Shown in pieces: positions 1-53,230 of a DNA stretch of 53,230 nt. The notes below the pieces were generated by a model, which was not told the origin of the DNA, searched no databases, and saw nothing but the letters and a program-made list of their open reading frames with translations. Position 1 is the stretch's first letter. The number at the start of each line of letters is the position of its first letter. The DNA is taken from NCBI GenBank assembly GCA_905233565.1, contig CAJOCL010000011.1, positions 1 through 53,230 of the forward strand. Reading direction: 5' to 3'. The translations under genes were made by a program, and so were the position numbers. Source of the DNA: an uncultured Synergistales bacterium. GTDB taxonomy: Bacteria; Synergistota; Synergistia; Synergistales; Aminobacteriaceae.

Positions 1-780
1 TAATCGTAGTTTGAGTTACTTTGACGGTAAACGCCTTAGTAGCAGCAACCTTATTCTTGTCAGTAACCTTGACGGTAAAATTAAACGTTCCCGCCTTTGA
101 GGGCTTGCCTGTAATCTTGCCCGTTGAGGCATTAATCTTCAGACCTGTAGGAAGAGAACCCTTGCTGATTGTCCACTTGTAAGCAGAAGTTCCGCCACTT
201 GCTTTAGGTGTCCAAGTGTAAGACTTTCCGCGAACTATCGTTGCCGGCACTGTAAGAGCAAGCGTAGTTTGGGTTACTTTCACGGTATAAGCCTTAGCAG
301 CTGCTGCACCGTTCTGATCTGTTGCCTTGACCGTGAAGTTGAAAGTTCCTGCTTTTGTCGGCTTTCCCGTTATCTTTCCTGTACTCTTGTTAATCGCAAG
401 GCCGTTAGGTAATGCCCCCTGACTGATCGTCCAAGTATACGGTGAAGCCCCTCCGCTTGCCGTTAAAGCTCTGGAATATGCTTTTTGCCTTATACCTGCC
501 GTCAACGTTCCGGCAATTTTGACGGGTGCTGTAACTTTTACCGTAAATTTCCTTGCATCGTACAAGTGCCACGTTTCACCAGGAATGCTGGTGCTGTCCG
601 TTGCCCTCAAAGTAAACGTATACGTACCTTCTTGCGCAGGCTTCCCCTGAAGGTATACAGTTCTTCCCGTTGATGAACTCAGCGTCATTCCGTCAGGCAG
701 ATTTCCGCTCGTTCTCTCCCATTTTATGGGCAGCGTTCCGCCCGTCTCCTGTACAGGCAGTGAATACTCCGTGTCCCTTG
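1..780 (-). repeat. Tandem 258-bp (86-residue) Ig-like repeats in the protease gene
   Basis: The segment beginning CGTAGTTTGAGTTACTTT near base 5 recurs as CGTAGTTTGGGTTACTTT at 263 and in more diverged form near 521, a 258-bp period. Each unit encodes a putative Ig domain with the pattern LP-GL-I(N)-STGKITGKP-KAGTF-FTVK. The two outermost copies are the most alike at the DNA level, suggesting recent duplication. The array continues past the window edge, so the copy number is unknown. Confidence 0.8.
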
Positions 781-3526
781 CGAGAGTTATTGCTGCTGAT
801 GTCGTAATTTCAGGCCCTTTTCCTGCATTCGTTATTTTTATTGAACGTTTAATCTCCGTTTCGCCCTCGAAATTCCACGCCTTGAAGGTAAACTCAAATG
901 TCCCAGCAGTTATGGGAACTCCGCAGATTTTCCCCGTCCTGTTTGAATATCTGTCCGTCCCGTCAAAACGCAGTCCCGATGTTGCGAAAAGTACGTCGCT
1001 CTCGTAAGTGATTAATCCCGTTCCTGAAGCCTTGAGACTTCCGCTGTAGCTCTCGCCGACATAACCTGAAGGAAGCGAAATATCAGTAAATGCAGGAGCA
1101 TTCCCGCCCGTACTAACGCCCTCGTCACGTGCAACAAGAAGAAGTTTGTCAATACTTCCTGCGAGATTTATTGAGCCTGTCTTCAACTTGTTATTCTTGC
1201 AGTAAACGTACTCAAGTTCAGGGCAGAAGCTAAGCCTCAGAGACGTTAGTTTGTTGTTCGTGCATGTAACTTTCTTGAGAACTCCGCATGACATTGCCTC
1301 CAGCGTAACAAGCGCGTTGCCGGAACAGTCAAGCTCTGTCATGTTATTGCACATGTTAACATTAAGAGTTTTAAGCGCAGATAAGCCCTTAATTGTCAGC
1401 TTAGTGAAACTGTTCGCATGAATATTGACTTCTTCAAGTTTTGAACAGCCGCTCAATTTCAGGCCGGTCAAAAGGTTATTGTCTGCTATCAGTGTCTTCA
1501 GGGCGGTAAAGTTCTGAAGGTCAAGCTCGCCCGGCAGTTTGTTGCCCGAAATGTTGATATATTCCAGCTTCTTGCAGTCCGTATAGCCTCTTAGATACGT
1601 AGCTTTGTTATTCTGGATTTCAAGATGTGTCAGCGCCGTACAGCCCGTGAGTTTAACGCCGGTTATCTTGTTCCCGTAACACCTGAAATCTTTAAGGCTT
1701 GTCATTCCGCTTACGTCAATAACTCCCTCTATGCTGTCATTGTATACATAGAGATAAACCAAGTTCTTGAAGTATTTTACGCCCTCAATGCTCTTGATGT
1801 TCTTCCAGCGTGCTTTTCCGTCCGTCTCAAGCACCCCTTTAGGCTCAAATCCTGACCATGCGTTCGGATTTACGTTATCAGGGTGGGGGCCTCCGTGCCA
1901 GCCGAAGTCAGTTACTGCCGCGAGTTCTGCATCGCTGAAATATCCGTTTCCGTCAGTGTCGTAATAACTGACATACTGCCTGAACCAGTAATCGGGGAAG
2001 TGTTCAGCGTCTATTTTTATGCCATCAGGTATATCATCAACCGTAAATGCTTTGATACAGGCATTCCTTGAGTAAGTTTTTCCCATATCAGTCCAGCTTG
2101 CGCCGTTAAGAGAATTGTACGATTCTCCCGAATTTACGACAGCTTCAGCCCATCCGCTTATTTTTACTTCTGTTGCTGCTTTAGTACTGTCTGACTTCTT
2201 TACAACTGAAAAATAACGCCCCTCCTTCAGTTTTATGTTGAAGTCAACAGTGTGATAGCCTGAATACGACTGATAACCGTCAATGCTGCCGAGAAGTGTA
2301 CCGTTTACGGGCGAAGAAGGCTTGCTTGTTCCCAAGTCATAAATGTAAATCGTGTAGCTCTCGTTATTCTTTGTAGTATGAAAGCCGACATGCTTTAATA
2401 TTTCGTTTGATTTTGCCTTGAAGACATTAGCGGTCCAGAATGACCCCATAGTCCCTGTCCTGCCCAAGTCATCATAGCCGTACTGTTTGAGCTTTTCTTC
2501 AGTTTTCCCGGCGATAAACAGTGCAAGTTCGTCCGTGTACTGCTCATATGACATCCAGAAATAACCGCTGTCGTGCCAGCCTGTACCCCATGAATTTCTT
2601 ACAAGCCATGCGCCGTTTGATGAAGGTCTGTTTGAAGACGGGAAATTGTTTCTTGAAAAATTATCGTCCCAGCCTACAATGGTTACTGCATGGCCGCCTT
2701 CTTTTTGGCTGTTGTCGAAATAAGCCCAGTACCCGTTAGTTTTCACAGGCCCGTCATTCATGAAAAAGCCGACATAAACACCGCCGTAATCCATGATGAG
2801 CTTTTTAGCAGCTTTTTTCATTTCATCGCTTTCCAAGCTGCCCAGAAGATATGCGTCTTTGAGATATATGCCTGAGCTTTCATAATTTTCGGGGTATTTG
2901 CTTGGCTTTGTGTAGCTTCTTTTTCCTGAAGGATAAGGGAGTGTTGATTCGTTGACCGTTCCAAGACGCGAAAGAAATGTTGTAGCCATGTCAGCATTTC
3001 CGCCCTGACTCAGAATATCTTTTGCAGTATCATTATATTCAAATGATTTTCCTGATCTGGTGTCCCCGTAGGCGAAATATGCAATTAACATTTCTGAAAG
3101 GTCAGGATTTGCACTTGAATATGATTTTTTGTAAGTCGATTCAAGCGAGCCTAAACTTGCGAAAGCCCAGCACGCCCCCCACGGGTTTTGATCCCTGATT
3201 CCCGTCAGCCTGTTCTGTTCTCTCAAGTCATAATAGGCAGGAAGTACGGAATCTCTGTAAAGTTTTATTCTTGGACGCGGAGGATCTTTCAGCAGTTCTG
3301 ATCTGTCAATCGGACTCGGAATGCGCCCGGTTGCAAATTTGCTTTCAGTTTGGACGCTCTGAGCTGAAGAGTTTTTGAGCTTTCTGGCGTTCCTGTTGTT
3401 CAGCCATTCCTGAAACTGAGGCGAAACAGGTTCAACAGTAAAAGCGGCCTGCTCTTCAGCAAATGCCGGCAGCGAAACTGCCAGTATCAACATGAAAAGT
3501 AACGTTATTCCTGCAAACTTCTTCAT
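1..3526 (-). CDS. Exported papain-family (C1) protease with lectin-like, EF-hand, LRR and Ig-like repeats (3' end beyond window)
   Basis: Reading leftward from an ATG at 3526, one frame stays open to the window edge (about 1175 residues seen, C terminus missing). Residues 1-22 are a signal peptide. The peptidase C1 domain has Cys119 in GACWAF, His279 in GGHAVTIVGWDD and Asn311 in RNSWGTGW, the complete papain triad. A lectin-like domain follows (about 340-490), as in other anaerobe C1A surface proteases. An EF-hand-like loop DTDGNGYFSD lies near residue 515. Leucine-rich repeats rich in Cys/Asn run over about 560-790. From about 800 on there are Ig-like putative-cadherin (He_PIG type) repeats, the last ones in tandem at an 86-residue period. 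It is probably a surface protease or adhesin that digests host or dietary protein. A cell-wall or outer-membrane anchor would lie outside the window. Confidence 0.9.
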   Translation of the reverse strand, partial: MKKFAGITLLFMLILAVSLPAFAEEQAAFTVEPVSPQFQEWLNNRNARKLKNSSAQSVQTESKFATGRIPSPIDRSELLKDPPRPRIKLYRDSVLPAYYDLREQNRLTGIRDQNPWGACWAFASLGSLESTYKKSYSSANPDLSEMLIAYFAYGDTRSGKSFEYNDTAKDILSQGGNADMATTFLSRLGTVNESTLPYPSGKRSYTKPSKYPENYESSGIYLKDAYLLGSLESDEMKKAAKKLIMDYGGVYVGFFMNDGPVKTNGYWAYFDNSQKEGGHAVTIVGWDDNFSRNNFPSSNRPSSNGAWLVRNSWGTGWHDSGYFWMSYEQYTDELALFIAGKTEEKLKQYGYDDLGRTGTMGSFWTANVFKAKSNEILKHVGFHTTKNNESYTIYIYDLGTSKPSSPVNGTLLGSIDGYQSYSGYHTVDFNIKLKEGRYFSVVKKSDSTKAATEVKISGWAEAVVNSGESYNSLNGASWTDMGKTYSRNACIKAFTVDDIPDGIKIDAEHFPDYWFRQYVSYYDTDGNGYFSDAELAAVTDFGWHGGPHPDNVNPNAWSGFEPKGVLETDGKARWKNIKSIEGVKYFKNLVYLYVYNDSIEGVIDVSGMTSLKDFRCYGNKITGVKLTGCTALTHLEIQNNKATYLRGYTDCKKLEYINISGNKLPGELDLQNFTALKTLIADNNLLTGLKLSGCSKLEEVNIHANSFTKLTIKGLSALKTLNVNMCNNMTELDCSGNALVTLEAMSCGVLKKVTCTNNKLTSLRLSFCPELEYVYCKNNKLKTGSINLAGSIDKLLLVARDEGVSTGGNAPAFTDISLPSGYVGESYSGSLKASGTGLITYESDVLFATSGLRFDGTDRYSNRTGKICGVPITAGTFEFTFKAWNFEGETEIKRSIKITNAGKGPEITTSAAITLARDTEYSLPVQETGGTLPIKWERTSGNLPDGMTLSSSTGRTVYLQGKPAQEGTYTFTLRATDSTSIPGETWHLYDARKFTVKVTAPVKIAGTLTAGIRQKAYSRALTASGGASPYTWTISQGALPNGLAINKSTGKITGKPTKAGTFNFTVKATDQNGAAAAKAYTVKVTQTTLALTVPATIVRGKSYTWTPKASGGTSAYKWTISKGSLPTGLKINASTGKITGKPSKAGTFNFTVKVTDKNKVAATKAFTVKVTQTTI

Positions 3527-3558
3527 CGCAATCACCTTTCTATTTTTTTAATTTTATA

Positions 3559-3587
3559 ATTATAAGAAATAAAAATCCCCCTGTCAT
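3559..3587 (-). promoter_or_regulatory. Candidate sigma-70 promoter of the C1 protease gene
   Basis: On the minus strand ATGACA (3587-3582) and TATAAT (3564-3559) are separated by 17 bp, 32 bp upstream of the ATG at 3526. The -35 hexamer lies inside the terminator hairpin of the upstream gatCAB operon. Judged by eye from the consensus. Confidence 0.5.
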
Positions 3588-3602
3588 TAGTGAACAGAGG
3601 GA
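3571..3602 (-). terminator. Rho-independent terminator of gatCAB
   Basis: On the minus strand an 8-9 bp stem (CCCTCTGT with ACAGGGGG, one G-U pair) with a 9-nt loop is followed by ATTTTTATTT. It lies about 28 bp after the gatB stop. Confidence 0.8.
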
Positions 3603-3629
3603 AAATGTATTAACTGCTGTTAGGTAATT

Positions 3630-5090
3630 TTACTTTACGGCTTCCGCAATTGCTTCGGCGACTTCCTGAGGTTTTGCCTGACCTTTCGTCTCTTTCATGA
3701 CTAAGCCCTGAAGGAATTTTAATTTTTTGCCTTTCTTGTCCCTGCCTGATTTAATTTCATCGAGGACATCGGGATTTGCCGCTATAACTGAGGCTATTAT
3801 GTCGTTGAGCGCATTTCCTGCAATTCCGCCCTCAGTAATTCCAAGTGCCTTTACTGAGTCGTCAATCCCTGAATTATTCGCGCACATGTAATCAAAAACT
3901 TCTTTGCCCTGAGTTGTTGACAATTTACCCTCGTCAACCCTCTTTACAAGTCCTGCGAGAACTTCAGGCTTAATGCTGAAATCGGCTATCTTCTGTCCTT
4001 TTTCATTGAGAACGCGCAGTACTTCAGTACGTACCCAGTGAGCAGCCCTGACCGGATTAGCTCCTGAACTTACGCATGACTCGAAATAATCTGCCAGATT
4101 CTTATCGTCAGTCAGAACGTCAGCAACTTCCTGCGGTATTTCCCAGTCATTAACGTATCTGTTTGCGCGGACGTCGGGCATTTCCGGCATTCTTGAGGCA
4201 ACGCGGTCGATCCATTCCTGAGATATATAGAGTGGAGGGAGATCGGGTTCAACAATAAATTTTCTGTATGACTCTTTGACACGTGAAGACGAGGTTATCC
4301 CCTTTGCGTCATTCCAGTGCCTTGTTTCCTGCTTGACTTCCCCGCCCTGTAACATGATTTTTTTCTGACGCTTAATCTCAAATTCGATTGCATGTTCAAG
4401 AGCCTTGAAAGAGTTCATATTTTTTACTTCTACTTTCTTTCCCCAGCGTCCGTCAGAACATTTCATCGAGACATTTGCATCAAATCTCATCATGCCTTTT
4501 TCAAGTTCGACATCTGAGGCTCCCGAATATATAACGCGCCTTCTGAGTGTCATTACGTATTCAACGGCTTCTTTTGCTGACGATACATCAGGTTCTGAAA
4601 CGATTTCGGCCAGAGGAGTGCCGGATCTGTTATAGTCAACGTATGATGTGGCGGCACCTTCAAGCCTTCCGTCTGATGCGCTGTGATGAAGGCTGCCTAC
4701 GTCCTCTTCAAGATGAAGATGATGAACGCGTATTTTTTTCAGCTTTCCTTCAGAGTCATGAACTTCTATATATCCTGATGTCGTTATCGGGAGATCGCAC
4801 TGGCTGACCTGATGACCTTTCGGAAGATCGGGGTAGAAATATGATTTTCTGAAAAATAATGATTTGTGCCTTATTCCGCAGTTAAGCGCGAAACCTGCGA
4901 GCATTCCCTGTTCGACTATTCTGTGGTTAAGATGGGGCAGTGTTCCGGGAAGTCCCATACAGACGGGGCATATATTAGTATTTGCTGGCGCGTCAGTGTT
5001 TGTTGAACATGAACAGAATAATTTTGAATCGCTCTTCAGCCTTATATGAATTTCAATTCCTATTACGGGCGTAAAAGTAAGTTCGGCCAT
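3630..5090 (-). CDS. gatB: Asp-tRNA(Asn)/Glu-tRNA(Gln) amidotransferase subunit B
   Basis: The 486-residue product matches full-length bacterial GatB. GatB binds misacylated Glu-tRNA(Gln) or Asp-tRNA(Asn) and phosphorylates the side chain, using ammonia passed from GatA. The N-terminal cradle begins with VIGIEIHIRL and contains the YFYPDLPKGHQVSQ signature (about 84-97). Cys26/Cys28 and Cys41/Cys44 (CPVC) make the zinc-binding set found in many GatB proteins. The C-terminal YqeY-like tail domain that contacts the tRNA elbow is present and ends normally. It starts 2 bp after the gatA stop and is the last gene of the gatC-gatA-gatB operon, followed by a clear terminator. The operon implies that glutaminyl- and/or asparaginyl-tRNA is made indirectly. 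Confidence 0.97.
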   Translation of the reverse strand: MAELTFTPVIGIEIHIRLKSDSKLFCSCSTNTDAPANTNICPVCMGLPGTLPHLNHRIVEQGMLAGFALNCGIRHKSLFFRKSYFYPDLPKGHQVSQCDLPITTSGYIEVHDSEGKLKKIRVHHLHLEEDVGSLHHSASDGRLEGAATSYVDYNRSGTPLAEIVSEPDVSSAKEAVEYVMTLRRRVIYSGASDVELEKGMMRFDANVSMKCSDGRWGKKVEVKNMNSFKALEHAIEFEIKRQKKIMLQGGEVKQETRHWNDAKGITSSSRVKESYRKFIVEPDLPPLYISQEWIDRVASRMPEMPDVRANRYVNDWEIPQEVADVLTDDKNLADYFESCVSSGANPVRAAHWVRTEVLRVLNEKGQKIADFSIKPEVLAGLVKRVDEGKLSTTQGKEVFDYMCANNSGIDDSVKALGITEGGIAGNALNDIIASVIAANPDVLDEIKSGRDKKGKKLKFLQGLVMKETKGQAKPQEVAEAIAEAVK

Positions 5091-5092
5091 GA

Positions 5093-6529
5093 TTATTTCA
5101 CTCCTCCATTTGCAATTTTAGGACTGCCCAAATGACGTTCAAGAATTACGCCTGTATCAAGCATTGAAACATCGCTCCATCTCGGGCCGATTAACTGAAG
5201 TCCTACGGGTAAATTTCCCGAATAACCTGTAAAGAATGACAGTCCGGGAAGTCCTGCAAGATTAACGGGAAGGGTGTACAGATCAGCTTCATAACCTTTC
5301 AATGCGTCCTCGTCATTTTCGCCGATTTTGCCGGGAAGCGAGGGGGTTACGGGCTGCAATATAAAATCAGTCTCACCAAAAGCGCGTGAAAATTCCTGAG
5401 CTATTAACGTTCTTACTTTCGTAGCGGCAACGTAATATTCTTCACATCTTGACGGCTCAGTTAAACATGTGCCGGCTATAATTCTTGCTTTAACTTCCGC
5501 GCCGAAACCGTAAGACCTTACGCGCTCGAACATTTCTTTAATGCCTGCAGCGTCTTTTACCGTGTAACCTAATCTTACGCCGTCATAACGTTCAAGATTC
5601 GTGTGAGCTTCGGACATTGCGAGGGCGTAATAACAGGCAACGGCATATTTTGCAACAACCGGGAGAGATACTTCGGTTATGATTGCGCCTTCGTCCTCAA
5701 GAATTTTTATTGTCCTTTTAATTGCGTCAGAAATCGGAGCGTCAAGGGTGAAATCACGAAATTCTTTGACGACTGCTATACGCTTGCCCTTTATGCTGAC
5801 ATCTTCACTGTGTGTGAAATCGTGATCCTTATTCCTGAAACTGCTTGAGTCCATAGGGTCATGGCCTGAAATAATCGACATGATTAACTGCAAATCCTGA
5901 ACAGTTCTTGCGAACGGGCCTATCTGGTCAAGCGATGATCCGTAAGAAATAAGGCCGTAACGGCTGACCATTCCGTAAGTGGGCTTGAAACCGTAGACAC
6001 CACAGAATGATGCGGGCTGACGGATTGAGCCGCCTGTGTCAGAGCCTAAAGAGAAGGGGACGTAACCTGCGCTGACGGCTGCTGCACTTCCGCCCGAAGA
6101 TCCTCCCGGTACGCGTGATATATCGTTGGGGTTATGAGTGGGGCCGAAAGCTGAATTTCCGCAGGTATTGCCCATTGCGAACTCGTCCATATTTACTTTG
6201 CCCATAAGAACTGCGCCGGCACTGCGTAATTTTTCCCATGCAGTAGCGTTATAGGGGGGCTTCCAGTTTCCTAGAATTTTGCTTGCTGCCGTTGTTCTGA
6301 TGCCTTTTGTGCAGAGATTGTCTTTTAATACTGTCGGTATGCCGGCTAATAACCCGTTTGGATTTTCGATTGACTGGGGCTTATCGTCAGTACGGGTTAT
6401 GAAAGCGTGTATATTTTCCTCGCACTGGTCAATTCTTTTTTTGCAGGACTGGAATATTTCAGCAGGTGAAAATTTCTTAGCTTTCAGGCCTTCGATTAAG
6501 ATATGTAAATTAAGTTCGTAAAGTTCCAT
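5093..6529 (-). CDS. gatA: Asp/Glu-tRNA amidotransferase subunit A (glutaminase/amidase)
   Basis: The 478-residue amidase-signature protein releases ammonia from glutamine for GatB. The Ser-cisSer-Lys catalytic set is visible: Lys69 in VLKDNLCTKG, Ser144 in PGGSSGGSAA and Ser168 in GSDTGGSIRQP, with the 75- and 24-residue spacings known for GatA. Length is normal. It starts 1 bp after the gatC stop and ends 2 bp before gatB, so the three subunits are probably translationally coupled. Confidence 0.97.
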   Translation of the reverse strand: MELYELNLHILIEGLKAKKFSPAEIFQSCKKRIDQCEENIHAFITRTDDKPQSIENPNGLLAGIPTVLKDNLCTKGIRTTAASKILGNWKPPYNATAWEKLRSAGAVLMGKVNMDEFAMGNTCGNSAFGPTHNPNDISRVPGGSSGGSAAAVSAGYVPFSLGSDTGGSIRQPASFCGVYGFKPTYGMVSRYGLISYGSSLDQIGPFARTVQDLQLIMSIISGHDPMDSSSFRNKDHDFTHSEDVSIKGKRIAVVKEFRDFTLDAPISDAIKRTIKILEDEGAIITEVSLPVVAKYAVACYYALAMSEAHTNLERYDGVRLGYTVKDAAGIKEMFERVRSYGFGAEVKARIIAGTCLTEPSRCEEYYVAATKVRTLIAQEFSRAFGETDFILQPVTPSLPGKIGENDEDALKGYEADLYTLPVNLAGLPGLSFFTGYSGNLPVGLQLIGPRWSDVSMLDTGVILERHLGSPKIANGGVK

Positions 6530-6530
6530 G

Positions 6531-6821
6531 TTATTCCTCCATTATTCGCGGCACTTTGAAGTACGAGCCGTCTACATGTTCGCTTTCATGCAGTATTGCT
6601 TCATTGTCAGGGAACGGAATAACTTTATCTTCACGCAGTGGACATTCAAGAGCCTCCGCAAAACTGAAGGGTTCTACGTCCTTCAGGTCTAATTCCCTGA
6701 AACAGTCTAATTTGTCGAGGAATGTGTTAATGTAGCGCACTGCACCGGCCAATTCCTGTTCGTTCAGGAGAAGACGCGATTCCAATGCGATTTCGTTGAC
6801 TTCTTCGCTGGTTAGTTTCAC
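6531..6821 (-). CDS. gatC: Asp/Glu-tRNA amidotransferase subunit C
   Basis: The 96-residue product has the usual GatC length and N-terminal pattern (LTSEEVNEIALESRLLL), the small subunit that wraps around and stabilises the GatA/GatB interface. The start is GTG at 6821, placed 10 nt after the Shine-Dalgarno AAAGGAGAG. An ATG with a comparable site is not available. It is the first gene of the gatCAB operon. A TATAAT-like -10 (minus strand, 6872-6867) lies 46 bp upstream, so the operon may have its own promoter separate from the restriction genes before it. Confidence 0.93.
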   Translation of the reverse strand: MKLTSEEVNEIALESRLLLNEQELAGAVRYINTFLDKLDCFRELDLKDVEPFSFAEALECPLREDKVIPFPDNEAILHESEHVDGSYFKVPRIMEE

Positions 6822-6896
6822 AATAAAATAACTCTCCTTTGTGAAGTTTGTATTTTTTTCATTCGTATTATATCAGCACCGTTAAAGGCCATAATT

Positions 6897-7739
6897 TTAT
6901 GAATCAGTACGGTCAAATATTCCGTTTTCCATGTCTGAAATATTATAAAGCGTATCAAGAACGTTGAACGTCTCTTCAAGGTTATGCCTTGCTGTTGACC
7001 AACCTTTACCGTCAGTTATCCAGACAAAAACGAAGTTATCAATATTTTTTGCCTCTTCTGCTATTTTTCTGTAACTTCTTGATGTCTCATTTAGCTTTGA
7101 ACCGCCTGAAGCGTAAAAGTTTGTTTCTATAACATAAAGGCTGTGTTCTGTCTTGACTGCAAAATCCCAGCGTTTATTAGGCGTAATTTCAGCATTTATA
7201 TTGATGCCCCAGTCATCATGCAGTTTTTTCATTGTTACTTCTCTGCTGTATTCAATACCTGACTTATTCAAATAACCTGCAACAAGATTTTCCATTTGAT
7301 GACCGCCCCTGTTTTTGCGTCCGTTAGAATCAAGACCGGTCTCAACGCCCGTAACATAATCATAAAGGCATGAAATTATATGTTCCTGAAGCAGATTGAA
7401 CAGCCCTGTTTCACGCATAAAATACGCGTATTCTTCCGGAGTCTGCGCCATTTCGTCAAAACGGTAATTACACGCAGTATTCACATCTTGGCAGTAAATT
7501 TCTTTTCCTCTTACAGCTAAAAGCAGAGGCAGAACTTTGAGGCATTTCGGATATTCGGCAATTATATTCTTAAATTCTGCCTCTATATTTTTAGAGCCGA
7601 TGAGTGAATTTAATATGTTGATCTCAACTTTCAGTTTCTTTGCTTTTTCATGTACTTTTTTGAAGTCAATGTAGTAATCATAACCGTTTATTGATGCCCT
7701 GAAAGTTCTGAACCAGTCATCAAAAATTCTTCTGTCCAT
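6897..7739 (-). CDS. dpnB: DpnII-type GATC restriction endonuclease
   Basis: This 280-residue protein is of the DpnII/MboI-like type II family that cuts unmethylated GATC. The family block GVETGLDSNGRKNRGGH lies at residues 131-147. The PD-(D/E)xK core is seen as Asp192 (RWDFAV) and Glu205 (VIETNFY), followed by the GGSKL segment at about 212-216. The gene begins 52 bp inside the methylase gene in another frame, so the nuclease is translated in coupling with its protective methylase. It ends 75 bp before gatC. Together with dpnA it makes a compact restriction-modification unit. The specificity is assigned from family resemblance and has not been tested. Confidence 0.9.
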   Translation of the reverse strand: MDRRIFDDWFRTFRASINGYDYYIDFKKVHEKAKKLKVEINILNSLIGSKNIEAEFKNIIAEYPKCLKVLPLLLAVRGKEIYCQDVNTACNYRFDEMAQTPEEYAYFMRETGLFNLLQEHIISCLYDYVTGVETGLDSNGRKNRGGHQMENLVAGYLNKSGIEYSREVTMKKLHDDWGININAEITPNKRWDFAVKTEHSLYVIETNFYASGGSKLNETSRSYRKIAEEAKNIDNFVFVWITDGKGWSTARHNLEETFNVLDTLYNISDMENGIFDRTDS

Positions 7740-8509
7740 GAATTTTTCAGCCTTTCAATAGATATATTTATATATTCAAGGTTATTATCAATCCCGATAT
7801 ATTTACGTCCTAGTTTTTTGCAGGCAACGCCTGTAGTAGATGAGCCGCAGAACGGGTCAAGAACGAGTTCATTTTCACGCGTTGAAGCTAATATTATACG
7901 TTCTAAAATATAAAGAGGTTTCTGAGTAGGGTGTTTGCCGTAAATTCTCTCATGTCTTGGAGTAAGCGTCCCTGTCCATACGTCTTTCATCTGTTTTCCG
8001 CCGTTCAATTCTTTCATAAGGTCATAATTGAAATAATGCCTTGAATGTTTATCATCTTTTTGAGCCCATAAAATAGTCTCCGTACTGTGTGTGAAATATC
8101 TACATGATAAATTAGGCGGAGGATTAGTTTTCTGCCAAGTTATATTATTGAGTATCTTGAAGCCTTCCTGTTCGAGTGCCATTCCTACAGAATATATATT
8201 GTGAAGAGTTCCGCTGACCCATATAGTTCCGTTAGGTTTCATGACTTTACGGCAGAGGCGGAGCCACTTGCGGTTAAAATCATGCTTATCTTCAAAAGTA
8301 GAAGGTCTGTCCCAATCCCCTTTATTAACGGATACTCTTTTTCCTCCGCTGCATGAAATGCCATCGTCTGACAAAAAATACGGCGGGTCAGCAAAAATCA
8401 TGTCAATACATTCTTTCGTCATTTGCTGAAGGGCTAGAAATGTATCAGACAAAAACAGAGCGGAATTTTTATCGACAAAGAAAGGTGTTAAACTCTCAAA
8501 ATATTTCAT
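7688..8509 (-). CDS. dpnA: DpnA-type adenine-N6 DNA methyltransferase (GATC)
   Basis: This 273-residue beta-class N6-adenine methylase closely resembles the second methylase of the pneumococcal DpnII system (M2.DpnII, DpnA). The catalytic DPPY (41-44) comes first, a central block with SRYFTHSTETILWA-like residues follows, and the AdoMet-binding DPFCGSS (218-224) comes last, the beta-class order. DpnA is known for methylating single-stranded as well as duplex DNA, which protects incoming transforming DNA. The usual first methylase DpnM is absent next to it. The ATG directly abuts the stop of the DUF815 gene upstream, and the 3' end overlaps the nuclease gene by 52 bp. Confidence 0.93.
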   Translation of the reverse strand: MKYFESLTPFFVDKNSALFLSDTFLALQQMTKECIDMIFADPPYFLSDDGISCSGGKRVSVNKGDWDRPSTFEDKHDFNRKWLRLCRKVMKPNGTIWVSGTLHNIYSVGMALEQEGFKILNNITWQKTNPPPNLSCRYFTHSTETILWAQKDDKHSRHYFNYDLMKELNGGKQMKDVWTGTLTPRHERIYGKHPTQKPLYILERIILASTRENELVLDPFCGSSTTGVACKKLGRKYIGIDNNLEYINISIERLKNSWTEEFLMTGSELSGHQ

Positions 8510-9715
8510 TTACTTCCGTCCGAGAAGATAATCAACATACTGCCTTGCAGCCCTTCCGGTCATTCCCCCGTGCCTGATCTCCCATCTGTCGGCACCTGAA
8601 ATCAGAACATCATCAGGAACATCAAGCCTGGCCTTACGGGCAAGAGTCAGCACTATTTCATGATACATTTTTCTTGTAGGGCTTGAATAATTTATCGCAA
8701 TCCCGAATCTTGATGACAGCGATAACTTTTCCTCAACCGTATCTGACCTGTGAATATCTCCGTTGTGTTCCATATCGTCCCGGTCGCTCCAGATTTCGCG
8801 GACAATATGCCGCCTGTTAGACGTTGCATAAATTAGTATATTATCCGGCCTCGTCTCTATTCCGCCCTCGATTACGGCCTTGAGGTATTTATATTCGCTC
8901 TCGTTCTCCTCAAATGAAAGATCATCAATGAACAGTATAAATTTATAGTTGCGTTTCCTGAGCATCTCGGAAATTTTCAGAATATCCCTGAATTGATGTC
9001 TGAAAATCTCAATAACTCTCAGGCCGTCATCATAATATTCATTTAATAAAGCCTTGACGCTTGTTGATTTCCCCGTTCCACCGTCACCGTAAAGAAGTAC
9101 ATTATTGGCCGGCCTCCCTGAAAGAAAAGCCTCTGTATTTTCCCTCAATTCCTGTTTTTGAATATCATAGCCGACAATATCATCAAGCCTTACATCGCCG
9201 ACATTTTTATTCTCAACGGGGACAATATTTTCACCGTCAAACCTGAAAGCCTTATAAAAAGCAAACTGCCCTGTCCCGTGCCGTCTGTAAAAATTCGTAA
9301 CAATGTCATAGATTTTCTGTGATGTTCTGGATTCTGCGATTGCCTTGCTTATTTCACAGACCGGCGAATTATTATGTTCATTGCCGATAAAATTATCTAT
9401 ATAGTGCATATGTTCATTATCTAAATTGAACAAGCGCATAAAGGCTTCAAAGTCATGCAGTGCAATATCTCTCAGTGAACCTTTGGGAGCTTCCCGGCGT
9501 TCACATGAAAGTGAAAAGAAATTTTCATTGCTCAGTATAAAATGGGTTAAGTAATTCTGCCATATATTACCTGACGCGTAATTGTCTTCATAAGCACATG
9601 AGATTAACTCATGAAATAATATATGTATTTCGAGAACGTCATCACTGCTGAATGCCGTACTCAGCCTTACGATCATGCTGTCAGCCGGTGCCTCATAAGC
9701 AAGCAGAACACACAT
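8510..9715 (-). CDS. DUF815-family AAA+ ATPase
   Basis: The 401-residue protein has a poorly conserved N-terminal half and a C-terminal AAA+ module. The Walker A motif GDGGTGKST lies at 210-218, Walker B FILFIDDLSF at 259-268, and an ATSNRRH sensor-1-type segment follows. The end (HGGMTGRAARQYVDYL) is typical of the DUF815 family. Its cellular role is unknown; its relatives resemble DnaA/loader-type ATPases. The start is ATG at 9715 after AAGGGAAG. It sits between an exported protein gene (33 bp upstream) and dpnA (no gap). Whether it works with the restriction system or simply shares a transcript is not clear from sequence. Confidence 0.85.
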   Translation of the reverse strand: MCVLLAYEAPADSMIVRLSTAFSSDDVLEIHILFHELISCAYEDNYASGNIWQNYLTHFILSNENFFSLSCERREAPKGSLRDIALHDFEAFMRLFNLDNEHMHYIDNFIGNEHNNSPVCEISKAIAESRTSQKIYDIVTNFYRRHGTGQFAFYKAFRFDGENIVPVENKNVGDVRLDDIVGYDIQKQELRENTEAFLSGRPANNVLLYGDGGTGKSTSVKALLNEYYDDGLRVIEIFRHQFRDILKISEMLRKRNYKFILFIDDLSFEENESEYKYLKAVIEGGIETRPDNILIYATSNRRHIVREIWSDRDDMEHNGDIHRSDTVEEKLSLSSRFGIAINYSSPTRKMYHEIVLTLARKARLDVPDDVLISGADRWEIRHGGMTGRAARQYVDYLLGRK

Positions 9716-9748
9716 AAATAAAACACTTCCCTTCTTAATTCTAAATCC

Positions 9749-10516
9749 TTAATACGTTATCTGTATCTCGCCGAGCCAGTAATATCCCCAAGCCTTCGCC
9801 TGCTGTGCAAGTATCGGCATATCCTGAGAATACCATTTGAACTGTGACTGTCTTACCAGCCTTCTCAGTTCTGAATATCTCCTCCTCAATGCCTTTACGG
9901 GTGAACGGACTTCCCCAGTGTTCACCTGATGCCAGCTCTGACCAGTCCAGACATAAACAACTCTAGGGCTTGCCCCGTTCCATGCAACAGGGACAGCCGG
10001 ATTATTCAGCACGCCCATACGGTCAACAGTACCCTTCCAGTTCCCTATGGCCATAAAAGCAGGGTTAAACGTCCAGTCAGGCATATAAGTAGAGTAATTT
10101 TTACCGCCTGACATTTGCGAACGCGTGAAACCTTTCTGTCTCACTTCGAGCATTTCAGCGTTAGGCAGCCTCCTAAGTTCCGAGACCTGAACATCGCTGA
10201 CCCATTTTGTTATCCCTGCCATTGACGGAACTATTGAGCCGACAACGTAATTTGTCGGTACTAAATTCGGCCCTTCTGATGTCCCGTAAACCCACATTCC
10301 GTCTTCGTTCTTGTGAACAGGGTAGCCGTCAAGTGTAACATACCAGTCTTTAGGCATGTTATAAGGCCGGTAAACGTAGAAAGTCATTCCGGCATACGGC
10401 GACTGAGGAACTAAAAGAGGCTCAGTTATATAGAGTTTGGCATCTGAACATGAAGCGGTGAGAACAGAAGCTAAAATTGCTGAAATAAATATCTTATTTT
10501 TTACCTTTTTTACCAT
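9749..10516 (-). CDS. Exported putative lipoprotein, paralog of the gene upstream (unknown family)
   Basis: I choose the ATG at 10516 (255 residues) over an upstream in-frame start because GGGAGGG sits 8-14 nt before it and it gives a clean lipoprotein signal MVKKVKNKIFISAILAS with the lipobox LTASC. The mature part is clearly related to the upstream neighbour. Shared motifs are FYVYxPxNxPxDxYVT, DGYxVxK, GxWxYG and YVVGSxxPS, then DWTxNxxFMAIGxW, GVLxxPAxPVAW and a C-terminal LAQxAxxWGYxW. The start overlaps the upstream stop by 7 bp, so the two are coupled. No known family is recognised. The aromatic-rich domains suggest a globular envelope protein, perhaps ligand-binding, and this is inference only. 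Confidence 0.75.
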   Translation of the reverse strand: MVKKVKNKIFISAILASVLTASCSDAKLYITEPLLVPQSPYAGMTFYVYRPYNMPKDWYVTLDGYPVHKNEDGMWVYGTSEGPNLVPTNYVVGSIVPSMAGITKWVSDVQVSELRRLPNAEMLEVRQKGFTRSQMSGGKNYSTYMPDWTFNPAFMAIGNWKGTVDRMGVLNNPAVPVAWNGASPRVVYVWTGQSWHQVNTGEVRSPVKALRRRYSELRRLVRQSQFKWYSQDMPILAQQAKAWGYYWLGEIQITY

Positions 10517-11331
10517 TGGTAAAAATCCCTCCCTAGTATGATCTGCCCGCCCCACTGATAACCCCACATAACAGCATATTGTGCCAATACGTGAGAATCT
10601 TCATCAGTCCAATGCAGACGGTTAATCTTGTTCGTTAATATAGTCAGGTCATAAATTTCACGTCTCAAAATATTTATTGCCGTTGAATTTTGAGTTTTAG
10701 AAGCAAGCTGCCTCCATTGAAGCCCCGTCCAGGCAAAGACGACTTCAGGATAATCGCCCTTCCATGCCACAGGTATTGCAGGACGGCTCAAAACTCCAAT
10801 GTGGTCAACGCTCTTCTGCCATTTCCCAATGGCCATGAAATTGCTGTTCTGTGTCCAGTCTGAAGCATTAGGGGACATTAAACGGTAATTGTAAATTTCA
10901 GCCCCCAAATGAGGAGGCATGTATATTAATCTCGATGACTTAGGGTCAACAACGGCGTTAGGTGACGGCGGAAGCTGCAAATTATCACTGCCGAGAACGG
11001 GTGCAACTGACGAAATTTTAGTGTTATAGGGCTTTAACCTCACTACCGAAGGGATTACGGAACCTACAACATAGCCTGTCTTGGCAACTCCGCTTTTTTC
11101 GGCAGAACCGTAATACCATACGCCTTTTGAGCCTTTATAGACCAAATAGCCGTCAAAAGTAACGTAAAAATCTGCGGGAACGTTGACTGGCTTATAAACA
11201 TAAAAGCTCATTGAGTGGTACGCCGGCTGAGTAACTCTTATTGCACGTTCAGCGCAGAAAGCCTCAAAAGACATTACGCACAGAACGAACAGAAAAATCA
11301 TAATTCCAGTAAAAACTTTCACTTTTTTCAT
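10510..11331 (-). CDS. Exported protein, paralog of the gene downstream (unknown family)
   Basis: The 273-residue product has an N-terminal signal peptide (MKKVKVFTGIMIFLFVLCV, cleavage probably after SFEAFCA). The mature part shares the block pattern of the downstream lipoprotein, including SFYVYKPVNVPADFYVTFDG, GVWYYGS, YVVGSVIPS, FMAIGKW and GVLSRPAIPVAWKG. It carries an insert of about 30 residues in the middle that its partner lacks. The pair looks like an old tandem duplication. It follows the TPR/proline-rich gene by 14 bp. Function is unknown; export to the envelope is the only firm prediction. Confidence 0.75.
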   Translation of the reverse strand: MKKVKVFTGIMIFLFVLCVMSFEAFCAERAIRVTQPAYHSMSFYVYKPVNVPADFYVTFDGYLVYKGSKGVWYYGSAEKSGVAKTGYVVGSVIPSVVRLKPYNTKISSVAPVLGSDNLQLPPSPNAVVDPKSSRLIYMPPHLGAEIYNYRLMSPNASDWTQNSNFMAIGKWQKSVDHIGVLSRPAIPVAWKGDYPEVVFAWTGLQWRQLASKTQNSTAINILRREIYDLTILTNKINRLHWTDEDSHVLAQYAVMWGYQWGGQIILGRDFYQW

Positions 11332-11345
11332 TAAAATTCACCCCG

Positions 11346-12806
11346 TTAATTCTGATTCCCCTGACCTACAGGCGGCATAGGCATATCTGATATTGTACCC
11401 GGATCGGGTGCGTACTGGCCGACGGGCGGCAAATATTCACTCTGTCTTCTCTGAGGCTGTACCCTCTCAGGCTGATTTTGAATTTCAGGCTGCTGAGGTG
11501 TCGGGGGCGGTGTCTGCTGTTGCTGCTGCCTCTGCTGCTGACGCTGTGAAGGCTGTCTTTGCGTCTGCGGCCTTACGTCCTGAGATACTGGCGGCCTTTG
11601 TGCCTGCTGCCTTCTGTTCTGTCTTGTCGGCCTAGCCTGCCTCGTCTGAGACTGCTGTGTCTGAGCCGGCTGCTGAGGTTTAGATGTCGTTTTTCTTTGG
11701 CTCTGACGTACTACCCTGTTTGCTGGGACTGAGGCACGGCGTGAAGGCTGCGTTTCATTCTGTTTTTTCGGCTGCTGGACTGACTGCTTGGGCTGTTCAG
11801 GCTGATTTTGTGACGGCGGCGGCGTAACTCTCTGATTAGGTTCTGGGGGGTTATACAGAGGCTTGTCGGCGCGTATTATCCTGTCGCGGTCGTAGGCTTC
11901 TGTCTGTCTTTCGGCCTGTCTTTCAACCTGAGTAATCGGCATTCGTAAAATTTCCCTGTTCCCTGCCGTATCTTCGGGAGTATCGGCGATAATATTCTGA
12001 GGTGAAGGGGGCGTGTAAACAGGCGTCTGACCCTCCATAACCTGAAGGTCTTCAGGAGAAGGAGGAACGTAAACCGACGGACTCCAGGAATCCCCGTCAA
12101 TCGGCACTGCGCCGGGTTCAGGGGGCGTGTAAACAGGAACGTTAGGAATCTCAGGATCATTCGGAGCATTAGGAAAAGTTGAGACGTTCGGCGGAACTGA
12201 CGTTATACCCCTTGAATTTGTCTCAATCGGGTAAACACGTGCAGGACGCTTGGGATCCCAGAGCGGATTCTTCTCGCTGTCATTAGGATAGAAAACTACG
12301 CGGGACAAAGGTTCAAACGCAGGATCTATAGTTATTGCCTTGCTGTAGAAATATTGAGCCTGATAAAATCCTCCCGTCTTTTCATGATAAACGCCGTACC
12401 AGTACCAGGCATTAGGATTATTGCGCTCTTCCTGAATTGCCTTGAGAAGATAGGGTTTCGCCTGTTCGTAACGTTCCTGCTTCATAAGGTCTATACCCCT
12501 TTGCAATGAAGTTTGCCTTGTTCTCTGGGCTGCAGCGGGTTTTCTTGAACTTGATTGAGTCTTGCCCGTTCTCGCCGTTCTTGAACGTTGTGATGTACGG
12601 TTATTATTACTTTTATTATTGTTTCTGTTATTTCTATTATTTCTGTTATTTCTTGGAGCTGCTTTATTCGGTGCAGGCTTAGGGGTCTGCTGGGATTCCT
12701 GCCTCTGATTTTCAAGCCACGGCATATACGGCACACTGTCATCATCAGGAACGGCAGCACAGACTGACATAAACAACGCTGACAAAATCAATAAAACTTT
12801 TTTCAT
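11346..12806 (-). CDS. Exported TPR protein with long proline/glutamine-rich low-complexity tail
   Basis: The 486-residue product starts with a signal peptide (MKKVLLILSALFMSVCAAV). A basic Asn/Arg stretch with RNN triplets (about 53-70) and a Ser/Arg/Lys stretch follow. About residues 105-165 form two TPR-like helical hairpins (RGIDLMKQERYEQAKPYLLKA; NAWYWYGVYHEKTGGFYQAQ). The rest is extended. Four copies of Y-x-P-P-(E/S)-P occur at about 225-320, and the C-terminal third is Pro/Gln/Arg-rich. TPRs usually scaffold protein complexes and the tail could span peptidoglycan or bind several partners, but that is inference. It sits between the CsgG/FlgT-like protein and the two exported paralogs, suggesting a common envelope assembly. 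Confidence 0.8.
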   Translation of the reverse strand: MKKVLLILSALFMSVCAAVPDDDSVPYMPWLENQRQESQQTPKPAPNKAAPRNNRNNRNNRNNNKSNNNRTSQRSRTARTGKTQSSSRKPAAAQRTRQTSLQRGIDLMKQERYEQAKPYLLKAIQEERNNPNAWYWYGVYHEKTGGFYQAQYFYSKAITIDPAFEPLSRVVFYPNDSEKNPLWDPKRPARVYPIETNSRGITSVPPNVSTFPNAPNDPEIPNVPVYTPPEPGAVPIDGDSWSPSVYVPPSPEDLQVMEGQTPVYTPPSPQNIIADTPEDTAGNREILRMPITQVERQAERQTEAYDRDRIIRADKPLYNPPEPNQRVTPPPSQNQPEQPKQSVQQPKKQNETQPSRRASVPANRVVRQSQRKTTSKPQQPAQTQQSQTRQARPTRQNRRQQAQRPPVSQDVRPQTQRQPSQRQQQRQQQQQTPPPTPQQPEIQNQPERVQPQRRQSEYLPPVGQYAPDPGTISDMPMPPVGQGNQN

Positions 12807-12816
12807 GATATAAATT

Positions 12817-13860
12817 TCACTTCCCTATTATTCCCGTTCTTTTTATCACTATATCTTTGAGCGTTACGGGTTCGCTCCTGTTATCGCGTATTACCCTGAC
12901 TATTGCGTTATCTTCGTAAACTTTGATTACTTTCACTTTCCCGATTACTTTGGGCAGAACGACAACAGGATCATCAGGCACTACAGTAACATATGTATCA
13001 GCCCTGACGACATCAAGAACTTCACCGACATGAACGGCATCAAGCGAGCCTTTCGCAAATTTCCCAAGCGAGATTATATATTCACGCCTGTTTCTTTTTG
13101 ATGTTGCTGTCGGCGCGAGTATTCTCCCGATTGTCTCATAAGAAGGCGAAAAATTATCGTTTGCCGTCAAAACTGAATTAGGCTCATTGCTCCTTATTAC
13201 GTTGCGAACCTGCTCCATTGACTGTTTATATGCCTCATTTATCGCGTTTTTTATTGACTGCCAGTAGGGTGTACCCTTGAACTGATCCCAAGTAAGACGG
13301 CTCATCTTCTGGCCCGTGTATTTCCTGTCCGTCAGCCCGAAAAGGTCAAGGCCGTTTTCAAACGGAATCCCTAAACCTGCAACAGCCGCATCAAACCAGT
13401 AAACATCTTCAAGTGAATCTAAAGTGAATCTCGCGCTTTTTCCCCTCGCGTTCCTAACTGCGATCTGCTGGACTTTTGCGCGGTCAAAAACTCTTATTCT
13501 CACCATTGCCCGCCCCGTCTCAACAGCTCCCAGAACGTGCCTGTCCTTCATTATTGACTGATACAGCTCAAGCTGTACGGCCATGTCGTCACCCCTTCTT
13601 GAACCTGAAAGCCACCTGTTCATTGCCGCTTCATCAAGAACGCGGACATCAACAAGAGGCGAAGTTTTGAAGAGTGATTCGAGATAGTCAGACATTTTCT
13701 GCTCAATGACATTATAAGGGTAATATTTGCTCTCCCAAATTTCAAGCTCCGTTGAATTTAAGGTCGGGAATATTACAACTGATAATCTTCTCTGCCCCGC
13801 TGCCTCTGAAATGCCCGGCATAAGAAACAGCATTAAGGCAAAACATAAAAATTTACGCAT
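12817..13860 (-). CDS. Exported CsgG/FlgT-like protein
   Basis: The 347-residue product has a signal peptide (MRKFLCFALMLFLMPGISEAA). Residues 25-130 look like the nucleotide-binding-like alpha/beta fold of CsgG/TolB-N/FlgT proteins (RLSVVIFPTLNSTELE, an amphipathic helix, then VDVRVLDEAAMNRWL). The last about 90 residues resemble the FlgT C-terminal SH3-like domain (GEVLDVVR, IGKVKVIKVYEDNAIVRVI). In FlgT this fold belongs to the flagellar outer ring of Gram-negative bacteria, in CsgG to an export channel. The assignment rests on pattern only. The gene starts 16 bp after the upstream unknown gene and runs 10 bp before the TPR protein, in the same operon. Confidence 0.65.
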   Translation of the reverse strand: MRKFLCFALMLFLMPGISEAAGQRRLSVVIFPTLNSTELEIWESKYYPYNVIEQKMSDYLESLFKTSPLVDVRVLDEAAMNRWLSGSRRGDDMAVQLELYQSIMKDRHVLGAVETGRAMVRIRVFDRAKVQQIAVRNARGKSARFTLDSLEDVYWFDAAVAGLGIPFENGLDLFGLTDRKYTGQKMSRLTWDQFKGTPYWQSIKNAINEAYKQSMEQVRNVIRSNEPNSVLTANDNFSPSYETIGRILAPTATSKRNRREYIISLGKFAKGSLDAVHVGEVLDVVRADTYVTVVPDDPVVVLPKVIGKVKVIKVYEDNAIVRVIRDNRSEPVTLKDIVIKRTGIIGK

Positions 13861-13876
13861 TCTTTATCATTCCTCA

Positions 13877-15064
13877 TCATTCCTCAATCAAACCTGCAAA
13901 ATTCCTTACATAAGGCTTCAAATTCTCATACCATGACTTGAACTGTTTAGCCCAAAGCAGACGCGTTACAGTGTAAAATTCGTTCGTACTGCTTCCGCCG
14001 ATTGTATCATCTTTCATGGCCTCGCTGAACGTATCTGACGGCATCATTATTAACATGTCGCCCGTATGCCTTGCCGTCTGCATTCTCGGGTTACAGCCGA
14101 AAGCGGTCATTCCGTCTGCTTCGCTGACGTAGAAAGTTACCCTGTAAGGTACATCGCCCAGAGTCCCCGTGTTGAAGTCAATACGCCTTGTCCGTGAAAA
14201 ACCTGCTTCCTGAAGTTCCTTCTCAGCGTCAGAAACATAACTCACTTTTACATCGTCAATCCTGTAACAGTGCCGTATAAATGCCGTGAGCTTATGCCCA
14301 AGCCTCAATAATTCAGGATCATGTATTGAGAGCCTCTTAACGGGAGTTTTTAAGACTGTAACATTAGGATTAAGATTCTTTGGCTTTTCGCCCGCAGTCC
14401 AAAGATAATCGGCAGTCTTTGAACCGTCAGAACCGCAGTAGGAAAATCCCAAGAGCATTGCAGCAGCCGTAACGCGTACGGTATTGTGCCAGCGTTCGGG
14501 ATTGATTTTTTTGAGAATGTCAACTGCTCCCGTCCTGAAAAGCCCGTCCGTAGTCCTTTCGTGAACTCCTGAAAAATTCAGAATGTCTTCAGTGAATGCC
14601 CCCGCTTCGTCAGCACTTAAAGGGAAAAAAGGCCGGAATACACCTGAAGTCCTGTCCTCGCCTGAACAGTCGGCAATCCATAATGAGGATCTTTTTTCCT
14701 CAGTCATCATTGCAAAATCTGATTTATGCGTGATAAGTTCAGGGTGATGCAGTGCCTTTTCAAGGTCAATAACTAACTTGAAATATTTGAGACGGAAATT
14801 AGTACGCGCAAAATACTCAGTCAGTATCTTCGAAATTGCAGGTTCAAAATCGCTGACGTTATAGTTGAAGACTTCTCCCGATTTTTTGCCGCTGATTGAT
14901 AGGGTGCGGCTTCTTTTTTCGACCCATGCAATATGAATGAGCTTGCGTGAATTTTTGCCCTTGTTCAAAATTGACAGTCTCGGTGTCTTTCCCCTTGTCC
15001 ATATCTGAAGTGCCAAGTTCGTATCAATGTCGCAGGTACTTACTATCTTTCCTTGTTCTTCCAT
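13877..15064 (-). CDS. Conserved-looking cytoplasmic protein of unknown function
   Basis: This 395-residue protein has no signal peptide and no membrane segment. I do not recognise a family. The composition is ordinary and mixed alpha/beta, with a basic N-terminal third (RGKTPRLSILNKGKNSRK) and a C-terminal aromatic stretch (LLWAKQFKSWYENLK). It is the first gene of a leftward run of eight genes reaching to the DpnII nuclease, and it precedes the exported CsgG/FlgT-like gene by 16 bp. A TATAAT-like -10 (minus strand, 15130-15125) lies about 60 bp upstream with no convincing -35. A regulator or assembly factor for the exported proteins is possible but unsupported. Confidence 0.7.
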   Translation of the reverse strand: MEEQGKIVSTCDIDTNLALQIWTRGKTPRLSILNKGKNSRKLIHIAWVEKRSRTLSISGKKSGEVFNYNVSDFEPAISKILTEYFARTNFRLKYFKLVIDLEKALHHPELITHKSDFAMMTEEKRSSLWIADCSGEDRTSGVFRPFFPLSADEAGAFTEDILNFSGVHERTTDGLFRTGAVDILKKINPERWHNTVRVTAAAMLLGFSYCGSDGSKTADYLWTAGEKPKNLNPNVTVLKTPVKRLSIHDPELLRLGHKLTAFIRHCYRIDDVKVSYVSDAEKELQEAGFSRTRRIDFNTGTLGDVPYRVTFYVSEADGMTAFGCNPRMQTARHTGDMLIMMPSDTFSEAMKDDTIGGSSTNEFYTVTRLLWAKQFKSWYENLKPYVRNFAGLIEE

Positions 15065-15156
15065 ATTTGAAATTAATGCCCCTTTTTATATTTGCAAAAA
15101 AAATTATGTTACCTGAACGACGAAATTATATCGCAAGTGAAATCAGCCCAGTACAG

Positions 15157-15162
15157 TATAAT
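15157..15162 (+). promoter_or_regulatory. Possible -10 element for the MBL-ROK operon
   Basis: TATAAT occurs 38 bp upstream of the ATG at 15200, with no good -35 match at 16-18 bp. The 135-bp divergent region 15065-15199 holds another TATAAT on the other strand (15130-15125). Nothing else is recognisable there. Confidence 0.3.
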
Positions 15163-15199
15163 AATATACAAAATGAATCAATTCAGGAGGGATATTTTA

Positions 15200-15994
15200 A
15201 TGATCAGGATAATTTTCGCATTTCTAATTTCCGTTTTAATTGCCTCGAATGCCTCTGCAGGTTCAATAACTCTTCTGTCTCTCTTAGACACTCAGGGTCA
15301 GAGCGGTACGGAACTTCTTGTTAATGCAAGTGATTCACAGAAAGCCGAATACTATCCTTCGGGGAAAATGCCCAGTCAGATTCTCGCGTTCTACGTGAAA
15401 TTTAACGGGCTTGGAGTCCTTTTCGATGCAGGATTACGGGACGGCCATGTTGCTGCTGAACTGTCAAAGAACGGCATAAAGCCCGAAGACGTGAAGACGA
15501 TATTAATAACTCACCTTCACGGGGATCATTTCGGCGGTCTTGTAAATTCCGAAGGCAAAGCAGAATTTCCGAACGCTGAAATATACGTCTCCGAGCCTGA
15601 GCGTGATTACTGGGTCAATGACGTTAAAAACGAGGCTGTAATTTCCGCATTGTCCCTTTACAAAGTCCATACTTTCCAGTTCGGCGATGAACCCGTAAAC
15701 GGCATAAGAGCAATAGATACATCAGGACATACACCCGGCCATGTCTCATATTTGATTGAGGCTGACGGTGAAAAGCTGATAATTGCAGGCGACATTATGC
15801 ACTTCCCTGAAATCCAGCTTCCTCACCCCGATGTAGCTGTTAAATATGACGTTGACCCGGTCAAGGCCGTACAGTCGCGGAAATTCCTGCTTGATTACGC
15901 GGCATGGAAAAATATTCCCGTTGCAGGAATGCACATAACACCTCCGGGTGTCATAAGCGTTAAGAAAACAGGAGAAGGCTATGAAAAATATTAA
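15200..15994 (+). CDS. Exported metallo-beta-lactamase-fold hydrolase
   Basis: I choose the ATG at 15200 because AGGAGG lies 10 nt before it and it yields a signal peptide (MIRIIFAFLISVLIASNASA). The upstream in-frame ATG at 15092 has no ribosome site and would bury the signal. The 264-residue protein has the MBL metal motif HLHGDHFGG, a later His in DTSGHTPGHVSY, and Asp in IAGDIMHF, enough for a two-metal centre. The overall pattern is close to periplasmic AttM/AiiB-like or quorum-lactonase-like MBL proteins, whose substrates vary widely. The last 14 bp overlap the ROK kinase start. Substrate is unknown; lactone or ester hydrolysis is only a guess. Confidence 0.88.
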   Translation: MIRIIFAFLISVLIASNASAGSITLLSLLDTQGQSGTELLVNASDSQKAEYYPSGKMPSQILAFYVKFNGLGVLFDAGLRDGHVAAELSKNGIKPEDVKTILITHLHGDHFGGLVNSEGKAEFPNAEIYVSEPERDYWVNDVKNEAVISALSLYKVHTFQFGDEPVNGIRAIDTSGHTPGHVSYLIEADGEKLIIAGDIMHFPEIQLPHPDVAVKYDVDPVKAVQSRKFLLDYAAWKNIPVAGMHITPPGVISVKKTGEGYEKY

Positions 15995-16922
15995 ATATTA
16001 CATCGGTATAGACATCGGCGGAACGAACATAAAAACAGGAGTTATTGACGAAAACGGAGCAATAATCAGCGAACACAGTATCCCTACGGGAGCGCACAGA
16101 CAACAGGAAGAGGTTTTGAATGACATAATATTATCAGTAAAAGCCTCAATACACGGCGCAAATGTAAACCCTGAAGATATAGCCGGTGCCGGAATGGGTA
16201 CGCCGGGAATGATTGATATTGAAAAAGGCATCGTCATATACAACAATAATTTGGGCTGGCGTAATTTTGCCGTCTCGTCAGAAATGAGCAAAGCAATCGG
16301 CATGAAAGTAAGGCTTGAAAATGATGCTGACGCTGCGGCACTTGGCGAGGTCATTGCGGGAAGCGCAAAGGGTGCAAAAAGCGCAATGATTATCACTCTT
16401 GGAACGGGTGTAGGCTCAGGCTATGTTGTCAACGGAAAAATCGTACAGGGCTGCGAGTTCGGACACATGGTCATAGATTACGGGGGGCGCGAATGCACCT
16501 GCGGGCGCAAAGGCTGTTTTGAATCTTACTGTTCGGCAACGGGATTAATAAACATGACGAAAGAATTAATCAGCAAAAACCCCGACAGCATATTATCATT
16601 GACGGCAAAAAAAGAAGGAACTGTCAGCGGACGTACGGTCTTTGACGCAGCCGTTAAAGGCGATAACGAGGCTTCAGAACTTATCGACAAATATATAAGC
16701 TATCTTTCCTGCGGACTTGTGAACATAATCAACGGTCTTCAGCCTGAAGTAATAAGTCTGGGGGGCGGAATAGCAAAACAGGGCGAAAGGCTTTTAACAC
16801 CGTTAAGAGATAAAGTATACATGGAAATTTACGAGGGTATAAAATTCCCGAAAATTGTAGCCTGTACATTAGGTTACAAGGCCGGATTAATCGGGGCGGC
16901 CATGTCTGCACGCGAAATATAA
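15981..16922 (+). CDS. ROK-family sugar kinase (glucokinase-like)
   Basis: The 313-residue protein has the N-terminal ATP motif DIGGTNIKTGVID (about 10-22), catalytic Asp in LENDADAAALGE, and the ROK zinc motif CTCGRKGCFESYC. This arrangement is that of bacterial glucokinases of the ROK family, which phosphorylate glucose (some use N-acetylmannosamine or other hexoses). Length is normal. Its ATG lies 14 bp inside the MBL-fold gene, so the two are coupled, and a strong terminator follows. The pairing with an exported hydrolase does not obviously define a pathway. Confidence 0.9.
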   Translation: MKNIKYYIGIDIGGTNIKTGVIDENGAIISEHSIPTGAHRQQEEVLNDIILSVKASIHGANVNPEDIAGAGMGTPGMIDIEKGIVIYNNNLGWRNFAVSSEMSKAIGMKVRLENDADAAALGEVIAGSAKGAKSAMIITLGTGVGSGYVVNGKIVQGCEFGHMVIDYGGRECTCGRKGCFESYCSATGLINMTKELISKNPDSILSLTAKKEGTVSGRTVFDAAVKGDNEASELIDKYISYLSCGLVNIINGLQPEVISLGGGIAKQGERLLTPLRDKVYMEIYEGIKFPKIVACTLGYKAGLIGAAMSAREI

Positions 16923-16925
16923 TAT

Positions 16926-16961
16926 AATCCCCCCTGAATTTTGCTTCGGGGGGATTTTTTT
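16926..16961 (+). terminator. Rho-independent terminator after the ROK kinase
   Basis: A 9-bp stem AATCCCCCC/GGGGGGATT with a 13-nt loop is followed by a run of seven T. It separates the convergent ROK kinase and DUF2157 genes. Confidence 0.9.
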
Positions 16962-16973
16962 ATTTTTCTTTTT

Positions 16974-18068
16974 TCAACGTTCTACAAATTTCCTTATTTT
17001 TCCAAAGAAAAGGCCTGCAGCAACGAAAAGTATTCCCGTCAGAGTAAAGCCCCACGCTTTCGGCATGTATCCGAAAAAATGATCGAAAAAGTATCTCGCT
17101 GCTATAAGGGCGCAGAAAGTTATTCCGATTCCTGAATGACCGCGATAAATATTCAGAAGCATTAACGCCGCAACTGTTACGGCATTTATTACGGGGAAAA
17201 TGTTACGCCCCTGCAAAAAATCCTGACCGCGCCAGAAATCCGGCCATGTCAGCAGTAAACCGAAAAGCCCAAGCATTAACATTCCCATGATTTCAACGTC
17301 ATTATATTTTATGAATGACATAACCGCGCCCGTAACCGCAAGTATTATCAGCGACCATGTACCGCCGAAACACAGGCTCATTCTTGAGGCGATGACACAC
17401 AGAGTTATCATCATGTTAAACGTGAAAGCTGCCCTGTCTTTGACTGCGTACCATAAAATCCATAATGCAATAATCAGCAGGAACGCCCTGAAAGGCGCGA
17501 AAAATTCAGCCGCCGGAATTTTTGCCGTGCTGAAAAATTGAAGGGCAAATATATTTATTGCCTCCGTGAAGTTCAGCCATAACAGCGATATTATCTGAGA
17601 CAGATACATCTGCCAGACATCACGCGCAGCCATTGCAGTTATCATTATTTCAACTATCCACCAGCCTAAAATTTCAGTCAGGCTCATTTCATAGTCATAC
17701 ATGTGTGAGATGAGATATATTCCTGCTCCGAATATTGAACTGGCAAGCAGAAGGAATGATCTTCCCGTTTTCGTTTCTGAACGTCCAGTAAAAATATACG
17801 CAGTTAAAGAGGCCGTATAAGCTGCTGCGATTAATATCACCCTGATCGTCCTGTCAATCCTGTACCAGTGAGCAGCAACGAAACTCACCAGACCCAGACC
17901 AAGCAGGATACACCCGGCAATTAACAGTATCATCCTCAGATTGCTTTTTTTAACTTCATAGAGGGACAGAATTTTTTCGGCCTGAGAGTCTGTTATTATG
18001 CCTTCTTCAACCCAGCCCGACATTTCGGTGTTCAGGAAATCCATTTCCTTCCTGCGTATTTCAGTCAT
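16974..18068 (-). CDS. DUF2157 polytopic membrane protein
   Basis: The 364-residue protein begins with a short cytoplasmic helical region that includes the family signature (GWVEEGIITDSQAEKILSLY, about 19-38). About ten hydrophobic segments follow, starting at MILLIAGCILLGLGLVSFVA. This is the layout of DUF2157 proteins, whose function is not established. The start codon lies 2 bp after the metG stop, so it is cotranscribed with metG. No soluble catalytic domain is visible. Confidence 0.85.
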   Translation of the reverse strand: MTEIRRKEMDFLNTEMSGWVEEGIITDSQAEKILSLYEVKKSNLRMILLIAGCILLGLGLVSFVAAHWYRIDRTIRVILIAAAYTASLTAYIFTGRSETKTGRSFLLLASSIFGAGIYLISHMYDYEMSLTEILGWWIVEIMITAMAARDVWQMYLSQIISLLWLNFTEAINIFALQFFSTAKIPAAEFFAPFRAFLLIIALWILWYAVKDRAAFTFNMMITLCVIASRMSLCFGGTWSLIILAVTGAVMSFIKYNDVEIMGMLMLGLFGLLLTWPDFWRGQDFLQGRNIFPVINAVTVAALMLLNIYRGHSGIGITFCALIAARYFFDHFFGYMPKAWGFTLTGILFVAAGLFFGKIRKFVER

Positions 18069-18070
18069 GA

Positions 18071-20020
18071 TTAACTCACCCGGCTTCCCAATGGTATACT
18101 TTTATCCTCCGGTTCAAGCAGTGTTAATTTTTCGGATACTCCGTCTTTTTTGACGCTGGCCGCCAATATCATCCCGTTGCTCTCAACTCCGCAGAGTTTA
18201 ACGGGCTTCAGGTTCGTTACGAGTATTACGGTCTTTCCGACAAGTTCGTCAGGCGTGAAAAATGCCTTTATCCCTGAGCATACAGTACGCTTTTCGTAAC
18301 CCAAGTCAACTTCAAGTTTGTAAAGTTTTTTTGACTTTGGAATTTCCTCGCACTTTGTTATGCGTGCAACTCTCATTTCTGTTTTTTTGAAATCGTCGAT
18401 GCTGATTTCTTCTTCATGTTCGATTACCGCTGCCGATTCCTGCAATTTCTTTTCTTCCTCCTTAGCTTTCCTGGCTTTTTTCCATTCGTCTATATCAATT
18501 CTCGGGAACAGGACTTCTGATTTTCCAATTTTGTTCCCTGAACCTTCACCCCATTTGAACGAATCATAATTATATTTAACCGGGTCTTCATCAATCCCTA
18601 ACTGTTCCCAGATTCTTTTTGATGTTTCAGGCATGACGGTGGCGACAAGGAGTGCCGACAATCTCAGAGCCTCATAGAGATTCGCAAGGACAAAATCAAG
18701 ATTTTTATTCTGCGACTCATCTTTTGCGAGTTTCCAGGGCATAGTCTCATCAATAAATTTATTTGAACGCCCTATAAATTCCCAGATTGCTTTTAATGCC
18801 TCGTCAAAAGCATAATTGTTCATGGCCTCATCGACACGCTCAAGAATTTGTCCTGATAATTCACTGAGATCCGATTTTTCACCGTTCAGCGAAGGTACAA
18901 CGCCGCCCCTGTAACTGCGAATCATCTGCAGCGTTCTATTCAGGAGATTACCCAAGTCATTTGCAAGATCGCTGTTAATTCGCCCGACAAGTGCAAGTTC
19001 TGAAAAGTCCCCGTCATTCCCGAACGGAACCTCACGCAAAAGAAAATATCTGAACGGATCTAAGCCGTAATTTTTGACCATTTCAAACGGATCAACGACA
19101 TTCCCCTTTGACTTGCTCATCTTTTCGCCCTCAACAGTCCACCAGCCGTGAGCGAATACCTCAACAGGGAGATTTAATCCCAGAGCCAGGAGCATTAACG
19201 GCCATATTACGCAATGGAAGCGTATTATATCCTTCCCGACCATGTGCCTTACATGAGGCCACCAGTAGGCGAATTTTTCGGGGTCATCAAGATAGCCTAT
19301 TGCCGACGCATAATTGACGAGGGCATCAAACCACACATAGACTACGTGCCTTTCGTCATTCGGCAGCGGTATGCCCCACTTCAGCGAAGTACGCGAGACG
19401 GCTATATCTTTCACGCCGCCGCGAAGGAAGCTCATTATCTCGTTGTAACGTATTTTCGGCATTACGGCCTTTTCGTGTTCTTCATAAAACTTTATTAACT
19501 GCGGAACATATTTAGAGGCTTTGAAAAAGTAACACTCTTCCTCCATTATTGTTAATGGCCGTCCGCAGTCGGGACATGTTTTGTTCGGCCCCATAGCGTT
19601 TTCAGGGACATATGTTTCATCAGGCACGCAGTAATAACCCGAATAAGTGCCTTTGTAAATATCGCCCTGTTCAATGAGCTTTGAGAACATTGACTGAACG
19701 ACTTTTATATGACGCTCTTCGGTCGTGCGTATGAAATCGTCATTGCTTGCGTTTAATGCTTTGCAAAGTTCCCTGAATTTCATGTGTATCCTGTCAACAA
19801 ACTGCTGAGGCGATTCGCCTTTTGCCTGAGCTGCGGTCTGTATTTTCTGGCCGTGTTCGTCCGTTCCCGTCAGAAAATGGACATCATAACCCTTCATGCG
19901 CTTGTACCTCGCCGCCGTATCACATGCTACAGTCGTGTATGCGTGGCCTATATGCGGAATATCATTGACGTAATATATCGGCGTTGTTATATAAAAAACT
20001 TTATTGTTATTGTCATTCAT
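18071..20020 (-). CDS. metG: Methionyl-tRNA synthetase with C-terminal tRNA-binding domain
   Basis: The ATG at 20020 is preferred over an in-frame TTG at 20041, because AGAAGG lies 10-15 nt upstream and the protein then begins MNDNNNKVFYITTPIYYVND. The 649-residue enzyme charges tRNA(Met). It has the class I HIGH-type motif (HIGHAYTT), a zinc-knuckle region containing CPDCGRP, the KMSKS loop (KMSKSKGNVVDP) and, after a charged linker, an EMAP/Trbp111-like OB domain (about 550-649) used for dimerisation and tRNA binding, as in Bacillus MetG. It is divergent from dprA, with only 45 bp between the starts, and is followed by the DUF2157 gene. Confidence 0.97.
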   Translation of the reverse strand: MNDNNNKVFYITTPIYYVNDIPHIGHAYTTVACDTAARYKRMKGYDVHFLTGTDEHGQKIQTAAQAKGESPQQFVDRIHMKFRELCKALNASNDDFIRTTEERHIKVVQSMFSKLIEQGDIYKGTYSGYYCVPDETYVPENAMGPNKTCPDCGRPLTIMEEECYFFKASKYVPQLIKFYEEHEKAVMPKIRYNEIMSFLRGGVKDIAVSRTSLKWGIPLPNDERHVVYVWFDALVNYASAIGYLDDPEKFAYWWPHVRHMVGKDIIRFHCVIWPLMLLALGLNLPVEVFAHGWWTVEGEKMSKSKGNVVDPFEMVKNYGLDPFRYFLLREVPFGNDGDFSELALVGRINSDLANDLGNLLNRTLQMIRSYRGGVVPSLNGEKSDLSELSGQILERVDEAMNNYAFDEALKAIWEFIGRSNKFIDETMPWKLAKDESQNKNLDFVLANLYEALRLSALLVATVMPETSKRIWEQLGIDEDPVKYNYDSFKWGEGSGNKIGKSEVLFPRIDIDEWKKARKAKEEEKKLQESAAVIEHEEEISIDDFKKTEMRVARITKCEEIPKSKKLYKLEVDLGYEKRTVCSGIKAFFTPDELVGKTVILVTNLKPVKLCGVESNGMILAASVKKDGVSEKLTLLEPEDKSIPLGSRVS

Positions 20021-20065
20021 GAAATTATTACCTTCTTTCAAAAAATTATGTTGTAATATTATATT

Positions 20066-21181
20066 ATGATGACCGATGATATAACTAAAGCAGGAATTTT
20101 GTTAAACGCAGTAAACGCTTCAAACAAGATATTTTCCAAGCTGTGCGATAATTACGGACCTGACGGATTATGGCACAGTAAATTATTATGGCAGGAATTA
20201 GGTTTGACGGAAAGAATGAAAGAGAGGCTTTCAAGATTTCTTTGCGATGAATGGGCAGAAAAAGAGATCGAGAGGACAGAGAATTTTGACGCAAGATTTA
20301 TAACGTCAAAAAGCAATGATTACCCTTCAAAACTTTTTGACCTCGCAAAGCCCCCTATAGGCTTATATGTAAAAGGCAACGTAAATATTTCCCTGCCGTC
20401 AATAGCAATCGTAGGAACACGGAAATGTTCAAATTATGCAAGGAACGTGGCATATAACTTGGGCAAGGCACTGGCGCGAAAAGGGAAAATGACAATCAGC
20501 GGAGGCGCAAAAGGCATTGACACAGCAGGACATCAGGGCAGCCTTTCAGAAAACGGAATAACAATCGTTGTCTTCGGCACAGGCATAGACGAGGTGTACC
20601 CGGCTGAAAACAAAGATTTATTCATGCGCATTCTTGAACGCGGGGCATGGGTAAGTGAATATCCTTTCGGTACACGCGGAAATAACTGGCATTTTCCCGA
20701 ACGCGACAGAATTATCGCTGCAATGTCGTCATGTATCGTAGTCGCAGAATCACCTGAAGACGGCGGAGCAATGCACACGGCACGGGGAGGACTTGAGATT
20801 AAACGCGATGTCTGGTCAATACCCGGCAGGATAACGGACGAGGCAAGCAGGGGTACTAATCTCCTCATACGAGAAGGGACAAATATATTTGTAAGCATTG
20901 ATGACTTTCTGAATATCATAATTCCTGAACATGAACAGATTTGCTTGAATTTTAATGATAATGATGATCATAATTCAGTTAATGACAGGCAGGTACATGA
21001 ACTTTCAGACGATGAAAAAGTAATATATTCCCTGATTCAGCGCAACGGAGGAATAACGGCTGATGATCTGCTTATTGAGAGCAGCTTGGATTTCGTTACG
21101 GTTCAAACGGCTCTGATAAATCTTGAAAGTGAGGGGCTTATTGCCGGCTCATCGGGAAGATATTCGGCATTGCTGTGCTAG
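20066..21181 (+). CDS. dprA: DNA processing protein DprA (Smf)
   Basis: The 371-residue protein has the DprA Rossmann core: SIAIVGTRKCSNYA, then SGGAKGIDTAGHQG and FGTGIDEVYP, and a C-terminal winged helix (about 305-370). The N-terminal SAM-like region is degenerate. DprA loads RecA on single-stranded DNA taken up during natural transformation. The gene is the first of a rightward group with gtrA-like, ade and permease genes (48 bp to the next), and is divergent from metG. Its presence alongside cinA and DpnA in this window fits a competence background but does not prove competence. Confidence 0.95.
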   Translation: MMTDDITKAGILLNAVNASNKIFSKLCDNYGPDGLWHSKLLWQELGLTERMKERLSRFLCDEWAEKEIERTENFDARFITSKSNDYPSKLFDLAKPPIGLYVKGNVNISLPSIAIVGTRKCSNYARNVAYNLGKALARKGKMTISGGAKGIDTAGHQGSLSENGITIVVFGTGIDEVYPAENKDLFMRILERGAWVSEYPFGTRGNNWHFPERDRIIAAMSSCIVVAESPEDGGAMHTARGGLEIKRDVWSIPGRITDEASRGTNLLIREGTNIFVSIDDFLNIIIPEHEQICLNFNDNDDHNSVNDRQVHELSDDEKVIYSLIQRNGGITADDLLIESSLDFVTVQTALINLESEGLIAGSSGRYSALLC

Positions 21182-21229
21182 AATTTTCACAAAAAACTTT
21201 AACACTCACAGGGGGAATTTTTAACCGCA

Positions 21230-21634
21230 ATGAATCTCAAAACCTTCAAGCATTTAATGCTTTACGGCATAGTAGGCTTAATTGCTACTTTAATTGATAT
21301 TTTCGTATACTGGTTCGTTACGCGTGTATTCGGCGTTTCTGTCGTACCTTCAACAATAACAGCCTGGTTTATCTCGCTGGTATTTTCGTACTATGCAAAC
21401 AGGAAATATGTTTTTCACAGCACTAACAATTCAATTATAGCCGTGATATTTGAGGCTGTTTATTTCTTTGCCTGCAGGCTGGCTACGGGTGCGCTTGACG
21501 TTGCAATAATGTATATATTTGCTGACTTAATGGGACTTAATGACGTTATAGTTAAAATAGTCTCAAATATAGTCGTTATCATATTGAACTATATAGCCAG
21601 CAGGGTTTTTATTTTTAAGGAATCAGGAAAATAA
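21230..21634 (+). CDS. GtrA-family small membrane protein
   Basis: The 134-residue protein has four hydrophobic segments and the GtrA signatures YGIVGLIATLIDIFVYW near the start, SYYANRKYVF in the middle and NYIASRVFIF at the end. GtrA-like proteins are thought to flip undecaprenyl-linked sugars or otherwise help cell-surface polysaccharide synthesis. No glycosyltransferase lies next to it here. It sits 48 bp after dprA and 24 bp before adenine deaminase, so genomic context gives no further clue. Confidence 0.88.
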   Translation: MNLKTFKHLMLYGIVGLIATLIDIFVYWFVTRVFGVSVVPSTITAWFISLVFSYYANRKYVFHSTNNSIIAVIFEAVYFFACRLATGALDVAIMYIFADLMGLNDVIVKIVSNIVVIILNYIASRVFIFKESGK

Positions 21635-21658
21635 TTAAAAGGAGGAATTTTTTTTATC

Positions 21659-23401
21659 ATGAACAGATTAGCGGCAGCAGCACGGGGCGATATACCGTCA
21701 GATCTCGTTATACACAACGCGAGAATAGCAAACATTTTCACTCAGGAATATGAACTTGCGGACATAGCCGTATATTCGGGCAAGATCGCCGGAATCGGTC
21801 AGGGCTATAACGGGCGTGTTAATTTCGATGCTGAGGGGCGAGCAGTAATACCCGGAATGATTGACGGACATATACATATTGAAGATACTATGATGACTCC
21901 TCAGGCGTTCGCTTACACTGTGGCACTTCACGGGACAAGTGCGGTTATGGCTGACCCTCACGAAATCAGCAACGCACTCGGAATGTCAGGGCTTGAATAC
22001 ATGTTCAGGGCATCTCAGGGTCTGCCTGTCGATATATTTTACGGTGCGCCGTCATGCGTCCCGGCCAGTGAGTTCGAGACACCTTACAGTGAACTTGACA
22101 TGTCGGCCATAAAATCCATGTTCGACAGGAAATACACCCAGCATTTGGGCGAAATGATGAACTTTCCTGCCGTCATAGCCGGAGACCCTGAAGCATGGGG
22201 GAAAATCCTGGCTGCCGGCGATGTCCCTCTTACCGGCCATGCTCCCGGCGTAACAGGTAAGAGCCTGAACGCTTATTTATCAAGCGGCATAGATTCGGAT
22301 CATGAATGCACGACACTTGACGAGGCCCGCGAAAAATTATCGCGGGGAATGTGGCTCATGATTCGTGAGGGAGCGTCATTCTTGGATTTGAAAACTTTAC
22401 TGCCGTTAATTAAAGATAATCCGTTGAATGCCTCAAGGTGTATGGCAGTCAGCGATGACATAACAGCCAGATATTTGCTTGAACGCGGACACATGGACGA
22501 AAAAATGAGAATCATGATCCGTGATGGCTTAAATCCTTTTGTCGCTCTCAGAATGGTAACTTTGAGTCCTGCTGAATATTTCAGGCTACATGACAGGGGG
22601 GTTATTGCTCCCGGAAAGATAGCCGATTTCGTAATTCTTGATTCTGAGATTATGGACGAAAATTTCAAGATTAGTTCAGTCTGGAAGGACGGCAGGCAGA
22701 TCGTACTTGACAATGAAGTATTCTCGGTTGCACTTGACGGGAACGAATATTCAGCCCTCGCGCCGGCAAGCAAAGTAACCGTAACTAATATACCTACAGC
22801 TGAAGATATAAAGATAAAGGCTGAAGGCTCAGTAATGAACGTGATCGGCGTAACTGAAGGCACTGTTATAACAAAGACGCTTAATGTAACGCCTAAAATT
22901 GAAGACGGCTGTGTAATCCCTGACGCTGAGAACGACATAGCAAAAATCATGGTTCTTGAACGTCACAGAAATACGGGGAATTTCAGCGTAGGTTTCGTAA
23001 AAGGTTTGGGAATAAAGCGTGGTGCCGTCGGTTCAAGTGTTGCACATGATGCCCATAATTTCGTTGTTGCCGGAGCTGATGACATAAGCATAATTACGGC
23101 TCTGAATAAACTTGCTGAAATGGGCGGCGGCCTTGTCGTTTCTGACGGTGAAAAAATAACTTCCTCGTTCGCCCTGCCGATAGGCGGACTGATGAGTTAT
23201 TTACCGCCTGAAAAAGTTGCAGAAAGTCTTGTCGAAATGGAAAATGCAGCCTCAAAAATCGGCATTGAAATTGCGCACCCCTTTATGGTTCTCTCGTTCC
23301 TGTGCCTTAGCGTAATACCTGAACTGAGAATAACTGATGTCGGCTATATTGATATAACTAAAGGCGGAAAACAGAAACTTTTTGCTGATTTTGTGAGATA
23401 A
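21659..23401 (+). CDS. ade: Adenine deaminase
   Basis: The 580-residue amidohydrolase-superfamily enzyme converts adenine to hypoxanthine plus ammonia. Metal ligands are seen in PGMIDGHIHIEDTMM (about 67-81), ADPHEISN and TGHAPGV, and the catalytic-site segment GIDSDHECT follows. The C-terminal half carries the AdeC-specific domain with RHRNTGNFSVGFVKGLG, SSVAHDAHN and the final KGGKQKLF. Length and architecture are those of bacterial AdeC. A ribosome site AGGAGG lies 11 nt before the ATG. The purine permease follows 40 bp downstream, making an adenine salvage or catabolism unit. Confidence 0.96.
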   Translation: MNRLAAAARGDIPSDLVIHNARIANIFTQEYELADIAVYSGKIAGIGQGYNGRVNFDAEGRAVIPGMIDGHIHIEDTMMTPQAFAYTVALHGTSAVMADPHEISNALGMSGLEYMFRASQGLPVDIFYGAPSCVPASEFETPYSELDMSAIKSMFDRKYTQHLGEMMNFPAVIAGDPEAWGKILAAGDVPLTGHAPGVTGKSLNAYLSSGIDSDHECTTLDEAREKLSRGMWLMIREGASFLDLKTLLPLIKDNPLNASRCMAVSDDITARYLLERGHMDEKMRIMIRDGLNPFVALRMVTLSPAEYFRLHDRGVIAPGKIADFVILDSEIMDENFKISSVWKDGRQIVLDNEVFSVALDGNEYSALAPASKVTVTNIPTAEDIKIKAEGSVMNVIGVTEGTVITKTLNVTPKIEDGCVIPDAENDIAKIMVLERHRNTGNFSVGFVKGLGIKRGAVGSSVAHDAHNFVVAGADDISIITALNKLAEMGGGLVVSDGEKITSSFALPIGGLMSYLPPEKVAESLVEMENAASKIGIEIAHPFMVLSFLCLSVIPELRITDVGYIDITKGGKQKLFADFVR

Positions 23402-23441
23402 TTAAATCCTATTTTTAATTTTTAATGGAGAGTGATAAACA

Positions 23442-24746
23442 ATGTCGTTATTCAAGATACGTGAATCAGGCAGCACATTCATGACCGAAGTACTCGCAGG
23501 TATAACAACTTTTGTAACAATGTCGTATATCATTTTCGTGAATCCCGGTATTCTCAGCAATGCAGGAATGGACTTCAACGCGTTAGTCGTTGTAACCTGC
23601 CTTGCCTCAGCACTGGGCACTCTGTGTATGGCCTTGTTTGCAAATTACCCGATAGCACTTGCGCCCGGCATGGGGTTAAATGCTTTCTTTGCATTCGGCG
23701 TTGTCCTAAACATGAAGATCAACGGTGCGCCTGTAACATGGCAGATGGCTCTTGCAGCAGTTTTCATTGAGGGTGCAATATTCGCAGTTCTTACGCTGAC
23801 AAGCATACGCGAGGCAATAATGAACTCAATACCTAAATCCCTGAAAATCGGAATTTCAGCAGGTATCGGCCTGTTCATTGCATTTATCGGCCTTCAGAGC
23901 GCAGGCATAGTCATTAACAATGAGTCTACACTTCTCGGGCTTGGACAGGTTAAAAATAATATACCCATGATGCTTTCATTGCTTGGTATTCTCATCATGG
24001 CGGTATTGACGGCATGGAACGTCAAAGGCGCGCTGCTTATCGGAATTGTAGCAATAACCGGAATAGCCGCAGCACTCGGCCTCGTTCAGATCCCTGAAAA
24101 ATACGTTTCACAGCCCCCGTCAATCATGCCTCTTGTAGGGAAACTTGATTTTTCGCTGATTAAAGAGCCTGAGTTTTGGATTGTTGTTTTCACATTTTTC
24201 TTTGTTGATTTCTTTGACACTCTGGGGACTTTAGTCGGAGTCTGCAACAGATCGGGGCTTCTTGACGAGAACGGGAATTTACCCCGTGCAAAAGGCGCGT
24301 TAATGGCCGATGCAGTTGCAACTATGGCAGGTGCTGTAATGGGAACTTCAACGGTAACAAGTTATGTTGAAAGCTCATCGGGAGTTGCACAGGGCGGAAG
24401 AACGGGTTTAACGTCAGTCGTTACCGCGCTTCTCTTCGTCGGCGCAATATTTTTCACCCCGTTAGTCGGCATCGTCCCGGCATATGCTACTGCCCCCGCT
24501 TTAGTAATCGTAGGAATATACATGATGATGAGCCTTAGAGACCTGAATTATGATGACTGGACGGAACTTGTTCCCTCAATCGTAGGATTTTTCATGATGC
24601 CTCTTGCTTACAGTATCGCGGTCGGTATCGAGTTCGCAATCGTTCTCTACGTTACAATAAAGATTTTAACGGGCAGGTTCAAAGATGTATCTTTCCTTAT
24701 GATCGCACTTTCAGTTTTATTTATTGCTAAGGAATTACTTGCATAG
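23442..24746 (+). CDS. NCS2-family purine permease (AzgA/PbuG type)
   Basis: This 434-residue transporter has about 12-14 hydrophobic segments. Family signatures include TFVTMSYIIFVNPGIL at the start, YPIALAPGMGLNAFFAF (substrate-path helix) and FVDFFDTLGTLVGV with Asp/Glu typical of AzgA-like hypoxanthine/guanine/adenine:proton symporters. It directly follows adenine deaminase (40 bp), which predicts adenine or hypoxanthine as substrate. A terminator begins 20 bp after its stop. Confidence 0.93.
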   Translation: MSLFKIRESGSTFMTEVLAGITTFVTMSYIIFVNPGILSNAGMDFNALVVVTCLASALGTLCMALFANYPIALAPGMGLNAFFAFGVVLNMKINGAPVTWQMALAAVFIEGAIFAVLTLTSIREAIMNSIPKSLKIGISAGIGLFIAFIGLQSAGIVINNESTLLGLGQVKNNIPMMLSLLGILIMAVLTAWNVKGALLIGIVAITGIAAALGLVQIPEKYVSQPPSIMPLVGKLDFSLIKEPEFWIVVFTFFFVDFFDTLGTLVGVCNRSGLLDENGNLPRAKGALMADAVATMAGAVMGTSTVTSYVESSSGVAQGGRTGLTSVVTALLFVGAIFFTPLVGIVPAYATAPALVIVGIYMMMSLRDLNYDDWTELVPSIVGFFMMPLAYSIAVGIEFAIVLYVTIKILTGRFKDVSFLMIALSVLFIAKELLA

Positions 24747-24765
24747 AAATTTTAAGGCAGTTCAA

Positions 24766-24802
24766 AGCCGTTTCAGTCAAAAACTGGGACGGCTGTTTTT
24801 TT
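24766..24802 (+). terminator. Rho-independent terminator after the purine permease
   Basis: The inverted repeat AGCCGTTTCAGT/ACTGGGACGGCT (one mismatch region) with loop CAAAA is followed by a run of eight T. Confidence 0.85.
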
Positions 24803-24809
24803 GCGTATT

Positions 24810-24865
24810 CATATAAAACTTTTATGAGATTAAATATTTTTTATGCTTGACATAAATCATTTATG
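24810..24865 (+). promoter_or_regulatory. Paired palindromes, candidate operator of the DUF1659/DUF2922 operon
   Basis: The perfect palindrome CATAAATCATTTATG (24851-24865) fills the spacer of the promoter. A near-palindrome CATATAAAACTTTTATG (24810-24826) lies with its centre about 40 bp upstream, near four helical turns. A further TTTATG half-site is at 24840. The arrangement suggests a dimeric repressor or activator binding cooperatively. The regulator is not identifiable. Confidence 0.5.
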
Positions 24866-24874
24866 CTATATAAT
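24847..24874 (+). promoter_or_regulatory. Strong sigma-70 promoter of the DUF1659/DUF2922 operon
   Basis: TTGACA (24847-24852) and TATAAT (24869-24874) both match consensus exactly, with a 16-bp spacer, 63 bp upstream of the first ATG. Together with an AAAGGAGG ribosome site this predicts abundant expression, subject to the palindromes that overlap it. Confidence 0.8.
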
Positions 24875-24936
24875 ATACATCGTCAGCCGGCAATGACAGG
24901 AAACAAAAAAATTAAAACGAAAGGAGGCTAAAGAAA

Positions 24937-25161
24937 ATGGCTAATACGATGCTCAAGAAAGTATCAGTTAATGTCAAACTTAACAACGGGACGGATTCGC
25001 AGGGTAACGTAAAGACCGTTAATGTCGGTCTCGGAACTCTCAGCACAACAGGATTTAACGCTGATAAGGCACTCGCAGTCGTGAGCCTTCTCGGGCCGTG
25101 TTTAAGCAAGACGGTTTACGCAGTCGAAAAAGTCGAAGTCAGTACACTGACAGCGGCATAA
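24937..25161 (+). CDS. DUF1659 small protein
   Basis: The 74-residue product has the features of DUF1659: short beta-rich protein, VKLNNGTDSQGNVKTVNVG in the first half and DKALAVVSLLGPCLSKTVYAV in the second. No signal peptide or membrane segment is present. The family usually occurs next to DUF2922, as here (45 bp downstream), in Firmicutes and Synergistota, and its function is unknown. AAAGGAGG precedes the ATG by 11 nt and a consensus promoter lies upstream, so it should be well expressed. Confidence 0.88.
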   Translation: MANTMLKKVSVNVKLNNGTDSQGNVKTVNVGLGTLSTTGFNADKALAVVSLLGPCLSKTVYAVEKVEVSTLTAA

Positions 25162-25206
25162 TCAGGAATCATTGTAATAACGCATAAATGATAGGAGGTG
25201 AAAAAA

Positions 25207-25437
25207 ATGGCAGAAGGCAGCAAATTAGTATTAACATTCAGCAACGCGAGCGGTAACAACACAACGATTTCTTTCAACTACGCGGATCCTTCAGTTAGCA
25301 GCGCGGCAGTAAAGGCACTCGCTAACGGAATAGTTGCAAACGGCGTTATTTACGACAACGTACCGACAGAGACGAAAAGCGCGAAAATGGTAATAACTAC
25401 AGAGACAGAATATGATCTCAGCGCATAACAAAGAAAA
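25207..25437 (+). CDS. DUF2922 small protein
   Basis: I place the start at ATG 25207, because AGGAGGTG lies 7 nt upstream; an in-frame GTG at 25198 is part of that ribosome site. The predicted product has about 73 residues, with a DUF2922 pattern (LVLTFSNASGNNTTISFNYADP, cut here to its motif core FNYADP, then AVKALANGIVANGVI). The stop is the TAA near 25426-25428; the listed end includes the start of the terminator only by rounding. It pairs with the DUF1659 gene in one operon. Function is unknown. The beta-strand-rich composition of both proteins would allow them to associate, which is a guess. Confidence 0.8.
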
Positions 25438-25468
25438 TCCCTCAAGTTAAAGAGACTTGGGGGATTTT
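25434..25468. terminator. Bidirectional terminator between DUF2922 and the nitronate monooxygenase-like gene
   Basis: The stem AATCCCTCAAGT/ACTTGGGGGATT (one mismatch) with a 7-nt loop has a T-rich flank TTTTG on the plus strand and TTTTCTT on the minus strand. It suits the two convergent genes. Confidence 0.8.
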
Positions 25469-25481
25469 GTTATATTTCAGG

Positions 25482-26549
25482 CTACCCGAAAATTTCAGAA
25501 ATTATATCTTTTACGTGTTCGATCTTGTTAGCTTTGACGACATTTGAACCGCAGAAAAATAATCCCGTCTCCCAGTTGCCGACCTGAGCATCAACAAGAG
25601 CAGCAGCAATACAGAAGGTTTCTTTAGTCTTCCTGTAACGGCAGTGGCTCAGGCAGTTTGCAAAACAGGGCTTGCTCTCGACTTCACCCTCAAGATATTT
25701 TGCAACAAAAGGATTTTTTATCGCCCTTCCCGGCAGTCCTGCAGGACTGTGAATCAATACAACGTCATCTTCTTTTGCGTCAATATAAGCCTGTTTGAAC
25801 CTGTCCGAAGCGTCCCCTTCAAACGTACATGCGAATCTCGTTCCCATTTGAACACCTGACGCTCCAAGTTCAAAAACCCTCTCAACGTCCGATCTGTCCC
25901 AAATTCCCCCTGCCGCTATAACCGGAATGTCGCTCTTCATCTCGTCATGAACATAGCGGACTACATCAGGGATTGCGTTTTCAAGCCTCAGCGCAGGATC
26001 GTAGACCTGTTCAATCGTCATCGCTCCTAAATGCCCTCCGGCCGTTGCCGGCTCTTCAACAACAAAGGCATCAGGCAGGCGGTGATATTTCTTTTCCCAG
26101 TGCCGCGAAATCAGGCTCGCAGCTTTTGCCGAACTGACTATCGGAACAAGTGCAACATCTGGAAAATCCTTCGTGTAATCAGGAAGTCTCAAGGGCAGCC
26201 CTGCACCCGAAATTATGATATTTGCTCCGCCCTCTGCTGAAGATCTTACCTGCCTGTCATAGTCAGTAAGTGCTACCATGCAGTTTACGGCGATTATTCC
26301 GTCAGGGCCGGAAATGCTTTTTGCTTTTGATATTGCTTCCTTGATTACTATTTCGTTCACGTCAAAATAATTATGCTTCTCTATCTGAAACAGCGGCGAA
26401 TCATGTGCAAGCCCGACGCTTGCTATTGTCCCGATCCCTCCGCATTTCGCAACATGGCCGGCCAGGTTCGGACCCGATATATCTACGCCCATTCCTCCCT
26501 GAATCAGAGGATAACGAGGCTGGTATTTCCCTATTCTCAAAACAGGCAT
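25482..26549 (-). CDS. Nitronate monooxygenase / FabK-like FMN enzyme
   Basis: This 355-residue TIM-barrel flavoprotein has the family start YPLIQGGMGVDISG, an N-terminal GGIGTIAS segment, the active-site-region block EEPATAGGHLG and the FMN phosphate loop VIAAGGIWDR...GASGVQMGTRF. The C-terminal part contains four Cys in CFANCLSHCRYRKTKETFC, seen in many anaerobe members of this family and possibly a metal or redox site. The substrate could be nitronates or enoyl-ACP (FabK), and sequence alone does not decide. It is transcribed alone, 66 bp from the sensor kinase gene upstream. Confidence 0.85.
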   Translation of the reverse strand: MPVLRIGKYQPRYPLIQGGMGVDISGPNLAGHVAKCGGIGTIASVGLAHDSPLFQIEKHNYFDVNEIVIKEAISKAKSISGPDGIIAVNCMVALTDYDRQVRSSAEGGANIIISGAGLPLRLPDYTKDFPDVALVPIVSSAKAASLISRHWEKKYHRLPDAFVVEEPATAGGHLGAMTIEQVYDPALRLENAIPDVVRYVHDEMKSDIPVIAAGGIWDRSDVERVFELGASGVQMGTRFACTFEGDASDRFKQAYIDAKEDDVVLIHSPAGLPGRAIKNPFVAKYLEGEVESKPCFANCLSHCRYRKTKETFCIAAALVDAQVGNWETGLFFCGSNVVKANKIEHVKDIISEIFG

Positions 26550-26615
26550 AGCTCATGCACACCTTTCATACTTTATATTAATAATAAACATATTTTGAAG
26601 TATATCATGCTAACT

Positions 26616-27986
26616 CTAAATTTCTATCCGCTTTAACGTTATTGTGAAACAGCTTCCCTCACCTTTTTTGCTGTCAGCCCTGATTTTTCCGCCGTGTCCC
26701 TCAACAGTAGCCTTGACGATTGCAAGGCCGACACCGCTTCCGCCCGTAACTCTCGTTCTCGATTCATCAGCCCTCCAGAAACGCTCGAATATGTTCGGCA
26801 GATCTTCGGGAGATATTCCGATTCCCGTATCCCTGACTTCGATTAATGCGTTATTATTTTTTGCGTAAAGCCTGACGCTGACATTTCCGCCCCTGTCAGT
26901 ATAACGCAGTGCATTAGATAATAAATTTTCGATAACATGCCTGAATTTGTCGGGGTCAATCTCACAGGATAAGTCTTCAAGTTTTGACGTTAAATTTATC
27001 CCTGACTTGTCAAATACCGGCCTGAACCCCTCGATTATGGGAACAAGAAAGTCTTTCATGTCCGTAATTTCAGTGTGTATTGCGATATTATCACCTTCAA
27101 GGCGCGACAATGCCTCAACATTGCCGATTAAATCCCCAAGCCTCTGCAAACCGTCAAGACATAAAGCGATTCTCTCGGGTGTCGGCTCAAGTATACCGTC
27201 AGCAACTGCCTCAATCTGAGTTCTGGTTACGGTTAAGGGCGTTTTCAGTTCATGCGCAACATCAGTCATCAGCCTCTGCCGTAATTTTTCCTGAAGTGCA
27301 AGCGATCTCCCCAAGTCTTCAACTCCCCGCGTCAATGCGTCAAGCTCGCGTATCCCGACAGTTTCAGCTTCAGTTTTTACGTCATAATTCCCCTTAGCAA
27401 TATTTTTAGTCCGTTCAATAGCACGTATTACAGGCCGGCTCAATTTCCCTGAGACTATATAGCCCAGTCCGCAGGCAGCAAGTATCATGATCAACGCTCC
27501 TGCAAGGGTGTAACGTACAAGATAGCTCAGGAATGAATTTTCATAACGCCCCGTAGGCAGTCTGCGCTCAATTTCAAGACGGCCGATATTATTATCAAGT
27601 TTTATTGTTATATGCTCAGTGGCAGCATTATTAACTTCCTCGCTGTTCCGCGTCCTGTGCCTCATCATCTGAATCGGCCTTAAAGTGAAGACTTCCCGTC
27701 CTTCAGCGTCCAGCAATGTTATTGTCATTCCGAACCATTGGGGGGCAGGGTGCAGAATATCCATGACACGCCGTCTTTTCCATTGTCCCCCCTCTTCTTT
27801 ATACAGAGCCTCAAGGGAATCACCCAGATTTTCAAAGTCAGCCTGTCTTCGCTGAATCTGGTAATTCCTGAAAGCCTCAGAGCTTAAATTAACGCACAAA
27901 ATCGGAACTACAATTCCTGAGAGTACGGCAAGAAGCACATACAGCATCAGGAAATGAGAACGCAGGGATCTATTTTTCATCGTCAA
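26616..27986 (-). CDS. Sensor histidine kinase (HAMP, HisKA, HATPase)
   Basis: The 456-residue kinase has a first membrane helix (about 12-33), a periplasmic loop of about 120 residues, a second helix (about 158-180), HAMP, and His245 in the H-box TDVAHELKTPLTV. N-box (ENLLSNALRYTDRGG), G1 (DTGIGIS) and G2 (GSGVGLAI) complete the ATP-binding domain. The layout resembles BaeS/CpxA-class envelope sensors. The start overlaps the regulator's 3' end by 17 bp. The divergent small exported proteins, one Spy/ZraP-like, point to envelope or metal stress as the signal. Confidence 0.93.
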   Translation of the reverse strand: MTMKNRSLRSHFLMLYVLLAVLSGIVVPILCVNLSSEAFRNYQIQRRQADFENLGDSLEALYKEEGGQWKRRRVMDILHPAPQWFGMTITLLDAEGREVFTLRPIQMMRHRTRNSEEVNNAATEHITIKLDNNIGRLEIERRLPTGRYENSFLSYLVRYTLAGALIMILAACGLGYIVSGKLSRPVIRAIERTKNIAKGNYDVKTEAETVGIRELDALTRGVEDLGRSLALQEKLRQRLMTDVAHELKTPLTVTRTQIEAVADGILEPTPERIALCLDGLQRLGDLIGNVEALSRLEGDNIAIHTEITDMKDFLVPIIEGFRPVFDKSGINLTSKLEDLSCEIDPDKFRHVIENLLSNALRYTDRGGNVSVRLYAKNNNALIEVRDTGIGISPEDLPNIFERFWRADESRTRVTGGSGVGLAIVKATVEGHGGKIRADSKKGEGSCFTITLKRIEI

Positions 27987-28653
27987 ACCTGTAACCGAAA
28001 CCGTAAATCGTCTTTATCCAGCCGTTTTCGTGTCCGGGTTCAGCGAGTTTTTTACGCAGGTTTTTAACGTAAGTGTCAATCGTCCTGTCGAAACCGTCAT
28101 AGTCATCACCCAGTGCGGAGCGTATAATCTCTTCTCTTGACCATGTACGAATCGGCTTTGATACGAGAGTTGAGAATATAAGAAATTCACTTCTCGTTAC
28201 GGGTATTGCCTTGCCGTCCTTCCTGATTTCAACCCTTTCCGGGTCAATCTCTATTCTCCCGTCAGCATAGAAGCCTGACGCGATATTATCCCTTGTTATT
28301 AACGGCCTCAGCTGTGCGCGTATTCTCGCCATAAGGACGCGGGGGCTGAAAGGCTTTGCAACATAATCATTTGCGCCCGTGTCAAGCCCGTAAACGACAT
28401 CAGATTCGCTTGTCTTCGCGGTCAACATGATTATTGGGACGTTTGATTTTTCACGTATACGCCTGCAGACTTCCTCGCCGCTTAATTTAGGGAGCATAAG
28501 ATCAAGAATGACGAGGGAAATATCTTCACGCTCAAAGATTTCAAGCGCGGTCATTCCGTCTGTGGCGCATACAGTGTCATAACCTTCACGCTTTGCATAA
28601 GCACTGACGACTTCAGAAATTGCGGCCTCATCTTCAACTATCAGAATTTTCAT
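27970..28653 (-). CDS. OmpR-family response regulator
   Basis: The 227-residue protein has a receiver domain with acidic pocket VEDEA (Glu7/Asp8), phosphoacceptor Asp51 in LVILDLMLPK, Thr in MLTAKT and Lys in VAKPFSP. An OmpR/PhoB winged helix follows (about 130-225), ending in TIYGFGYRFDDEK. It pairs with the overlapping sensor kinase. It is divergent from a small exported protein gene, with a 98-bp intergenic region that probably contains its binding sites, although no repeat stood out there. Confidence 0.95.
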   Translation of the reverse strand: MKILIVEDEAAISEVVSAYAKREGYDTVCATDGMTALEIFEREDISLVILDLMLPKLSGEEVCRRIREKSNVPIIMLTAKTSESDVVYGLDTGANDYVAKPFSPRVLMARIRAQLRPLITRDNIASGFYADGRIEIDPERVEIRKDGKAIPVTRSEFLIFSTLVSKPIRTWSREEIIRSALGDDYDGFDRTIDTYVKNLRKKLAEPGHENGWIKTIYGFGYRFDDEK

Positions 28654-28751
28654 TTCAAAAAACCCCTTTCATAAAAATTATAAATTGATTTCATAGCTCA
28701 TTCATATTTAAGCATTATTCTATCAGCGTTGAAACAAGGAGGTAATAAAAA

Positions 28752-29111
28752 ATGAAACTGAAAAATAAAATCGCAGCAGCATTAATGATAGTAACAGCAG
28801 GAAGCATGTTTTTCGCAGCAGCTCCGGCAAAAGCAGAAGAAATAACAGCAGGAAACGTTGAATCGGCAAAAGCAGGGTACGGGTATCATCGCGGAAGAGG
28901 CTGCCCGCCTTCTCCTCCTCCCCCTCCTCCTCCGCCTCATCATCATTATCACGGGCCAAGAGGGCCGAGAGGTTTTCCGCCTCATCACCATCATTTCGGA
29001 CCGAGAGGACACGTTCCGCCCCCGCCGCCTGATTTCGGAGGACCAAGACACATGCCGCCCCCTGAGTTCAGAGGATACAGAGGATCTATAGGAGTTCCGC
29101 CGAGAAACTAA
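28752..29111 (+). CDS. Small exported proline/histidine-rich protein
   Basis: The 119-residue product has a signal peptide (MKLKNKIAAALMIVTAG, cleavage likely after APAKA). The mature part contains GRGCPPSPPPPPPPPHHH, then two HHHH/HHHY clusters separated by GPRGPRG repeats and an FRGYRGS end. Poly-His stretches suggest metal binding and poly-Pro gives an extended chain, both inference. AAGGAGGT precedes the ATG by 8 nt. It is divergent from the two-component system and followed by a Spy/ZraP-like gene. No known family is recognised. Overlapping open frames on both strands here are by-products of the repeats. Confidence 0.75.
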   Translation: MKLKNKIAAALMIVTAGSMFFAAAPAKAEEITAGNVESAKAGYGYHRGRGCPPSPPPPPPPPHHHYHGPRGPRGFPPHHHHFGPRGHVPPPPPDFGGPRHMPPPEFRGYRGSIGVPPRN

Positions 29112-29194
29112 AAACGGCAGAACAAAAAAACAATAACGTGATAATATAAGCAATAATAAATAATGTGTTAAAAACACGGAAGGAGTTAAAAATC

Positions 29195-29641
29195 ATGAAG
29201 AAAGTATTAGCGTTAGTATGTGTTGCAACAGTGCTGTGCCTCGCAGGTTCAGTATACGCAAAGACGAGACCGGTTTCAGCCCGTCAGAACGCAACGGCAA
29301 ACCAGTCAGCCCCAAGACCTCAAAAACCAAGACCGCCCCTGTTCACGCCCGACATGCCCAAAGAAATAAGGGAAAAAGTCGCGGAAATGGCAAAGCTGAA
29401 AATCGACCTTGAAGAGGCTTTATCAAGCAGGCCGGTGAACAAAGAAAAAGCGTTCAATGCTCACGCAAAAATACAGAAGCTGGGACTTGAGATTGAAGAC
29501 TGGAAGTTCAAAAAGAAGGTCGAAAGAATCGAAGCAGCACAGAAACGTCAGGAACAAAGGCACAGGAACAGGCACAATTCAGCACCTGCAGCGGAAAATA
29601 AAGCACCAAAACCGGCTGAAAATCCTTCACCGGCTAAATGA
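29195..29641 (+). CDS. Exported Spy/ZraP-like helical protein
   Basis: I choose ATG 29195 (148 residues), which follows GGAAGGAG and starts a signal peptide MKKVLALVCVATVLCLAGS with cleavage near VYA. The central helical part (about 55-115: EIREKVAEMAKLKIDLEEAL, then KEKAFNAHAKIQKLGLEIED) resembles the periplasmic chaperones Spy, CpxP and zinc-associated ZraP, which sense or buffer envelope and metal stress. The tail is charged and then Pro/Ala-rich. It lies 83 bp after the His/Pro-rich gene and is divergent from a two-component system, the arrangement seen for CpxP/Spy regulation. The family match is by pattern. Confidence 0.7.
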   Translation: MKKVLALVCVATVLCLAGSVYAKTRPVSARQNATANQSAPRPQKPRPPLFTPDMPKEIREKVAEMAKLKIDLEEALSSRPVNKEKAFNAHAKIQKLGLEIEDWKFKKKVERIEAAQKRQEQRHRNRHNSAPAAENKAPKPAENPSPAK

Positions 29642-29668
29642 TACAGAGGTAAACACACACTAAGAGAG

Positions 29669-29704
29669 AATATTAGCGGTTAAAAAAGCCGCTAATATTT
29701 TTTT
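29669..29704 (+). terminator. Rho-independent terminator after the Spy/ZraP-like gene
   Basis: The perfect 11-bp stem AATATTAGCGG/CCGCTAATATT with loop TTAAAAAAG is followed by seven T. Its right arm overlaps the stop region of the convergent DUF501 gene. Confidence 0.9.
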
Positions 29705-30213
29705 CCGCATAAGCCGCAGTTACAATCACCGCAAAGCCCTTTAGATTTCAGCCATTCGCCGGCCGGGTGCATTTTTACCCCCAAGCCTAAAAGTGAAGCC
29801 GTCTGAAGGTGAAGACACTTTACATTCACACCAACGCCGACATGAATACCCCCGACACCTCCGCGCATAACGTCCCTGAAAATCTTTCGCCTGTAACGCC
29901 TCATGAAAGAATTTTCGTTAATGCCTCCGAGTTTCAGCCTTATTGACTGATGAACGATGTTGTAGCGTCTCCATTCGTGAATTAATCCGTTTGAAATGAT
30001 ATATTTTTCGAGTTCATGAACACCGCCTGAACTTTCGATCTTGCCGGCAAGTTTTACGAGATACGGACAGACAAGCCAGAAACTTGTCGGGAATAATTTT
30101 TTTCCCCACGGACGGCAGATCTGTACCTGAACATGCCCGAAACGGCATAATTTTACGCCTGAAAGAAAAACGGGAGAAGCATTAAAACATCTCCCGCCCT
30201 GAGGTTTAATCAT
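29692..30213 (-). CDS. DUF501 family protein
   Basis: The 173-residue product has the DUF501 pattern: CRFGHVQVQICRP, then LFPTSFWLVCPYLVKLAGKIESSGG, and a distinctive C-terminal end GLGVKMHPAGEW with CGDCNCGLCGKKY. The invariant Cys/His residues suggest a metal site. The function is unknown. It starts 8 bp after the S1-domain gene and is the last gene of the leftward operon that begins with the second aspartokinase. Its stop codon is inside the convergent terminator stem. Confidence 0.85.
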   Translation of the reverse strand: MIKPQGGRCFNASPVFLSGVKLCRFGHVQVQICRPWGKKLFPTSFWLVCPYLVKLAGKIESSGGVHELEKYIISNGLIHEWRRYNIVHQSIRLKLGGINENSFMRRYRRKIFRDVMRGGVGGIHVGVGVNVKCLHLQTASLLGLGVKMHPAGEWLKSKGLCGDCNCGLCGKKY

Positions 30214-30221
30214 GAGTGTTC

Positions 30222-30743
30222 CTAGTGTTCTCTGTTGTTGTTTCTGCGCTTTGACGGCCTTCCGGCTCTGGCAGAATTTCTTGTGTTAAGGTCGGTAATT
30301 TTAGCCTCGCTGGTCTTCAGGAATGAGGCCATCTTCTTTTCAAACGTATCTGAATCATCAGGATTTGCAGCCCTGTAAGATGTCTGCATTTCATGAAAAT
30401 CACGCGTCCCCTTAAATTCCCGCGTAAATTCCCTGTGCTGACGGCCTCCGCTGTCCTGCCTTGCCGCCTGTTTCTGGGGACGTTCGGGAGGTTCCTGAGT
30501 CTGTTTCAGCGACAGATCTATCCTGCCCTTATCGTCAATCCTGATTACTTTTGCCTGTATATTGTCCTGCAGTTTCAGGACATCGCTAACGCTCTTAACG
30601 AAGCTGTAAGACAATTCGGAAATGTGTATCATTCCTTTTCGTCCGGTCTTCGATATTCTTACAAAGGCTCCGTATGGCATTATCTGTTCTACGGTGCATT
30701 CAACAACCTCTCCCAACTCAACTCCGGCCTGAACTTCTGCCAT
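30222..30743 (-). CDS. S1-domain RNA-binding protein (YabR/CvfD-like)
   Basis: The 173-residue product has one S1 OB-fold at residues 8-82 (GEVVECTVEQIMPYGAFVRI, GMIHISELS, QAKVIRIDDKGRIDLSLKQ), followed by a charged, Arg/Gln-rich tail of about 90 residues. This layout is that of general-stress S1 proteins such as YabR/CvfD, which bind RNA or ribosomes and modulate translation. It lies between a hypothetical gene (21 bp upstream) and DUF501. Confidence 0.88.
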   Translation of the reverse strand: MAEVQAGVELGEVVECTVEQIMPYGAFVRISKTGRKGMIHISELSYSFVKSVSDVLKLQDNIQAKVIRIDDKGRIDLSLKQTQEPPERPQKQAARQDSGGRQHREFTREFKGTRDFHEMQTSYRAANPDDSDTFEKKMASFLKTSEAKITDLNTRNSARAGRPSKRRNNNREH

Positions 30744-30764
30744 AAAAAAACGTTCTCCTTTACT

Positions 30765-31352
30765 TCACAGCCAGCGCCACTCAGGTTTTTCGCCAAGACC
30801 AAGCCTGCGGATTAAATACACGTTCTTAGCTTTGAGCTGACGGCTTCCGCCCTTGTACCAGACGAGCAGTGTACCGTGCTGTTTATTCAACGCTAATTTT
30901 AACACGGCACCTTCAACAATAGGCCCGTAACATGCAAGAATCATCTCCCCCTTTGAAACTTCAGGGCGTTTCCTGACGTATTTCAGGATATTGCCGCGTT
31001 CCTGCGGCAGAGCCTGCATCTGTTTTAGCATTGACCATGTGCGGATTTTTTTTGCTATTTGATATTTATGTGTCTTTATATCTTCTTTGACATAATGTTT
31101 TATTCTGTAATTATTTGCATTGACGCTTTTTTCTGAAAAATTGAACTTCACCGCGCTGCACTTTGTATTTTCATGTATATCCGCAAAGTTAAACGGCCTC
31201 GATGCTTTTATTTCTATTGAAGGCTTTATGTTAATTGCATCAGGTCTGCTTACGGCTTTTTTGACTTCAGGCTTTTCCAGCGTGAAATCGTCTATCCTGT
31301 AGACATCGACATGTCTTTTTATGCGCCGTGCAAAGAAATCACGAAGTCCCAC
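30765..31352 (-). CDS. Unknown basic protein in the S1/DUF501 operon
   Basis: The 195-residue product has no signal peptide and no recognised domain. It is strongly basic, with Lys/Arg-rich stretches throughout. A segment at about 125-190 (LKYVRKRPEVSKGEMILACY, then LLVWYKGGSRQLKAKNVYLIRRLG) looks like a small beta-barrel, for example SH3-like. The start lies 3 bp after the upstream gene and the end 21 bp before the S1 gene, so it is cotranscribed with an RNA-binding protein. An RNA or ribosome contact is conceivable from charge only. Confidence 0.65.
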   Translation of the reverse strand: MGLRDFFARRIKRHVDVYRIDDFTLEKPEVKKAVSRPDAINIKPSIEIKASRPFNFADIHENTKCSAVKFNFSEKSVNANNYRIKHYVKEDIKTHKYQIAKKIRTWSMLKQMQALPQERGNILKYVRKRPEVSKGEMILACYGPIVEGAVLKLALNKQHGTLLVWYKGGSRQLKAKNVYLIRRLGLGEKPEWRWL

Positions 31353-31355
31353 GTC

Positions 31356-31904
31356 TCAGCGCACCCCTGTTGCAAGGAAATTCAACGCCTTTTCAAGCCT
31401 CGTAAACGGCTCCAGAATGTCCATAGTTGCCGCCGCTTCAGTCAGTAATGCCGCTGTCTGCTGAATCTCATCGGGTCTTACGCCTGATGGAAATTCTGCC
31501 CTCATCGGTGCGCCGTTAGCATTCGCCTGAATCAGAAAAACGCCCGGATCTGCCGTCGTCTCAATATGTCCGGCTGCGTCTAAAGGAACGTGCGGGGACT
31601 CTTCAAGCAATACCGTTTTTATGCGGCTCTTCTCGCGGAGGGGTGAAAGTATATCGTGATCGCTGCATATCCAGACCTGCGGATCTGTTTCAACTGCATC
31701 GATGAGGCTTTCAAGTATTAACTTTTCTTTTGCATATTTCCCGAAAGATTCGCCGTAAAGTATCCTTGCCAGCTGATCCGGCCTTAAAGGGTCCGTTCTC
31801 GTGAAATCAAGCGGAAATCCTTTAGTGTCAGTTACCAGTGCCGCCCCGCGTATCATTATTTCCGAGCCGTCTATAATCATGTAACCGAGTGTGTTATTTG
31901 CCAT
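31356..31904 (-). CDS. Unknown protein, possible SseB-like or ATP-binding-free cytosolic protein
   Basis: The 182-residue product begins MANNTLGYMIIDGSEIMIRG and is mixed alpha/beta and acidic, with no signal peptide. I do not recognise a family, and the SseB-like comparison is only a loose length and composition impression. It is 35 bp downstream of the second aspartokinase and 3 bp upstream of the basic unknown protein, so the four genes down to DUF501 look like one transcript. Confidence 0.6.
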   Translation of the reverse strand: MANNTLGYMIIDGSEIMIRGAALVTDTKGFPLDFTRTDPLRPDQLARILYGESFGKYAKEKLILESLIDAVETDPQVWICSDHDILSPLREKSRIKTVLLEESPHVPLDAAGHIETTADPGVFLIQANANGAPMRAEFPSGVRPDEIQQTAALLTEAAATMDILEPFTRLEKALNFLATGVR

Positions 31905-31939
31905 AAAAAAATCTGTTCTCCTTTACTGTTTCTGCTGTT

Positions 31940-33265
31940 CTATTTCAAAATCATCGCGCTGTACAATGCCCTGACTGTAGCGTCAAAATCTTCATCATAT
32001 ACGCCTATTATTATATTAAGGTCGTCAGAACCCTGCTCTATCATTCTGACTTTTATACCTGCTTCAGCTATTGCGTTGAACATACGCGCAAATATTCCTT
32101 TTACAGTCCCCATGCCCTTGCCCACTATGGTTATGAGCGACAAATTTTTTTCTACCGTTATTTTTTCGGGGTGTATTGCGTCATTCAAAGCCTGAAGTAT
32201 TTCGGCACGTTTCAGATCAAACAGGGGATTTTTGACTACAATTGAAAATCTGTATATACCCGACATGTAATGCTCGCATGATATATTGCGCTCCGTGAAT
32301 ATCCCGAAAACTTTCTGGCCTATGCCCGTGAGCCTGTTCAGTCCGAACTTTTCAATATGAATGAATCTGTAATTCCGTCTTCCTGCTATACATGCCGTTA
32401 CATTCCTGTTTGCTTCGGGCGGAAGCTCTGACGTTACGGAAGTTCCAGCGTCGTCAATGTCGTAAATGTTCCTGATTCTTATCGGTATCCCTATGTCCTG
32501 CATAAGGAATATTACATCTTCATGAAAAATGCGGATACCCATGTAGCTTAACTGCTTTAATTCCCCATACGTTACGTGCCTTATGACTTCAGGATTTTCA
32601 ACGATTGCCGGATCTGCGCTGAATATTTTTGTAGTCTCCGACCATTTTTCGCAGAGTGAGGCATCGACAGCGCGCGATATTACTGCAGCCGTTATATCCC
32701 CTCCGCCTCTGGGAAACAATTTAACGCCCGTAGTTCCTGACGCTCCGTAAAATCCGGGTATTACAGCGTGGTCAAGATTCTTGAGAACTTCCGCAGCCGC
32801 TGAAAATGTCTTTTCATGGTCAATATTGCCGTCCTTGCCGAAAAATATTATATTTGCGGCATCTATGAAGGGCCAGCCCAGATACTCAGCGAATATCTTT
32901 GCCATTATATATTCGCCGCGGCTGACAACGTAATCGTTTCCCTTGCCGAAAAACAAATTTTTTTTCAGGTTCATCATTTCAGCGTCAACGTCAAAACTTA
33001 TACCCAGCCCCCGAACTATTTCTATAAATCTCTCACGTACATTTTCAAGAATCTCTGAAAAATCTTCCCTGTTCGTGTAACGCGAATTTAAGATAAACAG
33101 CAGGTCAGTCATTTTAACGTCTTCAGCGAAACGGCTTCCCGGTGCTGCGACAACTATGTAACATCTTCTGGGATCTGAGTGTATTATATTTACAGTTTTA
33201 TTTATCATGTCCTGGCTGGCAAAAGCTGCACTGCCGAACTTCGAGACAATAATATTACTGTCCAT
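31940..33265 (-). CDS. Aspartokinase-like protein with degenerate ATP motif
   Basis: The 441-residue protein aligns along its whole length with the aspartokinase encoded upstream at 33386-34714. It shares the segments APGSRFAEDVKMTDLL, SRGEYIMAKIFAEYLGWPF, AVIPGFYGASG, VIRHVTYGELKQLSYMG and the C-terminal tandem ACT region (IEKFGLNRLTGIG, TIVGKGMG). The N-terminal KFGG(T/S)S motif is KFGSAAF here, and the RGGSD of its partner is RGGGD. Catalysis may therefore be lost or altered and a regulatory role is possible. It has its own 120-bp upstream region after the terminator of the lysC operon. Confidence 0.85.
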   Translation of the reverse strand: MDSNIIVSKFGSAAFASQDMINKTVNIIHSDPRRCYIVVAAPGSRFAEDVKMTDLLFILNSRYTNREDFSEILENVRERFIEIVRGLGISFDVDAEMMNLKKNLFFGKGNDYVVSRGEYIMAKIFAEYLGWPFIDAANIIFFGKDGNIDHEKTFSAAAEVLKNLDHAVIPGFYGASGTTGVKLFPRGGGDITAAVISRAVDASLCEKWSETTKIFSADPAIVENPEVIRHVTYGELKQLSYMGIRIFHEDVIFLMQDIGIPIRIRNIYDIDDAGTSVTSELPPEANRNVTACIAGRRNYRFIHIEKFGLNRLTGIGQKVFGIFTERNISCEHYMSGIYRFSIVVKNPLFDLKRAEILQALNDAIHPEKITVEKNLSLITIVGKGMGTVKGIFARMFNAIAEAGIKVRMIEQGSDDLNIIIGVYDEDFDATVRALYSAMILK

Positions 33266-33353
33266 CGCTGATGCTCACTTCCTCTTTTATAATGAATGTG
33301 CAAAGATAAAAAATTAATGTAATTATAATTATAATATTTATCGGTAAAAAAAA
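33266..33353 (-). promoter_or_regulatory. AT-rich leader of the second aspartokinase operon
   Basis: On the minus strand two overlapping TATAAT hexamers lie around 33337-33322, some 60-70 bp upstream of the ATG. A -35 element at standard spacing is not clear. It probably holds a promoter, since the preceding operon ends in a strong terminator. Confidence 0.35.
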
Positions 33354-33374
33354 GCCCCCTTTTTTCAAGGGGGG
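33346..33374 (-). terminator. Rho-independent terminator of the dap-lysC operon
   Basis: On the minus strand CCCCCCTTG/AAGGGGGC-type stem with loop GAAA is followed by eight T. It lies about 12 bp after the lysC stop. Confidence 0.88.
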
Positions 33375-33385
33375 ATTCAGTGAAA

Positions 33386-34714
33386 TTATCTGCCGTCTTT
33401 AATCATTGAGTTATACAGGACATTTATAGACTTTTCATAATCTGAGTCATCAACGCCGATTATGATATTTAATTCGTCGGAGCCCTGATCTATCATTCTG
33501 ATATTAATTCCTGCTTCTGCCAATGACTTGAATATTTTCGCGGCGACACCGCAAACGCTGACCATTCCTTCACCGACAACGGCAATAACGGCTAAATTCT
33601 TTTCAATCGTAATGAAATCCGGGAGAAGTTCGTTTTTTATCTCGCGTAAAATATCCTCGCGCTTTGAGTCAAACAATGAGCCGTTCACGACAACAGAGAG
33701 CGTGTCTATTCCTGTCGGGCAATGCTCAAAAGGTATGCCGTTACGCGAGAATATATAAAGCAGCCTTGCGCCGAAACCTGTCTGACCGTTCATCTGTGAT
33801 TTTTCAACCCGTATGCTCGTGAAGCCCTTGCGCCCGGCGATTCCCGTAACTGCACTGCGTTTTATGTCCTTCGGAAGCGAGGCGGATATTACTGTCCCGT
33901 TGTCTGAAGGTGAATTTGTGTTGCGTATATTAATCGGAATGCCTGCTTTCCTGACTGGGAAAACGGCATCTTCATGCAGAACGCTTGCACCCATGTAGCT
34001 CAGTTCACGAAGTTCAGTATAAGTTATGTATTCTATGACTTTCGGATTTTCAACGATTCTAGGATCCGCGCTTAACATTCCCGATACGTCCGTCCAATTT
34101 TCGTACATGTCGGCATTAACTGAACGCGCAACTATCGAACCCGTAACATCAGAACCGCCCCTCGAAAATGTTTTTATGCTCCCGTCAGGCATTGAGCCGT
34201 AAAAACCCGGAATTACGGCATTTTGCAGTGATTTCAGCTTTTCAGCCGTAGTCATGAAAGTTTTAGCTTCATCAAGAAATCCATTCTCATTGAAAAAAAT
34301 GATCTCGGCAGCATCAACGAAAGGCCATCCAAGAAAATCGGCAATAATTTTTGAATTGAGATATTCGCCCCTGCTTGCAAGATAATCTACAGGAGGGTAT
34401 TTTTTTAATTCGTATTCAATTCCGTTAATCTCCGATGAAATGTCAAAATCAACGCCCAAGTCAGAAATTATCGAGGCGTAACGCTCCTTGATTTTTGCCA
34501 GAGTTCCTGAAAACTCATCGCCCTTTGCAAATTCCGAGTAACAGCTGTAAAGAAGATCCGTAACTTTTATATCGTCCTTGAATCTTTTTCCGGGTGCCGA
34601 CGCAACAAGATACCTGCGTTCAGGGTTTGACTTTACTATTTCCGCAACTTTTTTTATCTGTTCAGCGTCAGCCAGTGACGTACCGCCGAATTTTACCGTT
34701 ATAACCTTGCTCAT
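33386..34714 (-). CDS. lysC: Aspartokinase
   Basis: This 442-residue enzyme phosphorylates aspartate, the first step toward diaminopimelate, lysine, threonine and methionine. Intact motifs are KFGGT (8-12), the clostridial-type APGKRFKDDIKVTDLLY segment, SRGEYLNSK and FSRGGSDVTG. Two ACT domains in the C-terminal third (about 290-440) indicate allosteric control by an end product. The ATG directly follows the stop of the amidohydrolase, so it ends a dapA-dapB-dapH-amidohydrolase-lysC operon. A terminator follows. Confidence 0.94.
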   Translation of the reverse strand: MSKVITVKFGGTSLADAEQIKKVAEIVKSNPERRYLVASAPGKRFKDDIKVTDLLYSCYSEFAKGDEFSGTLAKIKERYASIISDLGVDFDISSEINGIEYELKKYPPVDYLASRGEYLNSKIIADFLGWPFVDAAEIIFFNENGFLDEAKTFMTTAEKLKSLQNAVIPGFYGSMPDGSIKTFSRGGSDVTGSIVARSVNADMYENWTDVSGMLSADPRIVENPKVIEYITYTELRELSYMGASVLHEDAVFPVRKAGIPINIRNTNSPSDNGTVISASLPKDIKRSAVTGIAGRKGFTSIRVEKSQMNGQTGFGARLLYIFSRNGIPFEHCPTGIDTLSVVVNGSLFDSKREDILREIKNELLPDFITIEKNLAVIAVVGEGMVSVCGVAAKIFKSLAEAGINIRMIDQGSDELNIIIGVDDSDYEKSINVLYNSMIKDGR

Positions 34715-35860
34715 TTATATCTCCTTTTGATTGTTATATGCGAAAACTGATGATGAGTGCATGGCCGCAGCCGTAACTATTGCGTCAGGGTCAGGCAGAA
34801 AATTATTGCTGTGCAGCGGAATTTCACAGCCTGCGCCTATATGATAGAAGCAGCCCGTCTTAGCCCTTATGAAACAGCCGAAATCTTCACTTATGAACAG
34901 CGGCTTTTCAATTACGTGTACTTTTTCATCACCGAATACTGAACGTGCATTCTTTTCAAGAAATGAAGTTATTTTGTCATTGTCATTTATTACGCCTGCG
35001 CATGAGTCAGTGATTTCACATCTGCATTCTGCGCCGAATTTCGATGATATTTCCTGACAGACTTTATCAAGTTCGCGGCACATTTCAGCCCTTTTTTCAA
35101 ATCCGTAAGTCCTTATTATCCCGAACATTTCTGATTTTCCTGCAACGATATTATTTACCGTACCTGCGTTAATCACACCGATACTGACGACACCGCCGGG
35201 AATTTTCAGGATTTCGGGGATTATATGGGCTGAAACTTCTATGCTGTCGATTCCCTTGTCTCTCTGCGCTCCGTGAACTGATTTCCCGATAACCGTAATC
35301 TTCCAAGTTGCAGAAGCGGCGTAAAAATCACCGTACTTTATGCCGACATGTCCCGCCTTCAACAACGGGTCTACGTGGCAGCCGAAAACGGCATCAACAC
35401 CCTCAAGACAGCCTGAATCGATCATTCTCTGGGCTCCGCCGCCGCCCTCCTCGTCGGGCTGAAAAAGGAAGGTTACGCTTCCCGGCAGTTCGTCCCTGTG
35501 CCTGCTTAATATCATTGCCGCGCCCAATGCTCCGGTTATGTGTACATCATGCCCGCAGGCGTGCATCATTCCCGGATTTTCACTTGCAAAATCACAGCCC
35601 GTAGCTTCAGTTATCGGCAGAGCGTCAATATCAGAACGGACTGCGGAATTTTTGCCGTTTAATTTACCGTCAACCCTCGCTATTATTGCCGTGCCTAATA
35701 TGCGCCTGTGCTGAACGTTCATAGTGTCTAAATAATGCTCGATTAATTCGGCGGTCTTAAATTCATTATTCCCGATTTCAGGTATACGGTGAAAGGCTTT
35801 GCGCATTTCGGCAAGTTCAGGCTTTAATGCTCTTGCTTCCTCAAGAAAATTTATACTCAT
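34715..35860 (-). CDS. M20D amidohydrolase, probable N-acetyl-diaminopimelate deacetylase
   Basis: The 381-residue metallopeptidase-type hydrolase has the M20D metal-binding HACGHDVHITGALG (about 97-110), QPDEEGGGGAQRMID, GCHVDP and a C-terminal ISEDFGCF. The family cleaves N-acyl amino acids. Directly beside dapH it most likely removes acetyl from N-acetyl-LL-diaminopimelate, the last unusual step of the acetylase branch known in Bacillus. It starts 3 bp after dapH. An indole-acetyl or hippurate hydrolase function is the alternative but is less likely in this operon. Confidence 0.9.
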   Translation of the reverse strand: MSINFLEEARALKPELAEMRKAFHRIPEIGNNEFKTAELIEHYLDTMNVQHRRILGTAIIARVDGKLNGKNSAVRSDIDALPITEATGCDFASENPGMMHACGHDVHITGALGAAMILSRHRDELPGSVTFLFQPDEEGGGGAQRMIDSGCLEGVDAVFGCHVDPLLKAGHVGIKYGDFYAASATWKITVIGKSVHGAQRDKGIDSIEVSAHIIPEILKIPGGVVSIGVINAGTVNNIVAGKSEMFGIIRTYGFEKRAEMCRELDKVCQEISSKFGAECRCEITDSCAGVINDNDKITSFLEKNARSVFGDEKVHVIEKPLFISEDFGCFIRAKTGCFYHIGAGCEIPLHSNNFLPDPDAIVTAAAMHSSSVFAYNNQKEI

Positions 35861-35863
35861 AAT

Positions 35864-36550
35864 TTATATTTTCCTCAAAGACTGTTCCAACGCCGTTTTA
35901 AGCGTAGTATTTTCGTCCTTGTCCTTAATGACCCGTGCAGGGCAGCCGGCTACAACTTTCCCTGCTTCAACGTCCTCAATAACTACGGCATTTTCGCCAA
36001 TGTGAACGCCCTCAATGATTACGGCATTCGCGCCTACCAATACATTATCCTCAACGATAACGGGCTTTGCGCTTGCCGGTTCGATCACCCCTGCGAGTAC
36101 AGCACCTGCGCCGATATGGCAATTCCTGCCGACCGTAGCGCGTCCGCCGAGTACTGCGCCCATGTCTATCATAGTACCTTCACCGACAACCGCACCGATG
36201 TTGAGAATTGCGCCCATCATGATAACCGCATTTCTGCCTATTGAGACGTTATCACGGATTATTGCGCCGGGTTCAATCCTTGCAGGAATTTCCTTCAGGT
36301 CAAGCAGCGGGATTGCACTGTTACGGGCTGAATTTTCGATTACAATCTCGTCAATCTTGTCATTATTCGCCTCTATAACGGGCTTTAATTCTGACCAGTC
36401 GCCGAATATTACCCTGTCGCCGATGCCGAAGACTTTTGAATTTGTCCCGGAAAAATCTATTTTTGATTCAGGCTTTTCACGGAGATAGATTTTAACGGGA
36501 GTAACTTTTTTCGCGTCTGCTATGAACTTTATGATTTCTTTAGCGTCCAT
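35864..36550 (-). CDS. dapH: Tetrahydrodipicolinate N-acetyltransferase
   Basis: The 228-residue left-handed beta-helix acyltransferase has a short N-terminal domain (about 1-80), followed by hexapeptide repeats from about 88 to 200 ([48 protein letters not shown]). The block [17 protein letters not shown] closes the helix. Acetyl-CoA is used to acetylate tetrahydrodipicolinate, which defines the acetylase variant of the DAP pathway. It lies 3 bp after dapB and 3 bp before the deacetylase. The succinylase version would be DapD, but the partner and length fit DapH. Confidence 0.94.
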
Positions 36551-36553
36551 GAT

Positions 36554-37297
36554 TTATGCCCCTTCAATAAAGTCCTTCATTCCGTAAAGTCCGGGCTTCC
36601 GGTTAACCAGCCATTTAACCGCCGATAATGCACCCTTTGCGAATAATGCCCTGTTCTTTGCGTCATGCTTTATTGTTATCGTCTCAAGACCGTTTGAGAA
36701 TATTATTTCATGCGTCCCGACTTCAGTACCGTAACGCAGTGAATGTATACCGATTTCATTTTCCGAACGCTTCCCGTTTTCATGACGGCCGATATTCAGC
36801 ACTGAGCCTTCTTTTGCTTCCTGTATTCTCTTTGCAAGCATAAGAGCCGTACCGCTGGGGACATCTAATTTTTGATTGTGATGTGCCTCTATCATCTCAA
36901 TATCGCAGTCTCCGAACAATTTCGCCACGCGTTCAGCAATGTCGGCAACAAGAGCAACTCCGACCGACATATTGGGCGAAATGAAGACGGGTATTTTTTT
37001 TCCTGCTTCATGTATCATCGAGATTTCATCATCAGTGTGTCCAGTTGAGGCAATGAGAACTGGAGTATTGTGCTTCAGACAGTATGAAATCACTGCTTCA
37101 GCGGCTTTATGACTGCTGAAATCGACAACCGCATCGGCCTGGCCGTCAAAATCATCAAGGCTGTGATATTTTCCTTCTGACTTTGAAGTCTCAAAAGCAA
37201 CGTCAACAAGAGCCGTAACCGAAATATTTTCACGTTCGGCCATGTCGGCGAGCATATGCCCCATTTTTCCGCCTGCACCGTTTATTATTATCTTCAT
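36554..37297 (-). CDS. dapB: 4-hydroxy-tetrahydrodipicolinate reductase
   Basis: The 247-residue Rossmann-fold reductase begins INGAGGKMGHMLADMA (NAD(P)H binding). It carries the catalytic block EAHHNQKLDVPSGTALMLA (His/Lys pair), typical of DapB. It reduces hydroxy-tetrahydrodipicolinate to tetrahydrodipicolinate. It is 2 bp after dapA and 3 bp before dapH in the diaminopimelate operon. Length is normal. Confidence 0.96.
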   Translation of the reverse strand: MKIIINGAGGKMGHMLADMAERENISVTALVDVAFETSKSEGKYHSLDDFDGQADAVVDFSSHKAAEAVISYCLKHNTPVLIASTGHTDDEISMIHEAGKKIPVFISPNMSVGVALVADIAERVAKLFGDCDIEMIEAHHNQKLDVPSGTALMLAKRIQEAKEGSVLNIGRHENGKRSENEIGIHSLRYGTEVGTHEIIFSNGLETITIKHDAKNRALFAKGALSAVKWLVNRKPGLYGMKDFIEGA

Positions 37298-37299
37298 GG

Positions 37300-38187
37300 C
37301 TAGATTAATCCCTGTTCCTGCATTAAAGCCTTGAGCTTGAGCCAGTGTCCTTCTTCCATAGGAATTAAGGGAAGACGCACGTAATTTTCACAGAATCCCA
37401 TTGCTGACATTGCGGCCTTGACGGGAATCGGGTTAGTTTCGCAGAAAAGGGCATTTATTAACGGCAGGAATTTACACTGTAACTCCGCTGCACCCTTTAC
37501 GTCCCCTGCAAAAAATTTATTGCATATTTCCATTGTCTGTTTGGGAGCAGGATTAGAAAGAACTGAAATAACGCCCTGACCGCCCATTGATAGAATGGGT
37601 ACAATCTGGTCATCGTTGCCCGAATAAATATCCATTCTGTCGCCGATTAACTTCGCAGTCTGAACTATTTTGCTGATGTTTGAATTGGCTTCCTTTATGC
37701 CCTGAATTTTCGGGTGGTATGAAAGTTTTTCGTATGTTTCGGGTTCGATGTTTATTCCCGTCCTTGAAGGTACGTTGTAGAGTATAACGGGCTTTTCCGA
37801 GGCGTCGGCGATCGTCTCATACATTTTTACCAGTCCGCCCTGAGTTGTCTTGTTGTAATAAGGCGTAACAAGCAGCATTGCATCAGCTCCGGCATCAGCG
37901 CAGTATTTCGTTAGCTGAACCGAGTATCTTGTGTCGTTTGAACCTGTTGAAGCTATCATGACGCAGCGTCCGTTGATACGTTTTGCGGCGAATTTTACGA
38001 CTTCTTTGTGTTCGTTGTCGTCAAGCGTTGAACCTTCGCCGGTTGTTCCTGCTATGACAAGGGCGTTAATGCCTTGATCGCACTGCCAGTCAATAAGCCT
38101 TGCGAAAGCGTTATAATCCACGCCGTTTTCATTCATGGGCGTAATGAGTGCCGTAGCAACTCCCTTGAAAATCGGTTTATCTGTCAT
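37300..38187 (-). CDS. dapA: 4-hydroxy-tetrahydrodipicolinate synthase
   Basis: I choose ATG 38187 (295 residues), preceded by GAAAGGAAAG; an upstream in-frame codon at 38226 has no site. The TIM-barrel aldolase condenses pyruvate with aspartate semialdehyde. It has GVATALITPMNENGVD at the start, the GTTGEGSTL motif, YNVPSRTG with the active-site Tyr, and the Schiff-base Lys in IQGIKEANS. It heads the operon dapA-dapB-dapH-deacetylase-lysC. A consensus-like promoter lies about 80 bp upstream. Confidence 0.96.
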   Translation of the reverse strand: MTDKPIFKGVATALITPMNENGVDYNAFARLIDWQCDQGINALVIAGTTGEGSTLDDNEHKEVVKFAAKRINGRCVMIASTGSNDTRYSVQLTKYCADAGADAMLLVTPYYNKTTQGGLVKMYETIADASEKPVILYNVPSRTGINIEPETYEKLSYHPKIQGIKEANSNISKIVQTAKLIGDRMDIYSGNDDQIVPILSMGGQGVISVLSNPAPKQTMEICNKFFAGDVKGAAELQCKFLPLINALFCETNPIPVKAAMSAMGFCENYVRLPLIPMEEGHWLKLKALMQEQGLI

Positions 38188-38262
38188 AATATAATCTTTC
38201 CTTTCATTTTTAAGTTTAAGCGTCAAGCGGGCGGCCTGTTATTGTCCGTCATTCACAGAGGG

Positions 38263-38291
38263 AAAATAAATGCAAAATAATATTTTGTCAA
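38263..38291 (-). promoter_or_regulatory. Candidate promoter of the dapA operon
   Basis: On the minus strand TTGACA (38291-38286) and TATTTT (38268-38263) are 17 bp apart, 76 bp before the dapA ATG. The -35 overlaps the last codons of cinA. Confidence 0.5.
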
Positions 38292-39505
38292 CTATTAAGT
38301 TTTAAGGCTTTCCAAAGTTCAGAAAGTGCAAATCTCACGGCTCTTGTCCTGACTTCGGAGCGGCTGCCCGGAAGTTTTCTGACTGCTGAACGGGTGCCGT
38401 TTTTACCGGCTACGGCAAAACACACAGTCCCTACAGGTTTTTCACGGCTTCCGCCGTCAGGCCCCGCGATTCCCGTTGTTGAGACGGCATAATCAGAACC
38501 GTAAATTTTCCGTGAACCTTCAGCCATTTCACATGCACATTCAATGCTGACAGCTCCAAATTTTTTCAGCGTTTCAGTTTTTACCCCTAAAATTTCGTGT
38601 TTTGATTCGTTGCTGTAGGTTACGGCTGAACCGTTGAAAACGTCCGAACTTCCCGCAATATCCGTCAGTGCTGCTCCGACAAGTCCTCCCGTACATGACT
38701 CGGCGCAGGAAATTTTTACGCCCCTGTTCCTTGCCTCGATAAGAACGGCATCAGGAAGCGAGCGCGAACCCTTCGGCAATACGGTATCAGAAAATTTCGA
38801 ACGGGTTAAACTTTCAGCCCATGACACTAAATCCGGCTCACCGCGTATAATCAGCTCAACCTGCGGGAATGCAGGCAGTATTGAAACGTGCAAATCTTTG
38901 TGATTTATGACTTCCGGGATTTTTTCGGCGATTTCCATTTCAGGAACGTCAAGAATTATGACTGAGGCTGTACGCCTTGAATCATGCCTGAAAATTTCGG
39001 GTAATTCCTGCCTCGTCATTGCTTCATATTCAAACGGAACTCCGGGAAGTGCGAAAACTCTTGTACCCTGACGCTCGAATTTTATTCCAAGCGCGAAACC
39101 GGCAGGGTTATATATTGCCTCTGAAAGTTCGGGAATCATGGCCTGAGTGCTTCGGCATTTTTCAGTATAGGCGTAACGTCTGGGGTCATGCTTAACACGT
39201 TCTAAAATTTTGTCGTAAAGTTCGTTATCAGCTTTCAGCCCGCATGATAAATATTCAGCAATTGCATAGCGTGTCTTGTCGTCATGAGTGGGCCCCAATC
39301 CGCCCGACATTATTAAAATATCCGTTTTTCCGATCCAGCGCGATAATAAATCTATAATTTCGTTTTCAGTGTCTGAAATTACCTCTATGCGCCTGACTTC
39401 CCAGCCCTCAGCGTGAAATTCTCCGGCCATGAATGAGGCGTTTAATTCGATTCTTGAACCGCTTAACAGCTCATCGCCTATTGCAGCCAATACAGCACTT
39501 TTCAT
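38288..39505 (-). CDS. cinA: CinA family protein (nicotinamide-nucleotide amidase)
   Basis: The 405-residue protein combines an N-terminal molybdopterin-binding-like domain (AIGDELLSG at the start, SGGLGPTHDDKTRYA at about 66-80), a linker, and the C-terminal PncC domain (SCAESCTGGLVGAALTDIAG, then TTGIAGPDGGSREKPVG). PncC deamidates nicotinamide mononucleotide for NAD recycling. The two-domain form is called CinA because of its competence-associated expression in some bacteria. The ATG overlaps the pgpA stop by 4 bp. Confidence 0.95.
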   Translation of the reverse strand: MKSAVLAAIGDELLSGSRIELNASFMAGEFHAEGWEVRRIEVISDTENEIIDLLSRWIGKTDILIMSGGLGPTHDDKTRYAIAEYLSCGLKADNELYDKILERVKHDPRRYAYTEKCRSTQAMIPELSEAIYNPAGFALGIKFERQGTRVFALPGVPFEYEAMTRQELPEIFRHDSRRTASVIILDVPEMEIAEKIPEVINHKDLHVSILPAFPQVELIIRGEPDLVSWAESLTRSKFSDTVLPKGSRSLPDAVLIEARNRGVKISCAESCTGGLVGAALTDIAGSSDVFNGSAVTYSNESKHEILGVKTETLKKFGAVSIECACEMAEGSRKIYGSDYAVSTTGIAGPDGGSREKPVGTVCFAVAGKNGTRSAVRKLPGSRSEVRTRAVRFALSELWKALKLNS

Positions 39506-39999
39506 TTTGAAATCATCTCCGTTAAAGCATATAACCAGCCTGCATGATAGAAATATGCGTTTAATGCCTGAAGTATTATGTTGCTCATTATTCCGCCTAC
39601 TATATCATCGGCCATTATTCCCCAGCCGCCGGGTAGTTTTTCCATCGTGCTTACGGGGAAGGGCTTCAATATATCTATCAGCCTGAAAAGGAAAAATCCG
39701 GGAATTATAAAACCTTTCGGAAGCAGATACAACGTCAGCCACATTCCCGGCACTTCGTCAATATTCAGGAAACTCGGATCTTTCATGTTGAAATAAGTTT
39801 CAGATTTCCCGGTTACGTAAACGCCGATTAATGAGACGATTATTATTGCCCACATCGGAACATCTATAAACATGCTGACGACACATGCCGCCGCTGAACT
39901 GACCGTTCCGGGCATTCCTGAAGGCAGAAAACCAAGCCCGAATACGCTCGCAATCCATACATAATACGGATAATTTTTCATGTTTTTTATACTTTCCAT
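39502..39999 (-). CDS. pgpA: Phosphatidylglycerophosphatase A
   Basis: I choose ATG 39999 with CGGAGAA about 11 nt upstream and a 4-bp gap from rimO; an in-frame start at 40032 would overlap rimO by 29 bp. The roughly 165-residue membrane protein has the PgpA elements GLGFLPSGMPGTVSS (near the N terminus), FNMKDPSFLNIDEVPGMW and MADDIVGGIMSN, plus four hydrophobic segments. It dephosphorylates phosphatidylglycerol phosphate. It overlaps cinA by 4 bp. Confidence 0.9.
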   Translation of the reverse strand: MESIKNMKNYPYYVWIASVFGLGFLPSGMPGTVSSAAACVVSMFIDVPMWAIIIVSLIGVYVTGKSETYFNMKDPSFLNIDEVPGMWLTLYLLPKGFIIPGFFLFRLIDILKPFPVSTMEKLPGGWGIMADDIVGGIMSNIILQALNAYFYHAGWLYALTEMISK

Positions 40000-40003
40000 A
40001 ATC

Positions 40004-41320
40004 TTATATTCTCCGTTCACCGTATAAGTCATTTATTTCACAGTCATAAATTTCTGCTCTGATTATATTTCCTGCCTTGAAATCAGTACCCTCAACGCAG
40101 ATCATTCCGTCAACTTCGGGAGCGTCCCTGTAAGATCTTCCCCAGACTGCCCCCGATTCATCAGTCTCTTCAAGCAAAACATCAAGTTCACGTCCGATAA
40201 AAAGTTCTCCGCGTTCCTGCGAAATTTCCGCCTGCAGTTCCGTCAGTTTATTGCACCGTGCTTCAGCAATTTTCCGCGAAACCCTGCCTTTTAACTTTGC
40301 TGCTTCCGTGCCGTCTTCAGGAGAATAAACAAAAACTCCGAGCCTGTCGAACTCAATATCGCTGACAAAATCCATTAAACGCCCGAAAGCTGAATCATTT
40401 TCGCCCGGAAATCCCGTCATTATGGTAGTCCTTAACGTAAATAACGGATCATTATCCCTTATATAATTAAAAATTCTCTTCATGTGTCCTTCGGGGCATG
40501 GCCTGTTCATTCTCGATAAAATCTCAGAATCACAATGCTGTATAGGAATGTCCAAGTAATGCAGAACTTTATCCTGCGTCATCAAAAAATCAATTAATGC
40601 CTCGTTTACCCTGTTCGGATGAAGATATAAAAGCCTCAGCCACGTACCTTTAGGAACTGAATTATTAAGTTCTTTTACCAGCGTTTTCAAATCCGTACTG
40701 TTATTGAAATCATGGCCGTAAACAGTCAGATCCTGACCGACAAGGCATAATTCTTTGGCTCCTGCCGAACACATGATATTTGCTTCGGTTATAATCCGGT
40801 CAATTGGGACGCTGCGCAGCCTTCCGCGTATCATCGGGATTGCACAGTATGAACATAAAGTGTTGCAGCCCTCACTGATTTTAAGATAACGTGTCCAATA
40901 ATTCTGGTTTATCAGCGATATTGAAGGGCAGCCGTTTTTTTTCGGCTTTTCTGATTTCTCCGATTTTGCCGTGCCTCCGAGAAATTTTGTTATTTTTTCC
41001 CATTCCTCAGAACGTACGAATAAATCAACGCTGGGAAGTTCCTGCTTCAATTCTTTTTCGTACCTGTTCACAAGACAGCCGGCAACAATTAAAATCTTTA
41101 TTCTGCCCTGAGTTTTCAATTCTTCAAGGTCAAGTATTGCGTCAATATTTTCCTTGACGGCATCCTGAATAAATCCGCATGTGTTTATGACTGCACATTC
41201 AGTGTTATTGTCCTGAAAATCCGATGTTACTTTATGGCCGTAAAATTCAAGCTGTGCCTTGAGGTGTTCACTGTCGGAATTGTTCTTCGCACAGCCCATA
41301 GTCATAAGAAATATATTCAT
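40004..41320 (-). CDS. rimO: Ribosomal protein S12 methylthiotransferase
   Basis: The 438-residue radical-SAM enzyme adds a methylthio group to an Asp of ribosomal protein S12. The N-terminal MTTase domain holds three Cys (TMGCAKN, NTCGFIQ, AGCLVNR) for one iron-sulfur cluster. The radical-SAM triad is in SEGCNTLCSYCAIP. A C-terminal TRAM domain (about 375-435) ends the protein. The RimO type is supported by the GCAKNNSDSE start and the GRLRSVP segment. It follows the Mrr-like gene by 12 bp and precedes pgpA. Confidence 0.95.
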   Translation of the reverse strand: MNIFLMTMGCAKNNSDSEHLKAQLEFYGHKVTSDFQDNNTECAVINTCGFIQDAVKENIDAILDLEELKTQGRIKILIVAGCLVNRYEKELKQELPSVDLFVRSEEWEKITKFLGGTAKSEKSEKPKKNGCPSISLINQNYWTRYLKISEGCNTLCSYCAIPMIRGRLRSVPIDRIITEANIMCSAGAKELCLVGQDLTVYGHDFNNSTDLKTLVKELNNSVPKGTWLRLLYLHPNRVNEALIDFLMTQDKVLHYLDIPIQHCDSEILSRMNRPCPEGHMKRIFNYIRDNDPLFTLRTTIMTGFPGENDSAFGRLMDFVSDIEFDRLGVFVYSPEDGTEAAKLKGRVSRKIAEARCNKLTELQAEISQERGELFIGRELDVLLEETDESGAVWGRSYRDAPEVDGMICVEGTDFKAGNIIRAEIYDCEINDLYGERRI

Positions 41321-41332
41321 TAAATCATTAAA

Positions 41333-42478
41333 TTACTCTTCATATTCGCTGAAGCTGTCAGTGTCTATAGTTTTCAGCTCGAAGACTTTTTCAACGTTTA
41401 CACAGAAATTATTAGCGATCATCAAGTTAGCCAGCTTAACGCCGTCAATGAGCATAATTCTTTCATCGTTAGCATAAATTTTAGCCTGTTCCGAAAAATT
41501 GGCCGTTGTCGCAAAAATTCCCTTTCCGCCTTTATCCGCCAGCTCTTCAACAAAGTCCTGAATATCAGATCTTCCGACCGTCCTTGCAGGCGATAACTTT
41601 TTAGCCTGAATATATATCGGGTTTGAGCCGGTTTTATTGTCGAGTATAACGCCGTGAATTAAATCGCTTCCAGATGATTCAGTCGTGTATCTTGCCGTCT
41701 GGAAAGCAAAATATCCCATTTTCGAGAGAAGGTCAATAACAAGCATTTCAAACCTGTCTGAAGCTATAGCGGCCGTTTTCATGAGAATTTCATCGGCTAA
41801 ATCTGAATTGTAACGGGCTATGACGTCCTCAATGTTCCGTGAAGGGGTTACGGAATCGCTTGGATTTTCAGGCTCAGGCTCTTGCTCAGGTTCTTGCTCT
41901 AATTCGGGCTCAGGCTCAGATTCGGGCTCTGGTTCTGCTTCAGGTTCAACGGCTTCAACAGTTTCAACATTTTCCAAGTTTACTTCGGGTGCTTCGTCAA
42001 ATTCCTGACCTGAAAAATCTTCGGCCTGAATATTTTCCTGAATATCCTTCTGAATTTCTTCAATCGGCTCTGAATTTTCAGCTTCAACGGCTTCAACAGG
42101 TTCAACAGGTTCATCGGGTTCAAGCTGTTCAAGTCCGAAAGTTTCAGAGACGGGGAGGGATTTATTTTTTCTGGCCTGTAAATAATCATCGCTTATTATT
42201 TCCGGGTTTTCTTCGAGGACTTCCGTACCTGCATTTGTAATCATGTAGGTATTTTTTGACGGATTGGACAAAAGATTATAAGTTCGTAAAGTTGATTTTG
42301 CCTCGTTTATTCTCGTCCTGAAAGTAGTTTTATCCCCTGATGATAAATCACTGAGATTTAATCCGAAATCAGCGGCCATGTCTTCAAGAAATTCATTGAT
42401 TGCGAAACTTCGCGGGGCCTCACCTTTGAATGCCTCAAGTAACGGCTTTCGTATTTCCTGAGTGCTGGGGATTGGCAT
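41333..42478 (-). CDS. mrr: Mrr-like restriction endonuclease with acidic repeat linker
   Basis: The 381-residue protein has an N-terminal winged-helix Mrr_N domain (about 1-90). A long Glu/Pro/Val-rich linker follows (about 105-215), with PEPE-type repeats. The C-terminal Mrr catalytic domain (about 225-360) shows FEMLVIDLLSKMGYFAFQTA, Asp in SGSDLIHG and QAKK, followed by FVEELADKGGKGIFATT. Mrr enzymes cut modified DNA or respond to damage. The catalytic motif normally reads GGDGGID, so GSDLIHG is a variant. The start is ATG 42478. It is divergent from the polysaccharide deacetylase gene and followed by rimO. Confidence 0.88.
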   Translation of the reverse strand: MPIPSTQEIRKPLLEAFKGEAPRSFAINEFLEDMAADFGLNLSDLSSGDKTTFRTRINEAKSTLRTYNLLSNPSKNTYMITNAGTEVLEENPEIISDDYLQARKNKSLPVSETFGLEQLEPDEPVEPVEAVEAENSEPIEEIQKDIQENIQAEDFSGQEFDEAPEVNLENVETVEAVEPEAEPEPESEPEPELEQEPEQEPEPENPSDSVTPSRNIEDVIARYNSDLADEILMKTAAIASDRFEMLVIDLLSKMGYFAFQTARYTTESSGSDLIHGVILDNKTGSNPIYIQAKKLSPARTVGRSDIQDFVEELADKGGKGIFATTANFSEQAKIYANDERIMLIDGVKLANLMIANNFCVNVEKVFELKTIDTDSFSEYEE

Positions 42479-42553
42479 TTTATTTTTTCACCTCGTAAAA
42501 GTTTTGTTAAAATATTATAACCTTCAATTAAATAAAAAAAAGGAGTATAACGC

Positions 42554-43513
42554 ATGAAAATTTCAGCATTGATATTAATATCAATATTATTATTTGCTGC
42601 CGTGCCTGCTGATTCGTCTTCATTAACTTCATGGAAAACTGACAGCTCAGACATGCTCCGTTCAATTCAAAACAATTCAGAACCGCCGGCAAGATTAACG
42701 CCCGTTCATGAACTTGTCCCGTTAAGCAAAGACGAAGGAATAATACGCCGCGTAAAACTCCCCGAAGGGTTAAAAGCTGCTGCCCTGACGTTTGACATGT
42801 GCGAACTTGATACGTCAACAACAGGGTGTGATATGGACGTGATAAATTTTCTTAGAGACAGGAGAATTAAGGCAACATTATTCATGGGCGGAAAATGGAT
42901 GAGGACGCATTCAAAGCGCGTAAAACAGATCATGACCGAAGGAGAATTATTTGAAATCGGTAATCACAACTGGAGTCATGGGAACTGCGCACTTCTTTCG
43001 CCCGAAGGTCTGAAGGCTCAAATATTATGGACACAGGCCGAATACGAATTGCTGCGTCAAGAATCAGGAGTTAATGACATTCCTGAAGTTCCCGAACTTT
43101 TCAGGCTGCCTTACGGCCGGAATAATAAAAACTCGCTGAAAATAATCGCAAGTCTCGGAATGCGCGTAATACAATGGGACGTTGCCGCAGAAGCAGGTGA
43201 TAATTCAAATCCCAAGCGCGCCGAAAGTTCCGCAAAAAAAGTTGCGGCCATGACTAAACCGGGAAGTATATTGTTATTTCATGCTAATCTTGTTCCTAAA
43301 GGAACCGTTAATCTTCTCCGTGAAGCCGTGAATATTCTTGAGGCTGAAGGTTACGAATTTGTCAAAGTAAGCGAATTATTGAGAATGGGAGAAGCTGAAA
43401 CCGTGAGAGACGGTTATTTTTCAAGGCCGGGAGATAATTATCCGCTTGATAAAAAATTCGGAATTGACGGAACAGGCAGGAGAACAAGATTTACAGGTAA
43501 GCCGCAAAAATAA
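42554..43513 (+). CDS. Exported polysaccharide deacetylase (NodB domain)
   Basis: The 319-residue product has a signal peptide (MKISALILISILLFAAVPADS). The NodB domain (about 72-245) has TFDMCELD (metal Asp), HNWSHG (the two metal His), RLPYGRN, and LLFHANLV near the end. These are the motifs of CE4 deacetylases acting on peptidoglycan, chitin-like or surface polysaccharides. AAAGGAGTA precedes the ATG. It is monocistronic, divergent from the Mrr-like gene, and followed by a bidirectional terminator. Confidence 0.93.
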   Translation: MKISALILISILLFAAVPADSSSLTSWKTDSSDMLRSIQNNSEPPARLTPVHELVPLSKDEGIIRRVKLPEGLKAAALTFDMCELDTSTTGCDMDVINFLRDRRIKATLFMGGKWMRTHSKRVKQIMTEGELFEIGNHNWSHGNCALLSPEGLKAQILWTQAEYELLRQESGVNDIPEVPELFRLPYGRNNKNSLKIIASLGMRVIQWDVAAEAGDNSNPKRAESSAKKVAAMTKPGSILLFHANLVPKGTVNLLREAVNILEAEGYEFVKVSELLRMGEAETVRDGYFSRPGDNYPLDKKFGIDGTGRRTRFTGKPQK

Positions 43514-43546
43514 ATACTCCCCGAAAATTTAACGGAGAGTATTTTT
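43513..43546. terminator. Bidirectional terminator between the deacetylase and the microprotein
   Basis: The stem AATACTCCCCG/CGGAGAGTATT (one mismatch) with loop AAAATTTAA has TTTTTA on the plus-strand side and TTTATTTTTG on the minus-strand side. It serves both convergent transcripts. Confidence 0.85.
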
Positions 43547-43558
43547 AGTTTCTAAGCG

Positions 43559-43651
43559 TTAAGATTTCTTCTTTGAATCGCTGTTCTTGCCGCCTGATGT
43601 TCCCGCGCTTCCTCCGGCTGAACCTGAATCCTTCTCTTTTTCTGCTGACAT
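43559..43651 (-). CDS. 30-residue Ser/Gly/Lys-rich microprotein coupled to the aldehyde dehydrogenase
   Basis: A short frame starts at ATG 43651, only 6 bp after the dehydrogenase stop. The bases GAGGAG that end the upstream gene serve as its Shine-Dalgarno site, with normal spacing. The product begins MSAEKEKDSGSAGG and ends KNSDSKKKS: 30 residues with no hydrophobic core, so probably disordered. It is followed by a bidirectional terminator 13 bp downstream, so it is the natural last gene of the operon. No family is recognised. It could be chance, but the tight placement, good ribosome site and terminator favour translation. Confidence 0.55.
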   Translation of the reverse strand: MSAEKEKDSGSAGGSAGTSGGKNSDSKKKS

Positions 43652-43657
43652 TTCAGA

Positions 43658-45139
43658 TTACTCCTCGTCCATACCGTCCTGGTAGAACTCTCCGAAAAGT
43701 TCCTTCAATGAAGGCATATCCTCAGGAATAGGACGCGCTACCCATGTAGTATTCATGTAGTGCTTGAGGGTGATATTTTCGCTGACGATGTTACCGCCCC
43801 AAGTTCCGCAGCCCATTGAGTTAGTGGGGGGCATTCCGTTAGTTGAGCTTCCTGCGTTGCCCCTGTTGTTCGGCTGACGAATCATGCAGCGTGAAACGGG
43901 TGCGCACATTCCCAGACGGTGAATGTGATCATCATCGAATGAATACAGACCGCATGAGTGGCCTTTTCCGCCGGCCTTGTCGAAAATTTCCTGCATTATG
44001 TCAAGTGCAGTCTGGAACTCTCCGCCGTATTTGAACAGCGTTAAGAGGGTTGTTAATTTTTCGGTGCTGAAGAAGTGCTGTTTTCCGATACATTTCTTTA
44101 TGTCTTCAGCGTTGTTGATCGTGAAGCCTTCCTTCTGGCCGTTGTTCGGTACTGCTATGAACTTTCTGTCCGCAGGAATTTCAAAGCCTGCTGCCTTTGC
44201 CAAAGCCTGTGCGCTGATTGCTACCGTGTCGGGAAGCCTGTGGCCTGTCTCGTCCCACATAACTTTCTTGATTGCCTCTGCCTGTTCCCATGTCGGAATA
44301 TAGGCACCCTCTTTGACAAGTCCCTCAACGAAATTGTCATATACTGACTCGTGAACGATTAAATTTCCGTCGCATGAACAGCCTGAGCCGAAATCTGCAC
44401 ACTTTGAAATCCTCGTGTTCATTGCCGCCTCATATGCACGTTCTTTCGTGTTTGCCGTGTTGTCAACGATTACCGTTGAGTTCCCTGCGCCTGAACCGTA
44501 AGCAGGTACGCCCGATGAATAAGCCGACTTGACCATAGGACTGCCGCCCGTTGCAATTACCAGATCAACCATCTTCATTAATTCCTGAGTAAGCGTTATG
44601 CTCGGCTCTTCGATTACCTGAATAATATCAGCAGGCGCACCCTCACGGACAAGAACATCACGGATAATGTTTACTGTTTTGCATGTCGTCTTCTTTGCTC
44701 TGGGGTGCGGTGAGCAGATGAGAACATCGCGGGCCTTGACTGCGTAAATTGCCTGTCCTGCCGGCGTAACGCACGGGTTTGTTGTCGGGACTAACGTTGC
44801 TATTACTCCTACGGGCTTTGCGTATTTAACGAGACCTTTTTCGGGAATCTCTTCGATTATGCCTACACTCTTCTGTCTGAGGCAGTCGCGGAGTATTAAC
44901 TTGAGCTTGTTCCTCTTGTTGCGCTTTGTTACCTTGTCGCCGAGCCTTGTTTCGTCAACTGCTTCATCGCAGATAGGCCCCCAGACTTTCAGCGGATAGA
45001 GTGCCGCACAGATTGCACGGGCGAGACGGTCGACTTTTTCCTGATCGTATGTTGCGATGACTTCTGCTGCCGCTCTGGCTTTTTTAACCATTTCTTCAAG
45101 CATTGCGATCTCTTCGGGTGTTACTTCATGATGAGCCAT
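43658..45139 (-). CDS. CoA-acylating aldehyde dehydrogenase (SauS-like)
   Basis: The 493-residue protein is a CoA-acylating aldehyde dehydrogenase of the EutE/AdhE/SauS group: aldehyde plus NAD(P) plus CoA gives acyl-CoA. The likely catalytic Cys254 lies in ADFGSGCSCDGNLIV, aligning with the EutE cysteine. VPTTNPCVTPAGQAIYA (117-133) and ATGGSPMVKSA (196-206) are cofactor-domain segments. The end has RGNAGSSTNGMPPTNSMGCG, like SauS, the sulfoacetaldehyde dehydrogenase. The ribosome site AAGGAGA precedes it. It follows the thiamine-diphosphate enzyme by 82 bp, with a hairpin in between, and the microprotein comes next. The substrate is not fixed by sequence; propionaldehyde, acetaldehyde and sulfoacetaldehyde are candidates. 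Confidence 0.85.
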   Translation of the reverse strand: MAHHEVTPEEIAMLEEMVKKARAAAEVIATYDQEKVDRLARAICAALYPLKVWGPICDEAVDETRLGDKVTKRNKRNKLKLILRDCLRQKSVGIIEEIPEKGLVKYAKPVGVIATLVPTTNPCVTPAGQAIYAVKARDVLICSPHPRAKKTTCKTVNIIRDVLVREGAPADIIQVIEEPSITLTQELMKMVDLVIATGGSPMVKSAYSSGVPAYGSGAGNSTVIVDNTANTKERAYEAAMNTRISKCADFGSGCSCDGNLIVHESVYDNFVEGLVKEGAYIPTWEQAEAIKKVMWDETGHRLPDTVAISAQALAKAAGFEIPADRKFIAVPNNGQKEGFTINNAEDIKKCIGKQHFFSTEKLTTLLTLFKYGGEFQTALDIMQEIFDKAGGKGHSCGLYSFDDDHIHRLGMCAPVSRCMIRQPNNRGNAGSSTNGMPPTNSMGCGTWGGNIVSENITLKHYMNTTWVARPIPEDMPSLKELFGEFYQDGMDEE

Positions 45140-45180
45140 GATATATCAGTTCTCCTTAAAAATTTTATGCTTTTAATTTT

Positions 45181-45209
45181 ACCCCTCTGCTTTATTCCGG
45201 CTGAGGGGT
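45181..45209 (-). other. Intercistronic hairpin between ThDP enzyme and aldehyde dehydrogenase
   Basis: A perfect 7-bp stem ACCCCTC/GAGGGGT encloses a 15-nt loop and lies in the 82-bp spacer, about 12 bp after the stop at 45222. On the transcribed minus strand it is followed by AAAATTAAAAG, not by T, so it is not a standard terminator. It could be a partial stop, a processing site or an mRNA stabiliser. Confidence 0.5.
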
Positions 45210-45221
45210 GATTACTGCCTC

Positions 45222-47072
45222 TTACTTCGTTATGTGTGACTTCGCGTGACTGGGCGGAATGTATTTCCCGTTCGCGTCCTTCTTTACCAGTTTTCCTTCC
45301 TTGACAAGATCGCTCGGTGTGTAAATATCGTTGATGTTCCAGCAGCCCGGTGTAGGAACGGCGATATTCTCCATAATTGCTTCGACAAGGAACGGCTTAC
45401 CGGCTTTGTTGGCCTCAACAGCCTTCTTCAGTGCCGGCCCCAGTTCATCGGCTGAATTTACGCGGATTGAATCAATTCCGTAACCCTCAGCGACTTTTGC
45501 CCAGTTCGGCGAATAAGCCTCGCCGTTGGGCGTATGGAATTTCGTACCGTACTGGGTGTGATAATTTGCGTTCTCAAGCCCCGCGATCGTTCCGAATGCC
45601 ATGTTGTTCATTACAAGCCACATGCAGGGGATTCCTTCTTCAACAGCCGTAGCCATGCAGGTCGGATTTACGCCGAAACCGCCGTCGCCGATTAATGCAA
45701 CGCAGATTTTATCGGGTGCCGCTTTCTTTCCGCCCAAAACTGCACTGGCTCCGAATCCCATTGTTGCAAGCCCTGAAGAATGGTGAACGGTTCCGGGTAT
45801 CGTTATGTCATACTGCTGTGCAACTCCGTTCTTGTTCCAGCCTACGTCCGTAAAGATTAAAGCATCTTCGGGAAGCGCGCCCTTCAGTTCCTTCAAAATT
45901 CTCTGAGGTGTCATCGGGAATCTTGAATCGTTTGAAATTGCAACGTTCGATGCCTTGAAATCGGCTTTTGCCTTCGCTATCTTTTCGCGCAAGCCTGCAC
46001 GCTTTATTCCTTCGGGCTTGATTGCCTTTGCAGCATCAAGAATCTGCTTCAGTGCAAGTTTCAGATCCGCAACTGCTCCGATCTCAACAGGATAGTTACG
46101 GCCGATTTCCGTCGGGTCAATGTCAATCTGAATGAATTTTGTTGTTGACGGATCGAAAGTTACGCCCTGATACCAGCTTGATGAATCAGCCTCCGCGAAT
46201 CTCGTTCCAAGCGCGAGAATTACATCTGCACCGAGCGTAAATTCATGAGTATGTGCAAGTCCCCAGAAACCTGTCTGACCGATCATTAACGGGTGAAGAT
46301 CGCTTACACAGCCCTGACCCATAAGAGTACGTGAAATCGGAATATCAAGAAATTCAGCGAGTGCCGCAAGTTCTTCTGATGCCTGAGCCAAAAGAACACC
46401 GCCGCCGGCATGGATTACGGGGGCTTTCGCCTCAATTAAACGCTTTGCGATCGCCTTTGCGCATTCGGGATCAAGCGCGGGCTTAACGGTTATATGGCTG
46501 TCCTGATACGTTCTTGCAAACAGGTCTTCCTCGATTTCCCTGCTCCAAATGTCCATAGGCATATCAATAAGGACGGGGCCGGGTCTTCCTGATTCGGCGA
46601 GCCTGAAAGCCTTGTCGAGAATATCCGGCAGTGCTTCGGGATCGTCAACCCTCCAGCAGCGTTTGCAGACCGGTTCCAAAAGCCTGTACTGCGTCGCATC
46701 GCCGTGCATGTTGACTTCCTGATGAGGGTGCTTGCCGTAATAGTAACTCGGAACATCTCCGGCGAATACTACCATAGGGATTGAATCAAATGCTGCATTT
46801 GCTACGCCCGTCAGTACGTTTGTTATTCCGGGCCCTAAGTGGCACATGACTACTGAGGCCCTGTGCGTTACTCTTGCGTAACCGTCTGCGGCTGTTGAGG
46901 CTACTGCTTCATGTCTGTTTGAAATGTAACGGAGTTTTCCGCCCTTCTGTTCGTTGCGGTTCAATGCGTCAAGCATTCCGATTACTGTATGGCCGCAAAG
47001 CCCGAATATGTATCTGACATCGCGGCGTTCAAGGTAATCAACTATAAGGTCTGCTACCAGTTTTTTGCTCAT
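45222..47072 (-). CDS. Thiamine-diphosphate-dependent decarboxylase/acetolactate synthase-like enzyme
   Basis: The 616-residue protein has the three-domain architecture of the acetohydroxyacid synthase/Xsc/decarboxylase superfamily. Glu55 in SNRHEAVAS is the catalytic glutamate of the pyrimidine domain. The ThDP signature is GDGGF (462-466) with NN at 489-490. A central domain (about 200-350) with GTRFAEAD and QIDIDP resembles the FAD/ADP-binding region. Unlike known Xsc, the segment at 106-130 (DVPSYYYGKHPHQEVNMHG) differs, so the substrate is open. Paired with the acylating dehydrogenase it suggests the route 2-oxoacid to aldehyde to acyl-CoA, or acetyl transfer. A glutamate here excludes glyoxylate carboligase. 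It is the first gene of the operon. Confidence 0.85.
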   Translation of the reverse strand: MSKKLVADLIVDYLERRDVRYIFGLCGHTVIGMLDALNRNEQKGGKLRYISNRHEAVASTAADGYARVTHRASVVMCHLGPGITNVLTGVANAAFDSIPMVVFAGDVPSYYYGKHPHQEVNMHGDATQYRLLEPVCKRCWRVDDPEALPDILDKAFRLAESGRPGPVLIDMPMDIWSREIEEDLFARTYQDSHITVKPALDPECAKAIAKRLIEAKAPVIHAGGGVLLAQASEELAALAEFLDIPISRTLMGQGCVSDLHPLMIGQTGFWGLAHTHEFTLGADVILALGTRFAEADSSSWYQGVTFDPSTTKFIQIDIDPTEIGRNYPVEIGAVADLKLALKQILDAAKAIKPEGIKRAGLREKIAKAKADFKASNVAISNDSRFPMTPQRILKELKGALPEDALIFTDVGWNKNGVAQQYDITIPGTVHHSSGLATMGFGASAVLGGKKAAPDKICVALIGDGGFGVNPTCMATAVEEGIPCMWLVMNNMAFGTIAGLENANYHTQYGTKFHTPNGEAYSPNWAKVAEGYGIDSIRVNSADELGPALKKAVEANKAGKPFLVEAIMENIAVPTPGCWNINDIYTPSDLVKEGKLVKKDANGKYIPPSHAKSHITK

Positions 47073-47116
47073 ACGTAAATTCTGCCTCCTTAAAATTTAT
47101 TTTATATTGCCGTGAA

Positions 47117-47133
47117 AATTCATAAAGTGAATT
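47117..47133 (-). promoter_or_regulatory. Inverted repeat in the leader of the ThDP enzyme operon
   Basis: The perfect arms AATTCA-N5-TGAATT lie about 24 bp downstream of the candidate -10. A second ATTC/GAAT repeat (about 47176-47189) overlaps the candidate -35. Together they suggest a DNA-binding regulator of this operon. Confidence 0.4.
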
Positions 47134-47156
47134 AAATTTTACTGGATACGTGCATA

Positions 47157-47184
47157 ATTTAATATAAATTCTTTCATTCGTCAA
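47157..47184 (-). promoter_or_regulatory. Candidate promoter of the ThDP enzyme operon
   Basis: On the minus strand TTGACG (47184-47179) and TTAAAT (47162-47157) are 16 bp apart. The match is moderate; the site lies about 85 bp before the ATG. Confidence 0.4.
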
Positions 47185-47206
47185 TGAATATATACTTACT
47201 TAATTT

Positions 47207-47235
47207 TTGAAAGCCGCGTAACATGTTATTATAAT
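47207..47235 (+). promoter_or_regulatory. Promoter of the fliW-csrA-pur operon
   Basis: TTGAAA (47207-47212) and TATAAT (47230-47235) are separated by 17 bp, 53 bp upstream of the fliW ATG. The consensus sigma-70 form, rather than a flagellar sigma-28 type, suits a gene group that also supplies purines. Confidence 0.7.
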
Positions 47236-47287
47236 GTGAAAAATTTTACAGGCATTTAATTTTTACAGAAAGGCAGCAGATAAAAAA

Positions 47288-47791
47288 ATGTCAGATTCAA
47301 ATATGAAACTTGATACCGACCGCTTCGGCAAAGTGTCATATTCACAGGAAGATATATTATTTTTTCCGCGAGGCATTCCGGCCTTTGAAACAAAACAAAG
47401 CTGGATACTTGTCGGCAGTGATGACAACGCCGTAAAATGGCTTCAGTCGGTTGATGACGGTTCACTGGCTCTGCCGGTAACATCTCCTGACGCAGTACAG
47501 CCCGATTACAACGCAAGAATCCCTGAAGATGAATTAACCCTGATCGGCAGCACAAACCCGGCCGATTTAGCACTCCTCATAGTCGTTTCAATCCCTGAAG
47601 CAGCCCCGTGGAACATGACGGCCAATCTCAGGGCTCCAATATTAATAAATCTTAAAACACACAAAGCAGTTCAGGTCATCGCGCTTAATGAAGAATACCC
47701 GATAAGACATATAGTATTCCCCGATGATGTCCGCGAAAAAATGAAAGCCTCTGCATATGAAAATGAGAATGGAGGCGTTGAAAAATGTTAG
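47288..47791 (+). CDS. fliW: Flagellar assembly factor FliW
   Basis: The 167-residue protein shows the FliW pattern: DTDRFGKVSYSQEDILFFPRGIPAFE, cut to the core FPRGIPAFE, followed by the hydrophobic LLIVVSIPEAAPWNMTANLRAP-type block and the end RHIVFPDD. FliW binds flagellin and the regulator CsrA, releasing CsrA from repression in response to flagellin levels. The gene overlaps csrA by 7 bp, the classic linkage. No flagellin or other flagellar gene lies in this window. A consensus promoter is present upstream. Confidence 0.93.
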   Translation: MSDSNMKLDTDRFGKVSYSQEDILFFPRGIPAFETKQSWILVGSDDNAVKWLQSVDDGSLALPVTSPDAVQPDYNARIPEDELTLIGSTNPADLALLIVVSIPEAAPWNMTANLRAPILINLKTHKAVQVIALNEEYPIRHIVFPDDVREKMKASAYENENGGVEKC

Positions 47792-48066
47792 TTCTCAGCA
47801 GGCGCGTAAATGAAAGTATCCAGATAGGCACTGACATTGAAATTATGGTTATTGACGTTCGCGGCGATGTCGTCAGGCTCGGAATAACCGCGCCACAGTC
47901 AACCCAGATATGGCGCAAGGAACTTTGGGACATAATCGTTAAGGAAAATAAAACGGCCTCAGAAGCCCCGAAAACTTCGGATATTAAGCAGACACCTAAT
48001 CTGCCGTTGTCAGCTTTCTCAAAATTAAGCAAAATACCGACAGTTCACGTTGAAAGAAAATCATGA
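47785..48066 (+). CDS. csrA: Carbon storage regulator CsrA with extended C terminus
   Basis: The first about 60 residues are a canonical CsrA RNA-binding dimer unit (MLVLSRRVNESIQIGTDIEI, then DVVRLGITAP and the IWRKELWD helix carrying Arg). A 35-residue tail rich in Ser/Thr/Lys/Pro follows, longer than usual for CsrA (typical length is 60-75). CsrA binds GGA-containing hairpins of mRNAs, blocking ribosomes, and is antagonised by FliW. The start overlaps fliW by 7 bp and the end overlaps purE by 4 bp (ATGA), so all three are translationally coupled. Confidence 0.93.
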   Translation: MLVLSRRVNESIQIGTDIEIMVIDVRGDVVRLGITAPQSTQIWRKELWDIIVKENKTASEAPKTSDIKQTPNLPLSAFSKLSKIPTVHVERKS

Positions 48067-48557
48067 AAAAAACAGCAATAATTTTAGGTTCAGACAGTGA
48101 TCTGCATGTTGCCGAAAAAAGCATAGATGTCCTGAAGCGTCTTGATATTCCGTTTGAAATAAGCGTAATTTCAGCCCACAGGACACCCGAAAAAATCCGC
48201 GAATTTGCCATGAATGCCAGAAAAAATAATTTCGGCGTAATAATCGCAGTAGCCGGAAAATCAGCGGCTCTCCCGGGCGCAATTTCAGCATACACGAGAA
48301 TCCCGGTTATAGGCGTTCCCGTTAAAAGCGATGACTTGGGAGGTCTTGACGCTCTTTTGTCAACAGCTCAGATGCCGCCCGGCGTTCCCGTTGCGTGCGT
48401 TGCAATTGACGGCGGAGCTAATGCAGCATGGCTGGCAGCAAGAATACTAGCCGTTGATGATGATGATTTGGCCGAAAAACTCGAAAATGAAGCGTTTAAC
48501 ATGGCCGTGAAAGTTGAGCAGAAAAATAATGACATCAGGAAAAAATTCAACAAGTAA
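48063..48557 (+). CDS. purE: N5-carboxyaminoimidazole ribonucleotide mutase / AIR carboxylase
   Basis: The 164-residue protein has the PurE fold signatures ILGSDSDL at the start, SAHRTPEK (active site), and [10 protein letters not shown] near 80-90. The nucleotide loop reads [12 protein letters not shown] rather than the class I AGGAAHLPG, which makes it resemble class II enzymes that use CO2 directly (and need no PurK). This is a by-eye judgement. It overlaps csrA by 4 bp and purM by 29 bp. The reaction is AIR to CAIR in IMP synthesis. Confidence 0.9.
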
Positions 48558-49554
48558 AAGTTACAGGGATTCCGGCGTTGACGTTCAGGCAGGCTATGAC
48601 GCAGTTAAATTAATGGCTGAACACGTAAAACGCACAAGGACTGACGGCGTTATGGGCGGTCTCGGAGGGTTCGGCGGAATGTTCGAACTTCCCGAAGGAA
48701 TGAAACACCCCGTACTCGTAAGCGGTACTGACGGCGTAGGCACTAAGTTAAAAATAGCGTTTGCAATGAACAGGCATGACACCGTAGGGATTGACTGCGT
48801 TGCAATGTGCGTTAATGACGTTCTCTGCTGCGGTGCAAAACCGTTATTCTTTCTTGATTACGTTGCTGTCGGGAAAAATATTCCCGAACGTGTCGCGGAA
48901 ATAGTTTCGGGAATTTCCGAAGGCTGCGTTATCTCAGGCTGTGCGTTAATCGGCGGTGAGACTGCCGAAATGCCCGGATTTTACCCCGAAAATGAATACG
49001 ATATTGCCGGTTTTTGCGTTGGAGTTGTTGAACGTGATGAAATTCTTGACATTAACAAAGTCAAAGCAGGAGATGTAATTATCGCGCTGCCGTCATCCGG
49101 CGTTCATTCCAACGGCTTTTCACTGGTCAGGAAAATTTTTTCGGGGCATGATCTCAATTCATATATTCCCGAACTCGGCAGGAAACTCGGCGAGGAATTA
49201 CTGACACCGACAAAAATTTACGTCAAAGAAATACTGCCCTTAATTCAGCGCATAAAGTCAATGGCTCACATAACGGGAGGCGGATTTTACGAGAATATAC
49301 CGCGCTCAATACCCGGTCAAAAGGGCCTGTCGGCAAAAATTAATATTTCAGCAGTCAAAACACCGGCGATATTCGACATAATCATGAAAACAGGAAAAAT
49401 TGAACCTGATGAAATGTTCCACGTTTTCAATATGGGCGTTGGAATGTCTTTAATAACAGGGGCTGAAAATGCTGATTATCTGCTGCAGTCTTTGAACGGT
49501 GCTTATATTATCGGCGAAATAACGGAAGGTGAAGGAGGTTTATATTTATGTTAA
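48529..49554 (+). CDS. purM: Phosphoribosylformylglycinamidine cyclo-ligase
   Basis: I start at ATG 48529 (341 residues), because the in-frame TTG at 48514 has no ribosome site of its own and the protein then begins [20 protein letters not shown]. PurM forms aminoimidazole ribonucleotide from FGAM using ATP. It has [26 protein letters not shown] and [13 protein letters not shown]. Length is normal. The gene overlaps purE by 29 bp and the PurN fusion by 7 bp. Confidence 0.95.
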
Positions 49555-50804
49555 AAATTTCAGTTCTTGTTTCGGGCGGAGGTACTAACCTTCAGGCTCT
49601 TATTGACGCCCAGAATAACGGTGTCTTATCGTCAGGCCGTATAGTTCAGGTAATTTCAAGCCGTCCTGACGCTTACGCAATTGAACGCGCCGAGAAAAAC
49701 GGCATTCATACGGATATAGTCAGCTTTAAGGCTGCGGGAAATGATTTCGAGGCTAGAATACTTGAGGCACTCGGTAAATTCAAGCCTGAAATAATAGTGC
49801 TTGCAGGATTTATGCACATACTGAGCAAAAATTTTATTGAAAAATGCAGCGCAAAAATCATAAATATTCACCCGTCATTAATTCCATCATTCTGCGGAAA
49901 AGGCTTTTACGGCCTCAAAGTTCATGAAGCCGTACTGAAATCAGGCGTTAAAATTACCGGCGCAACCGTACACATTGTCAACGAAATTCCCGACGGCGGC
50001 GAAATCTTAGCCCAAAAAACCGTTGAAATACTTCCAGATGATACGCCCGAAATACTGCAAAGAAGAGTTATGGAAAATGCAGAATGGATAATACTTCCGA
50101 GAGCCGTTGAAAATCTATGCAGAAAAATTGATAAACGGGTATTCATAAAACCGATAAAATATCCCGGTCGCGGAATAATTACGGGAATGACTGAAAAAGG
50201 GCGGAAAATGCTCGCTTATTTCATAATGGGCAGAAGTTCATCAAGCAAAGCAAGAATTTTTGAACGTTCAGGCGATGACTTAATCATAAAATTAACGCAA
50301 AATGACAAGAATTTTGACCCGTCACTGATACTCTATTCACCGTTAAGAATAATTGACGGAAATATAATCATAACGAACGGGGATCAGACCGACACAATTT
50401 ATGATTTCATGAAAAACGGCGGAACATTTGAAGACGCTCTGAGAACACGTGAATATGAACCTGATGAACCGCATTTCACTCCCAGAATAAGCGCGCTGAT
50501 GACTAATTCAGGCTATAAGCAGAGTATCTTGAAAAAAGCAGGAAGATACTTCTTTGAGTATGAATATGAAAAGGGTAAAGGCAGGCTGATTCACACTTAT
50601 AATCACGATGTAATGCCCGGTAAAACCCTCCCTTCATTTTCAGGCGAACCCAGAGAGATTTTCATTCCAGAAGATATTAACTCGTTCTCAAATTCACTAT
50701 GGGACGAACTCGGCGAAAATTACAGGGTTGCACTTTATGTCAGGTATTATGACTTTGACGGCAGTTACAAAGACAGGCTCTTCAACACTCAGGAGGTTTT
50801 ATAA
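49548..50804 (+). CDS. purN: Fused GAR transformylase (PurN) and IMP cyclohydrolase (PurO-like)
   Basis: The 418-residue protein has two parts. Residues 1-200 are Pur[16 protein letters not shown], Asn106 and His108 in [12 protein letters not shown], and Asp149 in [11 protein letters not shown], which formylate GAR with 10-formyl-tetrahydrofolate. Residues about 205-418 resemble the archaeal-type IMP cyclohydrolase PurO ([17 protein letters not shown], then [15 protein letters not shown]). PurO closes the ring of FAICAR to IMP. In most bacteria this reaction is carried by the N-terminal half of PurH. Both domains look complete. It overlaps purM and shares one base with the next gene. Confidence 0.9.
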
Positions 50805-51940
50805 TGAAAGAATACGAACTTAAATACGGAACTAATCCCGATCAGAAACCCGCAAAAATTTTCATGAGGGATAACAGCGAATTACCCATCGAAATATTAA
50901 ACGGCAGGCCCGGTTACATCAACTTTCTTGACGCTCTTAACTCATGGCAGTTAGTGCGTGAGCTGAAAAAGACGTTAAACCTCCCTTCGGCTGCCTCGTT
51001 CAAACACGTAAGCCCCGCCGGTGCTGCTCTCGGACTTCCGTTAAACGATGACGAGCTCAAAATCTTCTTTGTTGACGAAAAATTGGAGATTAACGCCTCC
51101 CCTCTGGCATGTGCCTACGCCCGCGCAAGAGGTACGGACAGGTTATCTTCTTTCGGCGACTGGATAGCTCTCAGCGATGTTTGCGACGAAATTACGGCCA
51201 TGTATATTAAGCGTGAAGTTTCTGACGGGATTATCGCTCCCGGTTACACTCCAGAAGCGCTGGAAATCCTGAAATCAAAACGCAAGGGAAATTATTCAAT
51301 CGTCAGAATAAATCCCGATTATGAGCCTGAAATGACCGAAACAAGAGACATTTTCGGCGTTACTTTCTCGCAGTCAAGAAGCACTGAACCCGTCATAAAT
51401 CCCGAAAAATACGAAAACCCCGTAACCGTCAGCAAAAATATACCTGAAAATGCAAGGCGCGATTTAACCCTCGCACTCATAACGCTGAAATATACTCAGT
51501 CAAATTCAGTGTGTCTGACCAAAGACGGCCAGACTTTGGGTGTCGGTGCCGGCCAGCAGTCAAGGCTTCACTGCGTTAAACTTGCCTGTGATAAGGCGGA
51601 TTTAAGGATTTTGCGCGGACATCATAAAATTCTTGAGCTTGAATTTAGAGATGATTTAGGACGGCCTGAAAGGGACAACAAAATATATTCAATGCTTTCA
51701 GGTGAACCGGCAATCTTGACACGGGCTGAAAGGGACGAATTTTTAGCGGCTAATAAGGGGGCATGTCTAGGCAGTGACGCATTTTTCCCGTTCCCCGATA
51801 ATATCGAACGTTCAGCAAAAAGCGGCGTAACTTACATCGCACAGCCGGGCGGCTCAATCCGTGATGACTTAGTAATTAAAGCCTGCGATGATTACGGTAT
51901 TTCTATGGTAATGACGGGACACAGATTATTCCACCATTAA
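50804..51940 (+). CDS. Stand-alone AICAR formyltransferase (PurH C-terminal-type)
   Basis: The 378-residue protein matches only the AICAR transformylase part of bifunctional PurH. It has LKYGTNPDQKPA at the start and the catalytic Lys67-His68 in SFKHVSPAGAA. The IMP cyclohydrolase domain that normally precedes it is absent. That activity appears to be supplied by the PurO-like half of the preceding fusion, with the shared start/stop (TAATG) making equal expression likely. Late motifs are YTQSNSVCLTKDGQTLGVGAGQ and SDAFFPFPDN, then IAQPGGSIRDD. It adds the last formyl group of purine synthesis. Confidence 0.93.
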   Translation: MKEYELKYGTNPDQKPAKIFMRDNSELPIEILNGRPGYINFLDALNSWQLVRELKKTLNLPSAASFKHVSPAGAALGLPLNDDELKIFFVDEKLEINASPLACAYARARGTDRLSSFGDWIALSDVCDEITAMYIKREVSDGIIAPGYTPEALEILKSKRKGNYSIVRINPDYEPEMTETRDIFGVTFSQSRSTEPVINPEKYENPVTVSKNIPENARRDLTLALITLKYTQSNSVCLTKDGQTLGVGAGQQSRLHCVKLACDKADLRILRGHHKILELEFRDDLGRPERDNKIYSMLSGEPAILTRAERDEFLAANKGACLGSDAFFPFPDNIERSAKSGVTYIAQPGGSIRDDLVIKACDDYGISMVMTGHRLFHH

Positions 51941-51949
51941 AATTAAGTG

Positions 51950-52028
51950 ATGAAGACCGTAACACTCTTGTTACAGGGCGGACTGGGTAATCAGATGTTC
52001 CAGTATGCTTTTGCCCGTTCCCTAGTTC
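51950..52028 (+). pseudogene. 5' fragment of a family 11 glycosyltransferase gene, interrupted by an IS element
   Basis: The frame from ATG 51950 starts MKTVTLLLQGGLGNQMFQYA. The GGLGNQMFQYAFARSL stretch is the donor-site signature of GT11 alpha-1,2-fucosyltransferases. Reading continues into the IS and stops at 52064. The sequence that follows the IS (from 52911) does not continue a GT11 domain: joined across the element the frame ends after about 20 further residues. So the gene appears truncated as well as interrupted. It may once have decorated a surface glycan. The start lies 10 bp after the AICAR formyltransferase, with a weak ribosome site. Confidence 0.75.
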
Positions 52029-52048
52029 TAAGAGCCTGTTTAGTATCT
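52029..52048 (+). repeat. Left terminal inverted repeat of the IS
   Basis: The sequence TAAGAGCCTGTTTAGTATCT is an exact reverse complement of 52891-52910. The outermost TA may be the target duplication. Confidence 0.92.
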
Positions 52049-52099
52049 AGTGGAAAAGTGATATAATTCCTCCATATTGACAAAGGAGTCGGATAAAAT

Positions 52100-52504
52100 A
52101 TGAGACGTTCATACCCAAGCGACATTAGCCGAGAACAATTCGAGGAAATAAGACCTATATTGGAAGATGCTACGAAAAAAACACATCCCAGACGATATGA
52201 CTTATATGACATCTTCTGTGCTGTTTTATACGTCATCAAAGAAGGCTGTACTTGGCGCGCAATTCCACATGATTTCCCGAAGTGGGAGAATGTCCGCTAT
52301 CATTATGATATATGGGCAAAACCGCATTTTGAGGACAGCAAAAGCATAATTGATGTTGCCAAAGAATGCTTCGTTTATATCACGCGAGAAAACAATGATC
52401 GTAACCTAGAAACATCTATGATGATAATTGATTCCAAGACAATCCAGAATGCAGATACAGCCCATACCAAGGGCTATGACGCAGGTAAAAAAAAAGTGGA
52501 ATAA
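52100..52504 (+). CDS. IS5-type transposase, first frame (N-terminal DDE part)
   Basis: The 134-residue product starts MRRSYPSDISREQFEEI, the usual DUF4096/DDE N-terminal helix region, after the ribosome site AAAGGAG. IKEGCTWRAIPHDFPKW is the IS5/IS427 signature, and the first catalytic Asp is in MMIIDSKTI. The frame ends soon after GYDAGKKK at a run of nine A (52487-52495). A -1 shift there would join it to the second frame and restore a full transposase (DDE triad across both parts). This is a common expression mode in this IS group. Confidence 0.9.
   Translation: MRRSYPSDISREQFEEIRPILEDATKKTHPRRYDLYDIFCAVLYVIKEGCTWRAIPHDFPKWENVRYHYDIWAKPHFEDSKSIIDVAKECFVYITRENNDRNLETSMMIIDSKTIQNADTAHTKGYDAGKKKVE
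52487..52495 (+). other. Probable -1 programmed frameshift site in the transposase
   Basis: Nine consecutive A followed by G provide an A-AAA-AAA slip site. Slipping back one base joins GYDAGKK to KSGIKLHLAVDVLGLPH and enters the second frame. A homopolymer sequencing error is the alternative. Confidence 0.7.
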
Positions 52505-52899
52505 AACTTCATCTTGCCGTTGATGTACTGGGATTACCTCATATGACTTACTTCACTGCCGCAAATGTATCGGATCGTGACGGGGCAAAAGATATGCTTG
52601 AATATTACTTCCAAGCCCCCTACCTTTTTTCGAGACTATTGAAGATATTGGTTGACGGTGGTTATACTGGAGAAAAATTTGCACAAATCATTAAAAGCCT
52701 CACTGGAGCTGTTGTTGAAGTGGTTAAGCGTAATGAGGCACATAAATTTGAAGTACTTCCAAAACGCTGGATTGTCGAAAGAACTTTTGGCTGGCTCGAC
52801 AAATATCGTAGATTTTGGAAGAACTGCGAACGAAAGCTCCATAATACGTCTCAATTAGTAAATTTAGCGTTTTTACGTCTCATGTTAAAAAGATACTAA
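52496..52899 (+). CDS. IS5-type transposase, second frame (C-terminal DDE part)
   Basis: The second frame is open from the A-run onward (SGIKLHLAVDVLG) and has an internal ATG at 52543, which is not needed if frameshifting operates. The second catalytic Asp is in ILVDGGYTGE and the Glu in WIVERTFGWLDKYRRFWKN, the standard DDE pattern. The end RLMLKRY lies just inside the right repeat. The protein belongs to the IS427-type subgroup by architecture. The complete two-part transposase is about 265 residues. Confidence 0.85.
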
Positions 52900-52910
52900 A
52901 CAGGCTCTTA
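52891..52910 (-). repeat. Right terminal inverted repeat of the IS
   Basis: AGATACTAAACAGGCTCTTA, an exact reverse complement of the left end. The match breaks immediately inward. Confidence 0.92.
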
Positions 52911-53016
52911 GGGCATAAGAAGCCCGCTGTTGTCCTAGTTCCCGAAAAGGCAGACCGACGGTAGTATGCCTCACAGCTTGCGGGGACTGGCTTTAGCCGA
53001 AAACTCCCGACTCGGC
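52911..53016 (+). ncRNA. Candidate structured RNA with pseudoknot-like pairing (no known family)
   Basis: Several complementary segments are stacked in about 105 bases. They are GGGC/GCCC (52911-52914 with 52922-52925), GCTGT/ACAGC (52926-52930 with 52973-52977), GGCA/TGCC (52949-52952 with 52967-52970), and GCCGA/TCGGC (52996-53000 with 53012-53016). AGTTCCC (52937-52943), inside the GCTGT/ACAGC loop, can pair with GGGGACT (52982-52988) outside it, which would form a pseudoknot. No match to a known riboswitch, ribozyme or tmRNA was recognised. The pairing was found by eye, and the region could instead be fossil coding sequence. Confidence 0.35.
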
Positions 53017-53159
53017 AAAAAAGCAAAAAGCAAAAAGCAAAGCCCCTGCAAGCAAGCAAAAAAATTAAATTCGAGAAATTCAGGAATTTCGAGAAAAAGT
53101 AAGAATTTCAAGAGTTTAAGAAAGTTTCAAGAAAAAGTTTTTTAGGAGGGTAAAAAATT
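53017..53159 (+). other. A-rich non-coding stretch with short direct and inverted repeats
   Basis: AAAAAGC repeats three times at about 53017-53040, followed by AAGCAAGCAAA. A perfect 7-bp inverted repeat GAAATTC-AG-GAATTTC lies at 53075-53090, and TTTCAAG/TTTCGAG-type words recur up to 53133. Nothing coding was seen. It leads into a ribosome site TTAGGAGGGT just before the next start codon. Confidence 0.6.
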
Positions 53160-53230
53160 ATGTTATTCGGAATTTTGAATGGCAGGCAGTATGCGGAGCA
53201 GAAGTATAATCGGTTAGTCAGGCGTTTGAG
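53160..53230 (+). CDS. 5' end of an unknown gene (cut by the window edge)
   Basis: The ATG at 53160 follows TAGGAGGG with 8-9 nt spacing. The visible 23 residues begin MLFGILNGRQYAEQKYNRLV and are basic with no signal peptide. They are too few for a family. The strong ribosome site is the main support. Confidence 0.5.
   Translation, partial: MLFGILNGRQYAEQKYNRLVRRL

Follow-up and report, generated by a model that had tools for sequence, protein, structure and literature searches.

Which substrate is served by a ThDP-dependent enzyme encoded directly beside a CoA-acylating aldehyde dehydrogenase in a rumen bacterium of the Synergistales? The gene pair lies in a 53,230-nucleotide stretch of DNA, here called the window. 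The initial annotation had described an unassigned three-gene operon, completed by a coupled microprotein, that could degrade a sulfonate or another 2-oxoacid. As far as the window reaches, the pair does remain unassigned, but an assignment follows from the rest of the genome. Our best reading of the sequences is that it belongs to a module acting on quinate, and also on shikimate where a dehydroquinase is present.

The gene pair

The ThDP gene and the dehydrogenase gene are both real, intact open reading frames and are kept together as a pair (Table 1). The two are adjacent in nearly all congeners, and of the 68 genomes with the ThDP enzyme 65 also have the dehydrogenase. The best PDB match of the dehydrogenase is the acylating succinate-semialdehyde dehydrogenase 8cei (E 1e-75, residues 13–483), with whose cysteine Cys254, named in the initial annotation, aligns. 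This full-length match and the catalytic cysteine place the protein in the acylating aldehyde dehydrogenase class (SucD/AdhE-N/SauS type).

Table 1. Features of the gene pair in the window
Feature	Position	Strand	Evidence and proposed role
ThDP-dependent enzyme, 616 aa	45222..47072	-	ORF; Pfam TPP_enzyme N/M/C; proposed ring-cleaving lyase/hydrolase
Spacer, 82 nt	45140..45221	-	Dehydrogenase ribosome-binding site AAGGAG and non-conserved hairpin
CoA-acylating aldehyde dehydrogenase, 493 aa, Cys254	43658..45139	-	ORF; 8cei match; proposed conversion of ring-opened aldehyde to acyl-CoA

While the pair is conserved, the third gene of the supposed operon is not. A 30-aa frame is indeed present at 43559–43651, 6 nt past the dehydrogenase stop, but the other distinct congeneric 3′ flanks that were examined all lack it, and the term "three-gene operon" is therefore wrong in this respect. 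The spacer ranges from 17 to 218 nt among the congeners, and in most of them the intercistronic hairpin is missing. Both features were rejected, since neither is conserved. By eye, many of these 3′ flanks have a terminator-like hairpin at the site of the 30-aa frame. Promoter and terminator scans gave results near chance.

The ThDP enzyme forms its own clade

The ThDP enzyme contains a GxxGHT motif with His28, together with HPHQE (115–119) and the intact Glu55, GDGGF (462–466) and NN (489–490) that had been noted at the outset. Orthologs were found in 68 of the 188 Synergistota genomes searched and, at 62–98%, in Bacillota. The fold predicted for it is the general one of AHAS/Gcl-type enzymes, in a model of moderate confidence (pLDDT 79; low around 117–122 and 493–510) whose fold matches include benzaldehyde lyase and 2-hydroxyacyl-CoA lyase.

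In the tree, the family forms a clade of its own (20 rows, support 100/100), with AHAS, Xsc, Gcl, CDH and IolD outside it; the family groups with neither CDH nor IolD, its deep placement being weakly supported. The score against the IolD model TIGR04377 is 234 bits (cut-off 715). The initial reading would have been refuted by a position inside an acetolactate synthase clade without linkage to the dehydrogenase; by that criterion it is not refuted, because the clade is separate, the genome has a separate AHAS and the dehydrogenase gene stays linked. The suggestion of a new substrate is supported, and the enzyme is not an acetolactate synthase.

An alignment of references revealed that His28 is common to CDH (PDB 2pgn), as is the GxxGHT motif, and absent from the AHAS, Xsc, Gcl, POX and IolD references. 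CDH performs the physiological C–C cleavage of cyclohexane-1,2-dione (PMC12247030). Unlike His28, the remaining CDH active-site residues are unconserved, His31, His76 and Asn484 being replaced by Ile, Leu and Ile, and the two enzymes are not sisters in the tree. A second shared histidine suggested by eye (His78 for CDH His76) was discarded, as it is one column off in the alignment.

Conserved gene partners

Gene content, linkage and co-occurrence, like the protein families and catalytic residues, were observed directly. The recurring partners of the ThDP gene encode a shikimate/quinate dehydrogenase of AroE/YdiB type, a TIM barrel resembling 3-dehydroshikimate dehydratase (DSD) and IolE, and a lyase of the HMG-CoA-lyase type (HMGL). 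Transporters of the TRAP or tripartite tricarboxylate (TTT) kind also recur, as does, in many cases, a type I dehydroquinase (AroD). This linkage extends over Synergistota and Bacillota and occurs once on an Azoarcus plasmid. Outside the genus, at least one of TIM, AroE, HMGL and AroD lies near 67 of the 75 ThDP loci; 52 loci have three or more of the five partners, and 8 have no partner within the sequence stretch examined. The partner found most regularly is the TIM barrel (60 loci). The recurrent gene order is HMGL-ALDH-ThDP-TIM-AroE-DctQ-DctM-DctP. In the window's genome, one operon (AroE-TIM-AroD-HMGL-DctQ-DctM-DctP) is located on contig C10, separate from the contig of the pair; in the congener G024, a single same-strand array reads AroE-TIM-HMGL-DctQMP-DctP-ThDP-ALDH.

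Among 188 genomes, 62 have both ThDP and TIM genes, 6 and 5 have a single one and 115 have neither; the corresponding counts outside the genus are 29, 2, 4 and 110. Three complete congeners lacking the ThDP gene (G009, G018 and G019) lack TIM and HMGL too, and some genomes (L042, L043) have HMGL and ALDH without ThDP. Judged by this linkage and co-occurrence with AroE, TIM and HMGL, the pair very probably belongs to a conserved degradation module. Most of its hosts are anaerobes, and the module was not seen to recur with dioxygenase or aromatic-ring genes.

The window's genome contains no detectable chorismate synthase, while 14 of 14 controls were detected, and one full-length AroE-like gene; AroE and AroD therefore do not serve aromatic synthesis. 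Normal biosynthetic copies were ruled out by the lack of chorismate synthase, and both enzymes should be catabolic. No type II dehydroquinase was found in this genome. AroE is nearest to the YdiB-type quinate/shikimate dehydrogenase and retains the catalytic Lys and Asp. AroD exceeds its equivalog cut-off and has the Schiff-base Lys and His, and HMGL is above cut-off with its Arg, HxH and Cys motifs. The metal-site residues of the TIM barrel (E135, D165, H191 and E240) are invariant; its nearest folds are Lmo2234, IolI and a TIM/HPPD fusion, and it resembles 3-dehydroshikimate dehydratases, which convert 3-dehydroshikimate to protocatechuate.

The Azoarcus plasmid cluster has no annotated acylating dehydrogenase. 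In its place stand a CoA-transferase of the CaiB type and, at 461 bits against a cut-off of 261, a citryl-CoA lyase; this too predicts the cleavage of a citrate-like acyl-CoA to acetyl-CoA and a 2-oxoacid. The plasmid's TIM homologue is of the QuiC type (N-terminal half). TauE/SafE- and sulfate-exporter-type genes lie near this plasmid homologue; TauE-type exporters were seen nowhere else near the ThDP gene.

Proposed route

We infer the substrate, each reaction and the reaction order from these genes. Quinate/shikimate is the probable substrate of the module. After uptake by the TRAP or TTT transporter, quinate would be oxidized to 3-dehydroquinate by the AroE/YdiB-like enzyme; shikimate would enter as 3-dehydroshikimate, to be hydrated to 3-dehydroquinate by AroD. 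The DSD/IolE-like TIM barrel would then take the C4 hydrogen and the C5 hydroxyl off 3-dehydroquinate, the same elimination as that performed by 3-dehydroshikimate dehydratase, to give 1-hydroxy-3,4-dioxocyclohexane-1-carboxylate, which cannot be aromatic because the C1 hydroxyl is still there. CDH and IolD cleave 1,2-diones hydrolytically, and the ThDP enzyme of the window would break the C3–C4 bond in this manner, so that C3 becomes an aldehyde and C4 a carboxylate. The dehydrogenase would convert the aldehyde to homocitryl-CoA with formation of NADH. Substrates of HMGL-type lyases have a tertiary 3-hydroxyl, as at C1 of quinate, and the lyase would finally split homocitryl-CoA into acetyl-CoA and, probably, 2-oxoglutarate. 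The net reaction would be quinate + 2 NAD+ + CoA -> acetyl-CoA + 2-oxoglutarate + 2 NADH.

That the pair opens the ring and activates the product with CoA by this route, as one half of an anaerobic module for hydroaromatic acids, is somewhat favored, and we are evenly divided over the exact chemistry. The initial idea of a ThDP C–C lyase followed by an acylating dehydrogenase, with energy kept as acyl-CoA, is supported. Counted against the route were the likeness of the TIM barrel to 3-dehydroshikimate dehydratase, which would yield protocatechuate, the divergence of the ThDP enzyme from CDH in active site and from CDH and IolD in phylogeny, its generic predicted fold, the below-cut-off score and altered Ser motif of the genus AroE, the eight loci with no partner and the genomes with HMGL and ALDH but no ThDP gene.

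The route resembles myo-inositol degradation, in which the IolG dehydrogenase, the IolE dehydratase, the ThDP ring hydrolase IolD and the acylating dehydrogenase IolA act in turn. Both would employ, in the same order, an NAD dehydrogenase, a TIM-barrel dehydratase yielding a cyclic 1,2-dione, ThDP ring cleavage and a CoA-acylating dehydrogenase, and an iolD/iolG/acylating-dehydrogenase cluster was observed. The module differs in its ThDP enzyme, which falls under the TIGR04377 cut-off and in a separate clade, in having AroE for IolG and a SauS/SucD-like rather than IolA-like dehydrogenase, and in its terminal HMGL-type lyase; IolB, IolC and IolJ were not seen with it. Aerobic quinate/shikimate catabolism leads to protocatechuate through quinate dehydrogenase, dehydroquinase and the QuiC/AsbF 3-dehydroshikimate dehydratase. 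The module has the same AroE-type dehydrogenase, dehydroquinase and DSD-like TIM barrel, but continues with the ThDP enzyme, the acylating dehydrogenase and HMGL.

Alternative readings

With the same module and substrates, the ThDP enzyme might instead act directly by retro-benzoin cleavage, splitting the acyloin of 3-dehydroquinate (C3=O, C4-OH) into a dialdehyde, with no prior dehydration and with the TIM barrel as an epimerase/isomerase or acting later. Reversible acyloin cleavage is known for this fold, from the benzaldehyde lyase and 2-hydroxyacyl-CoA lyase among the fold matches, and ketose 3-epimerases are among the PDB relatives of the TIM barrel. We nevertheless regard this reading as unlikely, given the constancy of the TIM barrel among the partners, its fold nearest to DSD/Iol-type proteins, the QuiC-type homologue used in Azoarcus and the citryl-CoA lyase/CoA-transferase variant, which is better matched by a tricarboxylate product.

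A little less likely still, the module's substrate may be a different 2-oxo/hydroxy acid, cyclic or branched, its AroE, AroD and TIM homologues having taken on new substrates. The TIGR00507 score of AroE from genus g1, 191, narrowly misses the cut-off of 200, and this protein carries Ala in place of the second Ser of the YdiB Ser-x-Ser motif; the genus AroD, missing from many congeners, is only ~30% identical to that of other Synergistota operons. Against this stand the equivalog score and catalytic residues of AroD, the YdiB-type affinity of AroE and the above-cut-off scores of AroE from the two non-genus operons tested.

Degradation of a sulfonate (sulfopyruvate or sulfoacetaldehyde) by an Xsc/SauS-like route, the substrate class first envisaged, is very improbable. 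The enzymes belong to the same superfamilies, SauS is the top NCBIfam match of the dehydrogenase and the exporter-type genes occur near the Azoarcus homologue, but the curated cut-offs are far from reached (SauS NF047625, 389 bits against 600; Xsc TIGR03457, 282 against 676), Xsc is a separate clade and, in the neighborhood comparison, AroE, AroD, TIM, HMGL and TRAP/TTT genes are conserved while sulfonate genes are not. A biosynthetic or catabolic acetolactate synthase, placed beside an aldehyde dehydrogenase by chance, can practically be dismissed: although acetolactate synthases are the general models with the highest scores, these are well under the curated cut-offs (TIGR00118, 379 bits against 538; NF004919, 380 against 866), the clade is separate, the linkage is conserved, and the genome's AHAS, which clusters with IlvI, adjoins an ACT-type small subunit on contig C3.

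Implications

Plants, and hence rumen and gut diets, are rich in shikimate and in quinate, the latter both free and as part of chlorogenic acids. Fermentation of hydroaromatics has been described for Ilyobacter insuetus and Propionivibrio limicola (Brune et al. 2002, as cited by PMC3035301, PMC4930944 and PMC10512730), a physiology that the module would explain. The literature searched, which mostly left out subscription papers, contained no genes or route for anaerobic quinate/shikimate fermentation, and its coverage of homocitryl-CoA, anaerobic hydroaromatic and gut quinate catabolism gave no description of the module; a prior description elsewhere cannot be excluded. The chances are about even that this is an undescribed full anaerobic quinate/shikimate pathway, with ThDP ring cleavage and a homocitryl-CoA split, spread horizontally through Synergistota and Bacillota of the rumen and gut and with a CoA-transferase/citryl-CoA-lyase variant in Azoarcus.

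If the proposed route is correct, it would supply genes for a fermentation known from cultures and, as far as we found, not yet from genes. The module offers a gene-level candidate in culturable strains: Clostridium symbiosum ATCC 14940, Acidaminococcus intestini DSM 21505, Lutispora thermophila DSM 19022, Acetoanaerobium pronyense DSM 27512 and C. aminophilum DSM 10710. It would add a family of ThDP ring-cleaving enzymes and account for anaerobe genes that resemble "acetolactate synthase" and "hydroxymethylglutaryl-CoA lyase". Gut and rumen microbes would open the rings of quinate and shikimate, two acids of plant origin, without oxygen, tying plant hydroaromatics to acetyl-CoA and to glutamate/propionate metabolism.

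The ThDP gene pair and its placement

The initial annotation described a three-gene operon, perhaps for a sulfonate or another 2-oxoacid, in which a ThDP enzyme and a CoA-acylating aldehyde dehydrogenase were joined by a 30-residue microprotein. The two enzyme genes lie head to tail, and the motifs named for them (Glu55, GDGGF and NN; Cys254) are all present. Among the distinct 3′ flanks examined in congeners, none shares the 30-aa frame that follows the dehydrogenase gene. The intergenic hairpin is likewise unconserved, the congeneric spacers ranging from 17 to 218 nt and mostly being without structure. Because neither is conserved, both were rejected as functional parts. In some congeners, the spacer carries GC-rich or repeat-rich, strongly folding inserts (loci L034, 218 nt; L005, 141 nt; L019, 111 nt).

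Features in the window
Feature	Position	Strand	Remark
ThDP enzyme, 616 aa	45222-47072	-	intact ORF
Aldehyde dehydrogenase, 493 aa	43658-45139	-	intact ORF
Mrr-type restriction endonuclease	41333-42478	-	long Glu/Pro-rich repeat linker

Family assignments were rejected for the ThDP enzyme as acetolactate synthase (AHAS; 379 bits vs a cut-off of 538), Xsc (282 vs 676) and IolD (234 vs 715), and for the dehydrogenase as SauS (389 vs 600). The true AHAS of this genome is encoded elsewhere, adjoining a small regulatory subunit. When placed in a tree whose references included AHAS, Xsc, Gcl, IolD, cyclohexane-1,2-dione hydrolase and pyruvate oxidase, the ThDP protein and its relatives form a single clade (support 100/100) whose deep position is weakly supported.

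Orthologs occur in most members of the genus (Synergistaceae MAGs from rumen and gut, one labelled Fretibacterium), and across many further Synergistota; 68 of the 188 Synergistota genomes searched have one, a count that omits a lone match at 35%. They are also present in Bacillota, some of them named isolates, and once each in a spirochaete and on a plasmid of Azoarcus. The window gene groups inside gut-derived Bacillota (Lachnospiraceae, Clostridium symbiosum, Acidaminococcus), apart from most other Synergistota copies, and this nesting points to horizontal transfer. A 33% homologue, broken into two ORFs, lies on a Ponticoccus alexandrii plasmid (L169:466-6939); genes for a type II dehydroquinase and several NAD(P)-dependent oxidoreductases are close by, and a different pathway for a cyclic acid may be encoded there.

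A conserved gene module

In genomes beyond the genus, the ThDP gene almost always has the same neighbours: genes for an acylating dehydrogenase (ALDH), an AroE-type shikimate/quinate dehydrogenase, a xylose-isomerase-like TIM barrel (TIM) and an HMG-CoA-lyase-type lyase (HMGL), sometimes with a type I dehydroquinase (AroD), and with TRAP and/or tripartite tricarboxylate transporters. One recurring order is HMGL-ALDH-ThDP-TIM-AroE-DctQ-DctM-DctP. At least one of TIM, AroE, HMGL and AroD is found at 67 of the 75 ThDP loci, and at least three of the five partners at 52. A few loci that hold ThDP genes of other families had none of them, except L042, which was included on account of its ALDH. In the window's genome, an AroE-TIM-AroD-HMGL-DctQ-DctM-DctP operon lies on another contig (C10), and in the congener G024 both halves form one same-strand array.

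Of the 188 genomes, 62 have both ThDP and TIM, 6 ThDP alone, 5 TIM alone and 115 neither; outside the genus, the counts are 29, 2, 4 and 110. Relatedness among the genomes means that P values from Fisher's test on these counts should not be taken literally. TIM and HMGL are also absent from the three complete congeners without ThDP (G009, G018 and G019). It is very probable that the ThDP gene pair belongs to this module.

G019 retains the dehydrogenase alone (L040:9056-10537, 93% identity), having lost ThDP, TIM and HMGL, and this orphan may have a second role. At L042 and L043 (G085 and G049, without a ThDP ortholog), an HMGL-type lyase adjoins a 62-63% dehydrogenase, possibly a related aldolase/acylating-dehydrogenase pathway. 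In Clostridium aminophilum, two methylisocitrate-lyase/PEP-mutase family genes, both below curated cut-offs, lie immediately 3′ of the ThDP gene (L110:11837-13774).

Quinate or shikimate as the probable substrate

The AroD of the C10 operon exceeds its equivalog cut-off and has the Schiff-base lysine and the histidine, while its AroE, slightly below the generic AroE cut-off, retains both catalytic residues (Lys and Asp) and has the YdiB-type quinate/shikimate dehydrogenase as its closest relative. The window's genome contains one full-length AroE-like gene, and neither chorismate synthase, in a search that detected all 14 controls, nor type II dehydroquinase was found in it; as the genome is 96.5% complete, an overlooked gene is unlikely. 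AroE and AroD are therefore best read as catabolic, since a normal chorismate pathway could not be served. AroD is absent from many congeners, as expected if it is needed solely for shikimate entry. The substrate is probably quinate/shikimate. Genome G000, which lacks chorismate synthase, encodes an aroB-like sugar-phosphate cyclase (C7:47570-48553; L174:1459-2532; 204 bits vs a cut-off of 305).

No published description of such a module was found in the literature searched, most subscription journals being outside its reach. Two fermenters specialized on hydroaromatic compounds are attributed to Brune et al. (2002), as cited in PMC3035301, PMC4930944 and PMC10512730.

Proposed chemistry

Quinate would be oxidized to 3-dehydroquinate, from which the TIM barrel would remove C4-H and C5-OH to give a cyclic 1,2-dione. 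The same elimination on 3-dehydroshikimate, the well-established reaction of 3-dehydroshikimate dehydratase, yields protocatechuate. The predicted fold of the TIM barrel (pLDDT 94) is closest to Lmo2234, IolI and a TIM/HPPD fusion protein, and its Azoarcus homologue matches the N-half of the 3-dehydroshikimate dehydratase QuiC. The ThDP enzyme would then open the dione to the semialdehyde of homocitrate. Cyclohexane-1,2-dione hydrolase splits such a ring (PMC12247030); the ThDP enzyme shares its His28 and GxxGHT motif but lacks its His31, His76 and Asn484. The acylating dehydrogenase would produce homocitryl-CoA, to be cleaved to acetyl-CoA and 2-oxoglutarate by the HMGL-type lyase, whose Arg, HxH and Cys motifs are all intact. 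The calculated formulae balance: C7H12O6 - 2H - H2O + H2O - 2H(+CoA) -> acetyl-CoA + C5H6O5. We give this exact scheme even chances; its main rivals keep the module and assume either a different, retro-benzoin ThDP step or a substrate other than quinate/shikimate.

An independent hint of the homocitrate route comes from Azoarcus sp. KH32C, in which a ThDP homologue (54%) lies in a cluster of TIM, CoA-transferase, citryl-CoA lyase, ThDP, AroE and AroD, with no acylating dehydrogenase annotated there. The lyase exceeds the citryl-CoA lyase equivalog cut-off (461 vs 261), and the CoA-transferase is closest to the succinate-glutarate type. This set, as predicted from its genes, would activate a tricarboxylate by CoA transfer and cleave it to acetyl-CoA and a 2-oxoacid, the outcome to be expected of homocitrate.
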